The position numbers and the translations under genes are program-made. This document shows positions 1-64,000 of a DNA stretch of 64,000 nt, in pieces (within the stretch, counting starts at the first letter, position 1; every line of letters begins with the position of its first letter). The DNA is from Clostridium sp. GTDB taxonomy: Bacteria > Bacillota > Clostridia > Clostridiales > Clostridiaceae. The stretch lies in NCBI RefSeq assembly GCF_022482905.1, contig NZ_JAKVOI010000001.1, positions 806,001 through 870,000 on the forward strand, read 5' to 3'. A model generated the notes under the pieces. It searched no databases. It was not told the origin of the DNA and saw only the letters and a list, made by a program, of their open reading frames with translations.

Positions 1-65
1 TCAGAGATATTGTTATCTTTATTGCAATATGGTATCACCAGATACCAGAGGATTTAATTAATTAG
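1..65 (+). CDS. C-terminal end of an upstream gene (partial)
   Basis: An open frame runs from the left edge (frame 3) to a TAG at 63-65 and ends ...IWYHQIPEDLIN. The Shine-Dalgarno AGGAGG of the next gene overlaps this stop, so the two are probably co-transcribed. About 20 residues are too few to assign a family. It could be chance, but the tight junction favours a real gene end. Confidence 0.35.
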   Translation, partial: RDIVIFIAIWYHQIPEDLIN

Positions 66-76
66 GAGGAATTCAA

Positions 77-994
77 ATGAAAAAAAAATTGAAGAAAACT
101 ATACTGCTCTCACTGACAGCCACATTTTTATTGACAGCTTCCCTTACAGGGTGTGGAAGCAAATCAGGTACTACAAGTTCAGATAAACCTACTATAAAAG
201 TCGGTTCCAAGAACTTTACAGAATCACTTGTTTTGGGAGAATTATATGCTGATGCTTTGGAAAATGCAGGGTATAAAGTGGAAAGAAAATTGAATCTGAG
301 TGATTCTGTAGTACATTCGTCTCTGGTCAAAGGTGAAATAGACCTCTATCCTGAATATACGGGAACTGGATTACAGTCGATATTGAAAGAGCAGCCTAAA
401 TTTGACGCAAAGCAGGTTTATGATGAGGTGTCCAAAAAATATAAGGAAAAATTTAATTTGATATGGCTTGATCCATCTTCAGGAAATGATTCGGAAGGAT
501 TGGTGATTACTAAAAAAGCATCAGATAAATACAATATACATACGATTTCCGACCTGCAGAAAAATGCCGGCAAATTAAGGTATGCATCCCAGGGTGAATT
601 TGATGTAAGAGCTGATGGTATGCCTCGACTGACGAAAGTGTATGGCCCCTTTAATTTTAAAGATAAAAAAATATATGACAATGGAATAAAGTATGATGTA
701 CTTCACAATGACAAGGCAGATGTTGCTGTTGCTTATACTACGGAGGGACAATTGCGAAAAGACGAGTTTGTTGTTTTGAAGGATGATAAGCAGGCATGGC
801 CGCCTTATAATGTGGCACCTGTAGTTAGAAAGGACATTTTAGATAAAAATCCTGAAATAAAGGATATCCTGAATAAGGTTACAGCTAAACTAGACGATAA
901 GACTTTAATCGAGCTGAATGCTAAGGTGGATATAGACAAGGAAGAGTATGCAACTGTAGCAAAAGATTATTTTGACAAGGAATTCGGAAAATAA
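77..994 (+). CDS. Substrate-binding lipoprotein of a quaternary-amine ABC importer (OpuAC/EgtU type)
   Basis: This is a 305-residue lipoprotein with a signal peptide (KKKLKK, then a hydrophobic stretch) and lipobox LTGC with Cys26. After a Ser/Thr-rich linker comes an OpuAC/OsmF-type periplasmic-binding fold beginning KVGSKNFTE, with the family landmarks YPEYTGTG, DSEGLVI and VAYTTEGQL. The family binds glycine betaine, choline, carnitine and other trimethylammonium compounds; the ergothioneine binder EgtU belongs to it. The ATPase and permease follow within 25 bp and 23 bp, forming a three-gene importer. The enzyme genes downstream, especially the MIO-less lyase at 4917-6485, make ergothioneine or another histidine betaine the ligand to test. 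Start ATG 77 has AGGAGG 8 nt upstream. Class is secure, ligand inferred. Confidence 0.9.
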   Translation: MKKKLKKTILLSLTATFLLTASLTGCGSKSGTTSSDKPTIKVGSKNFTESLVLGELYADALENAGYKVERKLNLSDSVVHSSLVKGEIDLYPEYTGTGLQSILKEQPKFDAKQVYDEVSKKYKEKFNLIWLDPSSGNDSEGLVITKKASDKYNIHTISDLQKNAGKLRYASQGEFDVRADGMPRLTKVYGPFNFKDKKIYDNGIKYDVLHNDKADVAVAYTTEGQLRKDEFVVLKDDKQAWPPYNVAPVVRKDILDKNPEIKDILNKVTAKLDDKTLIELNAKVDIDKEEYATVAKDYFDKEFGK

Positions 995-1018
995 TAGTTT
1001 TATAAAGAGGTGAACATA

Positions 1019-1981
1019 GTGGCAAATATTGCAATAGAGTTTTTAAATGTAAGTAAAAAATTCCCTAAAGCCTCTAAATATTCTGTTGAGAATGTAAACA
1101 TAAGTATAGAAGAAGGACATTTCATAACAATCTTGGGGACATCAGGTTCTGGCAAAACCACATTTTTAAAAATGATTAACAGAATATACGAAACCACCTC
1201 AGGTGATATATTATTCTTTGGAAAAAACATAAGGAAACTTCCTGTGGAGGATTATAGGAGAAAAATAGGATATGTTATACAGCAAATAGGTTTATTTCCA
1301 CATATGACTATAGAACAAAATATAGCTACAGTTCCACAAATATTAAAATGGGACAAGACTAAAATAAATGACAGAATAGATTACTTGATGAATCTAGTAA
1401 ATCTTCCTCCAAAGGACTTCAGAAAAAGATATCCGCGCCAGTTGTCTGGCGGGCAGCAGCAGAGGGTTGGAATTGCAAGGGCCATGGCCGCAGATCCCTC
1501 TGTGATGCTTATGGATGAACCTTTTGGGGCTATTGATGCCATTACAAGGCAGAATCTTCAGGATGAACTTATAAAAATACAAAAGAAACTTCATAAGACT
1601 ATACTTTTTGTAACTCATGATGTGAATGAAGCTTTTAAATTAGGAGATAAAATTATAATTATGAATGAGGGCAGAATTCAGCAATTTGATACTGCAAATA
1701 ATATAGTATTTAATCCTGCTAATGACTATGTATCAAAACTGGTTTCCTCTGATAATATTTTGCAGAGATTAAAATTACTCAAGGCAGAATCCATAATGAT
1801 ACCTGTGAATTCTCAAATAGAAGGTACTGATTACAGGGTGGACAGGGAAGAGACTTTAGATACGGTATTATCACTTTTGCTTGAAAATAATAGGGAATAT
1901 GTTGTTGTAGAAGATAAATGTAAAAAAACGGTAGGAAAGATAACTTTAGAACAGTTGAAGACAAACTCAAAACTAAGATAA
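1019..1981 (+). CDS. ABC transporter ATPase with C-terminal CBS segment (ProV/OpuCA/EgtV type)
   Basis: This is the ATP-hydrolysing subunit of the importer. Visible motifs are Walker A GTSGSGKTT, signature LSGGQQQR, Walker B VMLMDEP and the H-loop in FVTHD. About 90 residues follow that resemble one CBS unit, the module by which OpuCA/ProV-type ATPases sense ionic strength or nucleotides. A GTG at 1010 is in frame but lies inside the Shine-Dalgarno AGAGGTG, so GTG 1019 (6-7 nt spacing) is chosen, giving 320 residues. The gene starts 25 bp after the binding protein and ends 22 bp before the permease start. Function as the transport ATPase is secure; substrate is shared with the binding protein and not certain. 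Confidence 0.92.
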   Translation: MANIAIEFLNVSKKFPKASKYSVENVNISIEEGHFITILGTSGSGKTTFLKMINRIYETTSGDILFFGKNIRKLPVEDYRRKIGYVIQQIGLFPHMTIEQNIATVPQILKWDKTKINDRIDYLMNLVNLPPKDFRKRYPRQLSGGQQQRVGIARAMAADPSVMLMDEPFGAIDAITRQNLQDELIKIQKKLHKTILFVTHDVNEAFKLGDKIIIMNEGRIQQFDTANNIVFNPANDYVSKLVSSDNILQRLKLLKAESIMIPVNSQIEGTDYRVDREETLDTVLSLLLENNREYVVVEDKCKKTVGKITLEQLKTNSKLR

Positions 1982-2003
1982 ATTAAGATTGGTGGTGAGA
2001 ATT

Positions 2004-2660
2004 TTGCTGAATTACCTGATTAAAAATTATGAAGCAATGGCAAAATTATTTGTAGAACATCTCTATATTGTCTCTATAACACTTGCTCTGTCCTTGCTAA
2101 TTGCAATACCCCTGTCAATTTTAATTTTCCGCTCGAAATTATTGTCCAACTTTCTGCTGGCTGTATTTGGTGCTATATATTCCATACCAAGTCTGGCACT
2201 TTTTGCACTTTTAGTTCCATTGCTGGGTATTGGGAAAAAACCTGCCATCTTTGTCCTGGTTGTTTATAATCAATATATTCTTGTAAGAAATGTTCTGGCG
2301 GGATTTAATTCTATAGATCCTGCAATAATAGAAGCTGCAAAGGGCATGGGTTTAAGTAAATCCCAGTTGTTTTTCAAAATTCAGCTTCCACTGGCCCTTC
2401 CAATAATACTTGGAGGTGTAAGAATATCTGCCGTAGTAACTATAGGAATTGCAACTATTGCAGCGGTAATCAATGCGGGAGGACTTGGAGTCATACTGTT
2501 TGATGGATTGAGAATGAACTATCTGCCGAAAATCCTCTGGGGTACTATTATGTCTGCAGGACTGGCATTTTTGGCAAATGAAATAATATTGTATTTTGAG
2601 AGAAGAGCCTCTCTAAAATCAAAGGGTGAATTTAAAAACAGCCTGTATTTGGGAAAATAA
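2004..2660 (+). CDS. ABC transporter permease, quaternary-amine family (ProW/OpuCB type)
   Basis: This is a membrane permease of about 218 residues with five or six hydrophobic segments and the coupling-loop motif EAAKGMGLSKSQLFFKIQLP (about residues 110-130), typical of BPD_transp_1 permeases. In-frame starts exist at TTG 1989, GTG 1992, GTG 1995 and TTG 2004; only the last has a Shine-Dalgarno (GGTGGTGAG) upstream, so it is preferred, with short spacing as a caveat. It completes the importer with the two preceding genes. EgtU of Streptococcus and Helicobacter fuses permease and binding domain, whereas here they are separate, as in OpuC. Confidence 0.9.
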   Translation: MLNYLIKNYEAMAKLFVEHLYIVSITLALSLLIAIPLSILIFRSKLLSNFLLAVFGAIYSIPSLALFALLVPLLGIGKKPAIFVLVVYNQYILVRNVLAGFNSIDPAIIEAAKGMGLSKSQLFFKIQLPLALPIILGGVRISAVVTIGIATIAAVINAGGLGVILFDGLRMNYLPKILWGTIMSAGLAFLANEIILYFERRASLKSKGEFKNSLYLGK

Positions 2661-2684
2661 TTCTATTAAAGTGGTGGTATATAA

Positions 2685-3626
2685 ATGTCAAACGAGAATG
2701 AGTTGATAAAACTTTTAGATTTTCCAGAAATATTAATACCATATTTAAATTACATTTATACGGAAGATGATATAGATATTATACTTGCAATAAAAAATGA
2801 ACCCCGCTCAGAAAAGGAATTGAAAGGGTTGTTGAAGCGAGATATAAGCAGTGTTTTGGAAAGCGCCTATAAAAATTCTGTAGTAAATAAAGTCATTGGT
2901 GAAGAAGTAAAATATACTCCCAATTCTTTAGATTCAAGGATGAGCAGGATGGCCTCATTTGAAAGGGATAAATGGCAAGGTATAAATAAAAATGACAGGG
3001 AAAAGATCTCAAATTGGATTTTTCAAAAATATGTAGATTATAAAAAACAGATGTCAATAAATGATCTATCTGAAAATGGAAACAAGATTTTCCCATTAAG
3101 AGATGCAATTCAATATTTAAATAGGGTAGAAAAAGATATTTATGTAATTCCCTGTGATTGCAAGTCTATTACTGAGAAATGCCAATTTGATAGAAATGTA
3201 TGCATAAGTTTTGGAAATGAAGTAAATTCTTCACAAAATAGGGGAATGGGTAAAAAATTGACCAGGAATGAAGCAGTAGAATTATTGAAGCATGCCGAGA
3301 AAGAAGGACTTATTCATACAGTTGAAAAAAACGCCATATGTAATTGTTGTACATGCTGCTGCTATCCACTGAGGGCATCTGAAGAATTGAATCTAAAGGG
3401 AAAGTGGCCTGAAGTCAGTTACATTATATCAATGGATAGAAATAAATGTATAAACTGCGGCATATGTACACAAAGATGTCAGTTGAATGTATTTGAAAAA
3501 AAAGACAAAGTTGTGTATATGAATAATGAAAAATGTGTGGGATGCGGTATATGTACAACTACTTGTCCCAAAAATGCTTTAAAATTAAAAAGAATTAAAT
3601 TGAAAGGGGATACATTAATTGAGTAA
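2685..3626 (+). CDS. 4Fe-4S ferredoxin-type protein with N-terminal winged-helix-like region
   Basis: This protein has 313 residues. The C-terminal 60 carry two classic 4Fe-4S motifs, CINCGICTQRC and CVGCGICTTTC, as in bacterial two-cluster ferredoxins. Residues about 155-175 (CDCKSITEKC...C) and about 220-228 (CNCCTCCC) hold at least eight more Cys, possibly binding another cluster. The first 80 residues look like a winged helix (ELKGLLKRDISSVLESAYK). It probably carries electrons in the cytoplasm, or is a redox enzyme on its own. It overlaps the following PLP gene by 8 nt, so the two are translationally coupled, and it lies between a betaine-type importer and a MIO-less lyase. A role in reducing or desulfurising the imported compound is inference. 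Confidence 0.8.
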   Translation: MSNENELIKLLDFPEILIPYLNYIYTEDDIDIILAIKNEPRSEKELKGLLKRDISSVLESAYKNSVVNKVIGEEVKYTPNSLDSRMSRMASFERDKWQGINKNDREKISNWIFQKYVDYKKQMSINDLSENGNKIFPLRDAIQYLNRVEKDIYVIPCDCKSITEKCQFDRNVCISFGNEVNSSQNRGMGKKLTRNEAVELLKHAEKEGLIHTVEKNAICNCCTCCCYPLRASEELNLKGKWPEVSYIISMDRNKCINCGICTQRCQLNVFEKKDKVVYMNNEKCVGCGICTTTCPKNALKLKRIKLKGDTLIE

Positions 3627-4899
3627 GAGAGAATTAAAGTTCGATACACTTCAGGTTCATGCAGGTCAAAAAGTAGATAGGCAGACAGGAGCTACTGCAG
3701 TGCCCATATATCAAACTTCAGCATTCCGCTTTGATACTTTTGATGATGCTAGGGCGGTCAGTGCCTATGAGAAACCTGGGTACAACTATACAAGATTCAG
3801 GAATCCAACTCAAAGTGCATTTGAGAAAAGAATAGCAGCTCTTGAAGGCGGCACTGCTGCACTTTCTACCAGTTCAGGGATGGCGGCTATCTCTTATTCC
3901 CTCTTGAATATAGTATCACAGGGTGATGAAATAATAGCTGCAGATACTTTATATGCTGGAACTCATACTACTTTTTCTGATTTATTCTCAAATATGGGAA
4001 TAAAGACTAATTTTGTGAATCCGGACAATATAGATGGTTTTAAAAGATACATAAACGAAAACACCAAAGCCATATATATAGAATCCATAGGAAATCCGGG
4101 TATTAACATCATAGATATAGAACCTCTGGCAAAATTGGCTGATGACAATCAGATACCTTTGATTGTTGATAATACCTTTGCAACTCCATATCTTTTCAAT
4201 CCAATAAAATATGGGGCTAATATTGTTGTACACTCGGCTACAAAATTCATAGGAGGTCATGGCTCTACTATAGGAGGAGTCATAGTAGAGGGAGGAAATT
4301 TTGATTGGGCTAAAGGTGGTAAATTTCCTGGCTTTACGGAACCTATCAATAATGGAATAAAATATTACGAAACTTATAAGAATACTGCCTTTGTAGCGAA
4401 AGCAAGAGGTCAGCTTATGGGAAGTTTGGGAGCAACTCTAAGCCCATTTAATGCATTTATATTGCTGCAGGGAATTGAAACACTGTCTTTGAGAATGAAA
4501 AAACATGTGTTCAATGCCTTGAAAGTAGCTGAATTTCTGGATGCCAATGATAAAGTCTCATGGGTAAACTATCCTGGCTTAAAAAGCAGTAAATACTATG
4601 AACTTGGAAAAAAATATTTTCCTAAAGGACCAGGATCCATACTTACATTTGGATTAAAAGGAGGACTGGATAATATAGAGAAGTTTATAGATAACCTGGA
4701 GATATTCTCTTTAGTCACAAATATAGGTGATATTAAATCTCTTGTGGTTCATCCTGCTACAACTACCCATGCAGAATTATCAGAAGAGGATCAGCGTCTG
4801 GCTGGTGTGACCCCTGATTTAATAAGGATGTCTATAGGCATAGAGGATATAGATGACATAATTTTTGACCTGGATCAATCTTTGAGCAAGTTAAATTGA
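3619..4899 (+). CDS. O-acetylhomoserine sulfhydrylase-like PLP enzyme (Cys/Met metabolism family)
   Basis: A 426-residue enzyme of the Cys/Met metabolism PLP-dependent family (fold type I). Recognisable landmarks are VHAGQ near the N-terminus, NYTRFRNPT, SSGMAAIS, DNTFATP and the PLP lysine in HSATKFIGGHG. Length and the FDTLQVHAGQ opening match MetY-type O-acetylhomoserine sulfhydrylases, which make homocysteine from O-acetylhomoserine and sulfide; methionine gamma-lyase is the main alternative. Start is TTG 3619, preceded by AAAGGGGA and overlapping the previous stop. Its place between the Fe-S gene and the MIO-less lyase suggests that it captures sulfide released from an imported sulfur compound, or cleaves a C-S bond itself (inference). 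Confidence 0.88.
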   Translation: MSKRELKFDTLQVHAGQKVDRQTGATAVPIYQTSAFRFDTFDDARAVSAYEKPGYNYTRFRNPTQSAFEKRIAALEGGTAALSTSSGMAAISYSLLNIVSQGDEIIAADTLYAGTHTTFSDLFSNMGIKTNFVNPDNIDGFKRYINENTKAIYIESIGNPGINIIDIEPLAKLADDNQIPLIVDNTFATPYLFNPIKYGANIVVHSATKFIGGHGSTIGGVIVEGGNFDWAKGGKFPGFTEPINNGIKYYETYKNTAFVAKARGQLMGSLGATLSPFNAFILLQGIETLSLRMKKHVFNALKVAEFLDANDKVSWVNYPGLKSSKYYELGKKYFPKGPGSILTFGLKGGLDNIEKFIDNLEIFSLVTNIGDIKSLVVHPATTTHAELSEEDQRLAGVTPDLIRMSIGIEDIDDIIFDLDQSLSKLN

Positions 4900-4916
4900 T
4901 ATATAGGAGGATATCT

Positions 4917-6485
4917 GTGAGTGATACATCAATGTATTTTTATAGTCTCGGGAAGATAAAAAACATAACTCTCGGTAAAAAGGATATTACGCTGAGTGAA
5001 TTTATTGCTGTAGTAAGATATAATGCAGGCGTTTATTTATCAGAGGATTATATTTCCCGGGTAAAAAGCTCAAGAAAACTGCTGGAAAAACTTATAGAAG
5101 AAAAAAGGATAATTTATGGGGTAACTACTGGATTTGGATATAATTGTGATAAGATCATAGATAAAGAAGATGCAGAAAAACTTCAGAAAAATATTCTGAT
5201 TTCCCATGCCTGTTCCGTAGGAGAGGCCCTGAAGCCTGAAGCAGTGCGTGGCATTTTGCTTATGATGCTTTTGAATCTGGGACAGGGCTATTCGGGAATA
5301 AAGGTTGAGACTGTCGAATTCCTATGTGAGCTTTTAAATAAACGTGTTACACCCTTTGCTCCGGCTCACGGTTCGGTAGGTTATCTGTCTCCCGAAGCAC
5401 ATATTGCTTTGATAATAACAGGCAGAGGAAAGGCATGGTATAGAGGAAATCTTGTTGATGCAGATGAAGCCTTGAAGAGAGCCGATATAAAAGCTCCTAA
5501 ACTGAGTTATAAGGAAGGACTGGCGTTGATATCCGGTACTACATCAATAACTGCCATATCGGCGATTGCTGTATATGATTCCATGAAATCAGCCATTAAT
5601 CTTGATATTGCAGGTGCCATGTCTCTGGAAGTTTTAAAAGGTACAATCCATGCTTTCGATCCGAGACTTCAAAGTGTCAGACGCCATGATAATCAAAGGA
5701 ATACAGCGGATAATATCAACAGAATATTAAAAGACAGTGAGATATCATCAAAGTATATAAATTACAGGCTTCAGGATGCATTATCTTTAAGGTGCATGCC
5801 ACAGCTTCATGGTGCTGCAAAAAAAACGCTTAAGGATGCGTATACGACTATTTTAGATGAAATGAACTCATGTTGTGATAATCCAATAATATATCCGGTG
5901 AATAGTACAGACGGGGAAGCATTGATGGGTGGAAATGCTGATGGCTCGTATGTTGGAATAGAAGCGGACTCAATGGGCATAGCAGATGTCAATCTTGGTA
6001 AAATGTCTGAAAGAAGGCTTCAAAGACTTTTAAATGAAAATGAAAGTGGTATGCCTGCATTTCTGGTACAGAAACCTGGATTGAACAGTGGGCTTATGGT
6101 GACACAGTATTCTGCAGCTGGTATTCTTGGTGAAATGAGAATTTTAGCGAGTCCGGCTACAATTGACAATGTTTCCACCTGTGCTAATCAAGAAGATTAT
6201 GTGAGCATGGGTTATAATGCTGCTAAAAAGGCTCTGCGTATATCGCAACTTCTTGAGAATATAATATCAATGGAAATTATTGCTTCATCACAGGCTGTAA
6301 AATTTTTACATCCGCTAAAACAATCTCCGGTCACATCTAAAATATGCAGTAAAATAAGAAATATAATGCCGGAAATGTATGAAGATATTTTTATCTATCC
6401 TTATATTGAAAAAATAAGAAAAATGATTCACAGTGGAACGCTGATCAAGTATGTTGAAGAGGAAATTGGTAGTTTGAAATTTTAA
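4917..6485 (+). CDS. Aromatic amino-acid lyase-fold enzyme lacking the MIO triad; candidate ergothionase
   Basis: This 522-residue protein has the HAL/PAL fold: YGVTTGFG (catalytic Tyr loop), LQDALSLRC, NPIIYP, FLVQKPGLNSG and the NQEDYVSMG glutamate region. Ordinary ammonia lyases have GSVGASGDLAPL, whose Ala-Ser-Gly cyclises into the MIO electrophile. Here the segment at residues 152-162 reads GSVGYLSPEAH, with the triad deleted. The MIO-contacting Asn of LLNGTQ is Ser (LISGTT), and the Tyr of QDPYSLRC is Leu. Ergothionase of Treponema denticola is a homologue that eliminates trimethylamine from ergothioneine without MIO, because the leaving group is already activated. The upstream betaine-type importer fits this. 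Start GTG 4917 has AGGAGG at 6 nt; an in-frame TTG at 4896 lacks one. Histidine ammonia-lyase activity is unlikely. Confidence 0.85.
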   Translation: MSDTSMYFYSLGKIKNITLGKKDITLSEFIAVVRYNAGVYLSEDYISRVKSSRKLLEKLIEEKRIIYGVTTGFGYNCDKIIDKEDAEKLQKNILISHACSVGEALKPEAVRGILLMMLLNLGQGYSGIKVETVEFLCELLNKRVTPFAPAHGSVGYLSPEAHIALIITGRGKAWYRGNLVDADEALKRADIKAPKLSYKEGLALISGTTSITAISAIAVYDSMKSAINLDIAGAMSLEVLKGTIHAFDPRLQSVRRHDNQRNTADNINRILKDSEISSKYINYRLQDALSLRCMPQLHGAAKKTLKDAYTTILDEMNSCCDNPIIYPVNSTDGEALMGGNADGSYVGIEADSMGIADVNLGKMSERRLQRLLNENESGMPAFLVQKPGLNSGLMVTQYSAAGILGEMRILASPATIDNVSTCANQEDYVSMGYNAAKKALRISQLLENIISMEIIASSQAVKFLHPLKQSPVTSKICSKIRNIMPEMYEDIFIYPYIEKIRKMIHSGTLIKYVEEEIGSLKF

Positions 6486-6542
6486 TGCTACTTGTTGGGT
6501 TCTGATGGATAAAAGCCCTTAAATCCACTGAAATCAATGAAT

Positions 6543-7490
6543 TCATGATATAATAACTTGATTGCCGCCACTTTTTTTGACTTGGTACAATGCTTTGTCT
6601 ACCCTTACAAGCCAATGATCCAGAGATTCACCACGAATCCGTTCTACAGCACCGATGCTGATTGATATTTTAATGTTAGGACAGACCTGGCTGTTCTCTA
6701 CCTTCAAGCGTAGATTTTCTGCTTCCAGTACGGCATCTTTAATAACTGTATCTGGCATAAGTATAATGAATTCATCTCCGCCAAACCTGAAAATTATATC
6801 TGTGTTTCGAAGAGAAGAAATCATGATCCTGGAAAAATTCTTTAACACCTCGTCACCTATGGGATGACCGAAGGTATCATTAATTTTTTTAAAATGATCT
6901 ATATCCACCAGGAGTATTGTTATAGCAGTCTTGTTGAGAGTTGTTCTTTTTATTTCTTTGTATGCCTTTATATTGAAGTAAGTACGGGTGTATAATCCAG
7001 TTAACTGATCAGTAATACTCAAGTGCAGCAGTTTTAAATAAGATTCGATCAAATTGCGCATTTTCTCCATGAAGTCCCTCATATCTTGTGAAAAATCATT
7101 TTCCTTGTCATCAAGCATACAAATCGTTCCGAACAGGTTCCCGTTGGGCAGCCTTACAGGAAACCCCAGATAGCATTTCATGTTGTATTTCATATCAGGA
7201 TTATTTCTCCATTCATCTGATTTTGATGCATCTGGAACTGACAGCATCTGGCGGCTTTTTATGACTCTTTCACAGTAAAGTCCGGAGTTTATGAGATATT
7301 CTTTGTTGCCTGGTACATAAGGGCTATTTTTAGTCTTGCTGGATACGAATACTTCAATTTCTCCATTTGTGACTCTCATTATAAGGGCTGCACGGACTTT
7401 TGCAATACGTGCAATGAGATCCACTATACTCTGCCACTCTTCGATCATATTATCCGGAATATCTGTATGATACGTTATCGTTTCATTCAT
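6543..7490 (-). CDS. GAF-GGDEF diguanylate cyclase
   Basis: This 315-residue cytoplasmic protein has a GAF-type sensor (residues about 10-145, with LGFPVRLPNGNLFGTICMLD) and a GGDEF domain (about 155-315). The active site is intact (RFGGDEF), as is the RxxD inhibitory site five residues before it (RNTD), so it should make cyclic di-GMP with product feedback. Start ATG 7490 has AAAGGTGG 8-9 nt upstream. The frame stays open upstream to 7673, but that stretch is structured DNA and IS flank, not protein. It has no partner gene on its strand. Cyclic-di-GMP effectors (two PilZ proteins, an HD-GYP) occur 6-19 kb away. Confidence 0.9.
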   Translation of the reverse strand: MNETITYHTDIPDNMIEEWQSIVDLIARIAKVRAALIMRVTNGEIEVFVSSKTKNSPYVPGNKEYLINSGLYCERVIKSRQMLSVPDASKSDEWRNNPDMKYNMKCYLGFPVRLPNGNLFGTICMLDDKENDFSQDMRDFMEKMRNLIESYLKLLHLSITDQLTGLYTRTYFNIKAYKEIKRTTLNKTAITILLVDIDHFKKINDTFGHPIGDEVLKNFSRIMISSLRNTDIIFRFGGDEFIILMPDTVIKDAVLEAENLRLKVENSQVCPNIKISISIGAVERIRGESLDHWLVRVDKALYQVKKSGGNQVIIS

Positions 7491-7509
7491 AGTTATAATC
7501 CACCTTTCT

Positions 7510-7570
7510 GCGAAAGGCACCGATGGGGTTATGAAACCCTTCAACTCCCATCTTCCTTTCGCTCTTTTTT
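7510..7570 (+). terminator. Strong hairpin with plus-strand T-run upstream of the GGDEF gene
   Basis: GCGAAAGG (7510-7517) pairs with CCTTTCGC (7555-7562), GATGGG (7522-7527) with CCCATC (7547-7552), and a small GGGTT/AACCC hairpin lies inside. TCTTTTTT follows on the plus strand, as in an intrinsic terminator. On the minus strand the same structure lies just before the Shine-Dalgarno of the GGDEF gene and could be a regulatory leader. It could also be the IS110 insertion target or part of its left end. Confidence 0.5.
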
Positions 7571-7574
7571 GTGT

Positions 7575-7788
7575 TATTCTTCTCTTGTAGGTCGCTGGCA
7601 CACTACAGAACCTGAGGAGGTGAGTGGCGAGGCTGTATAGCGGCAACCCCGTATAGTTATATAGGTCGGTCATCCGTTAAGGCATCAATGAATGGCGCAA
7701 AACAGTAGCCCGTAAACTTATCTCTTCCGAAGTTGACTCGATTTCGCCGGATGACCAGTCCCTGCCAGCCCTACCATTCTTTTTGTAG
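7575..7788 (+). ncRNA. Candidate IS110 bridge RNA in the left-end non-coding region
   Basis: The roughly 210 bp before the transposase has no reading frame, is richer in G+C than the flanks and contains several short complementary segments. In IS110-group elements such as IS621 this position encodes the bridge RNA, whose two loops pair with target and donor DNA. Position and composition fit; I did not fold it or assign the loops. Confidence 0.4.
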
Positions 7789-7798
7789 GAGGAACTCT

Positions 7799-9052
7799 AT
7801 GTTTAAAATCTTTCGTAAAAACTGCTGTGGACTTGATGTCCACAAAACCTGGATCTATGCCTGCATCGGAATTACCGATACCAATGGACGTACTGAGTAC
7901 AAACAGGCTCGTTTTTCTTCCTTTTCTAAAGGTCTAAAAGAATTAGCTGAATGGCTTGCTAAATACTCCTGTTTGGATGTCTGTATGGAATCCTCCGGCA
8001 AGTATTGGATTCCTGTATTCAACATCCTTGAGAAAACCTGTTTTGTTACCCTTGCACATCCGAAATATACAAAGCCTCAAAAAGGAAATAAAACCGATGT
8101 CAAGGATGCCAGATGGATCTGTGATCTTTTTATGTGCGATATGATCAAACCAAGCTTTATTCCTTCCCCTGAAGTTCGTCAGCTGCGTGACCTGATACGT
8201 TATCGCTTTAAGCTGACAAATATGCTGTCCGGTGAAAAGAACCGTGCCCAGAACTGTCTTACTGTCTCAAATCTAAAGCTTGATGATGTTTTCAGCGATG
8301 TATTTGGTAAATCTTCCAGATCTATCACCAACTACATGCTCGACCATCCGGGTGAACGCTTTGACGTTGCTCCTTTTGTCGATGGACGTTGTAAAACTCC
8401 GCTTGAAGAAATACAGTCAGCTGTCGATGGTGCCATTTCCCCTGAGCAGGCTGTCAAACTCCGACAATGTCTCGCACACATCGACGAGCTTGAAGCCCAC
8501 AGACAGGAAATTGAGCAGGAGATCCTTCTGATTGCAGAACCCTTCTCCGCTGTTTTGGATTTTCTTTACACGATTCCAGGGTTAGATAAAAATTCGATGA
8601 CCGCTATTGTCATTCTCTCTGAGATTGGTCCCGATATGTCGGTGTTCCCGTCATCCAAACATCTGGTTTCCTGGGCTGGTTGTTGCCCACGTAACGACCA
8701 AAGTGCTGGTAAAGTGAAATCCACACGTATTTCTCGTGCTGGTTGTTATTTGAAGCCTCTTCTTGTTCAGCTTGCCAGCGCATTAATAAAATCCAAAAAG
8801 CATCCTGAATTCAAAGAGAGGTATCACAGAATCAAAACCCACAGGGGACACAAAAAGGCTATCATTGCTGTTTGCAAGATGCTTCTGACCGCTATCTGGA
8901 ACATCTTAAGCAAACTGGAGCCATATACTCCGGAAGGGTTTTTGGAGCATCGCCCTGTCAAGGAATCCAAGATTCTGACAAGGTCACAAGCTCTGGAACT
9001 GTTCAGGAAAAGAGGTTACACAATAATTGATGATCCTGTTGTGACTGCGTAA
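7799..9052 (+). CDS. IS110-family transposase (DEDD recombinase)
   Basis: This 417-residue transposase has the N-terminal RuvC-like DEDD domain, seen as GLDVHKTWI (first Asp), CMESSGKYW (Glu) and TDVKDARW (the Asp pair). The C-terminal Transposase_20 domain has the DQSAGKVKSTRISRAG region with the candidate nucleophilic Ser. Length is full for the family and no frameshift is seen, so the protein may be active. Start ATG 7799 is preceded by AGGAGG; the frame is open back to 7733 but without a ribosome site. A bridge-RNA-guided recombination mechanism is known for this family (IS621). Confidence 0.95.
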   Translation: MFKIFRKNCCGLDVHKTWIYACIGITDTNGRTEYKQARFSSFSKGLKELAEWLAKYSCLDVCMESSGKYWIPVFNILEKTCFVTLAHPKYTKPQKGNKTDVKDARWICDLFMCDMIKPSFIPSPEVRQLRDLIRYRFKLTNMLSGEKNRAQNCLTVSNLKLDDVFSDVFGKSSRSITNYMLDHPGERFDVAPFVDGRCKTPLEEIQSAVDGAISPEQAVKLRQCLAHIDELEAHRQEIEQEILLIAEPFSAVLDFLYTIPGLDKNSMTAIVILSEIGPDMSVFPSSKHLVSWAGCCPRNDQSAGKVKSTRISRAGCYLKPLLVQLASALIKSKKHPEFKERYHRIKTHRGHKKAIIAVCKMLLTAIWNILSKLEPYTPEGFLEHRPVKESKILTRSQALELFRKRGYTIIDDPVVTA

Positions 9053-9171
9053 GCCTGATTTTATAATGACAATTTATTCCATCCATTACTTGTGAATGGC
9101 TTGTTTGTTATGCACTTTTTTATTGGCCATCCACTACTTTTAGTTTCAAACTTAAACCACCTCAAACACTG

Positions 9172-9213
9172 TTGTAGTATTCTTATAGACATAATTATAC
9201 TACATATAATTAT
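9172..9213 (+). promoter_or_regulatory. Probable hcp promoter with a 9-bp inverted repeat over the -10
   Basis: TTGTAG (9172-9177), an 18-bp spacer and TATACT (9196-9201) make a plausible promoter about 110 bp before hcp. A perfect inverted repeat, ATAATTATA (9191-9199) and TATAATTAT (9205-9213) with a 5-bp spacer, covers the -10. It could be an operator for a nitrosative- or redox-stress regulator, though such repeats also arise by chance in AT-rich DNA. Confidence 0.45.
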
Positions 9214-9309
9214 GAAAGTGGAGTGAAGTTATCAAGAAATATGAATAGTTTGCAGAGAGGGAGTTAAAATAAAAAGTGAAAAAGTAAATACCATAAAGGG
9301 GAGATATGA

Positions 9310-10971
9310 ATGGAAAGTTCCATGTTTTGTTATCAATGTGAACAGACAGCCGGAGGCAAGGGCTGCACGAAACTCGGGGTATGTGGTAAAACTCCGGAGA
9401 TTGCAAATTTGCAGGATTTGCTGATATACCAGCTTAAAGGAATATCCTGCTATGCAAAACCCATTATTGAACAGGGTAAAACTATAGACAAGGAAATAGT
9501 AAAATTTGTGGAGAAGGCCCTGTTTACTACGTTGACAAATGTCAATTTTGATGCCGAAGTTCATTTAAAGCTGTTGAAAAGGTCACAAAAAATTAAAGAA
9601 GCGCTGAAAAATGAGGCACCTGAAGGAGAATACCCGGATGCAGCTGAGTATAATCTAAGCGATATCAGGGAAATGATGCTGAAGGATTCTGTGCAGGCAG
9701 GAATCATGTATGATCAGGATCTTGATGAAGATATACGTTCATTAAGGTCGACTATATTATATGGATTAAAAGGCATAAGTGCTTATGGACATCAGGCTCG
9801 ATTTCTTGGATATAGCAATGATCAGGTAGATAATATCTATTTTTTAGGCCTTGAGGCTACTACAAATGATAATCTTACAGTTGATGAAATGATACGTATG
9901 ACCATGAGGGTAGGGGATATGGCTGTGCAGGTGATGCAAACGCTGGATGAAGCCAATACTGCCAATTATAAAAATCCTTCACCTCATAAAGTAAGTGTCA
10001 ATATCAAAAAGGGCCCGTTTATTATAGTGTCCGGTCATGATTTGAAGGATTTGGAAATGCTTCTTAAACAAACGGAAGGCAAGGGAATCAATATATATAC
10101 GCATGGAGAAATGCTGCCGGCAAATGGATATCCGGAGCTTAAAAAATATAAACATCTTGTTGGAAACTTTGGATCTGCATGGCAAAATCAGCAAAAAGAA
10201 TTTGACGGGATTCCAGGATGCATTTTGATGACTACCAATTGTCTGATGAGGCCGAGAGAAACATATAAGGACAGAATATTTTCAACAAATGTAGTGGGTT
10301 GGGATGGGGTAAGGCATATACCCGTCTCAGAGGATGGAACCAAGGATTTCAGTGAAATAATAGATAAGGCACTGGAACTTGGCGGATTTGAAGAGGATGA
10401 AGATGAAAAGGAAATATTGGTTGGCTTTGGACATCATGAAACGTTGTCTCATGCAGAAGACATAGTCAATGCAGTAAAACAGGGAAAGATAAGTCATTTT
10501 TTTCTCATAGGAGGCTGTGACGGAGCAAGACCTGGAAGAAGTTATTATACTGATTTTGCCAAAATGGTTCCAGAAGATTGTATAATTCTTACCCTGGCTT
10601 GCGGTAAATACAGATTTAATAAATTGGATTTTGGAACAGTGGCTGGTCTTCCAAGACTTTTGGATGTCGGGCAGTGCAATGATGCATATTCGGCAGTAAG
10701 GATAGCGACAGGACTTGCAGATGCCTTTGAAACAGATGTCAATGGACTTCCACTTACAATTGTGCTCTCATGGTATGAACAAAAAGCTGTAGCTGATTTA
10801 TTGGCACTTCTGTCACTTGGAATAAAAGGAATCTATCTGGGACCAAGTTTGCCGGCATTCATATCTCCCAATGTGCTGCAATATTTGGTGGATACATTTG
10901 GAATAAGGCCGATCAGCACTCCGGAGGACGATTTGAAAGCTTCACTAAAACAGGAAAAATGCCTTATATGA
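9310..10971 (+). CDS. hcp: Hybrid cluster protein (hydroxylamine/nitric oxide reductase)
   Basis: This 553-residue protein opens with CYQCEQTAGGKGC and TKLGVC, a Cx2Cx8Cx5C pattern that binds the [4Fe-4S] cluster in Hcp of strict anaerobes. Later segments known to ligate the hybrid Fe-S-O cluster are visible: GHDLKDLE, YTHGEMLPA, TTNCLM, IGGCDGARPGRSYY and LACGKYRFN. Hcp reduces hydroxylamine and is considered a nitric oxide reductase in nitrosative-stress defence. Start ATG 9310 has AAAGGGGAG upstream. No hcr-type reductase gene is adjacent, so an unlinked ferredoxin or reductase must supply electrons. It appears monocistronic, ending at the hairpin at 11025-11062. Confidence 0.96.
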   Translation: MESSMFCYQCEQTAGGKGCTKLGVCGKTPEIANLQDLLIYQLKGISCYAKPIIEQGKTIDKEIVKFVEKALFTTLTNVNFDAEVHLKLLKRSQKIKEALKNEAPEGEYPDAAEYNLSDIREMMLKDSVQAGIMYDQDLDEDIRSLRSTILYGLKGISAYGHQARFLGYSNDQVDNIYFLGLEATTNDNLTVDEMIRMTMRVGDMAVQVMQTLDEANTANYKNPSPHKVSVNIKKGPFIIVSGHDLKDLEMLLKQTEGKGINIYTHGEMLPANGYPELKKYKHLVGNFGSAWQNQQKEFDGIPGCILMTTNCLMRPRETYKDRIFSTNVVGWDGVRHIPVSEDGTKDFSEIIDKALELGGFEEDEDEKEILVGFGHHETLSHAEDIVNAVKQGKISHFFLIGGCDGARPGRSYYTDFAKMVPEDCIILTLACGKYRFNKLDFGTVAGLPRLLDVGQCNDAYSAVRIATGLADAFETDVNGLPLTIVLSWYEQKAVADLLALLSLGIKGIYLGPSLPAFISPNVLQYLVDTFGIRPISTPEDDLKASLKQEKCLI

Positions 10972-11024
10972 TGTGAAATTGTCTGCAGAAATATCGCTTT
11001 GTTAGTGCTAATATCCAAATTATA

Positions 11025-11062
11025 AAAGCTGCTATAACACATAAATGTGATACAGCAGCTTT
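11025..11062. terminator. Hairpin between convergent hcp and asnB
   Basis: AAAGCTGCT (11025-11033) and AGCAGCTTT (11054-11062) form a perfect 9-bp stem, with an inner CACA/TGTG pairing in the loop. It sits between two convergent genes and could serve both. T-runs on either side are weak. Confidence 0.5.
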
Positions 11063-11087
11063 CAGATTAATTTTGCAGTTTAGTTAT

Positions 11088-12677
11088 TTATTTACCGCTT
11101 GCACCATAGTTTGATAGAACTCTGGCACTAGGATCATTTACATTACAGCCTTCCCAGTTTTTGTTGGGCATCCAGAAGTCAACTATCATTTCTGCCTGTC
11201 CTGGATAGTATTTTTCAAAGATTTCTCTATACAACAAAGATTCCTTTGTAAATGGTTTGGTATGATATTCATAGTTTTTACACAGCTTTTTAAATTGTTC
11301 GTCAGAATAGCATGTTTCAGCATATTCCTTTAAATAGTCCACCATGGAATGGCCTACGGCATCGCTGAATGCTGCTTTTTCACGATATAAAATGTCAAGT
11401 GGAAGATAATTCCCTTCAAATGAACGCCTTAAAAGGTATTTGCCCATGTTGTATTTGTTTAATTTCTTCTCAGGGTCAATTGACATAACATATTTTACAA
11501 AATCCAAATCGCCAAACGGTACCCTGGCTTCTATGGAATTTGAACTTATGCAGCGATCTGCACGAAGTACGTCATACATATAGAGCTCACGAACTCTTTT
11601 CTGGGATTCTTTTTGAAATTCTACTGCATTTGGAGCAAAGTCTGTATACTTATATCCGAACAATTCATCTGATATTTCACCGGTCAAAAGCACCCTTACA
11701 TCTGAAATTTGATGTATCTTCTTGCAAATCAAATACATTCCAATGCTTGCCCTTATTGTTGTGATATCATATGTTCCAAGAATTTTAATGACTTCATCAA
11801 GTGATTCAATTACCTCTTCCTTTGTCATATATACAACAGTATGATCACTATGGATGTAATCTGCAACTTCCTTTGCATATTTTAGGTCAATTGCATCTTC
11901 GGTCATACCTATTGAAAATGTTCTGATTGGTTTGTCAGGCTGCATTTTTTGAGCAACTGCACATACTAGTGAACTGTCTAATCCGCCGCTCAGCAGGAAA
12001 CCTACAGGAGCATCGGCGTCCATGCGTTTTTCTATGGCAGCCACCAATTTATCGTGTATTTTACTGCAGATAACTTCCAGGCTGTCATTGCAATAATCAC
12101 CATCTGTTGCGGCAATATCAGAATAGCAAGTAAACTTACCATCGGCATAATAATGTCCCGGTGGGAATGGCATGATTTTATCTGTAAGGCCGACCAAATT
12201 TTTTGCTTCACTTGCAAATATGATTTTTCCCGATTCGGAATATCCATAGAATAGGGGCCGAATTCCAATTGGATCTCGTGCTGCAATGTAACTGTCTTTT
12301 TTTCCATCGTATATAACAGTTGCGAATTCTGCATCTAGTTTTGAAAACATGTCCAGTCCATATTCATAATACATTGGAAGCAGTATTTCACAGTCACTGT
12401 CAGAAATAAATTTATATCCTTTTTTTATCAGCTCCGTTTTTATTTTACGGAAGCCATAAATTTCACCATTACATATAGCTGCATCCATTTTTCTTGTAAA
12501 TGGCTGCATTCCACTAAAACTTAAATCCATAATAGAAAGTCTTTGAAAACCCAAAATACCAGATGGTAGAGTGAGGATCTCTGTCATGTCTGGGCCTCTG
12601 GACTCCGTTCTCTGTAATGCTTCTGCAAATTTTTCGTGTTTCATGTCTGTCCCTGTATAACACATAATTGTGCACAT
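11088..12677 (-). CDS. asnB: Asparagine synthetase B (glutamine-hydrolysing)
   Basis: This 529-residue enzyme begins Met-Cys; Cys2 is the nucleophile of the N-terminal class II glutaminase domain (RGPDM, ICNGEIYG, DSDCEILLP). The synthetase half carries the ATP pyrophosphatase P-loop LLSGGLDSSLV, with TGEISDELFGYKY and ARVPFGDLDFV further on. It makes asparagine from aspartate, glutamine and ATP in the cytoplasm. Start ATG 12677 has GGAGG upstream. It is controlled by a T-box leader with an Asn specifier (12700-13003), which independently supports the function. Confidence 0.95.
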   Translation of the reverse strand: MCTIMCYTGTDMKHEKFAEALQRTESRGPDMTEILTLPSGILGFQRLSIMDLSFSGMQPFTRKMDAAICNGEIYGFRKIKTELIKKGYKFISDSDCEILLPMYYEYGLDMFSKLDAEFATVIYDGKKDSYIAARDPIGIRPLFYGYSESGKIIFASEAKNLVGLTDKIMPFPPGHYYADGKFTCYSDIAATDGDYCNDSLEVICSKIHDKLVAAIEKRMDADAPVGFLLSGGLDSSLVCAVAQKMQPDKPIRTFSIGMTEDAIDLKYAKEVADYIHSDHTVVYMTKEEVIESLDEVIKILGTYDITTIRASIGMYLICKKIHQISDVRVLLTGEISDELFGYKYTDFAPNAVEFQKESQKRVRELYMYDVLRADRCISSNSIEARVPFGDLDFVKYVMSIDPEKKLNKYNMGKYLLRRSFEGNYLPLDILYREKAAFSDAVGHSMVDYLKEYAETCYSDEQFKKLCKNYEYHTKPFTKESLLYREIFEKYYPGQAEMIVDFWMPNKNWEGCNVNDPSARVLSNYGASGK

Positions 12678-12699
12678 ATAAATATTCCTCCTTAGATAT

Positions 12700-13003
12700 A
12701 AAAAACAGCGTCATTCGTCTTTAATACATAGGACGAATTGACGCTTATCCGTGGTGCCACCTAATTTACCATATCATTCTTGGTCTCTTTCCAGCTATTA
12801 CTGGTATCCAACTAACGTATGGAATACGACGCCCCTACTTTACCTGAATTTACTTAAATGTGATTTTAAGATATGGACAGGTAGTTCAGTTTGCAACTCC
12901 GGAGTGTTATTCAAAAAAGCTCTGCCACCAGGTTCACACTATCCCCAGTTCACTATTGGTGAAATATTTTTTCTACTTGTCTCCATCAAAGTTTTTCTTG
13001 ATA
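12700..13003 (-). promoter_or_regulatory. T-box leader of asnB, Asn (AAC) specifier
   Basis: On the minus strand the T-box core AGGTGGCACCACGG (12749-12762) is followed by a terminator whose arms are GACGAATTGACGC and GCGTCATTCGTC (12708-12744), then TGTTTTTT. The stem I region reads AAC ACTCCGGAG, with the AAC at 12906-12908. The ilvA T-box in this window has ATC immediately before the same ACTCCGGAG, which fixes the specifier by alignment. Uncharged tRNA-Asn should stabilise the antiterminator and allow asnB expression. Confidence 0.92.
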
Positions 13004-13009
13004 AGCTTA

Positions 13010-13038
13010 ATTCTAAACTGCACGAGTATCTTTGTCAA
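13010..13038 (-). promoter_or_regulatory. Promoter of the asnB T-box transcript
   Basis: On the minus strand, TTGACA (13033-13038), a 17-bp spacer and TAGAAT (13010-13015) form a near-consensus sigma-A promoter just before stem I. Confidence 0.85.
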
Positions 13039-13119
13039 TACTTTTTTGACTTGATTTTAATTAAAAATATAAAAAACGTTGTTATATAGTGATAAAGTCT
13101 TAAATTTGAAGCTGAAATT

Positions 13120-13194
13120 ATGAGTATAATGCCAATATCAAAGAAAATCCATATAGACAGAATAGAACTTGTAGAACGGACCGGTTATAATTAG
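13120..13194 (+). other. Possible 24-codon ORF or small-RNA body before a strong terminator
   Basis: A 24-codon frame (MSIMPISKKIHIDRI...) precedes a strong plus-strand terminator at 13211-13246. It has no clear Shine-Dalgarno. A TTGACT at 13046-13051 with a weak AT-rich -10 could start a transcript of about 165 nt divergent from asnB. It may be a small RNA, a small protein or a gene remnant. Confidence 0.25.
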
Positions 13195-13210
13195 AGACTT
13201 AACAGAACGA

Positions 13211-13246
13211 ATTGCCGTATTTTAATAAATATGGCAATTATTTTTT
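13211..13246 (+). terminator. Intrinsic terminator without an assigned gene
   Basis: ATTGCCGTATTT (13211-13222) pairs with AAATATGGCAAT (13227-13238) over 12 bp, including one G-T, with a 4-nt loop and a T-rich tail (13239-13246). Nothing on the plus strand upstream is a recognised gene. Confidence 0.75.
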
Positions 13247-13900
13247 AAATAATTAAACATTATAAATATACTGTTTAGTTTATTATATCATAATTTAGTT
13301 GCAAAACCAGTTTTTAATAATAATTTAGCTACAATTATCATAATATGTATATATTTGCTATAAATTATCAACGATTTATAAAAATCAATCGATTTATTTT
13401 GATATATAATAAAAAAATATCTAAATATAGAAATTAAATCAAACAGTATATTTATATTGTGTCAACAATCTAAATATATTGCTATGGTCTGGAAAGATTA
13501 TAGGTAAATCGGCATATAGTTTTTTGTTAAAAGCAAATCTCTTTAAGTAAGTAGTTAAAGCCGCCCACATCATGTTTTATCTTAAAAAGTTTCCTATAAG
13601 GTAACTAATGGATATGTTTTCTATCAATGTTACAAATAATATTATATGAGGGGGAATTGATTAATGGAAAAGAAATAAGGAATGTACAAAAAGGAGCTTA
13701 GGCATGATGGGCAAGACAATGAAAAATTGAAGAGAATATGCCATGATACGCAGATTTTAAAATTTGACATTTTACTCAGAATTTACTCTAGTATAACTTT
13801 AACGTAACTATTCTATGCTTTAATATTAAAAACAGACTATTTTCTACATCAATTTCGATAATTGTGCAAAAATCTATAAACATAAGGAGAAATTTGTATT
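13247..13900. other. AT-rich intergenic stretch with a broken short frame
   Basis: About 650 bp without a recognised gene. A ribosome site (GAGGGGGAATT) precedes ATG 13664, but that frame stops after four codons at 13676 and then continues open from ATG 13682 to 13807 (41 codons, MYKKELRHDGQDNEK...). This could be a decayed gene start, a leader peptide or chance. The rest probably holds the promoter of the PilZ gene; no clear -35/-10 pair was identified. Confidence 0.3.
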
Positions 13901-14257
13901 ATGAAAGATGCTTATAGTTATTTATTCAATAGAGATCAGAAAATCAGAGAAAATGTCAGAGCAAATGAAAGATTCAAATATAATAAAAATTTCAAAGTTA
14001 TCAGTATAAATAACAAAAGCTGCAATTATCAGGTGTTTGGGGTAGATATTTCAATTTCGGGTATGGGATTTTTATCGGAAGTAAATTTTGAAAAAGGTGA
14101 TTTGGTTGAAATTGTATTCAAATGTGGAAATACTAATATTCCAGCAGTAATTGAAGTAGTCCACGCTAATTTAAGTGATAAAGGTTTTTTTGTTGGAGCA
14201 CGGTTTGTAGTTATAAAGGACAAGTACAAGGAAATTTTAAATAAACAATTAATATAA
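13901..14257 (+). CDS. PilZ-domain cyclic-di-GMP receptor (first copy)
   Basis: This 118-residue cytoplasmic protein is essentially a single PilZ domain. Both cyclic-di-GMP binding motifs are intact: RANER (RxxxR) near residue 20 and DISISG (DxSxxG) near residue 50. It opens a long plus-strand run of signalling and polysaccharide genes. It is a clear paralogue of the PilZ protein at 26584-26943 at the other end of the run; both share the N-terminal YSYL-NR, the VxGVDxSISGxGFLSEVxFEK core and overall length. Start ATG 13901 has AAGGAG 10 nt upstream. Confidence 0.9.
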   Translation: MKDAYSYLFNRDQKIRENVRANERFKYNKNFKVISINNKSCNYQVFGVDISISGMGFLSEVNFEKGDLVEIVFKCGNTNIPAVIEVVHANLSDKGFFVGARFVVIKDKYKEILNKQLI

Positions 14258-14283
14258 ATGAATATAATGGGGGGCATTGGATT

Positions 14284-16278
14284 TTGAAAACTATTAAAAA
14301 CAAAATAATATTAGTGAGTTCCATTACATGCATACTAAGTTTGATATTAGCTTCTGCAGTAAGTTATTTTATATTCTATAATTCTATAATTTCAGAATCA
14401 AAAAGTAAAATTTCGGCACAATCAGACAAGTATGGAGAAACTATTAATGGCTGGATTGAAGGCCAGGGTAAAATAGTAGATGAAATAGGTGATGCCATAG
14501 AACAGATGGATACTTCAGATAATAAAGGACTATTGAGGTATTTGACATTGAAAACCAAGTCAAATCCATATTCTCTGGCAGTATATATGGGATTCCAGGA
14601 TAAAAGATATATTGATGGATCAGGATGGATTCCTGACAGTAGTTTTAATTGTACTCAAAGAATATGGTATAAAGATGCTTTGCAAAAAAAAGGTCTTACG
14701 TATTCGGAGCCTTATGTTGATGCCCTAACTAAAAAAATGGTCATATCCATATCGAGGCCTCTAATAAAGAATGACAAGGTAATTGGAGTTGTGAGTTCAG
14801 ACGTAAAAATTGATACTATTGTAAACATTATAAACAAGGCAAAACCGATAAACAACAGCTATGCTTTCCTTTTGGACAGTCAGAATAATTTTATGGTACA
14901 TCCAAATAAAAATTTTAAACCTACTGAAAAGTCTTCACAGAATATAAACAAGGTCATGGACGGACGATTTTCAGCAATAATGAAAGGCAATATGATTTTG
15001 CTGGAAGATTATGATGGAGTAAATAAATATTTTACAACTTCAAAGATACCTTCCTGTGGCTGGACTGTTGGATTGTCGGTACCGGAAAATGAACTAAAAA
15101 AACCACTTAGAAAGTTACTTTTATGGCTGATACTTGTAATAGCTATTTCACTGGTATTTGCAGTGTGTGTTTCAATGTATTTTGGGAAGAGAATAGGAAA
15201 TCCGATATTGTCTTTAGCAAAAGATGTGAACAGGATTTCAGATTTCGATCTTACTCAAGATAATAGTTTTGATTATTTGCTGAAAAGGGAAGATGAAATA
15301 GGTCAGCTTGCAAATTCTTTCAAAATCATGAGGGAGGAACTGACGGGACTAGTCAAAAATATATTTGATAATTCACAGAAAATGAGTGTGGACAGTGAAA
15401 AATTTTCTAAAGCTATTGGGGAAATATCCATTAAGACACAGAATATGGGTGGTGCTTTAAGAAACATAGTCAATTCTGTTCAGGAATCGGGGGCAGTGTC
15501 TGAAGAGATAAGTGCCTCTATAGAAGAAATTGATGCAAATATAAATGAACTTTCAAGCAAGGCAGATGAGGGAAATGATGTTGCAGACAAGTTTAGAAAA
15601 AGTGCTGAAAATATAAATGTGAAAGTTAAATTATCTACGAAGAATATTGAAAGCATATATAAGGAAAAGGAGCAGGGGATAATAAACGCAATTCAAGAGG
15701 GTAAGATAGTCGAAAATATAGTAATAATGGCAGATACTATTGCGAATATAGCGGAGAAGATAAATTTGCTTTCTCTCAATGCGGCGATTGAAGCTGCAAG
15801 GGCAGGAGAAAGCGGGAAAGGTTTTGCGGTAGTTGCTGAAGAGGTAGGGAAGCTTGCAGAACAGTCATCGCAAGCAGTATCAGGAATTCAGAACACTATT
15901 GTGGACGTAAGAAAAGCATTTGAAAAGATTTCTCATAATGCAGAGCAGGTATTAAATTTTATAAATGACGATATAAATCCCCAATTTATGAATTTTCAGA
16001 ATATGGGAAATGAATTCTACAATGATTCAGATTATACAAGCAAGATGTCACGTGAGATAGCAGTATTTTCTGATCAGCTTACTGATACCATAAGTGAGGT
16101 AAGTAAGGCAGTTCAAGTTATGGCAGTAAATCTACAGAGCTCTTCGGGAAATGCAGAGATAATAAAAAGTGATATGGATAAAAACATCAGATCAATAGAA
16201 CAAGCTGCAATCACAGCACAGGAACAGACAGAAATGGCACAAAAACTCAATGAGACAGTTAAGAAGTTCAAAATATGA
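14284..16278 (+). CDS. Methyl-accepting chemotaxis protein with dCache sensor
   Basis: This 664-residue chemoreceptor has a TM helix (about residues 8-30), an extracellular dCache domain (about 35-270), a second TM (about 277-300), HAMP (about 300-355) and the signalling domain with hairpin tip [19 protein letters not shown]. The dCache part shows R126-W128-Y129 (QRIWYKDA) and D173 (VVSSDV), residues that define amino-acid-binding dCache domains; the usual Tyr121 is Phe. No cheA, cheW or cheR lies nearby, so it must join a core complex encoded elsewhere or serve a dedicated pathway. Start TTG 14284 has GGGGGG upstream. Its C-terminal region resembles that of the receptor at 33943-35658. Confidence 0.93.
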
Positions 16279-16315
16279 AATGGACACAGAATATAATAAT
16301 TGGGGAGTTAATTCT

Positions 16316-17449
16316 ATGGATGGAAGAATATTAATAGTAACCGATGAAAGCAGAAAGATACCTTTCAGCAAAATAGTTACTTTTTATAAGCTGGATATAG
16401 TAAATCTGAGTAAATTTCAATTTATGAAAGAATCTCAGTACTCTCTTCTTGTAGTAAATGTTTTGAATTTTAAAGAATGTGTTTCTGTAAGCAATATGTG
16501 TAGATTGGGTTCAAGCTGGATTCCGATTCTAATAATAGTTGATCCGGAAACTCAACTGATGACAGAACTTGAATATATAAGATCAATAGATGGATCAGGG
16601 CAAATTAGATTGATAAGGTGGAAGGAAAAATATCCATATGAACTAATTGATAATATACAAAATATAATAAATCCTTCCTATGTTGTAAAGACATCGAGTA
16701 TAGCAATTGTAATTCCTGTTTATAATGAAGAAAAAAGATTCAAGCATATATATGATTTTATAGTAAAGCTTAAGATTTTATTGAAAAATGGTATGCCAAA
16801 TGCAAGTATCTTCTTTCTGAATGATGGAAGTACGGATGGCACTGAAAAGATGATAGACGAATTGATAGAGCATTATTCGGATAGTGTCGAATGGGTGGAT
16901 GACATGGCAAGCATATCTTATTATAAATTAAGCTATAATACAAGAAAAGCAGGAACATACATAGAAGCCTTAAATAATATAAGGGCAAGTTTACTGATTT
17001 TTGTTGATTCGGATAATTCCTTTGAAATTGATGATATTGCTAAAATGATCAATATCATCAATCTTGGATATTTTGATATTGTAGTTGGAAGCAAGGATGC
17101 AGCCAAGGATAGAAAAATCACCAGAAAATTTGTCAGTTTCTTTAAGAGAATAATTACAAAATCTTTTTTACCTAAAGGTATAACTGATTCGCAGACGGGA
17201 TTGAAAGTCATCAGCTGGGATTGTGCCAAGTATATTCTTCCATATTTACATAGAAATATGCAGCTGGCCATTGACCTTGAAATGATGTACATAGCTAAAA
17301 GGCTTAATTTCAGAGTTCTGCAATTATCCGTAAAATGCACGGATAGGCAGGGATCACATGTAAATATAGTAAAGGATTCTATAACATTTATTAAGAATTT
17401 ACATAAAATAAAAAAGTTGGACAAGGATATAAAATTGAAATGTAAATGA
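16316..17449 (+). CDS. GT2 glycosyltransferase with N-terminal receiver-like domain
   Basis: This protein has 377 residues. The C-terminal 250 are a GT2 domain of the polyprenyl-phosphate glycosyltransferase type: AIVIPVYNEE, FLNDGSTDGT, FVDSDNSFE (DxD-like) and DSQTGLKVIS. The N-terminal 120 residues (GRILIVTDES...LLVVNVLNF...PILIIVDPE) look like the alternating beta/alpha fold of a response-regulator receiver, but without the acidic pocket or phospho-Asp. Start ATG 16316 has GGGGAG 8 nt upstream; the frame extends back to 16250, overlapping the chemoreceptor, with no ribosome site. It likely transfers a sugar to a lipid carrier for a surface polysaccharide. The receiver interpretation is inference from pattern. 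Confidence 0.85.
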   Translation: MDGRILIVTDESRKIPFSKIVTFYKLDIVNLSKFQFMKESQYSLLVVNVLNFKECVSVSNMCRLGSSWIPILIIVDPETQLMTELEYIRSIDGSGQIRLIRWKEKYPYELIDNIQNIINPSYVVKTSSIAIVIPVYNEEKRFKHIYDFIVKLKILLKNGMPNASIFFLNDGSTDGTEKMIDELIEHYSDSVEWVDDMASISYYKLSYNTRKAGTYIEALNNIRASLLIFVDSDNSFEIDDIAKMINIINLGYFDIVVGSKDAAKDRKITRKFVSFFKRIITKSFLPKGITDSQTGLKVISWDCAKYILPYLHRNMQLAIDLEMMYIAKRLNFRVLQLSVKCTDRQGSHVNIVKDSITFIKNLHKIKKLDKDIKLKCK

Positions 17450-17471
17450 ATATTGGCAAGGAGGGTGCTAT

Positions 17472-17867
17472 ATGTATAAAAATACCATACTGTTTGTTGA
17501 TGATACAAAATTTGTTTTGCGCATTTTGGATCGAATGCTGAAAGACGAGGAATACAACAAAATATATGTCAATAATGCAAGGGATGCTCTGAAAATACTT
17601 GAGGAAACTGAAGTGGATGTTATAATAACGGATATTCTGATGCCTGAAATAAATGGCCTGCAGCTGCTTAAGATTGCCAAGGAGAAGTATCCTAAAATTT
17701 GCCGTGTGGCATTGTCAGGATGCTATAATTCTGCTTGTATTATAGATGCCATCAACAAGTGTGAAGTATATAGATATCTTACAAAACCGTTAAAACTTAC
17801 CGATAATTATAAAACTATATTAAAAGATATTCTCAAACATGCAGAATATTTAAAATCCATAAACTAA
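17472..17867 (+). CDS. Stand-alone receiver-domain response regulator (CheY-like)
   Basis: This 131-residue protein is one receiver domain: acidic pair DD near residues 10-11, phospho-acceptor Asp in IITDILMPEINGL, switch Ser in ALSG and conserved Lys in YLTKP. It has no output domain. It lies 22 bp after the receiver-like/GT2 gene and directly before the flippase gene, inside a polysaccharide cluster with no histidine kinase. It may couple chemoreceptor or kinase signals to polysaccharide assembly by protein contact (inference). Start ATG 17472 has GGAGGG upstream. Confidence 0.92.
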   Translation: MYKNTILFVDDTKFVLRILDRMLKDEEYNKIYVNNARDALKILEETEVDVIITDILMPEINGLQLLKIAKEKYPKICRVALSGCYNSACIIDAINKCEVYRYLTKPLKLTDNYKTILKDILKHAEYLKSIN

Positions 17868-17868
17868 T

Positions 17869-19101
17869 ATGATTAGTCGTAAAGAAAAAATTGATATAAT
17901 AATATTTCCTATACTGGATATAAGCTTAAATGGTGCAAATTATTTTTTCCATATATTTATAAGCTGGTATTTGCTGCCCAAGGATTACGGTATGCTTAAT
18001 TCCATCTTATCTGTTTTAACTATACTTTTAGTTGTAGGAATTTCATTTCAGACGTATGTGGCAAAATATGTTTCAAAGAATGGAATGGAAGAGTTCAGGA
18101 TATTTTACATTATAAAATGTGCCATATTGTTTTTTGTGTTCTTTGCATCAATTGTACTCATTTTTATTCCAAATTTAATAGAGGCAATACAGTACAACGG
18201 TACCATGCTTTTACTGATTTTTATATTTGGCATAAATATTCTATTGAGCATTTTTAGAGGTATTTTTCAGGGAAGAAAAAGCTTTTTCCTTTTAAATATA
18301 AGCTTTTATATAGAGATGGGATTCAAGATAGCAGCAATAGCTACACTGTTTGTATATTGTCCAACCATAAATACCATTCTGGTATCAATACTAATTGGCA
18401 TGATTATTGCATTGATTCACGGAATTTACATGAACAGACAGTATTTAATATTTAACAAAAATGTTTTTACCGGAGGCATTAGCAAAAATATCATAGGACA
18501 ATTATCCAATATATATACAGCAAACTTTTTCTTTAATTTTTTTACCTCCGTGGATATGATAATTGTGAATTATTATCTGCCTCAGAGCTCAGGGGTATAT
18601 GCGATAGTACTAAAGTATAATCAATTGCTCACATTTGCCTCCAACAGCATATATACTGTTTTTTTACCTCTGCTGAGTGAAAGATCCAGAAATAAAAAAG
18701 GTTTTAAAAAGTGCATTTTTATATTGTTTGTCGTGATGCTGGCTGTAAGTTTTCTCGCATTGATAGTATATAAATTTATTATGCCCGCTACAATAGAAAT
18801 ATTTTTTACACATGAATACAGTTCCGCAAAAAACTATTTATTTTTAGGAATAATATCCTACATATTATTGAATTTTGTGTTTATGATTATAAATATAAAT
18901 ATAGTAATTGACAGATCCTTTTATTTAATAATATTATTTATTTCATCAATTGCCTTTATTTTTGGTATTGCAGCTTTTCATAAGGATATTTATATGATTT
19001 TATATGTAGAGATTGTTTTTTATGGTATATTGCTTCTGTTCGTGGCAGTAGATATGCTGAGAAATTTGTTTGCTAAAAAGGAGTTCTATTTAAATGATTG
19101 A
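17869..19101 (+). CDS. Polysaccharide flippase-like membrane protein (Wzx/MATE-type)
   Basis: This 410-residue protein has about 12 hydrophobic segments and the layout of polysaccharide transport proteins: N-terminal LNGANYFFHIFISWYLLPKD followed by YGMLNSILSV, a central IFRGIFQGRKSF loop and a second half beginning near TSVDMIIVNYYLPQ. It probably flips lipid-linked sugars across the membrane, or exports polysaccharide. Its ATG lies 1 bp after the stop of the receiver gene with no clear Shine-Dalgarno, suggesting translational coupling. It overlaps the next glycosyltransferase by 8 nt. Confidence 0.82.
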   Translation: MISRKEKIDIIIFPILDISLNGANYFFHIFISWYLLPKDYGMLNSILSVLTILLVVGISFQTYVAKYVSKNGMEEFRIFYIIKCAILFFVFFASIVLIFIPNLIEAIQYNGTMLLLIFIFGINILLSIFRGIFQGRKSFFLLNISFYIEMGFKIAAIATLFVYCPTINTILVSILIGMIIALIHGIYMNRQYLIFNKNVFTGGISKNIIGQLSNIYTANFFFNFFTSVDMIIVNYYLPQSSGVYAIVLKYNQLLTFASNSIYTVFLPLLSERSRNKKGFKKCIFILFVVMLAVSFLALIVYKFIMPATIEIFFTHEYSSAKNYLFLGIISYILLNFVFMIININIVIDRSFYLIILFISSIAFIFGIAAFHKDIYMILYVEIVFYGILLLFVAVDMLRNLFAKKEFYLND

Positions 19102-20266
19102 CTATAAACTAGATAAATCCAATAAAATAACAATCCTATTTTTATCATGGAGAGATATAAAAGCGCCAAAAAGTGGAGGAGCGGAGATATTTACACATGA
19201 AATGCTGAAAAGATTAAATTTTAATAGCTATAGAATAATTCACTTCTCACCAATTTTTGAAAATGCAAAATCAATTGAGATTATCGACAATATAACGTAT
19301 TTACGGTGTGGAAATATAATTTCCGTAATAAGTTTTGCCAGAAAATTTTATAAAACTTGTCATGAGAGTATAGACTATGTAGTTGATCAGTGCAATACGC
19401 ACAGATTTTTTACATTTGCATGGGTCGAAAGCAGTAAGAGAATATTTTTTATACATCAATTGACGAAAGACATATGGTTTAAAAATACAAGCTTCCCTAT
19501 AAATATATTTGGATATCTGACTGAAACACTTTTTTTGAAAATGAACAAAGATGATTACACGATTACAGTATCCAGTTCTACTAGAAATGATCTCTTCAAT
19601 GTTGGATTTAATAAAAATAGGGTATTTATTTTGCCGGAAGGTATTGGATTCAAGCATTGGTTGAAAAAAGATTTTTATCCGAAGAAGTCATATCCTGTTT
19701 TTGGATATGTAGGTCGTTTTTCAAGCTACAAGGGAATAGATGATACCATAAGAGCCTATTCAATGATTAAAAGAGAGTATCCGGACAGCAAATTGTGGAT
19801 TATAGGAAAAAAGGACACGAAGTATGTAAATGAAGTTCTCATACCAATATTAAATGAGGAAAATTTATCTTACGATGATAGAGGACAGGATGGTAATGTT
19901 AGATTTTATGGATTTTTGCCGCAGAATGAAAAATTGAAACTTATGAGCCAGATGAATGCTCTTGTCTTTCCATCGAGAAGAGAAGGATGGGGCCTTACAA
20001 TTACAGAAGCAGCGGCAGTTGGTACACCAAGCATAGTTTATAATTCTCCTGGGCTCATAGATGCTGTTGATTTTGGAAAAGCAGGCTATCTGTGCAGTGA
20101 AAACAATGAGGAAAATTTATTTCAAAAGATGAAAAAAGTTGTAGAAGATAAAAAACAGTATGATCTGATTCGAAAAAATGCCTACGATTTTTCACTTGAA
20201 TTTAAATGGGACAACACTTCCGAAAGCTTTGATGAGTTTATATCCTCTATAAGGAGTGCTGAATAA
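19094..20266 (+). CDS. GT4-family glycosyltransferase
   Basis: This 390-residue GT-B glycosyltransferase has an N-terminal acceptor half (SGGAEIFTHEMLKRL) and a C-terminal GT4 half with FGYVGRFSSYKGID, VFPSRREGWGLTITE (the EX7E motif) and GTPSIVYNSPG. It uses an NDP-sugar donor on the cytoplasmic face. The start overlaps the flippase stop and has AAGGAG upstream; it is followed 2 bp later by a GT2 gene. It is part of the polysaccharide assembly run. Confidence 0.92.
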   Translation: MIDYKLDKSNKITILFLSWRDIKAPKSGGAEIFTHEMLKRLNFNSYRIIHFSPIFENAKSIEIIDNITYLRCGNIISVISFARKFYKTCHESIDYVVDQCNTHRFFTFAWVESSKRIFFIHQLTKDIWFKNTSFPINIFGYLTETLFLKMNKDDYTITVSSSTRNDLFNVGFNKNRVFILPEGIGFKHWLKKDFYPKKSYPVFGYVGRFSSYKGIDDTIRAYSMIKREYPDSKLWIIGKKDTKYVNEVLIPILNEENLSYDDRGQDGNVRFYGFLPQNEKLKLMSQMNALVFPSRREGWGLTITEAAAVGTPSIVYNSPGLIDAVDFGKAGYLCSENNEENLFQKMKKVVEDKKQYDLIRKNAYDFSLEFKWDNTSESFDEFISSIRSAE

Positions 20267-20268
20267 GT

Positions 20269-21156
20269 ATGTTGGAGAAAGTATCTATAGTGCTGTCAAC
20301 GTACAACAATGAAGAATATATAAGAAAATGCCTTGACAGCTGTTTTATACAGGATTATGAAGGATTGAACGTGATAGTGGCAGATGATGGATCTACAGAT
20401 GGGACACTGGAAATACTGCGGGATATAAAAAATAAACAGGATAATATGCAGATTATTTCCCTGACCCATGGCGAAAGAGGTATTGCAAGGAATACAGCCA
20501 TAGAATTGGCGAAGAAAATAAGAAGTCAGTATATATATATTATTGATTCTGACATGATATTGGAAAAAAATCTGATCAAGAATTGTATGGATTATTTTAG
20601 CAGAAACAGAAGTGTTGGAGCCTTGATAATACCGGAGTATGGATTTTCAAATTATAAAAATTTTTATTCAAAGGTCAAGGTTTTTGAGAGAAACATAATA
20701 AACAATTCAGGAGAGGAAGTCGGAAGGAATTCCATAGAAGCCGCCAGATTTTGGAGAATTGAAGCATTCAACTTGTCAGGGGGAATTAATGCAGATGAAG
20801 TTTCATTTGAGGAAATACAGCCTACCATAAGATACATGGAAAGGGGAGGAAAAGTCAAGAGAGCCGTATTCACAAGGGTATATCATGATGAAAAGTTTGT
20901 GATGTTAAAAAATATATTGATGAAGAAAAGATACTATTTTTCGGTGATGGACAAGACCATTCAACAGGAGGAAAAAGGATTGAGGAAAACCCTTCAAAGA
21001 TGGTATTTTTTTAGAACTGTACTGTATACAAAAAGTAATTTAAAACAATATTTGAAACATCCATTACTTACACTGGGTGTCTTAAATATGTATCTGCTGC
21101 TTACAATTGTAGGCATAATTGAACTTATAAAAATAAAGGTAAAAAGAAATATATGA
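20269..21156 (+). CDS. GT2-family glycosyltransferase
   Basis: This 295-residue GT-A enzyme has VSIVLSTYNNEEYIRKCLDS, VADDGSTDGT, the metal-binding DSDMILE and a C-terminal hydrophobic segment (LGVLNMYLLLTIVGIIELI), so it is membrane-anchored. It overlaps the start of the following 1444-residue membrane protein by ATGA, indicating coupling. It lacks the receiver-like extension of the GT2 at 16316. Confidence 0.92.
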   Translation: MLEKVSIVLSTYNNEEYIRKCLDSCFIQDYEGLNVIVADDGSTDGTLEILRDIKNKQDNMQIISLTHGERGIARNTAIELAKKIRSQYIYIIDSDMILEKNLIKNCMDYFSRNRSVGALIIPEYGFSNYKNFYSKVKVFERNIINNSGEEVGRNSIEAARFWRIEAFNLSGGINADEVSFEEIQPTIRYMERGGKVKRAVFTRVYHDEKFVMLKNILMKKRYYFSVMDKTIQQEEKGLRKTLQRWYFFRTVLYTKSNLKQYLKHPLLTLGVLNMYLLLTIVGIIELIKIKVKRNI

Positions 21157-24100
21157 AGCTGATGTTTATAAAAAATTTACATAAAATAAAAAAATACAAA
21201 AATGATTTTTTCTGCTTGTCACTATTGACCGTACTTGTACTACTGTGGTTAAAACCAATTTATGCCAGCGGGCAGATTGTTTTCAGTGATATAGATTTTG
21301 GGTTTTCCTCCAGTAGATATTTAAATGAAATTTTTGGAGCATGGAATGAAAGGTGGAGTTCTGCTACACTTCTGAATGTCCCCAGACTAGTTTATATACT
21401 GCCCTTTTACATATTGTCCATGGTATTTGACTACAGCGGGGAAGTATTTATAAAAAGTTTTTTGACTGTGATAATTTTGAGCTCCGGATTTTCAATGTAC
21501 TTTTTTACCAGAAGGCTTATGAGGGTATACTTTGCCAAAGAATTCAACTTTATTGAGTCGTTTGCATTAATAGCTGGAGCTTTTCTTTATACTTTAAATC
21601 CATGGGTCATAGTCAGAATTCAGCATATATATCTGTTGTGCGGCTACGGACTTTTTCCCCTTGTATTTTTAAGTTTTTTTAATGCCTTTGATCCAAATTT
21701 TCAAAAATATTTAATTGAAGACTATGATGTAAACAATCCAAAACTTTACAGAAGAAATATATATGATTTATTTATGCTGAGCAGTGTCTTTTTATTTAGT
21801 GCCGCTGCCATACATTATTTTTTTTATGGGGTAATATTTTTATTCTGCCTGCTTTTTTTGATATTGGTAAAGCTGTTTGCAGCCTATTTGTCCAAAAGGG
21901 AATACAACTATAAAAATATAATCGTAAATTTAATATATAAAATACTTCTATTCGGGTTATTTTTTATACTCACCAATGCCTACTGGCTTTCCATGTATGT
22001 TTTCAGCATACTGTTGAAGGCACAGGTAACCCAGCACAATGTCAATGTGGTGGATACTTATTTTATGTTTGGAAGGCACAGTTCCATTCAAAATATAATC
22101 TATTTGATATCCTACTGGTGGCCGATGTTTGATCTTAAAAGTATTCCCAAAAGTTTTTATCTAGGTGGGGGAACAGTTATTGCAGTAATTTTATTTACAG
22201 CCCTGTTTAAAGGATACAGGAACAATATAATATTATTCTTCATTATGGCGTCAATTGTCTGCCTGATATTGTCCACAGGTATGAATATAGATGCTTTTTC
22301 CCAAATATTTATATTCATGACTGACCTGCCTGTAATAGGTTCTATTTTCAGAGATCCCAATAAATTGGATGGACTCATGCTAATGGGGTTTTGTGTGATC
22401 CTGAATTTTGGACTGCAGCTGATTATATCAAATTTCAAGGATAAATCTTTGGCAACAGCTTTAAACTTCTCTGTAGTTGCAGGAGTTATCGTGTGCATCA
22501 TGATATGGATAAATCCATATTATGTTCATTATATAAAGGGCTTCTATTCACCGGTCAAGGAACCAAAAGAATATTCGGATTTACAAAATAAACTTGAAGA
22601 TAAGAATTCCTATACGAGCAAGGTTTTATATCTTCCTACCTCGGAGGATATGATTCAGCCTGAAAGTGGGATTGCCACCCCCTATTGGAATGTAAATGGT
22701 GAAAAAGATGGCATGCTTAAGGCGACAGGGGATATACATATGTATTCATCACAAAAGAATACCATTTTTCAATATGAAGGCAACTCCGTAAATATAAAGT
22801 ATTATATGAATTTTTTGCAGTATTTGATGGACTTCGGGAAATCACATAATATAGGTCAGCTTGTCAGTGCGTTTGGAGTGAATGAATTCGTGTATAACAG
22901 TGAATATCTCGGACAGGAAATAAGACAGAAGTTTAACAAGTATATCCTGGATTTACAAAGTGGTCTGCAAAAAAAATATGAAAATAAAATCTCAACACTC
23001 TATGAGATCAAGGACAGTATAGGATATTTATACAATGTTCCCAAAAAAATTTATACACCCTATGGGCTGAGCAGGCTTGAGAGTTATCTCAATATGCCCA
23101 ATTTCAATTTTAACGACTATGGAGTTATATTTTCATCTATTGACAGAAAATCCTATATAGAAACCTTGAATAAGGGTGATTATATTGAAGCTTCAAGTGT
23201 AAATGACCTTTTATTGTCCAATCTGTCGAAAGACGATTATTTGCTGCCTTTTGATTTTGTAGACAGTGCCAATGCCTTTTTGAACTGGGCGAAAACCATG
23301 CCGCAGAATAATGATTGGCTTTGGTTCTTGGAATCTCAAGGTATTGATAATTTTCCGTTTGATTTTGACTATAATTCAGGAGTGGTGTTTACTTTTGCTT
23401 CCAATAAACTGGAGGTTCCGGCCAACAAGGTGGATACTGTGAAAGGAAAACCTATAAGTGATTTTAAGAAGGTAATCGACGAAAAAAAATTTTTTGTTGC
23501 AGACAATCCGGAAAACTTTAAAATTACAGCCAGTCCTGCAAGCAAAGCAGGTAGTTATCCTGTAGTTCACGGAGAAATTGCACAGGGTGAATCCGATAAC
23601 ATATGGGAGGTAGCTAAATTGGGTATTCTTGATGCAAAAGAGAACAATCCATATAGATTTAGAATCTTAGCTTCGGGTACTGGAGTCAACAAGATGCATT
23701 TCAAGGTTAAATTTTATGATAAAAACATGAAGGAATTAAACAGCAATTATATTGCCAGACCATCTGAAAGCTCAAACTTTAAAGCCATGGATTTCCGTGC
23801 AGCATTTGTATCTCCTCCTAAAACCAGATATATGCGTTTGGAGCTTTTGAGTTATAAAAATTCAAAGAAGAAAGCACAGCTGGATATTCACAATATCAAC
23901 ATAGACGATCTTGAAGAATACAAGGGCCCAAATACATTTACCATAGATAAAAATTTCAGGGAAAGCGCTGATAGAGATGTATATATGCGTGCCTTCGTAT
24001 CGTCACGTGGCGGAAAATTGAAGGTAACCATTGGCGGCAAGTCAGTGGAAGCTGATACATATGACAAAAGTATGAATCAGTTTCAGTGGATCAACCTTGG

Positions 24101-25487
24101 AAAATTTCACTTTAATTCCGGAAGCAATGAAATTATTGTTCAAAATGAGAGTGGATTTAATGCCGTCAATGTATTTTCTCTGGTGTCCGAAGACGAATAT
24201 AACAGTATGCTGAAAAAGGTCAAGGCTGCTGTAAATAAAAGCAACATCTTCTGCTTTTTTGAAGCGGAAAATGATTTTACCTACACTGGCAACATACAAA
24301 GTGACAGGGTGTTTCCAAAGCTCAGTTTGGGTAAGGGTATCAGTTCACAAAATGGGGTACTGGAGAGAAAATTTGATGTACTCAAAAGCGGCAGTTATTC
24401 ATTTGCCTTAAATGCAAGTGCTTATAAAGGCAATAATGGACATATCAAATTGACAATACAAAACCTGGATAATAATAAGATTATTTCAAAAGTTCTGAAC
24501 AGCAGTGCTTTTAATAAAAATAGTGGAGATGAGACATATGTGATAGACAAGGATGGTGCCGATGACAGTTTCAGGCAGGTACTTAAAAAGGTGGATGGAG
24601 AGATGGACTATTATAATCAGGTTGGTGTAAGCAATGTGTACCTTGAGAAAGGGAAATATAAAATAGAGATAGTATTTGACAGCAAGGTTCCATTTCTAAG
24701 TGAACTTACAGATATTCATCAATTTGATCATATGGAAACAAGTAATTCGGAAATGAATGATAATACATTGTATATTAATTTTAAGAAGGGAAAATCACAG
24801 GACTGGAAGGATTATGCTTCTAAAAAAATGCCGGTGAGAGAACAGGGACAATATTTATTACGCGCTGATCTGATATCAAAAAATATTAAGAACAGGCATA
24901 TGAAAATAACCTTCTTTGATGAAAATTCCAATATTATATCTGTAAAATACATAGATGATGTTGAAGAAAATTTTAAAAGCAGCTGGAATAGCTATGAACA
25001 GATTTTGACTGCACCAAAGGATGCGGAATATATGCAGTTTCACATACTCTGCAGGAAGAATGAAGCTGGGGATGGATATATAGCAATGAAAAATTATGGT
25101 ATTCTGGATTATTCGCAGCTGATTTGTGTAGATAATCTTATAATGTATGAGGGAAATAACTATAATGAATTTTTTACCCGGGATCTGCCTAAAAAAGATA
25201 TGGATTACAGGAGAATTGATTCAATGAAAAGAAATTTCAAAATAGATAATCCTCAAAAAGAAAATGTACTTGTAAATTATATTGAATCTCCCACACCTCT
25301 ATGGAATATGTCCATAGAGGGTAAAAATCAAAGGGACGATTTGATTTTAAATGGTGTGACTTCTGGATTTATGACGGATGGAAATGGAGAGGGAGAAATA
25401 AGTATAATTTTGAGAAAAATATACTATGCAAGCTTTGTGCTTATGGCGGTTTCCTTTATTTTGTTTATAATGTTTATGAGAAGATAG
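21153..25487 (+). CDS. Giant membrane protein, GT-C-like N-terminus with large extracellular domain
   Basis: At 1444 residues this is the longest gene of the locus. Residues 18-480 hold about 12 hydrophobic segments; the first loop carries FSDIDFGFSSSRYLNE, an acidic motif placed as in GT-C glycosyltransferases, which use lipid-phosphate sugars outside the membrane. Residues about 490-1410 are hydrophilic and beta-rich with repeated jelly-roll-like stretches (e.g. RDVYMRAFVSSRGGKLKVTI, SYSFALNASAYKG), suggesting carbohydrate-binding modules. A final TM (YYASFVLMAVSFILFIMF) anchors the C-terminus. The layout recalls AftD-like arabinosyltransferases, but I cannot show homology. It probably finishes or attaches the polysaccharide made by the upstream enzymes. 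The catalytic assignment is inference. Confidence 0.75.
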   Translation: MKLMFIKNLHKIKKYKNDFFCLSLLTVLVLLWLKPIYASGQIVFSDIDFGFSSSRYLNEIFGAWNERWSSATLLNVPRLVYILPFYILSMVFDYSGEVFIKSFLTVIILSSGFSMYFFTRRLMRVYFAKEFNFIESFALIAGAFLYTLNPWVIVRIQHIYLLCGYGLFPLVFLSFFNAFDPNFQKYLIEDYDVNNPKLYRRNIYDLFMLSSVFLFSAAAIHYFFYGVIFLFCLLFLILVKLFAAYLSKREYNYKNIIVNLIYKILLFGLFFILTNAYWLSMYVFSILLKAQVTQHNVNVVDTYFMFGRHSSIQNIIYLISYWWPMFDLKSIPKSFYLGGGTVIAVILFTALFKGYRNNIILFFIMASIVCLILSTGMNIDAFSQIFIFMTDLPVIGSIFRDPNKLDGLMLMGFCVILNFGLQLIISNFKDKSLATALNFSVVAGVIVCIMIWINPYYVHYIKGFYSPVKEPKEYSDLQNKLEDKNSYTSKVLYLPTSEDMIQPESGIATPYWNVNGEKDGMLKATGDIHMYSSQKNTIFQYEGNSVNIKYYMNFLQYLMDFGKSHNIGQLVSAFGVNEFVYNSEYLGQEIRQKFNKYILDLQSGLQKKYENKISTLYEIKDSIGYLYNVPKKIYTPYGLSRLESYLNMPNFNFNDYGVIFSSIDRKSYIETLNKGDYIEASSVNDLLLSNLSKDDYLLPFDFVDSANAFLNWAKTMPQNNDWLWFLESQGIDNFPFDFDYNSGVVFTFASNKLEVPANKVDTVKGKPISDFKKVIDEKKFFVADNPENFKITASPASKAGSYPVVHGEIAQGESDNIWEVAKLGILDAKENNPYRFRILASGTGVNKMHFKVKFYDKNMKELNSNYIARPSESSNFKAMDFRAAFVSPPKTRYMRLELLSYKNSKKKAQLDIHNINIDDLEEYKGPNTFTIDKNFRESADRDVYMRAFVSSRGGKLKVTIGGKSVEADTYDKSMNQFQWINLGKFHFNSGSNEIIVQNESGFNAVNVFSLVSEDEYNSMLKKVKAAVNKSNIFCFFEAENDFTYTGNIQSDRVFPKLSLGKGISSQNGVLERKFDVLKSGSYSFALNASAYKGNNGHIKLTIQNLDNNKIISKVLNSSAFNKNSGDETYVIDKDGADDSFRQVLKKVDGEMDYYNQVGVSNVYLEKGKYKIEIVFDSKVPFLSELTDIHQFDHMETSNSEMNDNTLYINFKKGKSQDWKDYASKKMPVREQGQYLLRADLISKNIKNRHMKITFFDENSNIISVKYIDDVEENFKSSWNSYEQILTAPKDAEYMQFHILCRKNEAGDGYIAMKNYGILDYSQLICVDNLIMYEGNNYNEFFTRDLPKKDMDYRRIDSMKRNFKIDNPQKENVLVNYIESPTPLWNMSIEGKNQRDDLILNGVTSGFMTDGNGEGEISIILRKIYYASFVLMAVSFILFIMFMRR

Positions 25488-25519
25488 ATAAAATATATAT
25501 TTAGATTGGGGTGCTCAAA

Positions 25520-26566
25520 TTGGATGAAATTTATATACATGAACTGAGAAAAGGCATGATTCTAGGCGATTCTGTTTATTCTAAAGAGACTGGCAAGCTG
25601 CTGCTGGTTGGAGGGACTACGCTTTCCGGCAAAATGATCAGGCTTCTCAAACAAAATGATATAGGTACCGTAAAAGTGGTGGACAGATATACATTATTTG
25701 TGACACCATTTGAAATTATGGCAAGGGAGCTGGAATACAACATTAAATCCGAAATAAAGAAACACGCTCCTGATAAGTTGGAGGCAAATAAATCCGATAA
25801 TATGGTTACAGTATCAGAAACAGCAAGGGAAATTGTAGAAAATATAGTGAAAGATGATGATATCCTGGATTTTTGTATTGAAATGAAAATATTGAATAAC
25901 AAGTACCTGTTCAGACACAGTATACATACATGCGCCCTGGCACTTCTGGTATCCGGTTCAATGGGACTTGAAAGGAAACAGATGTACAATATAGGTGTTG
26001 CTGCACTGCTGCATGATATAGGATTGTGTGAAATGCCTTTTTTAATTAACGTACCTGATATGGACTCAAAGCAGAAATTGTTATGGGAACAGCACCCTGC
26101 ATATGGTTATCATTTTGCAAATGAAAAAAATCTTCCCATGAGTATTACTACAAATATTCTTTATCATCAGGAAAGGTGGAATGGTTCAGGTTTTCCTGAA
26201 AAGCTTTCAAATTCCGACATACCTATAGGTTCCAGAATTATTGCCGTATGTGATGAATATGACAAATTGATTGTGTTTGAAAAGTATCAGCCTTATCAGG
26301 CCATTGAATATCTCTATGGAAGCGGAGGATATTTGTTTGATATTGATGTGGTAAATGCTTTTACCAATAATCTGGCGGTATATCCCCTTGGGTCTCTCGT
26401 GAGACTGACTACGAAAGAAGTTGGGGTAGTTGTCAATGTCAGAAAAAATTTGGGACCTAGACCTGTTGTACGCGTGTACTTCAATCGGGTAAACAGGCCC
26501 TTGAGTGAACCAAGGGATGTTGATCTTGGCGTGGAAAATACTGTATTTATAGAAGAAGTGCTATAA
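25520..26566 (+). CDS. HD-GYP domain protein, probable cyclic-di-GMP phosphodiesterase with altered motif
   Basis: This 348-residue protein has an HD-GYP domain at residues about 110-270: RHSIHTCALAL, LLHDIG (the HD pair), EQHPAYGYHF, YHQERWNGSGFP and CDEYDKL. Canonical enzymes read HHERxxGxGYP; here the second metal-ligand His is Gln and GYP is GFP, so activity may be reduced or the metal centre changed. The N-terminal IHELRKGMILGDSVYS segment and C-terminal LVRLTTKEVGVVV tail are typical of clostridial HD-GYP proteins. In-frame GTG 25511 lies within the Shine-Dalgarno, so TTG 25520 is chosen. It is followed 17 bp later by a PilZ gene. Confidence 0.85.
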   Translation: MDEIYIHELRKGMILGDSVYSKETGKLLLVGGTTLSGKMIRLLKQNDIGTVKVVDRYTLFVTPFEIMARELEYNIKSEIKKHAPDKLEANKSDNMVTVSETAREIVENIVKDDDILDFCIEMKILNNKYLFRHSIHTCALALLVSGSMGLERKQMYNIGVAALLHDIGLCEMPFLINVPDMDSKQKLLWEQHPAYGYHFANEKNLPMSITTNILYHQERWNGSGFPEKLSNSDIPIGSRIIAVCDEYDKLIVFEKYQPYQAIEYLYGSGGYLFDIDVVNAFTNNLAVYPLGSLVRLTTKEVGVVVNVRKNLGPRPVVRVYFNRVNRPLSEPRDVDLGVENTVFIEEVL

Positions 26567-26583
26567 CAGAAGGAGGCTTTATT

Positions 26584-26943
26584 ATGTTAAATGATGATTA
26601 CAGCTACTTAATGAATAGAAAACAGATAATCAAAAAAGATAGGAGAATTAATTCAAGATACAAATATAATGACAGTTTTAAAATTATGAATATAAATGGA
26701 CAGAATTGTAACTGTCAAGTTATTGGGGTAGATACATCTATTTCGGGAATAGGTTTTTTATCAGAAGTTAAATTTGAAAAAGATGATTTACTTGAAATAA
26801 TATTTAAGTACAATACTATTAGTATACCAGCAACACTTAAAGTTAGGCATGTAAATTTACATGATGAAGGATACTTTATCGGAGGATATTTTATTGCATT
26901 GAAAAATATTTATAGAGATATTTTGAAACAGGATTTATCATAA
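26584..26943 (+). CDS. PilZ-domain cyclic-di-GMP receptor (second copy)
   Basis: A 119-residue single PilZ domain with RINSR (RxxxR) and DTSISG (DxSxxG) intact. It is closely related to the PilZ protein at 13901-14257. It closes the polysaccharide run directly after the HD-GYP gene, so degradation and sensing of cyclic di-GMP are co-encoded. Start ATG 26584 has AGGAGG upstream. Confidence 0.9.
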   Translation: MLNDDYSYLMNRKQIIKKDRRINSRYKYNDSFKIMNINGQNCNCQVIGVDTSISGIGFLSEVKFEKDDLLEIIFKYNTISIPATLKVRHVNLHDEGYFIGGYFIALKNIYRDILKQDLS

Positions 26944-26967
26944 CAGCTAAATTGCCAAAAAAACAAG

Positions 26968-26996
26968 TTGACAACTTCAAAAAAAAATAATATACT
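26968..26996 (+). promoter_or_regulatory. Promoter of the ilvA T-box transcript
   Basis: TTGACA (26968-26973), a 17-bp spacer and TATACT (26991-26996) form a near-consensus sigma-A promoter. Confidence 0.88.
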
Positions 26997-27002
26997 TAAC
27001 CT

Positions 27003-27307
27003 CATATTGTATATAGTACAAGTTGTGATGGAGAGGAAGATATTTAATGTATCGACTTAAGAGAGTCAGCGGGTGGTGTGAGCTGACGTTGATGATAATA
27101 TCCGTTAATCACTCCGGAGCTTCCGAGTAGAAAGGCTTTTACCGAGTAAACGAGGACGTATACCAGCGATATATGGTTAGGGTTTACGGATGACCTGAAA
27201 TGAGAGGCAGTTGGTGTAACAGCTGCAAATAAGGTGGTACCACGGAAATATAATCTTTCGTCCTTATGAATATATAAATTATGTTTGTAAGAATGAAGGA
27301 TTTTTTT
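27003..27307 (+). promoter_or_regulatory. T-box leader of threonine dehydratase, Ile (ATC) specifier
   Basis: The T-box core AGGTGGTACCACGG is at 27232-27245. The terminator pairs 27252-27267 with 27287-27302 over 16 positions, counting G-T pairs, and is followed by a T-run. The specifier is ATC at 27108-27110, directly before ACTCCGGAG, aligning with AAC in the asnB T-box. Control by uncharged tRNA-Ile implies that the downstream enzyme feeds isoleucine synthesis. Confidence 0.93.
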
Positions 27308-27346
27308 ATTTATATTAAACTAGATGGAAAGGGTGGCTTTAAAGTT

Positions 27347-28558
27347 ATGAAGGTAGATTTGACATTAAATGATGTATTGGAAGCTAGAGAAAGAATAAAG
27401 GACATATGTATAAGGACAAATTTGATATACAGTCCGGAATTCAGCAGGGAAAGCGGTAATGAGGTGTACATAAAACCGGAGAATCTCCAGATTACCGGAG
27501 CATTCAAGTTGAGAGGGGCTTCAAATAAAGTAAGTAAATTAAGCGATGAACAGAAATCCAGGGGGCTTATAGCTTCTTCGGCAGGAAATCATGCCCAGGG
27601 AGTGGCATATTCAGCGAAGAGACTTGGAATCAAGGCTACTATTGTAATGCCTGAGACAACACCTTTTATAAAAGTTCAATCCACTAGAAATTATGGGGCG
27701 GATATAGTACTTAAAGGGAAAGTTTATGATGAAGCATATGAAGAGGCAAAGAGGCTTGAAAGAGAAAACGGCTATACTTTTGTTCATCCTTTTAACGATG
27801 TAGATGTAATGGCAGGACAGGGAACCATAGCACTTGAAATAATAGATGAATTAAGTGATGTGGACGCAATATTGGTGCCAATAGGTGGAGGTGGACTGAT
27901 AAGTGGAATATCAGTTGCTGCCAAGTCCATTAATCCAAATATAAAGATAATAGGGGTTCAGGCAGAAGGTGCAGATCCTATGAAAATTTCATTTGAAACG
28001 GGAAAGCTTACCTATGCGGATGAAGTGGATACAATTGCGGATGGTGCAGCAGTAAAACAACCGGGAGATCTTACATTCGAGGTAGTAAAAAATTATGTAG
28101 ATGAAATTGTTACGGTAAGTGATCAGGAGCTTATGGAAGCTGTGTTTGTTGTTCTTGAAAAGCACAAGCTCATATCAGAAGCAACAGGGGCTATGTCGCT
28201 GGCAGCATTGAAAAGATTGAAATTTAAAGGCAAAAAGGTGGTTTCACTGATAAGCGGCGGGAATATAGATGTAGTTACAATAGCATCCCTTTTAAATAAT
28301 GGATTATTTTCAAGAGGCAGAATATTCTGTTTTTCAGTTAAACTCAAGGATACTCCCGGACAGCTTCTTAGGATAGCTCAGATACTGGCAGAAAAGAGGG
28401 CAAATGTAATAAAACTTGATCACAATCAGTTCAAGGCAGTAGACAGGTTGAAGCATGTTGTACTGGAGGTAACAGTTGAAACCAATGGATATGAACACAT
28501 AGAATCCATAGTGAAGGCATTGAACGATGAAGGATATAATGTGGATAGAATTTGTTAA
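27347..28558 (+). CDS. ilvA: Threonine dehydratase (biosynthetic, single ACT domain)
   Basis: This 403-residue PLP enzyme (fold type II) deaminates threonine to 2-oxobutanoate, the first committed step to isoleucine. The PLP lysine is in GAFKLRGASNK, the phosphate loop is PIGGGGLISG and the catalytic domain spans residues about 1-320. A C-terminal ACT domain (FSVKLKDTPGQLLRIAQIL) provides allosteric control. The frame extends back to 27281, but that overlaps the T-box terminator; ATG 27347 is the first sensible start. The isoleucine T-box argues for the anabolic over the catabolic role. Other isoleucine genes are not nearby. Confidence 0.93.
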   Translation: MKVDLTLNDVLEARERIKDICIRTNLIYSPEFSRESGNEVYIKPENLQITGAFKLRGASNKVSKLSDEQKSRGLIASSAGNHAQGVAYSAKRLGIKATIVMPETTPFIKVQSTRNYGADIVLKGKVYDEAYEEAKRLERENGYTFVHPFNDVDVMAGQGTIALEIIDELSDVDAILVPIGGGGLISGISVAAKSINPNIKIIGVQAEGADPMKISFETGKLTYADEVDTIADGAAVKQPGDLTFEVVKNYVDEIVTVSDQELMEAVFVVLEKHKLISEATGAMSLAALKRLKFKGKKVVSLISGGNIDVVTIASLLNNGLFSRGRIFCFSVKLKDTPGQLLRIAQILAEKRANVIKLDHNQFKAVDRLKHVVLEVTVETNGYEHIESIVKALNDEGYNVDRIC

Positions 28559-28570
28559 GATAAATTTGAG

Positions 28571-28597
28571 ACCTGTACTTTTGTACGGGCTTCTTTT
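28571..28597 (+). terminator. Terminator after threonine dehydratase
   Basis: CCTGTAC and GTACGGG form a 7-bp stem (one G-T) with a TTTT loop, followed by CTTCTTTTAT. It lies 12 bp after the stop codon and separates ilvA from the convergent EamA gene. Confidence 0.6.
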
Positions 28598-28604
28598 ATA
28601 ATGT

Positions 28605-29480
28605 CTAATTGGTATCCGTTGACAACAGATAAGTTCCTGCAGCCATAACTATAAATGCAAAAATGAAATACACAGTTGGCTTTTCCTTTAAAATAATAAA
28701 AGAAAGTCCTGCCCCAATGAAAGGAGAGAGTGCATAATACGCACTTGTTCTTGCAGCACCAAGATATCTTTGTGCGTAAATATAGAAGAATATACTTAAT
28801 CCGTATGAAAAAAAGCCAAGTATAACTGCAGCCAGGATATACAAAAAGCTGGTGGCGTACAAGCTGAAGACAGCAACAATCAGAAAAGAACCTGCACTTG
28901 CCCCAATACCTTTTATGACCACTATTTCTATAGGATCTTTTACCGACAGCATTTTGGTACAGTTGTTTTCGAATCCCCAGCAGATACATCCAGATATAAT
29001 GAACAGGGAACCAATGGAAAGGGAAAAACTTGCAGAGTCCTGTAATGATAAAATAATGCAGGAAATTGTTATAAGTACAATTGCCAGGAACAGCCTTCTG
29101 CCGATATGTTCTTTGAAGATAATAAAAGCAATCAGGGAGGTAGCTGCAATTTCAAAATTGCTTAATAATGAAGCATCTGAAGAAGTGGTAAAAGTTAACC
29201 CAACCATTAAAAGAATTGGGGCAGCTATGTCTAGAACAATCATTCCAATTATAAAAGGAAGGCCATTTTTTGTAAGCCTTTTTTCTGCTCTTTTTGAGCC
29301 GTTTCTGCAATTGATTAAGTTGAATAGAAGCATACCTACTCCTGCACCAAGATAAAGAAGTGCGGACATCAGTGTTGGATTTATTCCTTTCAGCAGTATT
29401 TTTGATATAGGAAGACTGATTGCATATAATAATGCAGAAAGTATTGCACATAAAATTGAATTGTATTGATTTATATTCAT
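28605..29480 (-). CDS. EamA/DMT-family transporter
   Basis: A membrane protein of about 291 residues with ten predicted helices in two EamA repeats (first SALLYAISLPISKILLKG, second SIGSLFIISGCICWGFENN). DMT-family members export amino acids, metabolites or drugs; the substrate cannot be read from sequence. GGAG is too close to ATG 29486 (2 nt) but 8 nt from ATG 29480, so the latter is preferred. It lies 20 bp downstream of csoR on the same strand, so it is probably controlled by the CsoR operator at 29792-29816. Confidence 0.85.
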   Translation of the reverse strand: MNINQYNSILCAILSALLYAISLPISKILLKGINPTLMSALLYLGAGVGMLLFNLINCRNGSKRAEKRLTKNGLPFIIGMIVLDIAAPILLMVGLTFTTSSDASLLSNFEIAATSLIAFIIFKEHIGRRLFLAIVLITISCIILSLQDSASFSLSIGSLFIISGCICWGFENNCTKMLSVKDPIEIVVIKGIGASAGSFLIVAVFSLYATSFLYILAAVILGFFSYGLSIFFYIYAQRYLGAARTSAYYALSPFIGAGLSFIILKEKPTVYFIFAFIVMAAGTYLLSTDTN

Positions 29481-29500
29481 TTTCATTACTCCAATGGTAC

Positions 29501-29776
29501 TTATTTCATAAATTGGTCTATTGCTCTGTTTAAATCTTCAAGAGTTTTTTTATCATCTTCTTCTATTGCCTTTACCACACAGTGATTTATATGATCCTGA
29601 AGAATTATTTTACCGGTATTATTAATAGCATTTCTTACGGCTGCAATCTGAATCAGGATTTCACTGCAGTCACGTCCGTCTTCAACCATTCTTTTTACGG
29701 ACTGCAAGTGCCCTATAGTCCTTGAAAGTCGATTTATAACAGCTTTTGTATTTTCATGTTTATGATCTTTAGTCAT
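29501..29776 (-). CDS. csoR: CsoR-family metal-sensing repressor
   Basis: This 91-residue all-helical DUF156/CsoR protein has the copper-sensing triad: Cys in GRDCSEIL, and His plus Cys in DHINHC (HxxxC). CsoR releases its operator on binding Cu(I). Start ATG 29776 has AAGGAGGAG upstream; the frame continues to 29911, but that would run through the promoter. A perfect operator-like inverted repeat lies 16 bp upstream of the start codon, indicating autoregulation. Unusually, the downstream gene is an EamA permease and not a copper ATPase, so the inducer could be another metal or a sulfur compound (inference). Confidence 0.9.
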   Translation of the reverse strand: MTKDHKHENTKAVINRLSRTIGHLQSVKRMVEDGRDCSEILIQIAAVRNAINNTGKIILQDHINHCVVKAIEEDDKKTLEDLNRAIDQFMK

Positions 29777-29791
29777 CTGTAACTCCTCCTT

Positions 29792-29848
29792 CAATATCCC
29801 ATATAGGGGGATATTGAAAAGTATAGCACTATTTACGCTGTTCTTCAA
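29792..29848 (-). promoter_or_regulatory. csoR promoter with CsoR-type operator
   Basis: On the minus strand, TTGAAG (29843-29848), a 17-bp spacer and TATACT (29820-29825) form the promoter. Immediately downstream, over the start site, is the inverted repeat CAATATCCC (29792-29800) and GGGATATTG (29808-29816), with a 7-bp spacer. AT-flanked C/G tracts are the hallmark of CsoR/RcnR operators. Binding here would block initiation. Confidence 0.82.
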
Positions 29849-29961
29849 TACAAAGTATATAGTGTTGATTGAAATATTTTTTGATGTTACCATAGTACCA
29901 ATGGATATCATTTACAGGTGAGTTTATAAAAATATTAATATTAAGAAAGAGTGAGGGTTGC

Positions 29962-30918
29962 ATGAATAAGAAATATGTTTTAGGAATAGACTTGGGTGGA
30001 ACTAAAATAAGTGGGGCACTTTCAGATATAAGTGGCAGTATATTGTATAAATATACTGTCCCTACCGATGCATTCAGGGGAGAAGAAAAAGTACTGGAAA
30101 AGATAATAGAAGTAATAGAAAAAGTTTTAGCAAGTGACGATAAAAGCATTGAAGATATTGAGGCCATCGGAATTGGTTCGCCCGGGCCGTTGGATGCTAA
30201 AAATGGAATAATAATAACGACGCCAAATCTTCCTTTCAGAAATTTTAAATTGGTGGATCCAATAAAGAAGAAATTTGGAATTCCAGTATACCTGGACAAT
30301 GATGCAAATGTAGGTGCCATTGGAGAATTCATGTTTGGAGCAGGAAAGGGAACAAAAAATATGATTTTTATTACAGTCAGCACGGGAATTGGAGGCGGAG
30401 CGATAATTAATGGACAAATTTACAGGGGGAATACCTGCAATGCCCTTGAAATCGGGCATATGACGCTGGAGAAAAATGGTCCCAGATGTAATTGTGGAAA
30501 TTATGGCTGTGCAGAAGCACTCGCATCGGGTACTGCAATAGGGAAAAAAGGAGAACAGGCTGTTCTGAATAAGGAATATACAGCTTTAAAGAAACACAAT
30601 AAGGTAACTTCCTATGAGGTGTTTGAGGAAGCAAAAAAGGGAGATAAAATTGCTTGTGAAATATTGAATGAAAGCCTTGAATATCTTGGAATATGCGTAG
30701 CCAATGTCATAACCAGCTTTGATCCTGAAATGGTAGTTATTGGAGGGGGAGTTTCAAAAGGGGGAAATATCGTACTGAAGAAAATACAACAGGTAGTAAA
30801 TAGGAGATGCTTTGCTGCAATGGCAAAGTCATGCAGAATTGTGAAAGCAGAACTTGGAACGGATGCAGGTGTAATGGGTGCTGCAGCACTTGCTGTGCTT
30901 CAAACTAAAATACAATAA
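29962..30918 (+). CDS. ROK-family sugar kinase (glucokinase-like)
   Basis: A 318-residue ROK protein with ATP phosphate loop GIDLGGTKISGAL, the NDANVGAIGE region, catalytic ITVSTGIGGG and zinc-binding signature CNCGNYGCAE. There is no N-terminal helix-turn-helix, so it is a kinase and not a ROK repressor. It most likely phosphorylates glucose, though N-acetylmannosamine or other hexoses are possible. Start ATG 29962 has GAGGG upstream. It is a single gene, divergent from csoR and ending before the SAM riboswitch. Confidence 0.9.
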   Translation: MNKKYVLGIDLGGTKISGALSDISGSILYKYTVPTDAFRGEEKVLEKIIEVIEKVLASDDKSIEDIEAIGIGSPGPLDAKNGIIITTPNLPFRNFKLVDPIKKKFGIPVYLDNDANVGAIGEFMFGAGKGTKNMIFITVSTGIGGGAIINGQIYRGNTCNALEIGHMTLEKNGPRCNCGNYGCAEALASGTAIGKKGEQAVLNKEYTALKKHNKVTSYEVFEEAKKGDKIACEILNESLEYLGICVANVITSFDPEMVVIGGGVSKGGNIVLKKIQQVVNRRCFAAMAKSCRIVKAELGTDAGVMGAAALAVLQTKIQ

Positions 30919-30942
30919 TTACCCAAATAGGCAAATTCATTC

Positions 30943-30971
30943 TTGACAGTTATATTTAAATTAAGTATCAT
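30943..30971 (+). promoter_or_regulatory. Promoter of the SAM riboswitch transcript
   Basis: TTGACA (30943-30948), a 17-bp spacer and TATCAT (30966-30971) lie about 25 bp before the aptamer. Confidence 0.8.
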
Positions 30972-30990
30972 GTAAATAATAATCAAATAT

Positions 30991-31140
30991 GAATCTTATC
31001 AAGAGAGGTGGAGGGACTGGCCCTATGATACCCGGCAACCTGAATATATTGTTCAATGGTGCTAATTCCAGCAGGTTAAACCTGGAAGATGAGAAACTTT
31101 GAAAAAATTGGTCTTATAGTTTCTCTGTAAGATTTTTTTA
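30991..31140 (+). promoter_or_regulatory. SAM-I (S-box) riboswitch
   Basis: Conserved S-box blocks are visible in order: TTATCAAGAGAGGTGGAGGG, CCCTATGATACCCGGCAACC, GGTGCTAATTCCAGCAG and GGAAGATGAGA. The expression platform is a terminator with stem GAGAAACT (31091-31098) and AGTTTCTC (31118-31125) and a T-run from about 31133, so SAM should switch transcription off. The next gene, an amino-acid permease, starts about 200 bp further on; 31141-31343 holds no other recognisable element. Confidence 0.95.
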
Positions 31141-31343
31141 TTTTTGATTGACTAGAAAACTAGAGGTCAAATTCTACTTGATATGTTGAATGTATCTAAT
31201 GTATCTTTGGAGGATTTGGCTTTTTGTTTTTTGTAGATAAGCTTTAACTTTTATAAATAAAGTTTATGAATAAATGATTTTACTGTAAAATAAGTTATTG
31301 TTGGTTTATATTTCTAGAAAAATTATAAGATTGGGATGTCGAT

Positions 31344-32690
31344 ATGGGAGGATATAAATTAAAGAGGAATTTAAAAAATCGTCATATTCAGATGATTGCT
31401 ATTGGTGGAGCCATAGGAGTAGGGTTATTTTATGGCTCGGCAGATGCCATAAGTATGGGTGGCCCGTCTATTATATTAGCATATTTGACTGGCGGTTTGT
31501 TTGTTTTTATAATTATGAGGGCATTGGGAGAGCTTTCTGTAGATGATCCAAATTCAGGTTCATTTAGTGCTTATGCAACTAAATATTTAGGGGATTTCGC
31601 TGGATTTTTTTCAGGATGGACTTATTGGCTTCAAGGTGTTACAACTGTAATGGCCGAGCTTACGGCAGTTGGTATATATGTACAGTTTTGGCTGCCGGAT
31701 TTTCCGAGGTGGATTTCCGCCCTAGTATTTTTATTGGTTTTAGTTTTAATTAATATAATTGGAGTGAAAGCTTATGGTGAGTTTGAATTTTGGCTGGCAC
31801 TCATTAAAGTTGTGTGTATTATTTGCATGATTATTTTTGGACTTTTTATGATAGTATTTGGCTTTGGAAATAAAGGACATGCCATTGGATTTTCAAATTT
31901 ATGGATGAATGGAGGTTTTTTCCCTAATGGGATCAGAGGATTTTTATTGTCATTCATCTTTGTTACTTTTGCGTTTGGTGGAGTGGAACTTATTGGTATA
32001 ACTGCTGGTGAAGCAGAAAATCCTGAAAAATCCATACCCAAAGCAATCAATAATGTATTTTGGCGTATACTTATTTTTTATGTTGGCTCTATGTTGGTTA
32101 TGTTAAGCCTTTATTCATGGAGTAAAATTGGAATTAAAGGAAGCCCTTTTGTATTAGTCTTCGATAAAGTTGGAATTCCGGCAGCGGCATCAATTATTAA
32201 TTTTGTGGTTTTGACAGCTGCATTATCAGGTATGAACAGTGCATTATTTGTTGAAGGGAGAATGCTTTATAGTTTGGCTTTGAACAATAATGCTCCGGGT
32301 ATATTTCGTAAAATCAGCAAATCAGGAATACCATATGTAGGAATTCTATTTAGTACAGCTATAGCTATGATTGCAATATTTTTAAATTATTTATTACCCT
32401 TCAAAGTTTTTAATTATATATCATCGGTAACAGTTATAGCAATTATAACTGCATGGATAACTATACTTTTAGTACAATTAAAATTCAGAAAATATAAGAG
32501 TTCCTTAGGACAAAAAGTAAAATTTAAAATGCCATTTTATCCGGTACTTACGTATACAGCTATTATATACTTGTTATTGATCGTTGCTTTACTATTTGTT
32601 TTACCGAGTACGAGAATATCCATATATGTAGTACCTGTGTGGATAGCAATTCTATTGACCATGTATAAAATATTAATTAAAAATAGATGA
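31344..32690 (+). CDS. APC-family amino-acid permease, probable methionine transporter
   Basis: A 448-residue, about 12-TM permease of the amino acid-polyamine-organocation superfamily; the N-terminus IQMIAIGGAIGVGLFYGSA is the family substrate-binding unwound helix region, followed by GELSVDDPNSGSFSAYA. Sequence alone leaves the substrate open. The SAM riboswitch upstream points to methionine, S-methylmethionine or a related sulfur compound. The start has only a weak ribosome site (GGGATG). A strong hairpin at 32721-32766 ends the transcript. Confidence 0.88.
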   Translation: MGGYKLKRNLKNRHIQMIAIGGAIGVGLFYGSADAISMGGPSIILAYLTGGLFVFIIMRALGELSVDDPNSGSFSAYATKYLGDFAGFFSGWTYWLQGVTTVMAELTAVGIYVQFWLPDFPRWISALVFLLVLVLINIIGVKAYGEFEFWLALIKVVCIICMIIFGLFMIVFGFGNKGHAIGFSNLWMNGGFFPNGIRGFLLSFIFVTFAFGGVELIGITAGEAENPEKSIPKAINNVFWRILIFYVGSMLVMLSLYSWSKIGIKGSPFVLVFDKVGIPAAASIINFVVLTAALSGMNSALFVEGRMLYSLALNNNAPGIFRKISKSGIPYVGILFSTAIAMIAIFLNYLLPFKVFNYISSVTVIAIITAWITILLVQLKFRKYKSSLGQKVKFKMPFYPVLTYTAIIYLLLIVALLFVLPSTRISIYVVPVWIAILLTMYKILIKNR

Positions 32691-32720
32691 TTTGTAAAAG
32701 GTAAGAAAGTTTAATAATAA

Positions 32721-32766
32721 GACCTCATGCTGTTGATAAGTATATTTTATCAACAGCATTGAGGTC
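32721..32766. terminator. Long perfect-arm hairpin between permease and LD-carboxypeptidase
   Basis: Arms 32721-32739 and 32747-32766 pair over about 18 bp (GACCTCA...TGAGGTC outside, GCTGTTGATAA/TTATCAACAGC inside). It lies 30 bp after the permease stop and before the convergent gene; it probably serves both. Confidence 0.75.
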
Positions 32767-32836
32767 TTTGATTTATAGGAAAGTATATTTAGTTGCCTGC
32801 AGGGTAGCAAATTCCCGGCACGATAATTGGGATAAA

Positions 32837-33760
32837 TCATATACGCACCGTTGGCTCAAGTATCGTCAATGTATTTTCATAAGTATTAAGGTTGGCTTCG
32901 GCGCCTATAGGTATAGCCATCTTGTATGTGCCATGCCCAGATGCTAAGTTTGTCATAAGAGGTTTGTTCATCGGCATTATAACATCATTAATTAAATCTT
33001 CATATGACTTACCGTATGAATCATCACAATTTGTGCATTCTCCCATAAGGATACCTGCACAGTCACTGAGCTTGCCGGCCAATATTAGCCGGTTTATATG
33101 CCTGTAGACTGTATTAATGGGCTCGTGTACTTCTTCGATTAAGAGTATTTTCCCTCTGGTATCAACTTCAAATGGAGTGCCGAGGTTATCTGCAAAAGAT
33201 GTAAGGTTGCCTCCAACTATAGGGCCTGTAACATTTCCAGGAATCCTGCTTATTAATGGCATTCCGGGAGGATTTTCAAGTTGCCTTGGCGAGGTAAGTG
33301 TAGATGTAGCAGTGAAAAACTGATTCATGTTGTATGCAGGGGCAGTCGGTTTAAAGTCTATTAAAAGAAGGCTGTGAAAAGTAATTAAATTAGCCCATAT
33401 ATACAAAACATTTAATAAAATTGTTATGTCGCTGTACCCTGTGATAATTTTAGGATTCTGTGTAATAACAGGATAATCAAGATACGGTATAATACCCGCA
33501 ACACCTACTCCACCTCTTGAAGGTATAATAGCCTTCACATCAGGATTTTCGAACATTTCCATCAGATCAGAGGCCCTCTGTTGTTCTGTGGCTGCAACGT
33601 ATCCATCATAAGAATATACATAATTTCCTAATACTATATTAAAGCCCATGTTTCTAAGAGTCTGTATACGAGCATTGATGATATCGGCAGATAATGGACT
33701 TCCTAAAGTAACTATTCCGATTGTATCTCCTGCACGTAAAATTTGCGGCCTTATTGCCAT
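32837..33760 (-). CDS. S66-family LD-carboxypeptidase / MccF-like peptidase
   Basis: A 307-residue cytoplasmic S66 peptidase. The nucleophile Ser is in ITGYSDIT, Glu in LIEEVHEP and His in SGHGTYKMAIPIG, giving the Ser-Glu-His triad. S66 members trim L,D-linked tetrapeptides in murein recycling (LdcA) or hydrolyse peptidyl-nucleotide toxins (MccF); the sequence does not decide between them. Start ATG 33760 has AAGGAG very close upstream. It is monocistronic. Confidence 0.9.
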   Translation of the reverse strand: MAIRPQILRAGDTIGIVTLGSPLSADIINARIQTLRNMGFNIVLGNYVYSYDGYVAATEQQRASDLMEMFENPDVKAIIPSRGGVGVAGIIPYLDYPVITQNPKIITGYSDITILLNVLYIWANLITFHSLLLIDFKPTAPAYNMNQFFTATSTLTSPRQLENPPGMPLISRIPGNVTGPIVGGNLTSFADNLGTPFEVDTRGKILLIEEVHEPINTVYRHINRLILAGKLSDCAGILMGECTNCDDSYGKSYEDLINDVIMPMNKPLMTNLASGHGTYKMAIPIGAEANLNTYENTLTILEPTVRI

Positions 33761-33942
33761 ACTCCTTCACCTTCTAAATACCTTAATAGTATTATAATAT
33801 TACAAATTCCATAAAAGTTGATTATTACTTAGAGTGGGGCTTACATTAAGCTTGTATTAAGGTTGTCTCTATATAATTACTTGATATAAATAGTAATTTC
33901 GATTTGAAATGATTTATGAAACTAAATATCAAGGAGGAATTT

Positions 33943-35658
33943 ATGATGAGATGGCTTTCAAACTTAAAAATTCTAAAGAAATTAATGATGGGATTTATTA
34001 TAACAGCGCTTTTTACTTGTGTAATTGGTGTTACATCTCTTTCAAGGATGAAAGATATATATTCCAGTTTGAACATCACATATAATAAAGATCTAAAAGG
34101 AAGCAACGACCTGCAGCAGTTGAAGACGAATTTGATGGCAATCAGGGGAGATATGCTTATTGTCATGGATAAATCCCAGAGGAATATGGTCAAGAACATG
34201 AATTCGGAAATTAACAGTTTATCCAGTAAAAATGAAAAACTAATATCTGAATACAAGTCGACTATCATTGTTGATGATGATAAAAAGTTATTTGCCCAGT
34301 TTGAACAGTATTTGAAAAATTGGACGAATTATAGAAAGGAGTTTCTGGAATTTGTCCAACAAGGTAATTATACTGCAGCAAAAAGTGAATTTATAAAAAC
34401 TGAGGAATCCAGAACTCAAATGATATCCACGCTTGATAAAGCCATAAATTTGAGCATGAAACTGGCGCAAAGCAATTATGAAGATAGGACTCTTCAGTAT
34501 AAACATTCCTATGTATATATAATTTCAACAATTTTAATATGTTTTATTTTATCGATTTTATTGGGAGTCATTATCTCGAATGATGTCAACAATCCATTAA
34601 AAAAAATAGAAGAATTTGCGGGTAAATTGGAAAAATTTGATTTTTCTTCATCTATAAATCTGTCTAGAAAAGATGAACTTGGTATAACAGCTTCAGGGCT
34701 TAATGTAGCAAGAAAGAACGTGGCGCAGTTTATTGAAGTAATATCAAACAATATAGACAATATGAACAGTTCAAGTGATGAATTGTTTTCCATATCCGAG
34801 AATCTTTTGTCAAAAACAAATGATATGAGCAGTTCGGTTAAAATTGTTTCCGAGGTAATTCAAAGAACCAATGTCACCACCGAAGAAATAACGGCATCAA
34901 TTGAGGAAGTTGATTCAAGCATAAATGAACTGTCGCAAAAAGCTGTGGATGGAAATAATAATGCAAACGCATTCCAAAAAAGAGCAATTGATGTACAGAA
35001 CAGAGGGAAAAGAGCTTTGGATACTACGGATAAGTTATATAATGAGAAAAAACAGAATATGGTCCAGTCAATTAAGGATGGACAGGTAGTAGAAAATGTC
35101 AAGGTAATGGCCAATACTATTGCAAACATAGCTGAACAGACCAATTTACTTGCCCTAAATGCGGCTATAGAATCAGCACGTGCAGGAGAGAATGGGAAGG
35201 GATTTGCTGTTGTTGCAGAAGAAGTGAGAAATCTTGCAGAACAGTCCTCTGATTCTGTTGCCAAAATTCAGGATACTATTGAAAAAGTACAGCAGGCATT
35301 CAACAATCTTTCCATAAGCGGTAATGAGGTTTTAAATTTTATGAATAACAAAGTCAATCCCCAATTCGAGATGTTCGGGAATATGGGTAAAAAATATTAT
35401 GAGGATGCAGATTTTGTCAGCAAGATGTCTGAGGAGATAGCCTCAATGTCCGAAGAGTTAACTGCTACTGTAGGACAGGTGAGTGAAACAGTTCAGAGTA
35501 TGTCGGGAGACGTACAGAGATCTTCAGAAAGTGCTGAATTGATAAAAAGGAATATTGAAGAAAATGTGAGAGCTGCTGAAAAGGTAAAGTTGTCGGCTCA
35601 AAATCAAATTCAGTTGTCACAAAAATTAAACAGTATGATAAAGAATTTCAGAATTTAG
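33943..35658 (+). CDS. Methyl-accepting chemotaxis protein with four-helix-bundle sensor
   Basis: About 571 residues: TM1 (about 8-30), a helical extracellular 4HB_MCP-type sensor (about 35-190), TM2 (about 193-215), HAMP, and a signalling domain with tip [19 protein letters not shown]. The C-terminal third closely resembles the receptor at 14284, including [20 protein letters not shown], so both probably feed the same cluster type. Start ATG 33943 (or 33946) has AAGGAGG upstream; an earlier in-frame ATG at 33916 has none. No che genes are adjacent. Confidence 0.93.
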
Positions 35659-35685
35659 TATGAATTTATTACTATTACGTGTATT

Positions 35686-35714
35686 TTGACAGCATCCGTG
35701 ATAAAATTTATTAT
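35686..35714 (+). promoter_or_regulatory. Promoter of the cyclophilin-flavoprotein pair
   Basis: TTGACA (35686-35691), a 17-bp spacer and TATTAT (35709-35714), 32 bp before the cyclophilin start. Confidence 0.8.
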
Positions 35715-35745
35715 ATAAGTATATTTACAGAAAGAAGGAGAACAA

Positions 35746-36267
35746 ATGAAAAATCCTGTAGTTACAATTGAAATGGAAAATGAACAGGTGATAAAAATAG
35801 AACTTTATCCGGATATTGCACCTAATACAGTAAATAATTTCATATCATTGATAGAAAGAGGATTTTATAATGGAACAATTTTTCACAGGGTAATACCGGG
35901 CTTCATGATTCAGGGAGGAGATCCGGAGGGTACTGGAACCGGCGGACCGGGATATTCAATTAAAGGTGAATTTTCGTCTAATAATTTTGAAAACAACCTG
36001 AAGCATGAAAGAGGAGTGATATCCATGGCAAGGACTATGGTACCTGATTCTGCCGGATCACAGTTTTTTATAATGACGGATGATGCACCTCATCTTGATG
36101 GTCAGTATGCTGCCTTTGGAAAAGTTGTAGATGGAATTGAGGAGATAGATAGAATAGTATCACAAAAAAGAGATTTCAATGATAAACCACGTGAGGATCA
36201 AAGGATGAAAAATGTGACTGTAGAGACTTTTGACGAAGAATATGCTAAACCACAAAAAATAATATAA
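35746..36267 (+). CDS. Cyclophilin-type peptidyl-prolyl cis-trans isomerase
   Basis: A 173-residue cytoplasmic cyclophilin without a signal peptide. It has FHRVIPGFMIQGGDPEGTGTG (the catalytic Arg region), SMARTMVPDSAGSQFFI and DGQYAAFGKVV. It accelerates prolyl isomerisation in protein folding. A strong AAGGAG precedes ATG 35746. The flavoprotein gene starts 14 bp after its stop. Confidence 0.95.
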   Translation: MKNPVVTIEMENEQVIKIELYPDIAPNTVNNFISLIERGFYNGTIFHRVIPGFMIQGGDPEGTGTGGPGYSIKGEFSSNNFENNLKHERGVISMARTMVPDSAGSQFFIMTDDAPHLDGQYAAFGKVVDGIEEIDRIVSQKRDFNDKPREDQRMKNVTVETFDEEYAKPQKII

Positions 36268-36280
36268 AGGATGTGTGAAT

Positions 36281-36811
36281 ATGCTTGATGGTAAAAAAAT
36301 AGTAGTTGGTATTACTGGATGCAGCATGGCAATACATGCTCTGGATTTAATTGCTGAACTGAAAAAACTTCATGCAGATGTATATGCTGTCATGACTCGA
36401 AATTCTACTAACTTTGTAACTCCGCTTATGGTGCAGAGAAGTGTTGATCATCCTATTGAAATTGAAGCATTTGATCTGCCTAAATCATGGGAGAAGGGTC
36501 ATAAGTCCCTTTCGCAGGATACGGATCTACTCCTGATTGCACCTGCTTCTGCAGATATTTTGGGAAAAGCAGCTAACGGAATTGCGGATGATTTGCTGTC
36601 GACAACTATTATGTCGATGCGTGGCCCTAAAATCATAGCTACACATATCAACGACAAGATGTATAACAGCCCAAGTGTACAGCGCAACGTGAAGACCCTC
36701 AAAGGTGATGGCTTTACCTTCGTAAATAATGGAAACGGTGAACATCCTTCGCGTTTTCCATCTGTTGATCAGATAGTTGGTACAGTACTTCGGGTTTTAA
36801 ATGCTGAATAA
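36281..36811 (+). CDS. Flavoprotein of the HFCD/PPCDC-UbiX family
   Basis: About 176 residues with the homo-oligomeric flavin-containing Cys decarboxylase fold: GITGCSMAIHALDLI, LLIAPASADILGKAANGIADD and LLSTT, and a THINDKMYNSP segment where PPCDC has its AMNxxM motif. Full-size CoaBC is about 400 residues, so this is a stand-alone flavoprotein whose reaction (decarboxylation, prenyl transfer or other) is unresolved. ATG 36281 is preferred to GTG 36275 on spacing from AAAGG. A hairpin at 36825-36862 follows. Confidence 0.85.
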   Translation: MLDGKKIVVGITGCSMAIHALDLIAELKKLHADVYAVMTRNSTNFVTPLMVQRSVDHPIEIEAFDLPKSWEKGHKSLSQDTDLLLIAPASADILGKAANGIADDLLSTTIMSMRGPKIIATHINDKMYNSPSVQRNVKTLKGDGFTFVNNGNGEHPSRFPSVDQIVGTVLRVLNAE

Positions 36812-36824
36812 TCATTACAAATAC

Positions 36825-36862
36825 AAGTCAACCACCCTGAATGTTTTCAAAGTGGTTGACTT
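36825..36862. terminator. Hairpin between convergent flavoprotein and brnQ
   Basis: AAGTCAACCAC (36825-36835) and GTGGTTGACTT (36852-36862) form an 11-bp perfect stem; T-runs are short. It probably acts for both strands. Confidence 0.65.
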
Positions 36863-36881
36863 ATTATATAAGGTTAAGTGG

Positions 36882-38240
36882 TTAAACTTGTATTGCTCTG
36901 GGTTTTATAAAAAAAGATATAACAACTGAAAGAATAAATCCTGTAATCATAGGTACAACCCATCCCATACCAAGATTAAAAAATGGGATATAGGTTCCGT
37001 AGAAATTTAAAATATGCTGTATAAAAGGGGAAGCTTTAACTGCAGCCGGCAGGGCGTTCATACAGTCGGCTACGCTTGCTAAAAGTGTGAACAAGGTGGT
37101 GAGTGCGTATACGCACTGGCGATTCTTGAAAAATTGAGAAAGCAAACCAAGTATGATCAATGCAATAGCTAATGGATATAGAAGCATTAATACGGGAATT
37201 GAAAGCAGAATTATCTGTGTTAGTCCGATATTAGCTATAAGACAGGCTAATATTGTAAAGAGAACTACATAGCCCCTGTAGCTGAAAATTCTTGGAAACA
37301 ACTCGCAAAATGTTTCAGAACAGGCTGTTATAAGTCCAATTGCAGTCTTTAGACAGGCTACTGTTACAATTATTGCAAGCAGAATGCCGCCTCCGGAGCT
37401 GAAATAGTAATTTGCAATTTGAGCCAGTGCAATTCCACCATTTTCAGAAATGGAGAACTTTCCGACACTTGTTGCACCTATATATGCTAAAAATCCATAA
37501 ATTAGTCCCATTAATAAAATAGTAATTATACCCGATTTAATTGTTCCAACAGCAATTCCACTGGGACTTTTAACCCCAAGTTCTCTCAAGGTTCTTACGA
37601 CTATAATTCCAAAAGCAAGGGAAGCCAGTGCGTCCATGGTGTTGTATCCTTCCAGGAAACCTTTAAAAAAAGGGGCGCTGACATATGTTCCAACGACTTT
37701 TGCATCTGATATACTTCCCATGGGATGTATGATGCTCGTTATTATTAAAACAGCAAGAAATACCAGAAAAACAGGATTTAGGACCTTTCCCACCCAGGTG
37801 AGAATTTCATTTGGCCTCAAAGAAAAAAACAATGCTGTAAGAAAAAATACAATGGTGAATATAGCAAGTCCCAAATTGGTGTACTGACCTGGAATAAAAG
37901 GAGATATACCAATTTCGTATGAGACTGTTCCAGTCCTTGGAAGTGCGAAAAATGGACCTATTGTCAGATACAGCAGTATAGTCATTATGTATCCATAAAT
38001 AGGGTGAATTCTGCTTGCAAGATCAAAAAGTCCCTTGCTTTTGGATACACCAATAGCAACAACACCTAAAAATGGAAGACCTATGGCCGTTATTAAAAAT
38101 CCAATTGTTGCAGGATATACGCTGGCACCTGCTTCTTGCCCCATATGTACTGGGAATATGAGGTTTCCTGCTCCGAAGAAAAGCCCGAATAACATGGAAC
38201 CGACTACTATGTACGATGACAGGGACAATTTTTTGTCCAA
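36882..38240 (-). CDS. brnQ: Branched-chain amino-acid:cation symporter
   Basis: About 452 residues and 12 TM segments of the LIVCS family, with the diagnostic MLFGLFFGAGNLIFPVHMGQ near the N-terminus. It imports leucine, isoleucine and valine with a cation. ATG 38247-38249 touches the Shine-Dalgarno AAAGGAG with no spacing, while TTG 38240 has 8 nt, so TTG is preferred. It is divergent from the NUDIX gene across about 60 bp. No T-box precedes it. Confidence 0.93.
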   Translation of the reverse strand: MDKKLSLSSYIVVGSMLFGLFFGAGNLIFPVHMGQEAGASVYPATIGFLITAIGLPFLGVVAIGVSKSKGLFDLASRIHPIYGYIMTILLYLTIGPFFALPRTGTVSYEIGISPFIPGQYTNLGLAIFTIVFFLTALFFSLRPNEILTWVGKVLNPVFLVFLAVLIITSIIHPMGSISDAKVVGTYVSAPFFKGFLEGYNTMDALASLAFGIIVVRTLRELGVKSPSGIAVGTIKSGIITILLMGLIYGFLAYIGATSVGKFSISENGGIALAQIANYYFSSGGGILLAIIVTVACLKTAIGLITACSETFCELFPRIFSYRGYVVLFTILACLIANIGLTQIILLSIPVLMLLYPLAIALIILGLLSQFFKNRQCVYALTTLFTLLASVADCMNALPAAVKASPFIQHILNFYGTYIPFFNLGMGWVVPMITGFILSVVISFFIKPRAIQV

Positions 38241-38309
38241 ATAAACCATCTCCTTTATAAATTATCTATCTTTAATAATAACATATTTAAGACAAAGGTG
38301 GAATTTTAC

Positions 38310-38822
38310 ATGGAACTATGGGATATATATGATGAAAAAGGTTGTAAAACAGGTTTAATAAAAAAACGCGCTGACATTTTAAATACAGGGGAATATCATC
38401 TCGCTGCCGAAATATGGATAATAAATCATAAATGTGAAATATTGATTCAGAAAAGATCTGCCAATAAAAAAATTCTTCCTAATATTTGGACGCTTACCAC
38501 AGGCTGCATGGTCAGTGGAGAAGATGCGCCAAATGGGGCTGTAAGAGAAGTAAAAGAAGAATTGGGCATAGCTCTTGAAAAGAAGGACTTGGATTTTGTC
38601 AGAAGAATATTTCAAAGCAGCAGCAACATGATCTGGGATATTTATTTTGTATATGCTGACATTGATTTATCCAAAATAGTTCTTCAAAATGAAGAGGTAA
38701 GCGATGTGAAATTTGTGTCGGTAGAAGAATTTAAGAACATGCTTTCTCAAGGGAGAATATTTCGGTACTCTGAAATTTATGATATTTTATCCCTGATAAA
38801 AACGAGAGTAGTAAAAAGATGA
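38310..38822 (+). CDS. NUDIX hydrolase
   Basis: About 170 residues with an intact Nudix box: G, five residues, E, seven residues, then REVKEELGI (segment near residues 70-92). The N-terminal MELWDIYDEKG opening and AEIWIINHKCEILIQKR resemble isopentenyl-diphosphate isomerase-like Nudix proteins, which are common and mostly uncharacterised; the substrate is unknown. ATG 38310 has AAAGGTGG 8 nt upstream; GTG 38298 lies within that site. Confidence 0.9.
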   Translation: MELWDIYDEKGCKTGLIKKRADILNTGEYHLAAEIWIINHKCEILIQKRSANKKILPNIWTLTTGCMVSGEDAPNGAVREVKEELGIALEKKDLDFVRRIFQSSSNMIWDIYFVYADIDLSKIVLQNEEVSDVKFVSVEEFKNMLSQGRIFRYSEIYDILSLIKTRVVKR

Positions 38823-38843
38823 GGTTTTAATACTTCATCTTTT
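38814..38843. terminator. Bidirectional terminator between NUDIX gene and the SorC-type regulator
   Basis: AAAAGATGA (38814-38822) and TCATCTTTT (38835-38843) form a 9-bp stem; it overlaps the NUDIX stop codon. A-tract and T-tract ends suit termination from both sides. Confidence 0.75.
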
Positions 38844-38861
38844 ATATTCTAAGTATTTAAA

Positions 38862-39806
38862 TTAAAATTTTGCTCTTTTAAGAATTTCTTTTGCTGTTTC
38901 TTCATCGGTAATCAAAGTATTAATATACTGCCTTTTTATAAAGGGTAGTATAGCTCGTGCTTTGTTTTTGGAGCGTGCTATTGCAATTGAAGTTGGTATT
39001 TCTGATAATTGCTCAATAGGCAGACCAATAGTTCGTTCATCAATTTCATTTTTAATTAAATTTCCATCTATATCAAAAAAACGTCCACAACAGTCACCGA
39101 CTACTTCTCTAAGTTTAAGATCCTCAATATCATCCTCGTTTAATAAATCTCTCCATTGGCTTCTGGAATTAAGACCTCCGCCAATCCCAACAATAGCTAT
39201 ATCAAGGTTATTCCAGCTACTCTTTATTTTATCAAAATATCTTGAATTGACAATTGCATCTTTTGTTTGCTTGTTTTCTTCAATTACCGCTCCATTTATG
39301 AATATGCTGTTGCCGTTAAAGTGTCTGCTCATTTCGTAAACCAAGGTATTAACATGGTACTTAGATTTTATTTGGCTTGGTCCACCAGCCAGGGGTATAA
39401 ATGTAACATTGTGCAGTTTCCTTTTTTCAAGTTTTTCAACCATGTTACCTATAGTTGAACCCCATGCTAAGCCAACAGTCATGTTGTCTTTTATGCATTT
39501 CTTTATAAAATTGGCTGCTTCAACTGCCAATAAATTGTTCTTTTCTATAGTGGTTGCTTCTGCTGGTGATTCAACAATAATGACCTCTTTCAGTTTGAAC
39601 ATTTTTTTAAAAATTCGTTCCAATTTGATAATTTGTGGATCAAAGTTTTTGATTTCAATATGGACAATTCCATTCTTTTTTGCTTGTTTGAGTAATCTGC
39701 TTATTGTGGTTCTATATACATTCAATTCCTTTGATATTTCTTCCTGAGTTTTATTTTCCATATAATACAAGTAGGCAATTTTAGCAATTAACTTATCATT
39801 TTGCAT
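38862..39806 (-). CDS. SorC/DeoR-type sugar-responsive transcription regulator
   Basis: A 314-residue regulator with an N-terminal helix-turn-helix (KTQEEISKELNVYRTTISRL, about residues 18-45) and a C-terminal sugar-phosphate-binding domain (about 60-310) with the family segments GLAWGSTIGNMV, FIPLAGG and IAIVGIGG. SorC-family proteins bind sugar phosphates and regulate the adjacent sugar operon. It is divergent from an SDR and a transaldolase-like gene; two copies of a candidate operator lie in the 260-bp gap. The last residues are encoded close to the shared terminator. Confidence 0.92.
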   Translation of the reverse strand: MQNDKLIAKIAYLYYMENKTQEEISKELNVYRTTISRLLKQAKKNGIVHIEIKNFDPQIIKLERIFKKMFKLKEVIIVESPAEATTIEKNNLLAVEAANFIKKCIKDNMTVGLAWGSTIGNMVEKLEKRKLHNVTFIPLAGGPSQIKSKYHVNTLVYEMSRHFNGNSIFINGAVIEENKQTKDAIVNSRYFDKIKSSWNNLDIAIVGIGGGLNSRSQWRDLLNEDDIEDLKLREVVGDCCGRFFDIDGNLIKNEIDERTIGLPIEQLSEIPTSIAIARSKNKARAILPFIKRQYINTLITDEETAKEILKRAKF

Positions 39807-39896
39807 TTATTTCCACATCACTTTTTGGTTAATAGATTTATTATATTTAATTTTAACATTCAATAATGGTTTAGTAAAATTTATATACAAATAAAA

Positions 39897-40001
39897 GCAC
39901 AAATGTGCAGATTACAAATATGTTTTTTATACTAGGTACTGATATAACGACAATTTTAAAACAATTGATTTTAAACATATATATAAATAGTTCACATTTG
40001 T
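39897..40001. promoter_or_regulatory. Candidate SorC-type operators in the divergent intergenic region
   Basis: GCACAAATGTGC (39897-39908) is a palindrome. CACATTTGT (39993-40001) is the reverse complement of its ACAAATGTG core. The second copy abuts a TATAAT at 40002-40007 that could be the -10 of the SDR gene; its -35 is poor, which would fit an activator. Confidence 0.5.
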
Positions 40002-40066
40002 TATAATTGAATTGTCGAAGATATCTCAACATATAAGTTTATATTTAAGAGGGAGTATAAAAAATA

Positions 40067-40867
40067 ATGACTAGCTGGTTGAAAGTTGAAAATAAAGTAG
40101 TTATTGTCACTGGTGGTTCATCAGGAATCGGTAGAAGTATAGCCAGGAAGTTATTGGAAAATAGTTGCATAGTAATTAATTTTGATTTAAGTGATGATAA
40201 TTCAATTGCTTCAAAAAAATATTCTTTTTACAAAACAGATGTTTCAAATAAAAAACAGGTAGATCGCAGTGTACAGCAAGTATGGGAGGAGTACGGAAAA
40301 ATAGATGCTCTGGTAAACAATGCAGGAATAGCATTACCGGGAATGTTGGTAAATCCGGATGGTTCTGGGAAATATGAACTCACAGAGGAAATGTTTGATA
40401 GGATAACAGCAGTAAATCAAAAAAGTGTTTTTCTTATGTCACAGGCTGTAGCAAGGATTATGATCACGCAAAAATATGGAGTGATCGTCAATATGTCAAC
40501 TGAAAGTGCACGTGAAGGATCAGTTGGTCAGGGATTTTATGTCGGCACTAAAGGTGCAATCAATAGCATGACGTGTACTTGGGCTAAGGAATTGGGAAAA
40601 TACAATATTAGAGTACTGGGTGTTGCTCCTGGAATCATGGAACAAACAAAGTTGCGATCACTACAATATGAAGAAGCATTGGCTTTTACAAGGGGAATAA
40701 CTGTAGAAAGTTTAAGAGAAGGCTACAAAAAATCTTCCAGTATTCCCTTAGGCAGGAGTGGAAAATTGACTGAAGTTGCAGATTTAGTCTGTTTTTATAT
40801 TTCTGGCAGAGCAAGTTATATGTCAGGAATAATTACGAATATCGCTGGTGGAAAATCCCGTGGATAA
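40067..40867 (+). CDS. Short-chain dehydrogenase (sorbitol-6-phosphate dehydrogenase-like)
   Basis: A 266-residue classical SDR with nucleotide loop TGGSSGIGRS (residues about 14-23), NNAGIA, catalytic Ser in MSTESAREGS and YVGTK (YxxxK). Residues of the opening WLKVENKVVIVTGG and overall length resemble sorbitol-6-phosphate 2-dehydrogenases of sor operons. The divergent SorC-type regulator supports a polyol- or sugar-phosphate substrate. No PTS permease is present here, so uptake is encoded elsewhere or was lost. Confidence 0.85.
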   Translation: MTSWLKVENKVVIVTGGSSGIGRSIARKLLENSCIVINFDLSDDNSIASKKYSFYKTDVSNKKQVDRSVQQVWEEYGKIDALVNNAGIALPGMLVNPDGSGKYELTEEMFDRITAVNQKSVFLMSQAVARIMITQKYGVIVNMSTESAREGSVGQGFYVGTKGAINSMTCTWAKELGKYNIRVLGVAPGIMEQTKLRSLQYEEALAFTRGITVESLREGYKKSSSIPLGRSGKLTEVADLVCFYISGRASYMSGIITNIAGGKSRG

Positions 40868-40910
40868 ATGTCCGCAAACAAGATATAAATGAAAGGGGAA
40901 TGTGTAGAAT

Positions 40911-41585
40911 ATGGAATTTATGTTGGATACTATAAAATTGGACGAAATTAAGAAATATATTGACAGTATTCCTATTTCAGGAATAACGTCAACACCAAGC
41001 ATTATTAAACGTGAAGGCAAAATTGATTTTATACCGCACATGAAAAAAACAAGAGGGATAATTGGAAATGAAAGAACACTTCATATGCAGGTTGTTGCAA
41101 GAAATTTTGAAGGCATGGTAAAGGATGCCAAAACAATTTGGAATGAAATAGACAAACATGTTTTTGTTAAAATTCCGGCGACTTATAATGGGATTAAAGC
41201 CATTAGATATTTGAAAAGTCAGGGAGAATGCAATATAACAGCTTCGGCAATATATTCAAAAATGCAGGCATTTTTGGCCATTCAAGCTGGAGCAGACTAT
41301 ATTGCCGTTTATTCAAATCGATCAGAAAATATTGGAGTAGATCCTTTTAAAATTATTAAAGCAAGTCGAAGATTTGTTGATAGAGAAGGACATGAAACAA
41401 AAATTATGGCATCAAGCATCAAAAATATTTTTCAGATTACCGAGGCAATTGAATCAGAAGCTGATGCAGTTACCTTTGCTCCAAATATATTAGCCACTGT
41501 TTTTGATAATGCATCAATAAAACAAGCAGTTGACCGTTTCTCCAAGGATTGGATCGAGCTATATGAAAAAGAAAATATTTTTTAA
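40911..41585 (+). CDS. Transaldolase / fructose-6-phosphate aldolase-family protein
   Basis: A 224-residue class I aldolase of the small transaldolase (Fsa/TalC) family; the Schiff-base lysine is in VFVKIPATYNGIKA, and GITSTPSIIKREG and NITASAIYSKMQAF are family segments. It cleaves or forms ketose phosphates through dihydroxyacetone or glyceraldehyde-3-phosphate chemistry; the exact substrate is not shown. It lies 43 bp after the SDR and is probably its operon partner. A terminator follows at 41686-41718. Confidence 0.88.
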   Translation: MEFMLDTIKLDEIKKYIDSIPISGITSTPSIIKREGKIDFIPHMKKTRGIIGNERTLHMQVVARNFEGMVKDAKTIWNEIDKHVFVKIPATYNGIKAIRYLKSQGECNITASAIYSKMQAFLAIQAGADYIAVYSNRSENIGVDPFKIIKASRRFVDREGHETKIMASSIKNIFQITEAIESEADAVTFAPNILATVFDNASIKQAVDRFSKDWIELYEKENIF

Positions 41586-41685
41586 AATATGGATATCATG
41601 AAAATATTGACGGAAATGCGGCTGGATTATTGGGAAAACCATAACCGGCATCATAATTTTGTTTTTCATCGGAATAAATGTTAAG

Positions 41686-41718
41686 AAAAAGGTGAGGCTT
41701 TAATGTTTCACCTTTTTT
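41686..41718 (+). terminator. Terminator after the SDR/transaldolase operon
   Basis: AAAAAGGTGA (41686-41695) pairs with TCACCTTTTT, followed by further T. It insulates the sugar operon from the siderophore operon. The 41586-41685 stretch holds only short frames of no recognisable identity. Confidence 0.85.
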
Positions 41719-41766
41719 ATATTCTACAAAAATGTAAAGAAGCCATTTGATAATTAATCCAATAAA

Positions 41767-41799
41767 GATATTGATTATCATTATCAATTAGAGTATAAT
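41767..41799 (+). promoter_or_regulatory. Siderophore operon promoter overlapped by a Fur box
   Basis: GATATTGATTATCATTATC (41767-41785) matches the 19-bp consensus Fur box at 17 positions. The promoter TTGATT (41771-41776), 17-bp spacer and TATAAT (41794-41799) is superimposed, so iron-loaded Fur would block the -35. It lies about 95 bp before the thioesterase start. Confidence 0.9.
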
Positions 41800-41894
41800 A
41801 AATTACAGTAGTTAGAATAAATAGATATAAACATTAAAATTGCAATCTATTGGAAATAAACTAAATTATATTAATAATAGTCGGAGGTTGTATA

Positions 41895-42644
41895 ATGGAG
41901 AATGTATGTCAAAATCATTATATAGAAAGAACAAGTATTTTCGATGGAATCAGGTTATTTTGTTTTCCGTATGCAGGCGCAGGAGCTTCAGTATTCAAGA
42001 CATGGAGGGAAATGTTTGAATATATTAAAGTTTATCCTCTTCAGTATCCGGGCAGAGAAAATAGGATTATGGAAAGACCAATTCCTGATATTAAAATATT
42101 AGTAGATGAAATATATGATGAATTAAAATATAGTATACAAGAATGCCCGTTTATTATGTTTGGACATAGTTTAGGGACAAAATTGGTGTATGAATTATCA
42201 CTTAAAATATACAATGAGAAGAAAATTTGGCCCAAAGGTGTTATAGTTTCCGGAGGAAGAGCGCCAAATTTAATAGAGCCAAATCCTATATACAGTTTGG
42301 ATGATGAAAGTTTTATAAGAGAATTAGTAAAAAGATATTCTAGTATACCTAATGAAATTGCAAATAATAAAGAAATGATGAGTTTATTTTTGCCTGCATT
42401 AAGAGCAGATTTTATTATGGATGAAAAGTATATAAAAAATAAGGTGGATAAAATAGATTGTCCCATCATGGGATTAATAGGAACCGAAGATTCAGAAATG
42501 ACATTTGATGATTTAAATAAATGGTCAGATTTTACAATGAAAGAATTTTCTTATAAATATATAGAGGGAGATCATATGTTTATAAATAAAAATGGGAATG
42601 AAGTAATAGCTGCCATAAAAAAATTTGTAAAAAAGTTGAAATAG
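41895..42644 (+). CDS. Type II thioesterase of the siderophore NRPS
   Basis: A 249-residue alpha/beta-hydrolase of the GrsT/YbtT type: FCFPYAGAGASVF near the N-terminus, nucleophile Ser92 in FGHSLG, an acidic loop near GTEDSEMT and catalytic His in IEGDHMFI. Such enzymes clear mis-acylated carrier proteins. It is the first gene after the Fur-controlled promoter; the PPTase starts 30 bp after its stop. Type II TE genes also occur in yersiniabactin and equibactin loci. Confidence 0.9.
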   Translation: MENVCQNHYIERTSIFDGIRLFCFPYAGAGASVFKTWREMFEYIKVYPLQYPGRENRIMERPIPDIKILVDEIYDELKYSIQECPFIMFGHSLGTKLVYELSLKIYNEKKIWPKGVIVSGGRAPNLIEPNPIYSLDDESFIRELVKRYSSIPNEIANNKEMMSLFLPALRADFIMDEKYIKNKVDKIDCPIMGLIGTEDSEMTFDDLNKWSDFTMKEFSYKYIEGDHMFINKNGNEVIAAIKKFVKKLK

Positions 42645-42674
42645 CTTATATCATAAAAATAAGGAAATTTATTA

Positions 42675-43367
42675 ATGAGTAATACAATCAAAAAGTATTT
42701 ATTTACTGATATTTTATCATTAAACTCAAAAAGTATTTTAAAATATATTCAAGAAAAAATAACTGTATTTATATTAATGGATATAGATAGGCTAAATGGT
42801 AATTTTTTTGAATTGAATTATTTAACTATAGAAGAAAAAGAAAAATTTTATAGTTATTGTCAAAGACAAGACAAGTTAAACTTTTTAATTTCACATAGTG
42901 TGATTAATTTTTTGTTTACCTCATGGTTAAATAATGAAATAAATCAAATAAATATTAAAAAAGGTAAATTTTTTAAACCATATATTTATAATAAACATCA
43001 TATTCAATATAATATAACCCATTCGAAAAAACGTGCTGTAATTGCTTTGAGTAATAGAGAAGTAGGTGTTGATGTTGAATACATTGATAAAAAATTTGAA
43101 TATACTGAAATTATTAACAGATGTTTTTGTGCCAATGAGATATCTTTGATTGGAAAAAGTCATAAAAAATTTTTTATTGCATGGGTGGCCAAGGAAGCAT
43201 ATTTCAAATACTTGGGAACAGGATTATATAAAAGTCTTAACAGCGTTTATATATCTGGAGACACAGAGGATGGAGTTTATCTTTCAGACAAGGAGTTAAA
43301 TAAAGAAGTTTTTGTTTATATTTTTGAGCTGGAAGGAAAATATGTATTGGGTTTATGCATGGGATGA
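42675..43367 (+). CDS. Sfp-type 4'-phosphopantetheinyl transferase
   Basis: A 230-residue Sfp-type transferase with VGVDVEYID (Mg-binding Asp) and WVAKEAYFKYLG (KExxxK). It converts apo carrier domains of the two NRPSs to holo form using coenzyme A. It overlaps the next frame at 43355, though the likely start of that gene is 43403. It is very AT-rich, like the rest of the cluster. Confidence 0.92.
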   Translation: MSNTIKKYLFTDILSLNSKSILKYIQEKITVFILMDIDRLNGNFFELNYLTIEEKEKFYSYCQRQDKLNFLISHSVINFLFTSWLNNEINQINIKKGKFFKPYIYNKHHIQYNITHSKKRAVIALSNREVGVDVEYIDKKFEYTEIINRCFCANEISLIGKSHKKFFIAWVAKEAYFKYLGTGLYKSLNSVYISGDTEDGVYLSDKELNKEVFVYIFELEGKYVLGLCMG

Positions 43368-43402
43368 TAATAAGAAAAATTAGTAACAGGGGGAGTTATG
43401 TA

Positions 43403-45022
43403 GTGAATACAAAAGTGAAAAATCAATTAGAAGATTTTTATTATGGTAATGTCTGGGAAGACATGACATTAGGAGAGGCATTGACCTGCTGGAGTAAAAT
43501 TTATAAAGATAATGTTGCGGTATTGGATAATGAAATAGAACTTACATATCAGGAATTAAATATACAGGCTAGAAAATTAGCTTGTGGTTTTTGCGATAAT
43601 GGATTTAAAAAGGGTGATAAAATAATTTTACAGGTTCCGAATAGTTGGGAGTTTGTAGTTATTTCATTCGCTCTTTTTAAAATTGGTGTAGTTCCTATTA
43701 TGGCATTACCGGCCCATAGAAGGACAGAAATTAAGGGAATTATAGAAAAATCTAATGCGGCAGGATATATTATAAAGGACAAATATTTGGGATTTGATTA
43801 TAGAAAAATGGCTAGAGAAATATTTAGAGAAACCAATGAAAAAATAAAAGTAATTGTTATTGGGGATAATGAAAAGTTTCAATCTTTTGACGAGTTGCCA
43901 TCAGATAGAAAATTAAAAAAGGAAGAGAGGCAAGTGGACAGCAGACAGATGGGACTTCTTTTATTATCTGGAGGGACGACAGGAATTCCTAAGTTGATTC
44001 CTCGGAGACATACAGATTATTTATATGTAGCAAAAGAAACGGCAAAACGCTGTCAATTGGATGCTTCCTCGATATATTTGGTTGCGTTGCCAATTTCACA
44101 TAATTTCCCTTTATGTTGCCCTGGATTATTAGGAACATTGAGTGCTGGAGGAAAAGTAGTGATATGTAATACTACCAGCCCTGATGAAATTATTCCTTTA
44201 ATTGAAAAAGAAAAAGTTACTATCACCAGTTTAGTTCCTGCAATGGCAAATATGTGTATGGAATTTTTAAAATACGAAGATAATTATGATTTATCTTCTC
44301 TAGAGATTATTCAGGTAGGTGGTTCTGTATTAGATTCCTCTCTTGCTGAAAAAATTGAAAAAACGTTTGGATGCAAACTGCAACAAATCTTTGGGATAGC
44401 AGAAGGCTTGATCTGCTGCACATCTTTAGGTGATAGACCTGATACTGTATATCATACACAGGGAAAACCAATTTCCGCCTATGATGAAGTTCTAATAGTG
44501 GATGAAAATGGAAATGAATTGCCGGATGAAGAATATGGAGAATTAATTGTCAGAGGACCTTACACAATTTATGAATATTATAATTTAGATAAAATTAACA
44601 AGAAATGCATTACAAAAGACTGTTATTTTAGAACTGGGGATAAAGCAAGAAAATTGGAGGATGGAAATTACCAGGTGGTAGGGAGATTGGAAGAAATTAT
44701 AAATCGGGCAGGAGAAAAGATTATTCCTTCAGAAATAGAAAAATTACTACTTAAACATAAATCTATTCATGATATTCAAGTAGTTGGTATTCCAGATGAT
44801 TCTTTGGGGGAAAGAATTTGTGCTTTCATTTTGGATGAGAAGGAGAAACCTACGTTAAATGAGATAAGAAATTATTTGATAGGAAGAGGTGTTGCAACTT
44901 TTAAACTTCCGGATCAACTTATATTTATAAAAAACTGGCCACTAACAAGTGTTGGAAAAATAGATAAGATCAGATTAAAGAAAATGGGACAAGATAAATT
45001 TAGAAGGGGGAAAGTGTTTTGA
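43403..45022 (+). CDS. Aryl-acid AMP ligase, probably salicylate-specific (YbtE/EntE type)
   Basis: A 539-residue stand-alone adenylation enzyme. It shows SGGTTGIPKLIPR (A3), IFGIAEGLI (A5), YFRTGDKAR (A7) and SVGKIDKIRLKK with the A10 lysine. It activates an aryl acid and loads it on the ArCP of the next gene. In the pocket motif HNFPLCCPG, Cys239 aligns with DhbE Ser240; Ser there goes with 2,3-dihydroxybenzoate and Cys with salicylate. The DhbE Val337 position is Ile here (EGLI). GTG 43403 has AGGGGGAG at 7 nt; the earlier ATG 43355 has none. The stop overlaps the NRPS start. Confidence 0.92.
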   Translation: MNTKVKNQLEDFYYGNVWEDMTLGEALTCWSKIYKDNVAVLDNEIELTYQELNIQARKLACGFCDNGFKKGDKIILQVPNSWEFVVISFALFKIGVVPIMALPAHRRTEIKGIIEKSNAAGYIIKDKYLGFDYRKMAREIFRETNEKIKVIVIGDNEKFQSFDELPSDRKLKKEERQVDSRQMGLLLLSGGTTGIPKLIPRRHTDYLYVAKETAKRCQLDASSIYLVALPISHNFPLCCPGLLGTLSAGGKVVICNTTSPDEIIPLIEKEKVTITSLVPAMANMCMEFLKYEDNYDLSSLEIIQVGGSVLDSSLAEKIEKTFGCKLQQIFGIAEGLICCTSLGDRPDTVYHTQGKPISAYDEVLIVDENGNELPDEEYGELIVRGPYTIYEYYNLDKINKKCITKDCYFRTGDKARKLEDGNYQVVGRLEEIINRAGEKIIPSEIEKLLLKHKSIHDIQVVGIPDDSLGERICAFILDEKEKPTLNEIRNYLIGRGVATFKLPDQLIFIKNWPLTSVGKIDKIRLKKMGQDKFRRGKVF

Positions 45023-48000
45023 AAAGTTTAGAAGATAATAAGGTCAAATTAGAAGCAATAAAATTTTTGAACAGAGAAATACTTACCATGCTAGGTAAAG
45101 ATAAAATTGGTTCTGAGGCTAATCTAATAGAAGAAGGACTTAGTTCCATTATGGTTATGAAACTATCTAGTAAATTAAGAAAATTTGGAATTGTAGTGTC
45201 TTTTTCAAAAATGGTAGAGAATCCTACGATAAAAGTTTGGACAGATATAATAAATAACTGTGAAATTAAAGTGAAATCTAATGTAAAGAATATTCCAAAA
45301 TCAGAAAGAATAAACAATAAGGAGTTTGATCTGACAGATGTCCAATATGCTTACTGGGTTGGGCGTGATGATGAGCAGGATCTGGGTGGTGTTGGCTGCC
45401 ATGCCTATTTGGAGATAGATGGTAAAAATGTAGAACCATCTAAATTAAAAAATGCGTGGAATAAAATTCAGTACTACCATCCCATGTTAAGAGCAAAGTT
45501 TACTGAACAAGGGAAACAGACAATTTTACAGACTCCATTTTCTGAAGAAATTGATGTGTATGATTTTAGAGGATTGACAAAAGCGCAAGTAGAGGAAGAA
45601 CTGTTGAAATTAAAGTCTATTTTATATCATCGCAAATTACAAGTTGAAAAGGGTGAAGTTGCAGGAATCTCTATTTGCTTGCTTCCAGATAATAAAACAA
45701 GAATAAATTTTGATATAGATTTGTTAGTAGCTGATGTCTTGAGCTTGAGTATTATAATTCGTGATCTTGCAGATGCATACAATGGAAAGAAATTTAATGA
45801 TAATAAGAAAATTACATTTCAGAGTTATCTTGAGGATAGAAAAGAAGAGAACAACAGGGGAGAAAGAGAAGTAGATGCTGATTATTGGAACAACAAGATA
45901 AAAGCTTTGTCCAAAGAAGTTCCTAATATACCGTTGAAGAAACGGCCGGAAATGATAAAAAAGCCAATTTTTAAACGAAGAGAAAAAATTGTAGATAAAA
46001 AAGTATGGGATATTATAAAGAAAACATCAGCAGGATATAGAACAACACCGTCAATGTTTTTGCTTACTTGTTATGCTTTAGTTTTGGAAAGATGGTGCAA
46101 TCAAGATGATTTTTTAATAAATATTCCATTGTTTGATCGATATACGGAAAATGAGGAAGTCCAAAATATGGTGGCGGACTTTACTAATTTACTCCTCCTG
46201 GATTTTCATAGAAATAAAAATGATACTTTTCTTACAACAATGTACAGAATAAAACAAACTTTTCTTGAAAATATATCTCATTGTAAATATTCTGGAGTGA
46301 GTGTCCAGAGAGATATATCTAAAAAAAGAGGAAATAATGGATTTGTGGCTCCAATTGTATTTGCTTGCAATATAGATATACCTCTTGAAACTAATTTATC
46401 TAGGAAGGTACTTGGAGAGATAAGTTATATGATATCTCAAACTCCCCAAGTATGGTTGGATTTTCAGACATATACTAAGGAGGGCTGTTTAATTTTATGT
46501 TGGGATGCAGTGGAAGAACTTTATCCTGAAGGATTACTTGATGATATGTTCCAATCCCTGACGGATATGATTTATACCCTTGCAGAAAATAAAGACTGGG
46601 ATATGGTTCTTGATGTACTTCCAGTTCATCAAAGGAAAGAAAGACAACGTGAACTGAATAGAATATTGCCACTTCAATATCCAAATAAGCTTTTATTTTC
46701 AGGTTTTCTGAAAAATGTCAAGGAAAATCCAAATTTTACTGCAATTATAGATGGAATCAGTGGAAAAAGGATTACCTATCAAGAATTATATGACAAAGCA
46801 ATCTACTTAGCTTCCTTGTTATTTGAAAAAGGGGTACAGAAGGGAGATTATGTGGCGATTACGCTTCCAAGGGGATATAAACAGGTAGAAGCAATCCTTG
46901 CAGTCCTATTTTCCGGAGCTGCATATGTTCCAATTGGAATTAATCAGCCAATAAGCAGAAGAGAAAAAATATATAAACAAATCGGAATCAAACAGGTCGT
47001 GAGTGATACCAAAACATTGGAAAAAGAGAATCTGATTTCTGAAAATATTGCATTTATTAATATGGATAAAAAAATAAATGTAGAAAGAATATTTGAACCA
47101 AAAGCTTCTTCGCCGGACGATAGCGCTTATATCATTATGACATCCGGAAGTACAGGAGTTCCAAAGGGAGTGGAAATAAGTCATCAAGGTGCAGTAAATA
47201 CGATTGAAGCTATAAATCGAAAATATGATATTTCCAAGAGGGATACTGTGCTGATGGTTTCTGCAATTGACTTTGATTTATCAGTATATGATATTTTTGG
47301 CTTGCTATCTGTTGGTGGGAAAGTAATTGTTCTTGATGAAGACAATTATAAAGATCCGCAATTATGGCTTAAACTAATTAAAGACTACGAAATTAGCGTT
47401 TGGAATTCCGTACCGATACTATTTGATATGCTGGTTACTATGGCAGAAGGTTTAAATGAAAAACTTTCTATAAGGATAGTTATGCTTTCAGGAGATTGGA
47501 TAGGAATAACCCTTCCCTCTAGATTTTATAAAATAAGTAAAAATTCGGTGATTGTAGCAATGGGTGGGGCCACGGAAGCTTCAATATGGTCTAATTATTT
47601 AAATGTTCCAAAGAAAATCCCCAAGGATTGGATTTCCATACCATATGGAAAGGCATTGGACAATCAAGTTTATAGAATAGTTGACAGTCTTGGAAGAGTT
47701 TGTCCCAATTATGTTCCTGGTGAATTATGGATTGGTGGTACCGGAATTGCGAAAGGATATAGGGGAGATAAGGAACTTACGGAAAGAAAATTTGTACAGA
47801 ATATTATTCCATGGTATAAAACGGGAGATATAGGGAGAACTTGGAACGATGGGACTATAGAATTTTTAGGAAGAAAAGATAATCAAGTAAAAATAAAGGG
47901 ACATAGAATAGAACTTGGAGAGATTGAAGATGCATTAAAAAATTATCCAAGTATAAATAATGCCGTTGTGGAAGTTATAGAAAAGAACAATGGAGGTAAA

Positions 48001-51000
48001 AGCCTGGCTGCCTTTTTGGAGCTCAGAAAAGCAGAAGAGAAATTTCATGATATAATCACCATCTCAGGGAAACAACTGGAGGAAAAAAGAAGGTTTATAA
48101 GAAATATTTGTAGAAACGTGGAATTTGATAAGAAAGAGAATAAGTTATTTCAAGATTTTATGCAAGATACTGATCTAACTTGTGAAAAATTTTTAATGAA
48201 TATTTTCCAGGAATTTGGAATATTTACAGGGGAAAAGGAGTATTCAATTGCGGACATTTTTAGAAAATCAGACATAAAAGGAGATAAAAGAGAAATTATA
48301 TTAAGGTGGTTAAATGTACTTGTTTTTTCTGGTATCTTAGAAAAAAGAAACGGATACCGATTGAAACGATCTTTTGATGACAATGATTATCCGGATGCAA
48401 CAAAAAAGCCCGGGAGAGAAAACTTTGTGAGTAAGTATCTTGAATGTTTGTATCCATATGTATTGCCAATGTTGAGGGGATCAAAAAATGCAGTGGAAGT
48501 ATTTTATGATGAAAAATTAAAATTAAGTCCAAATTATTTATTACAAAAGATTCCTGGTTATAAAGAAAATTGTAATAACTTATTGAGTATAATCAGAGAA
48601 GTATTTCAATATATATCACAAAAGAAAAAGAGATTTAAAGTTTTGGAAATCGGAACAAGGGATATACAATTTTCTTCTAAGATTATGGAAATGACAAGAG
48701 ATATGAAAATGAATTATATTTATGCGGATAATTCTTTTTACTATAAGAAAACAATGGAAGAGTTATTGGAAAAGTATCCAGCTGTATCTTTTCAAACTAT
48801 TCATTTGGACTTGGATATTGGGCAACAGGACTTTATAAAGCATGAATTTGACTGTATCATTGCGATAAATTCTCTACACAGGGAAAAGAATTTAAATCTT
48901 TCTTTTTCAAATATTGCTGAGCTGCTAGTTCCTGGAGGAATAATAATTGGGAATGAGTTCAGTGAAGTATCTTATTTACAGGAAGTATCTGCTTCTTTTT
49001 TAGAAAATGGTTTTATGGAAATAAAAGACTTTAGAAAAAAGAACTGTAAAGTGATTCCTACCTCTAATGAAATAATAAAGCTGATGAATAGAAATAAATT
49101 TTTAGCTTCGTATATATCAGAATACGATAAAAAGAGCATCTATGGGAATATTTTATTCGTGGGAATTTGTAAGTCTGCTATGAAATTATTTTCTTTTGAA
49201 AATTTGAAATCCTACTTGAAAAAGAAAGTTCCCCAGTACATGATCCCAGATAAATTTTATTCATTTGATAAATTTCCCGTAACTCCAAATGGTAAGCTTG
49301 ATCGAAAAACATTAAAAAAGAGATTGATGGAGAAAAATGCTATGCAATATGGCAGTTTGTCGCAGCAAAAAGAAACAGTTACTGAAAAGAGAATGAAAGT
49401 TTTATGGATGGAAATTTTCAAAAATCGGAATATCAGTATAAAGGATAATTATTTTTCTCTCGGAGGGGATTCACTCGTTGCAACTAGACTTTTAACTATG
49501 ATACAAAAAGAGTTTTCAGTGAAAATGACAATCAGTAATATATTTGAATATCCTACAATTCACGAATTGTCCATGGCCATAGATAAAGAATCTCTAAACA
49601 AATCTGATTGTGGAGGCAAAGCTTATAATTTGTCTCATGATGCTCAAAATGAAAATGAACCATTCCCTCTGACAGATGTTCAATATGCGTACTGGATTGG
49701 AAGAAGTGGAGTGTATGAGCTTGGAAATGTTTCTACACATTGTTATTTTGAATTGGATATAAAAGATGTAGATGTAAAAAGATTGCAGCAGGCATGGAAT
49801 GTCTTGATAAGACATCATGACATGATGAGAGCTATTATTTTACCGAACGGAATGCAGAAAATACTAAAGAGTGTTTCAGATTATAAGATAGAAGTATATG
49901 ACTTAAAAAAATTACCTGAATCGAAAATTAGAAATAAACTTAAGAATATTCGAGATGTCATGTCTCATCAAATACTTGATGTAGAAAAGTGGCCGATATT
50001 TGATGTTAAAATGAGCGTATTAGATGAAAGAAAAGGAAGACTTCATATAAGCTTTGATAATATTATATTTGATGGCTGGAGCATGTTTCATATTTTGAAT
50101 GAATGGAAAGAAATCTATAAAGATGAAAACAAATCATTGCCTCATATGAATATTTCTTTTAGAGATTATGTTTTAGCATTAGAGAAATTAAAGAAAACTA
50201 AAGCATATGAAGAAGATAAAAAATATTGGGAAGACAGAATTCCATCAATTGCTTTGGCACCGCAACTTCCGATTGTAAAAAATGAAAGCTTTTTAGAAAG
50301 ACAGATTTTCCGGAGACGAGCAATAACATTACCCAGTCAGGAGTGGAATGTTTTAAAAATAGTAGCTCAAGAATATAATATTACACCTACTGTATTACTA
50401 ATAACTGCTTATTCAGAAGTTTTAAGAGCGTGGAGCAGGAAGGATGATTTTACAGTTAATCTAACCAGATTTGATAGAATCCCTATGCATCATGATGTAG
50501 ATAAGTTAGTTGGAGATTTTACCTCATTAACATTGCTTGAATTAAAGAATATAGAAAACAGCAGCTTTATAGATAGAGCTGTTCAAATACAAAAACAGCT
50601 ATCCATGGATTTAGGGCATTCTTTATATAGTGCTATTGAAATTCAAAGAGAACTGAGAAAAAAGAGAAATATTTCGGGATCCATCATGCCGGTTGTTTTT
50701 ACAAGCGGACTTGGGATAGAGCAATGGAAAGAAGAAAAATGGCCAGGTAAATTAATATATAATATATCGCAAACACCACAGGTTTGGATTGACCATCAAG
50801 TGATTGAAAAAGATGAAAATTTGTATCTTATTTGGGATTCAATAGATGAGCTGTTTTACCATGGAATGCTTGATGATATGTTTAAGTCTTATGTAAATTT
50901 ATTAAAATCATTGGTTAAAAATAAAAATATGTATGAAAAAATAAAAGATTCTTTAGTAGAAGCTGATAAATATTCTATAATTAAAAAGTTTAGTATTGAA

Positions 51001-51330
51001 AAGTCTCATATTGATGAACATGAAAACATTATTGATAAAGATGTTTCATGTTTTCAAAATAATCTGAATGATTATGAAAAGAAGATCTCAAAAATATGGA
51101 TGACTGTTTTAGGACAAGCATCTGTAAATAAATACGAGGACTTTTTTAGATCCGGAGGTGATTCACTAAAGGCTATACAGCTGATAAATATGTTAAGAAG
51201 TGAGCTTAATGTAAGTATTTCTATTAAGGATATTTTTAAATACTCTAATATAGTACAATTATCAAAATTTTTAAAAGGTACCAAAAAAGAGAATTTTGCT
51301 GCTGGTAATTTTGATCAAGGATTGATTTAA
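45019..51330 (+). CDS. NRPS 1: ArCP-Cy-A(MT-like)-PCP-Cy-PCP (HMWP2-like)
   Basis: 2103 residues with the domain order of yersiniabactin HMWP2. ArCP has Ser43 (EEGLSSI). Cy1 has DLLVADVLS (residues 234-242). The A domain (about 575-1430) has TSGSTGVPKG near 708, FDLSVYDIFG from 752, YKTGDIGR and Lys1426 in NGKLDRK. Its D753-L754-Y757 and Asn in WNSVP fit a cysteine code. A methyltransferase-like insert (about 1010-1400) has VLEIGTRD at 1208, a degenerate SAM loop, so it may epimerise, as in PchE. PCP1 carries Ser1485, Cy2 has DNIIFDGWS (1680-1688) and PCP2 carries Ser2049. It should build aryl-thiazoline and a second thiazoline, its one A domain loading both PCPs as in HMWP2. TTG start with GGGGG upstream. 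Confidence 0.94.
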   Translation: MKSLEDNKVKLEAIKFLNREILTMLGKDKIGSEANLIEEGLSSIMVMKLSSKLRKFGIVVSFSKMVENPTIKVWTDIINNCEIKVKSNVKNIPKSERINNKEFDLTDVQYAYWVGRDDEQDLGGVGCHAYLEIDGKNVEPSKLKNAWNKIQYYHPMLRAKFTEQGKQTILQTPFSEEIDVYDFRGLTKAQVEEELLKLKSILYHRKLQVEKGEVAGISICLLPDNKTRINFDIDLLVADVLSLSIIIRDLADAYNGKKFNDNKKITFQSYLEDRKEENNRGEREVDADYWNNKIKALSKEVPNIPLKKRPEMIKKPIFKRREKIVDKKVWDIIKKTSAGYRTTPSMFLLTCYALVLERWCNQDDFLINIPLFDRYTENEEVQNMVADFTNLLLLDFHRNKNDTFLTTMYRIKQTFLENISHCKYSGVSVQRDISKKRGNNGFVAPIVFACNIDIPLETNLSRKVLGEISYMISQTPQVWLDFQTYTKEGCLILCWDAVEELYPEGLLDDMFQSLTDMIYTLAENKDWDMVLDVLPVHQRKERQRELNRILPLQYPNKLLFSGFLKNVKENPNFTAIIDGISGKRITYQELYDKAIYLASLLFEKGVQKGDYVAITLPRGYKQVEAILAVLFSGAAYVPIGINQPISRREKIYKQIGIKQVVSDTKTLEKENLISENIAFINMDKKINVERIFEPKASSPDDSAYIIMTSGSTGVPKGVEISHQGAVNTIEAINRKYDISKRDTVLMVSAIDFDLSVYDIFGLLSVGGKVIVLDEDNYKDPQLWLKLIKDYEISVWNSVPILFDMLVTMAEGLNEKLSIRIVMLSGDWIGITLPSRFYKISKNSVIVAMGGATEASIWSNYLNVPKKIPKDWISIPYGKALDNQVYRIVDSLGRVCPNYVPGELWIGGTGIAKGYRGDKELTERKFVQNIIPWYKTGDIGRTWNDGTIEFLGRKDNQVKIKGHRIELGEIEDALKNYPSINNAVVEVIEKNNGGKSLAAFLELRKAEEKFHDIITISGKQLEEKRRFIRNICRNVEFDKKENKLFQDFMQDTDLTCEKFLMNIFQEFGIFTGEKEYSIADIFRKSDIKGDKREIILRWLNVLVFSGILEKRNGYRLKRSFDDNDYPDATKKPGRENFVSKYLECLYPYVLPMLRGSKNAVEVFYDEKLKLSPNYLLQKIPGYKENCNNLLSIIREVFQYISQKKKRFKVLEIGTRDIQFSSKIMEMTRDMKMNYIYADNSFYYKKTMEELLEKYPAVSFQTIHLDLDIGQQDFIKHEFDCIIAINSLHREKNLNLSFSNIAELLVPGGIIIGNEFSEVSYLQEVSASFLENGFMEIKDFRKKNCKVIPTSNEIIKLMNRNKFLASYISEYDKKSIYGNILFVGICKSAMKLFSFENLKSYLKKKVPQYMIPDKFYSFDKFPVTPNGKLDRKTLKKRLMEKNAMQYGSLSQQKETVTEKRMKVLWMEIFKNRNISIKDNYFSLGGDSLVATRLLTMIQKEFSVKMTISNIFEYPTIHELSMAIDKESLNKSDCGGKAYNLSHDAQNENEPFPLTDVQYAYWIGRSGVYELGNVSTHCYFELDIKDVDVKRLQQAWNVLIRHHDMMRAIILPNGMQKILKSVSDYKIEVYDLKKLPESKIRNKLKNIRDVMSHQILDVEKWPIFDVKMSVLDERKGRLHISFDNIIFDGWSMFHILNEWKEIYKDENKSLPHMNISFRDYVLALEKLKKTKAYEEDKKYWEDRIPSIALAPQLPIVKNESFLERQIFRRRAITLPSQEWNVLKIVAQEYNITPTVLLITAYSEVLRAWSRKDDFTVNLTRFDRIPMHHDVDKLVGDFTSLTLLELKNIENSSFIDRAVQIQKQLSMDLGHSLYSAIEIQRELRKKRNISGSIMPVVFTSGLGIEQWKEEKWPGKLIYNISQTPQVWIDHQVIEKDENLYLIWDSIDELFYHGMLDDMFKSYVNLLKSLVKNKNMYEKIKDSLVEADKYSIIKKFSIEKSHIDEHENIIDKDVSCFQNNLNDYEKKISKIWMTVLGQASVNKYEDFFRSGGDSLKAIQLINMLRSELNVSISIKDIFKYSNIVQLSKFLKGTKKENFAAGNFDQGLI

Positions 51331-51343
51331 GAAGGGAGAAATT

Positions 51344-54300
51344 ATGAAAATAGAACATTTGATCTTGAAATATCAAGAAAAGGGAATTACTTTTTCAGTA
51401 GAGGATAATAAATTGAAATATAGCAGTCCAAAGGGTGCTATAAATAAAGAAGCTATTGATGAAATAAAAAAGCAAAAAATGGAATTAATAGAATATATAA
51501 AAAATAATCCAAGTAAGATTGTAGTAGATATTGATAACAAATATAAGGAATTCCCATTAACTGATATTCAATCTGCATATCTTGTAGGGAGAAATAGTGT
51601 ATATGAATATGGTGGAATAGGCTGTAAAATTTATTCTGAATTTGAATTTCCTAAAATAGATATTTTAAGATTGGAAGCTGCCTGGGAAAAAGTAATAGAA
51701 AATAATGATATGCTCCATGCCGTCATACATAATAATGGGACACAAAGTATACTAGAAAATTATAAAATTCCAAGAATAACGAATTGGAATTTAGAGAGCC
51801 TAGATGAAAATGAAATAGATAAGCATTTTAAAAATATAAGAGAACGTTTAATAAAGAAGCAGTATCACCCGGAAAAATGGCCTTTATTTGATTTGGAACT
51901 ATCAGAATTTAAGGAGAAAAGCATCATTCATTTTTCTCTGGATATGCTTATAGCTGATTTTACAAGTATAAATTTAATTGTTAAGGAATTAGAAGAATGC
52001 TATTTCAATATAAATATGAAAAATAAAGAATATAGAAAAATGTTATCCTTTAGGGATGTAATGATATATGATAGGAATAGAAAAAACAATCCGGAATATA
52101 TTAACAAGAGAAAACATGATAAGCAATATTGGACAGACAGGGTTAAGAAGTTACCTTGCTCGCCAATACTTCCTATAGATAGTATGAAGGAGAAAAATGT
52201 CTCAATAACTCAGTTTAATACAATAATTAATAAAGATAATTATAAAAAATTAAAACAGTTGGCAAAAGATGAGAGAGTTACAGTATCTAATATTTTACTA
52301 TCATTGTATATAGAAATATTGTCTTATTGGTCTCAACAAAAGAGTTTTTGTATAAATGTTACTATTTCAAATCGTCCTCCTATACATTCTGAGATTAATA
52401 ATATTATTGGAGATTTTACAGTTAATGATATATTAGAAGTTAAGGATATCAATGACTGTAATTTTATAGAAAGAGTAAAAGCTGTTCAGAAACAATTATT
52501 TGATGATATTTCTCACTTATCTTTTACTGGTATTGAGGTTATACGGGAGATGAAAAAGATATATGGGAAAAGTTTTACTATGCCTTTTGTATATACAAGT
52601 ACACTCGGTTTAGATAATAGCGATGATCGCAAAAATTATAAATCTAAATTGGTATATAAAATAAGTCAGACTCCCCAAGTTTTGATTGATTGTCAGGTTA
52701 TGGAACATAATGAGGAAATATTAATAACCTGGGATGTCAGGAACAATATTTTCCCTGATAAAATTATAGAGCATATGTTTTCTATGTATGAAAATATTTT
52801 GGCAAAAATAGTTAAGGGTAATGTATTCAATGAAAAGAATATTGTTGGATTACCTTTAGAAATGAAGACAAAGAGAGATGAAATTAATAATAATAAAAAA
52901 TATTTTAAAGAAGAAGCTCTGCATGAGGGATTTCTTAATAATGTAAAAATCCATCCAGACTTGGAAGCTTTAAATATAGAAAATAAAAGTTATTCCTATG
53001 AGGATTTATATCTTTATGCAAATGCTGTAAGAAATGTATTAATAGAAAAGGGAGCTAAATATGGAGATATAATTATAGTAGAATTGGATAAGGGCATATG
53101 GCAAATTGCATCAGTAATTGGTATTTTAATGATTGGAGGAGTATATCTTCCAATTGATAATGAACAGCCGGTAGAAAGAAAAAACCAGATAAAAATAGAT
53201 TCAAAATCTAAATTTGTAATTACCTATGGTGCAGATAACATAAATAAAGCTAACAACTTGATTGAAATTAATGTTAATGAAATATGTACATTTGAACATT
53301 CAGGAATAATATCAGAAAAAGTTGATCCATCTAATCCTGCTTATATAATATATACATCAGGAAGTACAGGAGTACCTAAAGGGGTGGTTATTAGTCATAG
53401 AGCAGCTATGAATACAATAAATGACATAATTGATAGATTTAATATTACAAAAGATGACAAAGTCTTAGCAGTGGCAAATCTTGCTTTTGATTTATCTGTG
53501 TTTGATATTTTTGCAATTTTAAAAGTGGGTGGAAGTATTATTTTACCTGATGGAAAAAAGAATCCTTCAGAATGGGCTAAGTTAGTTATAGATAATTCTG
53601 TTACCATATGGAATAGTGTCCCGGCACAAATTCAGATGTTACTTTCCTATTTAGAATCGGAAAATATAAAAAATATACAATCGTTAAGGTTAATTTTGCT
53701 GTCTGGAGATTGGATACCGGTAAAATTACCTGAGCGATTGAACAAAATATTTGATAAAGCGTTGATTGTTAGTTTAGGTGGAGCAACAGAAGCTTCTATT
53801 TGGTCAATTTATTATAATATTGACTTAAAAAGGAAATATTTTAAGAGTATTCCCTATGGAAGGCCACTGTCGAATCAAAGCTTTTATGTCCTGGACTCAA
53901 ATTTAAAGGAATGTCCTGATTGGGTAAAGGGAGAATTATATATAGGCGGAGATGGTTTAGCAATAGAATATTTGAATGAAAAGAAAATTACTGATAGTAA
54001 ATTCATTTATCATAAGATATTGAATAAACGTTTATATAGAACGGGAGATCTTGGAAGATATATGCCTGATGGAAATATAGAATTCTTAGGAAGAGAAGAT
54101 AATCAACTCAAAATAAGAGGGCATAGAATTGAATTAAATGAGATTCAGTCAGTTATTGAAAGTCATCCCTATGTAGAGAACTCAATAATTATCTCTTTCT
54201 CAGAAAATAAGGATAAGATAGCAGCTTTTGTTCAACCTATAATGGAAGAAAGTGGTGTATTACAAAAAAAATTAATTGATTTAAAAAAAGTAATATCAGA

Positions 54301-56803
54301 AAAAAGTAATGGTGTTAGTTTACATATTTCAAATGATAAACTAAATAAATGGCTCGAAATATCAAATAAAACACCTTTGTTGGACATTATAAATTTATTT
54401 TTGAAGTTAGATATTTTTACTGATGCTAAAAGAGGATATTCTTTAAATGAGATATGTGAGAAGGTAGATGTTATAGAGTCATATAGACCTCTTTTAAAGA
54501 GATGGGTAAATGCATTAAAAGAGGAAAAATATATTATTGAAGAAAATAAAAAATATAAAATAAATTATAAGATGAGTAAAAATGAAGTAGAAGAATCTTG
54601 GAAAATTTGGAATGAAATCGCAAAAAAAATTAATTATAGTGATATTATGATGAATTATTTTATGAAATCAAAAGAGAACTTGTTACCATTATTGCGAGGA
54701 GAGATTGATCCAATAGATTTATTTTTTCCTAAGGGAGATTTTTCTATAGCTTTGGCGGCTTATAGAGATAATATTATTAGTAAATACTTAAATAGGATTT
54801 TGATTATTAATATTATAACTATTGTTGAATTATTAACTAAAAAGAATCCTCAGCATCATATAAAAATTTTAGAAGTTGGTGCCGGAGTGGGAGGAGTTAG
54901 TATAGATTTAATTCCTGCTTTAGATAAATATAATATTAGCTATTTATTTACAGATATATCCTATTCGTTTTTAAATGAAGCTCAAAGAAGATTTAAGAAC
55001 TATTCATGGGTGGATTATGCCTTATATGATATTAATGAAGATTTTTGGAAACAAAACATGGAATCCTCCAAGTGGGATATTATAATATGTAATAATGTTC
55101 TCCATAATGCAAATGATGAAATTAGAATATTAAAGCAATTTAATGAAATGAGCAAAATAAATGGATATGTATTTATTATAGATGCTACAGGCAAAAATTA
55201 TGCGCTTTTAACATCAATGGAATTTCATAATGGATTAAATGGAGTTGAAGATTTTAGAGGCGGATCTGATCAAGTGTTTTTATCTAAAAAACAATGGAAA
55301 GATACCTTTAAAAAATCTGGAATTGAAATAGTATCTGCGTTCCCTGAAAGTGATAGTTATTTAAATAGGGTAGGTCAAACATTGTTTGTTGGGATATTCA
55401 AATCAAATAAAATTAAAATAGATAAAAAAGAAATAGATGAATTTTCAAGAAATAGACTTCCTGAATATATGATTCCATCTTATATTGAAATAATAAATGA
55501 AATACCAATAACACCTAATGGGAAAATAGATAGAAGATATTTACTTAAGAGAGTAGAAGAAAATAGTAATAACAAAATGAATAAATATGGAGAACTTCCG
55601 GCAAATGATCTGGAAAAGCGTATTGCAGGGATTTGGTGCAAAAAGTTAAAAAAGGATGTTATATATAGAGATGATAACTTTTATAATATAGGGGGAGATT
55701 CATTATTAGCAGCTCAAATTGTTGCTGAAATTAAAGAGAAAATTGTTGAAGCGAAAGAATGGACATGGGATCAGCTTATGTCTGCTATTATTGAAAATTC
55801 TACAATTAAATCACTTGCCGGTAAGCTACAAAAGTGTAGTATAAATATAACTTTGGAAAAGAAACATAATTTAGCTATTCTTGAAGAAAAAGCTGAGCAT
55901 AATCTGTTAAGAATATTGATTCATGATGGAACTGGAACTATTACTCCATATAATGAACTTATACCATATTTAAAAGAGGATAATAACAGTCTAGGAGGAT
56001 TTATATGTTCAGATATGAATGAATATTTGTCCATAGATTATTCTAGTTTAATTAGAACTCTTGGGAATAAATACGCAAATGAAATAAAAAAGACTGATTT
56101 CAAAGAAATTGAATTAATAGGTTATTGTATGGGTGGATTAATAGCATTAGAAATATATAAAAATTTGGCGGGAACTGATTTGAAAATAAGGCCGGTAATA
56201 AGTATTGATACTACTCCAAATGATCATATGGTTTATAATGAATTGTTGATGGAAAGAGCATTTGGACTTTTAATAGGAGCAGATATAATAAAAGCGGGTC
56301 ATACAGTAGATGACAGATTAATAAAGTTAGCTGTCCAAAATTTGAAAATGGATTATAAGAGTATTGTTTCAAATAAAAAATTGATTTCATTATCAGGAGA
56401 ATATGAAGCAATTGGTGATTGTTATAAAAAAATGCTAAATAAAAGTAAAAAAGATAGATTGATAAAAATATATGAAACATTGCCACAAGTAAATAAAGAA
56501 TTATGGGGATATCAAAAAGAAAGATTGGATTTATTATTTGAAGTTTTTTGTCATAGCTTTAGAGCAGTGAAAGAATATAATGAAACTGTATTTGCGGGAG
56601 ATGTATGGTCATTAAGTTGCAAAGACAAGTCATCATCATTTTTGCCAATAAAGGAGAATGATAATAATAAGTTTTGGGAAAATATAACATATGGAAATTT
56701 AAAGAAAACTTTAATTGATGGAAATCACTTATCATGTTTATCTAAAAAATATTCTAAAGAGCTTTCAAGTTTAATAATGAATGGAGAAGAAAATGCAGAA
56801 TAG
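51344..56803 (+). CDS. NRPS 2: docking-Cy-A(MT)-PCP-TE (PchF-like)
   Basis: 1819 residues. A TubC-type docking domain (1-55) accepts the chain from NRPS 1. The Cy domain (about 65-500) has DMLIADFTS (200-208). The A domain has TSGSTGVPKG near 672 and FDLSVFDIF from 715, with D-L-F and Asn (WNSVP), compatible with cysteine. The embedded methyltransferase has an intact SAM loop ILEVGAGVGG (1175-1184), unlike NRPS 1. PCP has Ser1453 (IGGDSL). The TE (about 1520-1819) reads GYCMGG, with Cys1595 where most TEs have Ser. It would add a third Cys-derived ring, methylate it and release the product. It starts 13 bp after NRPS 1. Confidence 0.94.
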   Translation: MKIEHLILKYQEKGITFSVEDNKLKYSSPKGAINKEAIDEIKKQKMELIEYIKNNPSKIVVDIDNKYKEFPLTDIQSAYLVGRNSVYEYGGIGCKIYSEFEFPKIDILRLEAAWEKVIENNDMLHAVIHNNGTQSILENYKIPRITNWNLESLDENEIDKHFKNIRERLIKKQYHPEKWPLFDLELSEFKEKSIIHFSLDMLIADFTSINLIVKELEECYFNINMKNKEYRKMLSFRDVMIYDRNRKNNPEYINKRKHDKQYWTDRVKKLPCSPILPIDSMKEKNVSITQFNTIINKDNYKKLKQLAKDERVTVSNILLSLYIEILSYWSQQKSFCINVTISNRPPIHSEINNIIGDFTVNDILEVKDINDCNFIERVKAVQKQLFDDISHLSFTGIEVIREMKKIYGKSFTMPFVYTSTLGLDNSDDRKNYKSKLVYKISQTPQVLIDCQVMEHNEEILITWDVRNNIFPDKIIEHMFSMYENILAKIVKGNVFNEKNIVGLPLEMKTKRDEINNNKKYFKEEALHEGFLNNVKIHPDLEALNIENKSYSYEDLYLYANAVRNVLIEKGAKYGDIIIVELDKGIWQIASVIGILMIGGVYLPIDNEQPVERKNQIKIDSKSKFVITYGADNINKANNLIEINVNEICTFEHSGIISEKVDPSNPAYIIYTSGSTGVPKGVVISHRAAMNTINDIIDRFNITKDDKVLAVANLAFDLSVFDIFAILKVGGSIILPDGKKNPSEWAKLVIDNSVTIWNSVPAQIQMLLSYLESENIKNIQSLRLILLSGDWIPVKLPERLNKIFDKALIVSLGGATEASIWSIYYNIDLKRKYFKSIPYGRPLSNQSFYVLDSNLKECPDWVKGELYIGGDGLAIEYLNEKKITDSKFIYHKILNKRLYRTGDLGRYMPDGNIEFLGREDNQLKIRGHRIELNEIQSVIESHPYVENSIIISFSENKDKIAAFVQPIMEESGVLQKKLIDLKKVISEKSNGVSLHISNDKLNKWLEISNKTPLLDIINLFLKLDIFTDAKRGYSLNEICEKVDVIESYRPLLKRWVNALKEEKYIIEENKKYKINYKMSKNEVEESWKIWNEIAKKINYSDIMMNYFMKSKENLLPLLRGEIDPIDLFFPKGDFSIALAAYRDNIISKYLNRILIINIITIVELLTKKNPQHHIKILEVGAGVGGVSIDLIPALDKYNISYLFTDISYSFLNEAQRRFKNYSWVDYALYDINEDFWKQNMESSKWDIIICNNVLHNANDEIRILKQFNEMSKINGYVFIIDATGKNYALLTSMEFHNGLNGVEDFRGGSDQVFLSKKQWKDTFKKSGIEIVSAFPESDSYLNRVGQTLFVGIFKSNKIKIDKKEIDEFSRNRLPEYMIPSYIEIINEIPITPNGKIDRRYLLKRVEENSNNKMNKYGELPANDLEKRIAGIWCKKLKKDVIYRDDNFYNIGGDSLLAAQIVAEIKEKIVEAKEWTWDQLMSAIIENSTIKSLAGKLQKCSINITLEKKHNLAILEEKAEHNLLRILIHDGTGTITPYNELIPYLKEDNNSLGGFICSDMNEYLSIDYSSLIRTLGNKYANEIKKTDFKEIELIGYCMGGLIALEIYKNLAGTDLKIRPVISIDTTPNDHMVYNELLMERAFGLLIGADIIKAGHTVDDRLIKLAVQNLKMDYKSIVSNKKLISLSGEYEAIGDCYKKMLNKSKKDRLIKIYETLPQVNKELWGYQKERLDLLFEVFCHSFRAVKEYNETVFAGDVWSLSCKDKSSSFLPIKENDNNKFWENITYGNLKKTLIDGNHLSCLSKKYSKELSSLIMNGEENAE

Positions 56804-57890
56804 AAGAATTGGAATATTAGGGTATGGCGGAAATGTTGGAAGGGTAGTTGTGGATTATTTAAAACATAGATATTATTTAAGATGTGGACAAAGAAATATA
56901 AATTATATTGATAGTTCAAATTCTAATATTGAATATATTAAAATAGATATTTATGATAATTACTTGTTAAAAAGATTTTGTGAGGGATGTGATGTAATTA
57001 TAAATTGTATTGGGCCATCATATTTTGTTTCAGAAACAATAGCCAGAACTGCTTTAAAAGTAAGTAATAATTATATTGATATATTTGGGGTAAATTTATT
57101 AAACAAAGAATGGATTTCCGGAAATAAAAAAATTATATTAGGGGCAGGAAGTTTTCCAGGATTATCTGGAATACTTCCTAATTGGCTGATAAATTCCCAA
57201 TTTGACAGGATTGAGAATTTATATATATATGCTGGAGGAAAGGAATATATCAGTAAAGCAGCCTGTGCTGATCTATTATTGAGCATATTTCATAATTTTG
57301 GAAAGCCGAATTTTTATTACTCAAATCATAAAATGTTAAATAACAAGTATGTTATAGATAATAAGGTTATAGGATTTTCAGAAGATTATGATTTATTTGA
57401 ATATATGACAAAAGAAATATTTGATTCAGCAAATAAACTTAATATAAACGAATTTCATTGGTATAATGTTCAGGTAAATAAACAATATAGATCTGTTTTG
57501 GAAGATGCTATTTTTAAAATAGTTAAAAATAAAACTAAAGAAGAAATTTACAGAGTTTCTGAAGATATAATTTTTAGAATGGGTGAAAATAATAACTCCA
57601 GGAATTGGTACAATATTTATATTAAGTCTAAGGGTTTAAAGAATGAAAAGAAAAAGACTTATAATGCATTATTTGAATGCAAAGAAAGTAATGCTATTAA
57701 TGGGTTTATAGCATCTATGTGTGCTGAATGCATTTTAAAACTAAAAAGTTTGTGTGGAATATACTGGCCATTTCAAATATTAAATTCTATTGATGTAATG
57801 GATAAATTGCAGAAAGAAAATATTATTAAAATTACACAAATGTTTCATGGTGATATAGAAAAAAATGATATTGAGAAGGGGACAATCTAA
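56793..57890 (+). CDS. Saccharopine dehydrogenase-like NAD(P) reductase of the siderophore locus
   Basis: A 365-residue protein with an N-terminal Rossmann loop GILGYGGNVGR and the saccharopine dehydrogenase-like segment CDVIINCIGP, then AGSFPGLSGILPNW. It overlaps the end of NRPS 2; ATG 56793 with GGAG is preferred to ATG 56781. I recall that enantio-pyochelin clusters use PchK, a thiazoline reductase different from PchG; this gene could play that part. With a PchG-type reductase next door, two rings could be reduced, or one enzyme may act on another intermediate. Confidence 0.8.
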   Translation: MQNRRIGILGYGGNVGRVVVDYLKHRYYLRCGQRNINYIDSSNSNIEYIKIDIYDNYLLKRFCEGCDVIINCIGPSYFVSETIARTALKVSNNYIDIFGVNLLNKEWISGNKKIILGAGSFPGLSGILPNWLINSQFDRIENLYIYAGGKEYISKAACADLLLSIFHNFGKPNFYYSNHKMLNNKYVIDNKVIGFSEDYDLFEYMTKEIFDSANKLNINEFHWYNVQVNKQYRSVLEDAIFKIVKNKTKEEIYRVSEDIIFRMGENNNSRNWYNIYIKSKGLKNEKKKTYNALFECKESNAINGFIASMCAECILKLKSLCGIYWPFQILNSIDVMDKLQKENIIKITQMFHGDIEKNDIEKGTI

Positions 57891-58972
57891 TGAATGATAG
57901 GATAAGAGTAATAGTATTTGGTATAGGATTTGGGCAATTCTATTTAGGAGGAATTTTAAAACTGAATAAAAAATTTAAATTGGTTGGAATTTTTTCAAAA
58001 GGAAGTGAATTATCTAAAAAATATGCTAAATTAAATAATGTCCCTCTCTATACAGATATTAATAAAATAAATAAAAATATAGCAGATATGGCTTGTGTAG
58101 TAATAAAGTCCACGGTAGTAGGTGGTGAGGGAACTAATATAGCTAAAAAATTATTAAAAAAGGGTATACATGTTTTGCAGGAACAGCCAATCCATTTAGA
58201 AGATTATTTAGACTGTATAAAATTAGCTAAAAAGTATAATTGTAAGTATCAATTAAATACATTTTATCCAAATCTTAAACCAATTTCGGGTTTTATCAAT
58301 ATAGCTAAAAATATAGCGAAAAAATGTAAAATAGTTTATATAAATGCGGAATGTAGTATTCATGTATTGTTTCCAATGATAGATATATTAGGGAAAGCGT
58401 TAAATGGATTATATCCTTGGAAGTTCAAACTTTTAAGAAAAGCAAATAAAAATATTCCATTTTGTATTGTTGATGGCAGTATTAATAATATTCCCATTTG
58501 CATGAATATACAAAATCAAATAGAGCCATATAATTCAGAAAATTATATGTATTTGTTACATAGAATATCAATAACAACGAATTGCGGAAATTTAATTTTA
58601 ACTGGAAGTAATGGCATGGTGATATGGGAACCTTGTATTAGTAGACACAAAAATAAATATGATTTATCGTATAATGAAAAAATGGATAAATTTTTAGACT
58701 TACCTATATATGAAATTTATGACTTTTTTCCTCCTGTTCTATACAGAAAGTTATATGATGAAATATGGGAAGAAAGTATAAAGATATCATTGGAAACTTT
58801 TTATACCGAATTAAAAAATAAAAAGTATATAAATGAAGCTACTCAGCTTATTATAGATGTATGTAGAGTATGGAAGACTCTTGGATTAGAGGTTGGGAAA
58901 AGTATACTTATAGATGGATATATCAAGAAACCGTTGAAACTAAGCGATATCATTAATGGTAAGATGCAGTAG
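57890..58972 (+). CDS. Thiazolinyl imide reductase (Irp3/PchG type)
   Basis: A 360-residue Gfo/Idh/MocA-like reductase: VIVFGIGFGQFYLGGI, the VLQEQPIHLED segment (matching the QEHPLH region of Irp3/PchG) and LNTFYPNLKP. It reduces one thiazoline of the enzyme-bound chain to thiazolidine with NADPH. The ATG overlaps the stop of the preceding gene (TAATG) and AAGGGG lies upstream, so it is tightly coupled. It is the last plus-strand gene before the convergent AraC regulator, which ends 10 bp away. Confidence 0.92.
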   Translation: MNDRIRVIVFGIGFGQFYLGGILKLNKKFKLVGIFSKGSELSKKYAKLNNVPLYTDINKINKNIADMACVVIKSTVVGGEGTNIAKKLLKKGIHVLQEQPIHLEDYLDCIKLAKKYNCKYQLNTFYPNLKPISGFINIAKNIAKKCKIVYINAECSIHVLFPMIDILGKALNGLYPWKFKLLRKANKNIPFCIVDGSINNIPICMNIQNQIEPYNSENYMYLLHRISITTNCGNLILTGSNGMVIWEPCISRHKNKYDLSYNEKMDKFLDLPIYEIYDFFPPVLYRKLYDEIWEESIKISLETFYTELKNKKYINEATQLIIDVCRVWKTLGLEVGKSILIDGYIKKPLKLSDIINGKMQ

Positions 58973-58981
58973 GCTAGTAAA

Positions 58982-59962
58982 TTAAAGACTTGGTTTATTG
59001 CTTTTTAACAATTTTCTATAATCTTTTGGAAGTATACCTATATTGCGTTTAAATATTTCTGAAAATCTACTTGCACTTGTATAACCAACTGTTTCAGCAA
59101 TTTGTGATATTGACAGATTAGTATTGGAAAGTAAATATTCAGCATGATTGATTCTGCAACTTTGAATATATTCTGTAATTGTGCAATTATTTACTTGTTT
59201 AAATGACTGTTTCAGCTTTGTTTTTCCCATGCAGGCGATTTTTGACAATTGATTGAGAGATAGTTTAAATGAAGCATGGTCATTAATAAAAGATGATACA
59301 TTTTTTATTTGAGTATAATCACTGTTGGATAAAGGGAGGAGACTTGCTGCTGAAGTTCTCTGCTTATCAAGTACGAGTGAAATTGCTTCTGCTATTTTTG
59401 CTTCATAAAAAATTTTTGCACTAATGCCTGTACCTTTATAAAGCTTAATTTGTTTTAACAATAATATCATTTCTGGGAAATCAGTAGATTCATTTAATGT
59501 GAGAAACGCTTCCTTGGGATTTAAGTATTCATCAGGATACTTTTTTTTTAGATAATTTTCATAATATTCAGGTGTAATTTCAATTCCAATTGATTTAATT
59601 GGAATTTTTTTATGTATGAGAGCTCTAAAAGGTATCTTTCCACCCAAATAAGTTTTGACACAGTTTGCATTTATTCTCCTATAAGGGCATAATTCATCTC
59701 CGGAGACAGATTTATAATAGGTTATACTTAAACATTCAGGAAGAATGCATTCTATAAGAAAATCATCGTGAAAGAAAAAATCATGAATTTTTATATCAAA
59801 TAAGTCTTCTTTGGAGTATACCCAGTAATATCCATATCCAAGTTCATTAGATAATTTCCATGTTTGTCCCATAGGATTGAATTTTCCCATCTTAGAGTCT
59901 ATCTTATTAAAACCTTTTGTAAATAATAGATCTTCATAAAAGTTAGAAATATTTTTTCCCAT
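58982..59962 (-). CDS. AraC-family regulator (YbtA/PchR type)
   Basis: A 326-residue regulator. The C-terminal 100 residues form the AraC DNA-binding domain with both helix-turn-helix units (LNQLSKIACMGKTKLKQSFK and ISQIAETVGYTSASRFSEIF). The TKLKxxFKQ wording is characteristic of PchR/YbtA proteins, which sense the ferric siderophore through the N-terminal domain (about 1-210). It probably activates the ECF operon facing it, and perhaps biosynthesis, when iron-siderophore is present. Tandem repeats in the intergenic region are the likely binding site. Confidence 0.92.
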   Translation of the reverse strand: MGKNISNFYEDLLFTKGFNKIDSKMGKFNPMGQTWKLSNELGYGYYWVYSKEDLFDIKIHDFFFHDDFLIECILPECLSITYYKSVSGDELCPYRRINANCVKTYLGGKIPFRALIHKKIPIKSIGIEITPEYYENYLKKKYPDEYLNPKEAFLTLNESTDFPEMILLLKQIKLYKGTGISAKIFYEAKIAEAISLVLDKQRTSAASLLPLSNSDYTQIKNVSSFINDHASFKLSLNQLSKIACMGKTKLKQSFKQVNNCTITEYIQSCRINHAEYLLSNTNLSISQIAETVGYTSASRFSEIFKRNIGILPKDYRKLLKSNKPSL

Positions 59963-59999
59963 TATTACCTAATTACCTCTCTTTAATTTTACTGCAATT

Positions 60000-60040
60000 A
60001 GCCGTAAAAATAGTATAATCAGCCGTAAAAAAGTATATCT
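60000..60040 (+). repeat. Tandem 21-bp direct repeats, probable AraC-regulator binding site
   Basis: AGCCGTAAAAATAGTATAAT (60000-60019) is followed 21 bp on by AGCCGTAAAAAAGTATATCT (60021-60040). The 21-bp period places both on one DNA face, as AraC-type activators require, and the second repeat abuts the -35 at 60042. Confidence 0.75.
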
Positions 60041-60041
60041 A

Positions 60042-60070
60042 TTGAATAGAGTTTTTATATGTGTTATATT
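60042..60070 (+). promoter_or_regulatory. Promoter of the ECF transporter operon
   Basis: TTGAAT (60042-60047), a 17-bp spacer and TATATT (60065-60070) lie directly after the direct repeats, the arrangement expected of an activated promoter. The transcript would have a leader of about 80 nt. Confidence 0.7.
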
Positions 60071-60156
60071 ATGCCTGAACCTAACAATATTTTATCAAAA
60101 TAGGAATTGTTTGTCAAAGTAAAACTATGAATTAATAATAATTGTGGGAGGTTGCC

Positions 60157-60765
60157 ATGAAAAAAAAGAATTATTCAAAAAAGAGTTTATCAGTTAAAGA
60201 TCTAATTACTACTGGTATTTTTTCGGCATTACTATTTATTGCGATTATGATTGGAGGAATACCATTTGCGACTAATCCTATTACAACATTTTATATGCCA
60301 GTTGGAGCTAGTTTGCTGGGAGGACCAATTTTTTTATTACTGGTGGCCAAAGTTCAAAAACCAGGTTCTATAACTATTGCAGGAGTTTTATGTGGAATAA
60401 TATTTTTTGCAACAGGAATGCATTGGGGCATGGATATAGGAATTGCAATAGGAGGATTTATTGGAGATATTATTGCTTCAAATAAGAAATATAAAAACAT
60501 AAAAAATAATATTATTGCTTATAATTTCCTTTGCCTTGGGCTTACTGGAACTTATATTAGTTATTTTATTAATCCTGAAAAATGGTCAAGGTATATGTTG
60601 AATGGTGGAACGGATATCAATTACATAAATACTATGAACTCAGTTGCTCACAATTGGATGCTGATTGTGATAATACTAGGAACAATAGTGATAGCTACAA
60701 TAAGCGGGCTTATTGGAAAAAAATTACTGAAAAAGCAATTTGAAAAGGCGGGAATTATCTCTTGA
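60157..60765 (+). CDS. ECF transporter S component (MptD/Trep_Strep family)
   Basis: About 202 residues with five or six hydrophobic segments. The N-terminus KDLITTGIFSALLFIAIMIGG and the PVGASLLGGPIFLLLVAKV and GIAIGGFIGDIIAS segments match the MptD/TIGR02185 ECF substrate-binding family. The S component captures the ligand. Here it is encoded with its own T and A proteins and controlled next to a siderophore regulator, so a ferric siderophore or precursor is the likely ligand. ATG 60157 has GGGAGG upstream. Its stop overlaps the T-component start. Confidence 0.85.
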   Translation: MKKKNYSKKSLSVKDLITTGIFSALLFIAIMIGGIPFATNPITTFYMPVGASLLGGPIFLLLVAKVQKPGSITIAGVLCGIIFFATGMHWGMDIGIAIGGFIGDIIASNKKYKNIKNNIIAYNFLCLGLTGTYISYFINPEKWSRYMLNGGTDINYINTMNSVAHNWMLIVIILGTIVIATISGLIGKKLLKKQFEKAGIIS

Positions 60766-61457
60766 TTACAATTAAATTGGATATAAGAACAAAGTTAATA
60801 ATGTTATTATTATGTATTTTATCCACGGCTTTTTTACCAGAATTAAAATATGAATTCATTTTGATTCTATTGCTATTTATTGTTGGCATTTTTTCTGGCG
60901 TGTTAAAGTATTCTGCAGAATTAACTATAGCATATTGTATTATATACGGATTTTCTATTCTGAGTATTAATTATATCACCGGAAATTTAACTACTTCTTT
61001 TATTGCTTTTTTTGCATTATTAAATAAGGTTTATCCTTGTATAATGATGGCAGGGTTAATAATAAAAACTACAAAAGTAAGTGAATTTATTTCAGGTTTA
61101 TATAAGATAAAAGTCCCCAGGAATATAATCATTCCTTTGGCAGTAATGATGAGATATATTCCAGTGATAGAAGAGGATAGAAGGTTTATAAAAGATGCAA
61201 TGAAAATGAGAAATATTTCGCCATCCATCATAGGATTCATAAAGAAGCCTATGATGAATATAGAGTGCATATATGTACCTTTATTGTTATCTGCGTCTAA
61301 AACAGCAGATGAGCTTACAATTGCGTGCGTTACACGAGGAATAGAAAATCCCAATCCAAGAACCTGCTTAGAGAATATAAGATTTCGATTATGTGATTTT
61401 ATTGTTTTTCTTATATTCGTTTTATATCTAATTTTTTTGATTTTAAAAGGAAGGTAG
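60762..61457 (+). CDS. ECF transporter T component (EcfT-like)
   Basis: A 231-residue membrane protein with about five TM segments and the EcfT coupling motifs: PLAVMMRYIPVIEEDRRFIK and LTIACVTRGIENP (the A-R-G-like region that contacts the ATPases). It links the S component to the ATPase. The TTG start overlaps the S gene stop. Confidence 0.87.
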   Translation: MITIKLDIRTKLIMLLLCILSTAFLPELKYEFILILLLFIVGIFSGVLKYSAELTIAYCIIYGFSILSINYITGNLTTSFIAFFALLNKVYPCIMMAGLIIKTTKVSEFISGLYKIKVPRNIIIPLAVMMRYIPVIEEDRRFIKDAMKMRNISPSIIGFIKKPMMNIECIYVPLLLSASKTADELTIACVTRGIENPNPRTCLENIRFRLCDFIVFLIFVLYLIFLILKGR

Positions 61458-61461
61458 CTAT

Positions 61462-62904
61462 ATGATTCAGTTCAATAATGTAGGATTTACTTATAAAGAT
61501 GCGAAGGATGAATGTATAAAAAGTTTAAATTTAACAATTAATGATGGAGAATGTGTATTGATAACGGGGAAAAGTGGTTGTGGTAAAACAACAATAACAC
61601 GTTTGATTAATGGCCTGATACCAAAATATTTTGATGGTAAATTGGATGGAAATGTTATTATTGATGGAGTCGATTTAATGAATTTGCCCATATATAAAAT
61701 ATCTGAAAAGGTTGGATCAGTCTTTCAAAATCCTAGAACCCAGTTTTTTAATGTGGACACAAATAGTGAAATTGCATTTGGAATGGAAAATCAAGGCATA
61801 CAAAGAGAAATAATGGACGAAACTTTAATCAAAATATCAAATGAACTTAAAATTAATGATTTACTAAAAAAAAATATTTTTTCATTATCTGGAGGACAAA
61901 AGCAAAAACTAGCTTTTGCCTCAGTTTATGCAATGAATCCAGATATCTATTTACTGGACGAGCCATCTTCAAATTTAGATGTTAATGCTATTAATATTTT
62001 GAAAAACAATATTTTATTGTTAAAAAAGAAGAAAAAGACAATCATTATTGTAGAGCATAGACTTTATTATCTAAGGAATATAGTGGATAGAATTTTGTAT
62101 TTTGATCAGGGAAAATTAAAAAAAGAATTTACCTCAGAAGAGTTTAAAAATTTAGATAAATTGGAATGTAAAAAGTTAGGATTAAGAAATGTAAAATTAA
62201 ATGTTGAAAGTATTATAAAAACAAATGAAAGAAATATGACAAATTCTCATACTTTAAGGGTAAGAGATTTTTTTATAGGATATGGGAAAAAATGTATATT
62301 ATCAAATATCAATATAAATGCTGGTAGGGGTGAAATTATTGCAATTGTTGGAAACAATGGAGTTGGGAAAACCACCTTTGTTCGGACCATTTGCGGTCTT
62401 ATCCATGAAATAAGTGGAAGTATCTATTGGAATAATAAAAAATTGTCATGTAAAGAGAGGTTAAATATATCTTATATGGTACTGCAAGATGTAAATTATC
62501 AGCTATTTGCCGATAGTGTTGAAAATGAGTGCGTATTGGGAATTGACAATCCAAATATGAAGTTAGTAGAGGAAACATTGAAAAGCCTGGATATTTATGA
62601 TTATAAAGAAGTTCACCCAAATATTCTTTCAGGAGGGCAAAAACAAAGAACGGCTGTTGCAGTTAGTATATTATGCAATAAAGATTTGCTAGTATTTGAT
62701 GAGCCAAGTAGCGGCTTGGATTATGATGGAATGAATGATATATCAAACGTTGTTAAAAAACTGTCTGATAAGGGAAAATTAATTTTTATTGTTACTCATG
62801 ATTTTGAACTTATTTCACAAATTTGCAGCCGCATTTTGTATTTTGACAAGGAGGGAATACATAATGAGATAAAGGAAGATTTTTTTAGAAAAAGTATTAT
62901 TTAA
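61462..62904 (+). CDS. ECF transporter ATPase, two fused nucleotide-binding domains
   Basis: 480 residues with two complete ABC domains. Domain 1 has GKSGCGKTT, LSGGQKQK and YLLDEPSS; domain 2 has GNNGVGKTT, LSGGQKQR and LVFDEPSS. This is an EcfA1-EcfA2 fusion that energises the dedicated ECF importer. It starts 4 bp after the T gene and the next gene begins 16 bp later, so the transport genes form one operon. Confidence 0.93.
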   Translation: MIQFNNVGFTYKDAKDECIKSLNLTINDGECVLITGKSGCGKTTITRLINGLIPKYFDGKLDGNVIIDGVDLMNLPIYKISEKVGSVFQNPRTQFFNVDTNSEIAFGMENQGIQREIMDETLIKISNELKINDLLKKNIFSLSGGQKQKLAFASVYAMNPDIYLLDEPSSNLDVNAINILKNNILLLKKKKKTIIIVEHRLYYLRNIVDRILYFDQGKLKKEFTSEEFKNLDKLECKKLGLRNVKLNVESIIKTNERNMTNSHTLRVRDFFIGYGKKCILSNININAGRGEIIAIVGNNGVGKTTFVRTICGLIHEISGSIYWNNKKLSCKERLNISYMVLQDVNYQLFADSVENECVLGIDNPNMKLVEETLKSLDIYDYKEVHPNILSGGQKQRTAVAVSILCNKDLLVFDEPSSGLDYDGMNDISNVVKKLSDKGKLIFIVTHDFELISQICSRILYFDKEGIHNEIKEDFFRKSII

Positions 62905-62920
62905 AAAGGAAGGTGTTTTG

Positions 62921-64000
62921 GTGGAGAGACAGATAGAGAAGATAAGAGCACTGTTGCAGTGGGCGGGTAAAGATAAATACTATCTTTATTTATCAATTTT
63001 AACAGCCTTTATAAGTGGGTTGTGTACTATGATACCATATTATGCTATATATAAACTTATTGATGAAGCTTATTCAGGATTATATACTAAAGAAAAAATT
63101 TTAAGTTTGGCACTTATTGTTGTTGTAGGAGTAATAATAAGATTTTTATTATTCGGAATGTCTGGAGCTTTATCTCATAAAGGGGCATATAATACTTTAT
63201 ACAAAGTTCGCTGCTTAGTTATTGAACATATGGCAAAAGTTCCTTTAGGTAGGTTAAGTGAAAGGAATACAGGACAAATAAAAACTGTATTGAATGAAGA
63301 TATTGAAAAACTAGAATTGTTTCTGGCTCATCATTTGCCTGAGTTAGTATATTATACTTGTGGGCCAATTGCGGTATTTATTTATCTTTGCAAAGTTAAT
63401 ATTATATTGGCCATTATTTCATTAATTCCTTTTATAATTGCAATTTTAATAATAGTAAACATGTTTAAAAAATCAGAGAATAAAATGAAGGAGGCTAATT
63501 TGTCCATAGCTAATCTAAATGCAGTAATGATAGAGTATATCAATGGAATGAAATTAATTAAAGCATATAAAATGGGATCATCTTCTTTTAAGAAATTTTC
63601 AGATGCAGTTAATAATGAAAATAAAATATGGAATGAGATATCAAGAAAGATGGGACCGTCATATGCAGCTTATGTAGTTATTGTTGAGTGTGGAATCCTA
63701 TTAATGGTTCCTATAGGAGGCTATCTATTTTTAAAGGGAAGTATTTCAGCAAGTGTATTTCTGTTGTTTGTGTTTATAGGCTCATTATATTTAAGTGAAT
63801 TAAGACCGCTTCAGGAGTTAGCAACAAATTTTGCAGCTGTTTTGAATGCAGTGTCAAAAGTAAGGAAAATTTTAAGTACTGAAGTTTATAAAGCAGGAGT
63901 AGAATTCCCACAAAAACATGACATAGTATTAAACGATGTGTACTTTTCATATGACGGACATAGGGATATACTCAAAAAGTGCAATTTGAAAATAAACGAT
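62921..64000 (+). CDS. ABC half-transporter, YbtP/YbtQ-like (truncated by the window edge)
   Basis: GTG 62921 with AAAGGAAGG upstream opens a frame of 360 codons running off the right edge. It has an exporter-fold membrane domain (about residues 15-320, roughly six TM) and the start of the nucleotide-binding domain (IVLNDVYFSYDGHRDILKKC). YbtP and YbtQ have this exporter fold yet import ferric yersiniabactin; export of the siderophore is the alternative. A partner half-transporter probably follows outside the window. Confidence 0.88.
   Translation, partial: MERQIEKIRALLQWAGKDKYYLYLSILTAFISGLCTMIPYYAIYKLIDEAYSGLYTKEKILSLALIVVVGVIIRFLLFGMSGALSHKGAYNTLYKVRCLVIEHMAKVPLGRLSERNTGQIKTVLNEDIEKLELFLAHHLPELVYYTCGPIAVFIYLCKVNIILAIISLIPFIIAILIIVNMFKKSENKMKEANLSIANLNAVMIEYINGMKLIKAYKMGSSSFKKFSDAVNNENKIWNEISRKMGPSYAAYVVIVECGILLMVPIGGYLFLKGSISASVFLLFVFIGSLYLSELRPLQELATNFAAVLNAVSKVRKILSTEVYKAGVEFPQKHDIVLNDVYFSYDGHRDILKKCNLKIND

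Follow-up and report, generated by a model that had tools for sequence, protein, structure and literature searches.

Gut bacteria have been described as degrading ergothioneine by an ergothionase-type reaction with a subsequent reductive cleavage of the C-S bond and, in the available portions of the sources, the reductive thiourocanate desulfhydrase of this pathway is a xanthine oxidase homologue (Feng 2025, via PMC12771579 and PMC13405746). The accessible part of PMC13405746 also presents ergothionase as rare and cautions about divergent homologues. The enzyme from Treponema denticola (PDB 6s7j/6s7q) has a HAL fold and no MIO. On the uptake side, the accessible part of PMC9732360 deals with the ergothioneine importer EgtUV, in which permease and binding domain are fused. 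Here we analyse an operon in a 64,000-nucleotide stretch of a Clostridium sp. genome (the window, taken at its full length). The best reading of this operon, held tentatively, is a route for an ergothioneine-type betaine in which an Fe-S protein acts as a molybdenum-free desulfurase and sulfide passes to a sulfhydrylase.

A seven-gene operon and its importer

Positions 77..6485 of the window carry six genes on the + strand, separated by gaps of 15, 7, 24, -8 and -4 bases and typed here with Pfam and NCBIfam profiles. A sequence-only reading of the window had reported six closely packed genes, and the packing and common strand stand, but not the count: since a second permease gene reaches window base 57, the operon comprises seven genes.

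1..57, + strand: 3' end of permease 1 (whole gene G000:C1:805398-806057, equal to L002:15398-16057; best NCBIfam matches ABC_choXWV_perm and ProW, both under curated cut-offs)
77..994, + strand: lipoprotein-type substrate-binding protein of the OpuAC family, without the EgtU signature (Pfam OpuAC, 213 bits)
1010..1981, + strand: ProV-like ABC ATPase (ABC_tran; proV family 316 bits, below the cut-off of 327)
1989..2660, + strand: permease 2 (BPD_transp_1)
2685..3626, + strand: Fe-S protein, proposed reductive desulfurase (Fer4 and dicluster models)
3619..4899, + strand: O-acetylhomoserine sulfhydrylase (MetY family), proposed to capture sulfide (TIGR01326, 582 bits)
4896..6485, + strand: MIO-less HAL-fold lyase, Y-type, proposed trimethylamine lyase (Lyase_aromatic, 518 bits)

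The seven genes recur in rearranged order in Pectinatus frisingensis (L015), indicating that their grouping is more than chance. Pectinatus is the sole other genome in which linkage of the whole unit was found; the sequence-only reading had named a search for conserved gene order as a check. Among the matches listed in a literature search of titles and abstract openings, with subscription papers mostly outside its scope, the gene unit was not described. L002, a stretch that includes the upstream region of the operon, gave no Rfam match at gathering score, and inspection by eye of the inverted repeats upstream of the window operon and in Pectinatus showed no shared operator.

The importer shares with EgtUV an OpuAC-type binding domain and a ProV-like ATPase but, going by the accessible part of PMC9732360, differs in being unfused, with a separate binding protein and two permeases. 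The binding protein has K-N-F and PEYTGT at the sites of the EgtU K-x-G and PEF[TS]GT motifs; row L145, mostly permease part, was left out of the binding-protein comparisons. The EgtU determinants G244 and F293 fall in K-[LM]-G and on Phe in three EgtU rows, as opposed to K-N-F and Tyr in the window protein, and the quaternary-amine cage pair N339/Y341 is replaced by Asp and Glu. On these residues EgtU-type import is rejected, and with it the earlier assignment of the importer to the EgtUV class.

Loss of MIO in the Y-type lyase

At the site where MIO enzymes have GSVGASGDLAPLAH, the window lyase aligns with GSVGY---LSPEAH, and this replacement of the Ala-Ser-Gly triad shows that MIO is truly absent. 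The loss is common to all 37 aligned Y-type rows, which share a GSVGY-L motif; as a HAL-family protein without the triad, the lyase resembles ergothionase in this feature and differs from HutH. Ergothionase itself reads SSIGEGDITTLSH at this site. The models that Y-type genes match with the highest scores are those of histidine ammonia-lyase; the window lyase obtains 493 bits with the HutH model TIGR01225 (curated cut-off 539), and 147 bits to ergothionase as against 316 bits to an MIO HAL.

Active-site residues were compared in P. putida HAL numbering across 37 Y-type, 17 ergothionase-type (one duplicate) and 23 MIO rows (one duplicate). Position 330, His in all 23 MIO rows, carries Asp throughout the 37 Y-type rows and an acidic residue in 16/17 ergothionase-type rows. 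Tyr280 has become Leu in 30/37 Y-type and 17/17 ergothionase-type rows, and Asn195 has become Ser in 21/37 and 15/17, respectively, while some Y-type members retain N195, Y280 and F329 as in HAL. H83 (36/37), R283 (37/37) and E414 (37/37) are kept in Y-type rows. Because the window lyase shares Y280L, N195S and the acidic residue at 330 with ergothionase, it probably works in the same manner; Tyr53, His83, Arg283 and Glu414 are likewise retained in both. The two differ in F329, which is Ala in the window lyase, and at position 386, where 16/17 ergothionase-type rows have Lys and 37/37 Y-type rows have Tyr, this Lys being a feature of the rows compared here and not part of a published definition of ergothionase. 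The key enzyme of the operon thus resembles a histidine-degrading lyase minus its built-in cofactor, and perhaps strips trimethylamine from a histidine-derived compound.

In the best tree (a quick tree), Y-type and ergothionase-type lyases each form one clade with support of 100, the Y-type clade lies inside the MIO enzymes, and the window lyase falls outside the ergothionase (6s7j) clade; an AU test leaves a joint MIO-less clade unrejected (p 0.234). The earlier match to ergothionase therefore survives in the active-site changes but not in the position on the best tree. The lyases of the window genome and Pectinatus belong to different Y-type subclades.

The Fe-S protein, the sulfhydrylase and the adjoining hut cluster

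The Fe-S protein combines a C-terminal 2[4Fe-4S] ferredoxin of common type with a large N-terminal domain that has no convincing PDB look-alike, and carries invariant Cys outside the ferredoxin part, with a Cys-rich middle (C157, C159, C166, C173, C219, C221, C225 and C226). Its family is rare, and 7/7 copies found lie near Y-type lyases; longer relatives occur in four inspected loci without a lyase. The sulfhydrylase exceeds the TIGR01326 cut-off (495 bits), and is 59% identical to a paralogue in its own genome and 49% to the Pectinatus copy (tblastn); given this closer paralogue and the different lyase subclades, the association may have arisen twice. The 4Fe-4S protein, sulfhydrylase-like PLP enzyme and MIO-less HAL-fold lyase of the sequence-only reading were thus correctly recognized, and its suggestion that the first two handle a sulfur compound is consistent with the presence of a redox Fe-S protein together with a sulfhydrylase, which would fit a sulfur-bearing substrate.

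Neighbours were counted within 8 kb of 35 Y-type loci (L260 included; L250 excluded as a duplicate of L127) and 14 ergothionase-type loci. The Fe-S family occurs in 7/35 Y-type and 0/14 ergothionase-type loci, and xanthine-dehydrogenase-type genes in 2/35 and 10/14, the two never occurring together, a distribution that speaks for the proposed route. The two Y-linked xanthine-dehydrogenase-type subunits group with four ergothionase-linked ones in a single clade (100) that is separate from 24 other rows. Of 12 genomes searched for PF02738 (E 1e-20), the window genome and Pectinatus have no match and the remaining 10 do; where the gut pathway, in the accessible parts of PMC12771579 and PMC13405746, has a xanthine oxidase homologue, the window operon carries an unrelated Fe-S protein.

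Beside the operon, outside the window, lies a divergent hutI-hutU-hutF-M20-rpiR cluster, in which hutU and hutI score above their equivalog cut-offs and the HutF-like gene below its own. This hutU encodes an ordinary urocanate hydratase, reaching 315 bits with the thiourocanate hydratase model (cut-off 930). The cluster shares hutU, hutI, HutF-like and M20 amidohydrolase genes with Hut histidine degradation, but the genome has no MIO HutH: the lyase is its sole PF00221 (HAL-family) gene and, next to this cluster, probably feeds urocanate degradation, in support of the proposed route. Pectinatus likewise has a hut-type cluster (rpiR-M20-hutF, an AcnX pair and one more gene, then hutI-hutU). In its genome PF00221 is matched by the Y-type gene and, over 46 positions at a different contig's end, by a piece that is presumably the missing start of that gene.

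Proposed route and competing readings

From these data we infer substrate, reactions and the role of the Fe-S protein as follows. The ABC system would take up ergothioneine or a closely similar quaternary amine that derives from histidine and probably bears sulfur; the Y-type lyase would eliminate trimethylamine to give (thio)urocanate without MIO; the Fe-S protein, fed by its own ferredoxin domain, would remove the thione sulfur reductively, yielding urocanate and H2S without molybdenum; the sulfhydrylase would fix H2S into homocysteine; and the divergent hutU-hutI-hutF-M20 genes would convert urocanate to glutamate. Ergothioneine itself is a plausible substrate, with hercynine as the main rival. 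Against the route stand the Tyr at position 386, the missing EgtU determinants and cage Y341, the 28/35 Y-type loci without an Fe-S gene (some on short stretches), the PF02738 genes elsewhere in the Fe-S-bearing genomes G459 and G460, and the restriction of the sulfhydrylase and ABC set alongside the lyase to 2/35 Y-type loci. A further difficulty is that ergothionase-type and Y-type genes coexist in 9/21 genomes reached via Y-type loci, plus G031 and G046 (at least 11 genomes), which suggests that their substrates differ.

This coexistence, the missing Lys, the ordinary hutU and the 26/35 Y-type loci with neither desulfurase candidate within 8 kb (seven have the Fe-S gene, two the xanthine-dehydrogenase-type gene) would suit a hercynine (histidine betaine) trimethylamine-lyase delivering urocanate directly to hutUIF, with the Fe-S protein and sulfhydrylase serving another need. 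We consider this somewhat unlikely: it gives no account of two of the seven genes, despite the sulfhydrylase in both units and the position of every Fe-S gene found near a Y-type lyase, and the xanthine-dehydrogenase-type genes at two Y-type loci fall in the clade of the ergothionase-linked ones. A genome without HutH beside hutUIF, acidic residues in place of the cage Asn and Tyr, and the HAL-like N195/Y280/F329 of some Y-type members could point instead to an ammonia-lyase that works without MIO, uses histidine or some other primary amine and replaces HutH. To our knowledge, ammonia elimination needs MIO in characterised members; moreover, BCCT (11/35) and MttB (4/35) genes, families of quaternary or tertiary amines, occur in Y-type loci, and the changes at 330 and 280 parallel ergothionase, so that this is quite improbable. 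The proposal of the sequence-only reading, here taken as an ergothionase isoenzyme of the ordinary kind that is served by an ergothioneine importer, without a new desulfurase, draws on the same fold, the common residue changes and the unrejected joint clade, but the best tree, which puts Y-type inside the MIO enzymes, the missing EgtU signature and the coexistence of both lyase types make it likewise improbable.

It is possible, under any of these readings of the lyase, that the Fe-S protein serves to carry electrons or to activate a corrinoid and is not a desulfurase, as suggested by its common ferredoxin part, the longer relatives away from lyases and the MttB methyltransferase genes in two Fe-S loci (L115 and L258), which also count against the proposed route. 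The large N-terminal domain and invariant Cys beyond the ferredoxin argue otherwise, as does the window genome, where the lack of any MttB (PF06253) match is also the ground for rejecting MttB-type trimethylamine demethylation. A search of that genome for a c3 gene, run without a positive control, gave no match.

The proposed route has a stronger form, which we regard as unlikely. In it, reductive desulfurisation of thiourocanate (or a thio-imidazole) would fall to the Fe-S protein as a new enzyme without molybdenum, and the Y-type lyases would have arisen independently as a second MIO-less family acting on quaternary amines; together they would give a complete path from ergothioneine to glutamate and homocysteine in anaerobes without HutH and xanthine-oxidase enzymes. 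If the proposed route is right, breakdown of ergothioneine or histidine betaines in anaerobic Firmicutes would be wider than searches with known ergothionases suggest, reductive aromatic C-S cleavage would have a second chemistry, sulfur would perhaps be recovered by a route unlike the known one, and the Y-type lyases would offer a test case for how an MIO enzyme turns MIO-free. The urocanate-degrading cluster, lying beyond the stretch on which the sequence-only reading was based, adds support to its interpretation, which holds in part.

The operon and its importer

The six genes that the sequence-only reading had grouped as an ergothioneine operon are all real and share a strand, separated by 15, 7, 24, -8 and -4 bases, in a source genome of 3.57 Mb assembled as a single contig. 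With a further permease gene, whose end is at window base 57, the operon counts seven genes, four of them for the importer: a pair of permeases, a binding protein and an ATPase. All seven genes recur, rearranged, in one further genome only among those found, that of Pectinatus frisingensis. On the 3' side follow an opposite-strand GGDEF-type protein and, at a short distance from the operon, a transposase-like gene (window 7733-9052) that looks like the IS110 type, both named by eye from the translation.

A strong hairpin (L002:15296-15412, in the upstream stretch; MFE -29.7, z -5.4) lies in the leader that separates the operon from rpiR. It has no Rfam match and is a candidate terminator, attenuator or operator.

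Import of the EgtUV type, as had been proposed, is not supported by the residues of the binding protein. The relatives used as an EgtU yardstick are L165-L167, and L167 reaches 337 bits against Lmo1422 and 329-334 against chains that bear the name EgtUC. All three carry K-[LM]-G and PEF[TS]GT, the corresponding motifs of the window protein being K-N-F and PEYTGT. The EgtU cage residues N339 and Y341, with roles as described in PMC9732360, are replaced by Asp and Glu in the window and by Asp and Gln in Pectinatus. The window subfamily also occurs without a nearby lyase of the window type, on a Limosilactobacillus plasmid and in genome G107.

Family and active site of the lyase

The window lyase matches Lyase_aromatic with 518 bits, stays at 493 bits under the HutH cut-off of 539, and carries GSVGY---LSPEAH where the loop of the Ala-Ser-Gly cofactor MIO is expected. 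Among PDB chains it scores highest, at 316 bits, against a histidine ammonia-lyase with MIO, and ergothionase 6s7j ranks 27th of 39 (147 bits). Among the best 80 of 114 relatives from one search of genome contigs, representing 79 loci, copies of this MIO-less "Y-type" occur in 21 loci (L003-L023), and 57 have an ASGD loop, or ACGD in L028, L048 and L053 (L037 not classed). A quick tree with 58 rows, built after 10 near-duplicate Y-type rows had been set aside, groups 32 Y-type rows into one clade (support 100) nested inside the MIO enzymes, and six ergothionase-type rows into another (support 100). On this best tree MIO would have been lost twice separately, which is not proven, because an AU test does not reject a single joint MIO-less clade (p 0.234). 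The lyase, read earlier as an ergothionase, falls outside the ergothionase-type clade in the best tree but probably works like an ergothionase.

Catalytic positions, numbered as in the P. putida histidine ammonia-lyase, were compared across rows of three kinds: 37 Y-type, 17 ergothionase-type and 23 with MIO. Since L127 and L250 are a single locus, the last two sets each contain one duplicate. Every row has Tyr53 and Glu414, all but one have Arg283, and His83 is conserved in 36 of the 37 Y-type rows. H330 becomes an acid in both MIO-less groups (37/37 Y-type, 16/17 ergothionase-type), Y280 becomes Leu (30/37, 17/17) and N195 Ser (21/37, 15/17), and these shared departures suggest a common chemistry, in which the acid would hold an onium leaving group where MIO held the amine. 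F329 is retained throughout the 17 ergothionase-type rows and is Ala (16), Pro (11), Phe (8) or Cys (2) in the Y-type; a Lys of 16/17 ergothionase-type rows is Tyr in every Y-type row. Y-type lyases likely act on several substrates, since they divide at 195/280/329 into S/L/A, N/L/P, N/Y/F and other subclasses, and two copies occur together at six of the 21 loci retrieved. Another lyase with GSIGAADLAPLAH, without ASG and with His83 replaced by Arg, is found on a Rhizobium leguminosarum plasmid (L082:5980-8488), immediately 5' of a binding protein 45% identical to that of the window.

Ergothionase-type genes were confirmed by sequence in genomes G031, G046 and G006, the last of the window's genus, and also occur in 9 of 21 genomes reached via Y-type loci (G458, G460, G462, G464, G470, G475, G476, G477, G478). 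G464, which holds the Clostridium ljungdahlii locus L005, shares an identical contig C3 with G006 and is the same genome; counting the pair once, and with part of the PF00221 matches fetched, at least 11 genomes have both types. The window genome has no lyase of the ergothionase type and none with MIO. A family of about 180 residues (L004:9394-9936 and relatives), with no Pfam or NCBIfam match, lies near a sodium:solute symporter and MIO-less lyases (9/35 Y-type, 2/14 ergothionase-type loci).

The Fe-S protein as a desulfurase candidate

The Fe-S protein is a rare one. Near full-length matches occur in two of 392 Clostridia genomes, G215 and that of the window, and in each case a Y-type lyase lies only a few kb away. 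Six more of the 392 hold partial matches to a longer family (about 430 residues, L116-L119) with the Cys-rich middle and ferredoxin end in common; no lyase was seen in the 16-17 kb inspected at each of these four loci. By tblastn within 8 kb, the Fe-S gene accompanies 7 of 35 Y-type loci (L010, L013, L014, L015, L115, L258 and the window) and none of the 14 ergothionase-type loci, and xanthine-dehydrogenase-type genes accompany 2/35 and 10/14 (at L241 just past 8 kb), the two genes never occurring together; these counts are not independent, several loci coming from near relatives or one genome and some stretches being short. In a quick tree of 30 xanthine-dehydrogenase-type subunits, four ergothionase-side rows (three ergothionase-linked, one from G458 adjoining an ergothionase-type gene) and the two Y-linked (L007, L018) form one clade (100); outside this tree are more distant enzymes at L244 and L248 (31% identity) and those of L241-L243, L247 and L257. 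Of 12 genomes tested, those of the window and of Pectinatus lack a PF02738 match and the other 10 have one, two of them together with the Fe-S gene.

In the published pathway of gut bacteria the desulfhydrase acting on thiourocanate is reported to be a xanthine oxidase homologue. From the distribution above, the Fe-S protein could substitute for this molybdenum enzyme. Against such a role, however, stand the 28 of 35 Y-type loci that show no Fe-S gene and the MttB-family neighbours at L115 and L258; MttB corrinoid methyltransferase genes near the Y-type lyases of L018, L019, L115 and L258 suggest that these hosts use methylamines onward. The Fe-S protein structure is predicted confidently (pLDDT 90, pTM 0.86). 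A Foldseek search of the PDB gave no match at E 0.001 and ferredoxin-like stretches of about 60 columns with good rmsd, from which, aligned ranges not being printed, the N-terminal part of the model would appear to have no PDB counterpart.

Sulfhydrylase, urocanate genes and a proposed route

Methionine synthesis alone probably does not call for the operon sulfhydrylase, because the genome has nine strong Cys/Met PLP matches (E below 1e-100), the operon copy included. Identity of the operon sulfhydrylase to a paralogue in the same genome is 59%, versus 49% to the Pectinatus copy, and the window and Pectinatus lyases fall in different Y-type subclades. Repeated joining of sulfhydrylase and lyase would argue for a true functional link, though a replacement at a later time in a single lineage may also account for the pattern.

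Some 360 bases from the operon and divergent from it lie rpiR, an M20 amidohydrolase, a HutF-like deaminase, hutU and hutI. The scores of hutU (449) and hutI (452) exceed the respective cut-offs of 375 and 298. The HutF-like gene stays below its own, and hutU falls far short of the one for thiourocanate hydratase. Across Y-type genomes hutU is present in 19 of 22, over the cut-off in 16. An ergothioneine-type route with Fe-S desulfurisation is tentatively preferred, with a route from hercynine as its somewhat less likely main rival. The first interpretation was right about a real operon and a probably ergothionase-like lyase, and finds no support for the importer type or, on the best tree, for the lyase family; as read from its genes, the pathway would depart from the published one in these two and in its desulfurase candidate.

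The Pectinatus hut cluster runs rpiR-M20-hutF-(aconitase X pair and one more gene)-hutI-hutU, and the PF00221 matches of this genome are the Y-type gene, which sits where a contig begins, and a piece of 46 positions ending another contig, presumably part of the same gene. Within the cluster lie:

L208:5416-7021: aconitase X genes

Aconitase X genes are also seen near Y-type lyases at L012, L016, L017, L019, L258 and L260 (large subunit in 6/35 loci), and possibly serve an unknown step in histidine-type degradation.
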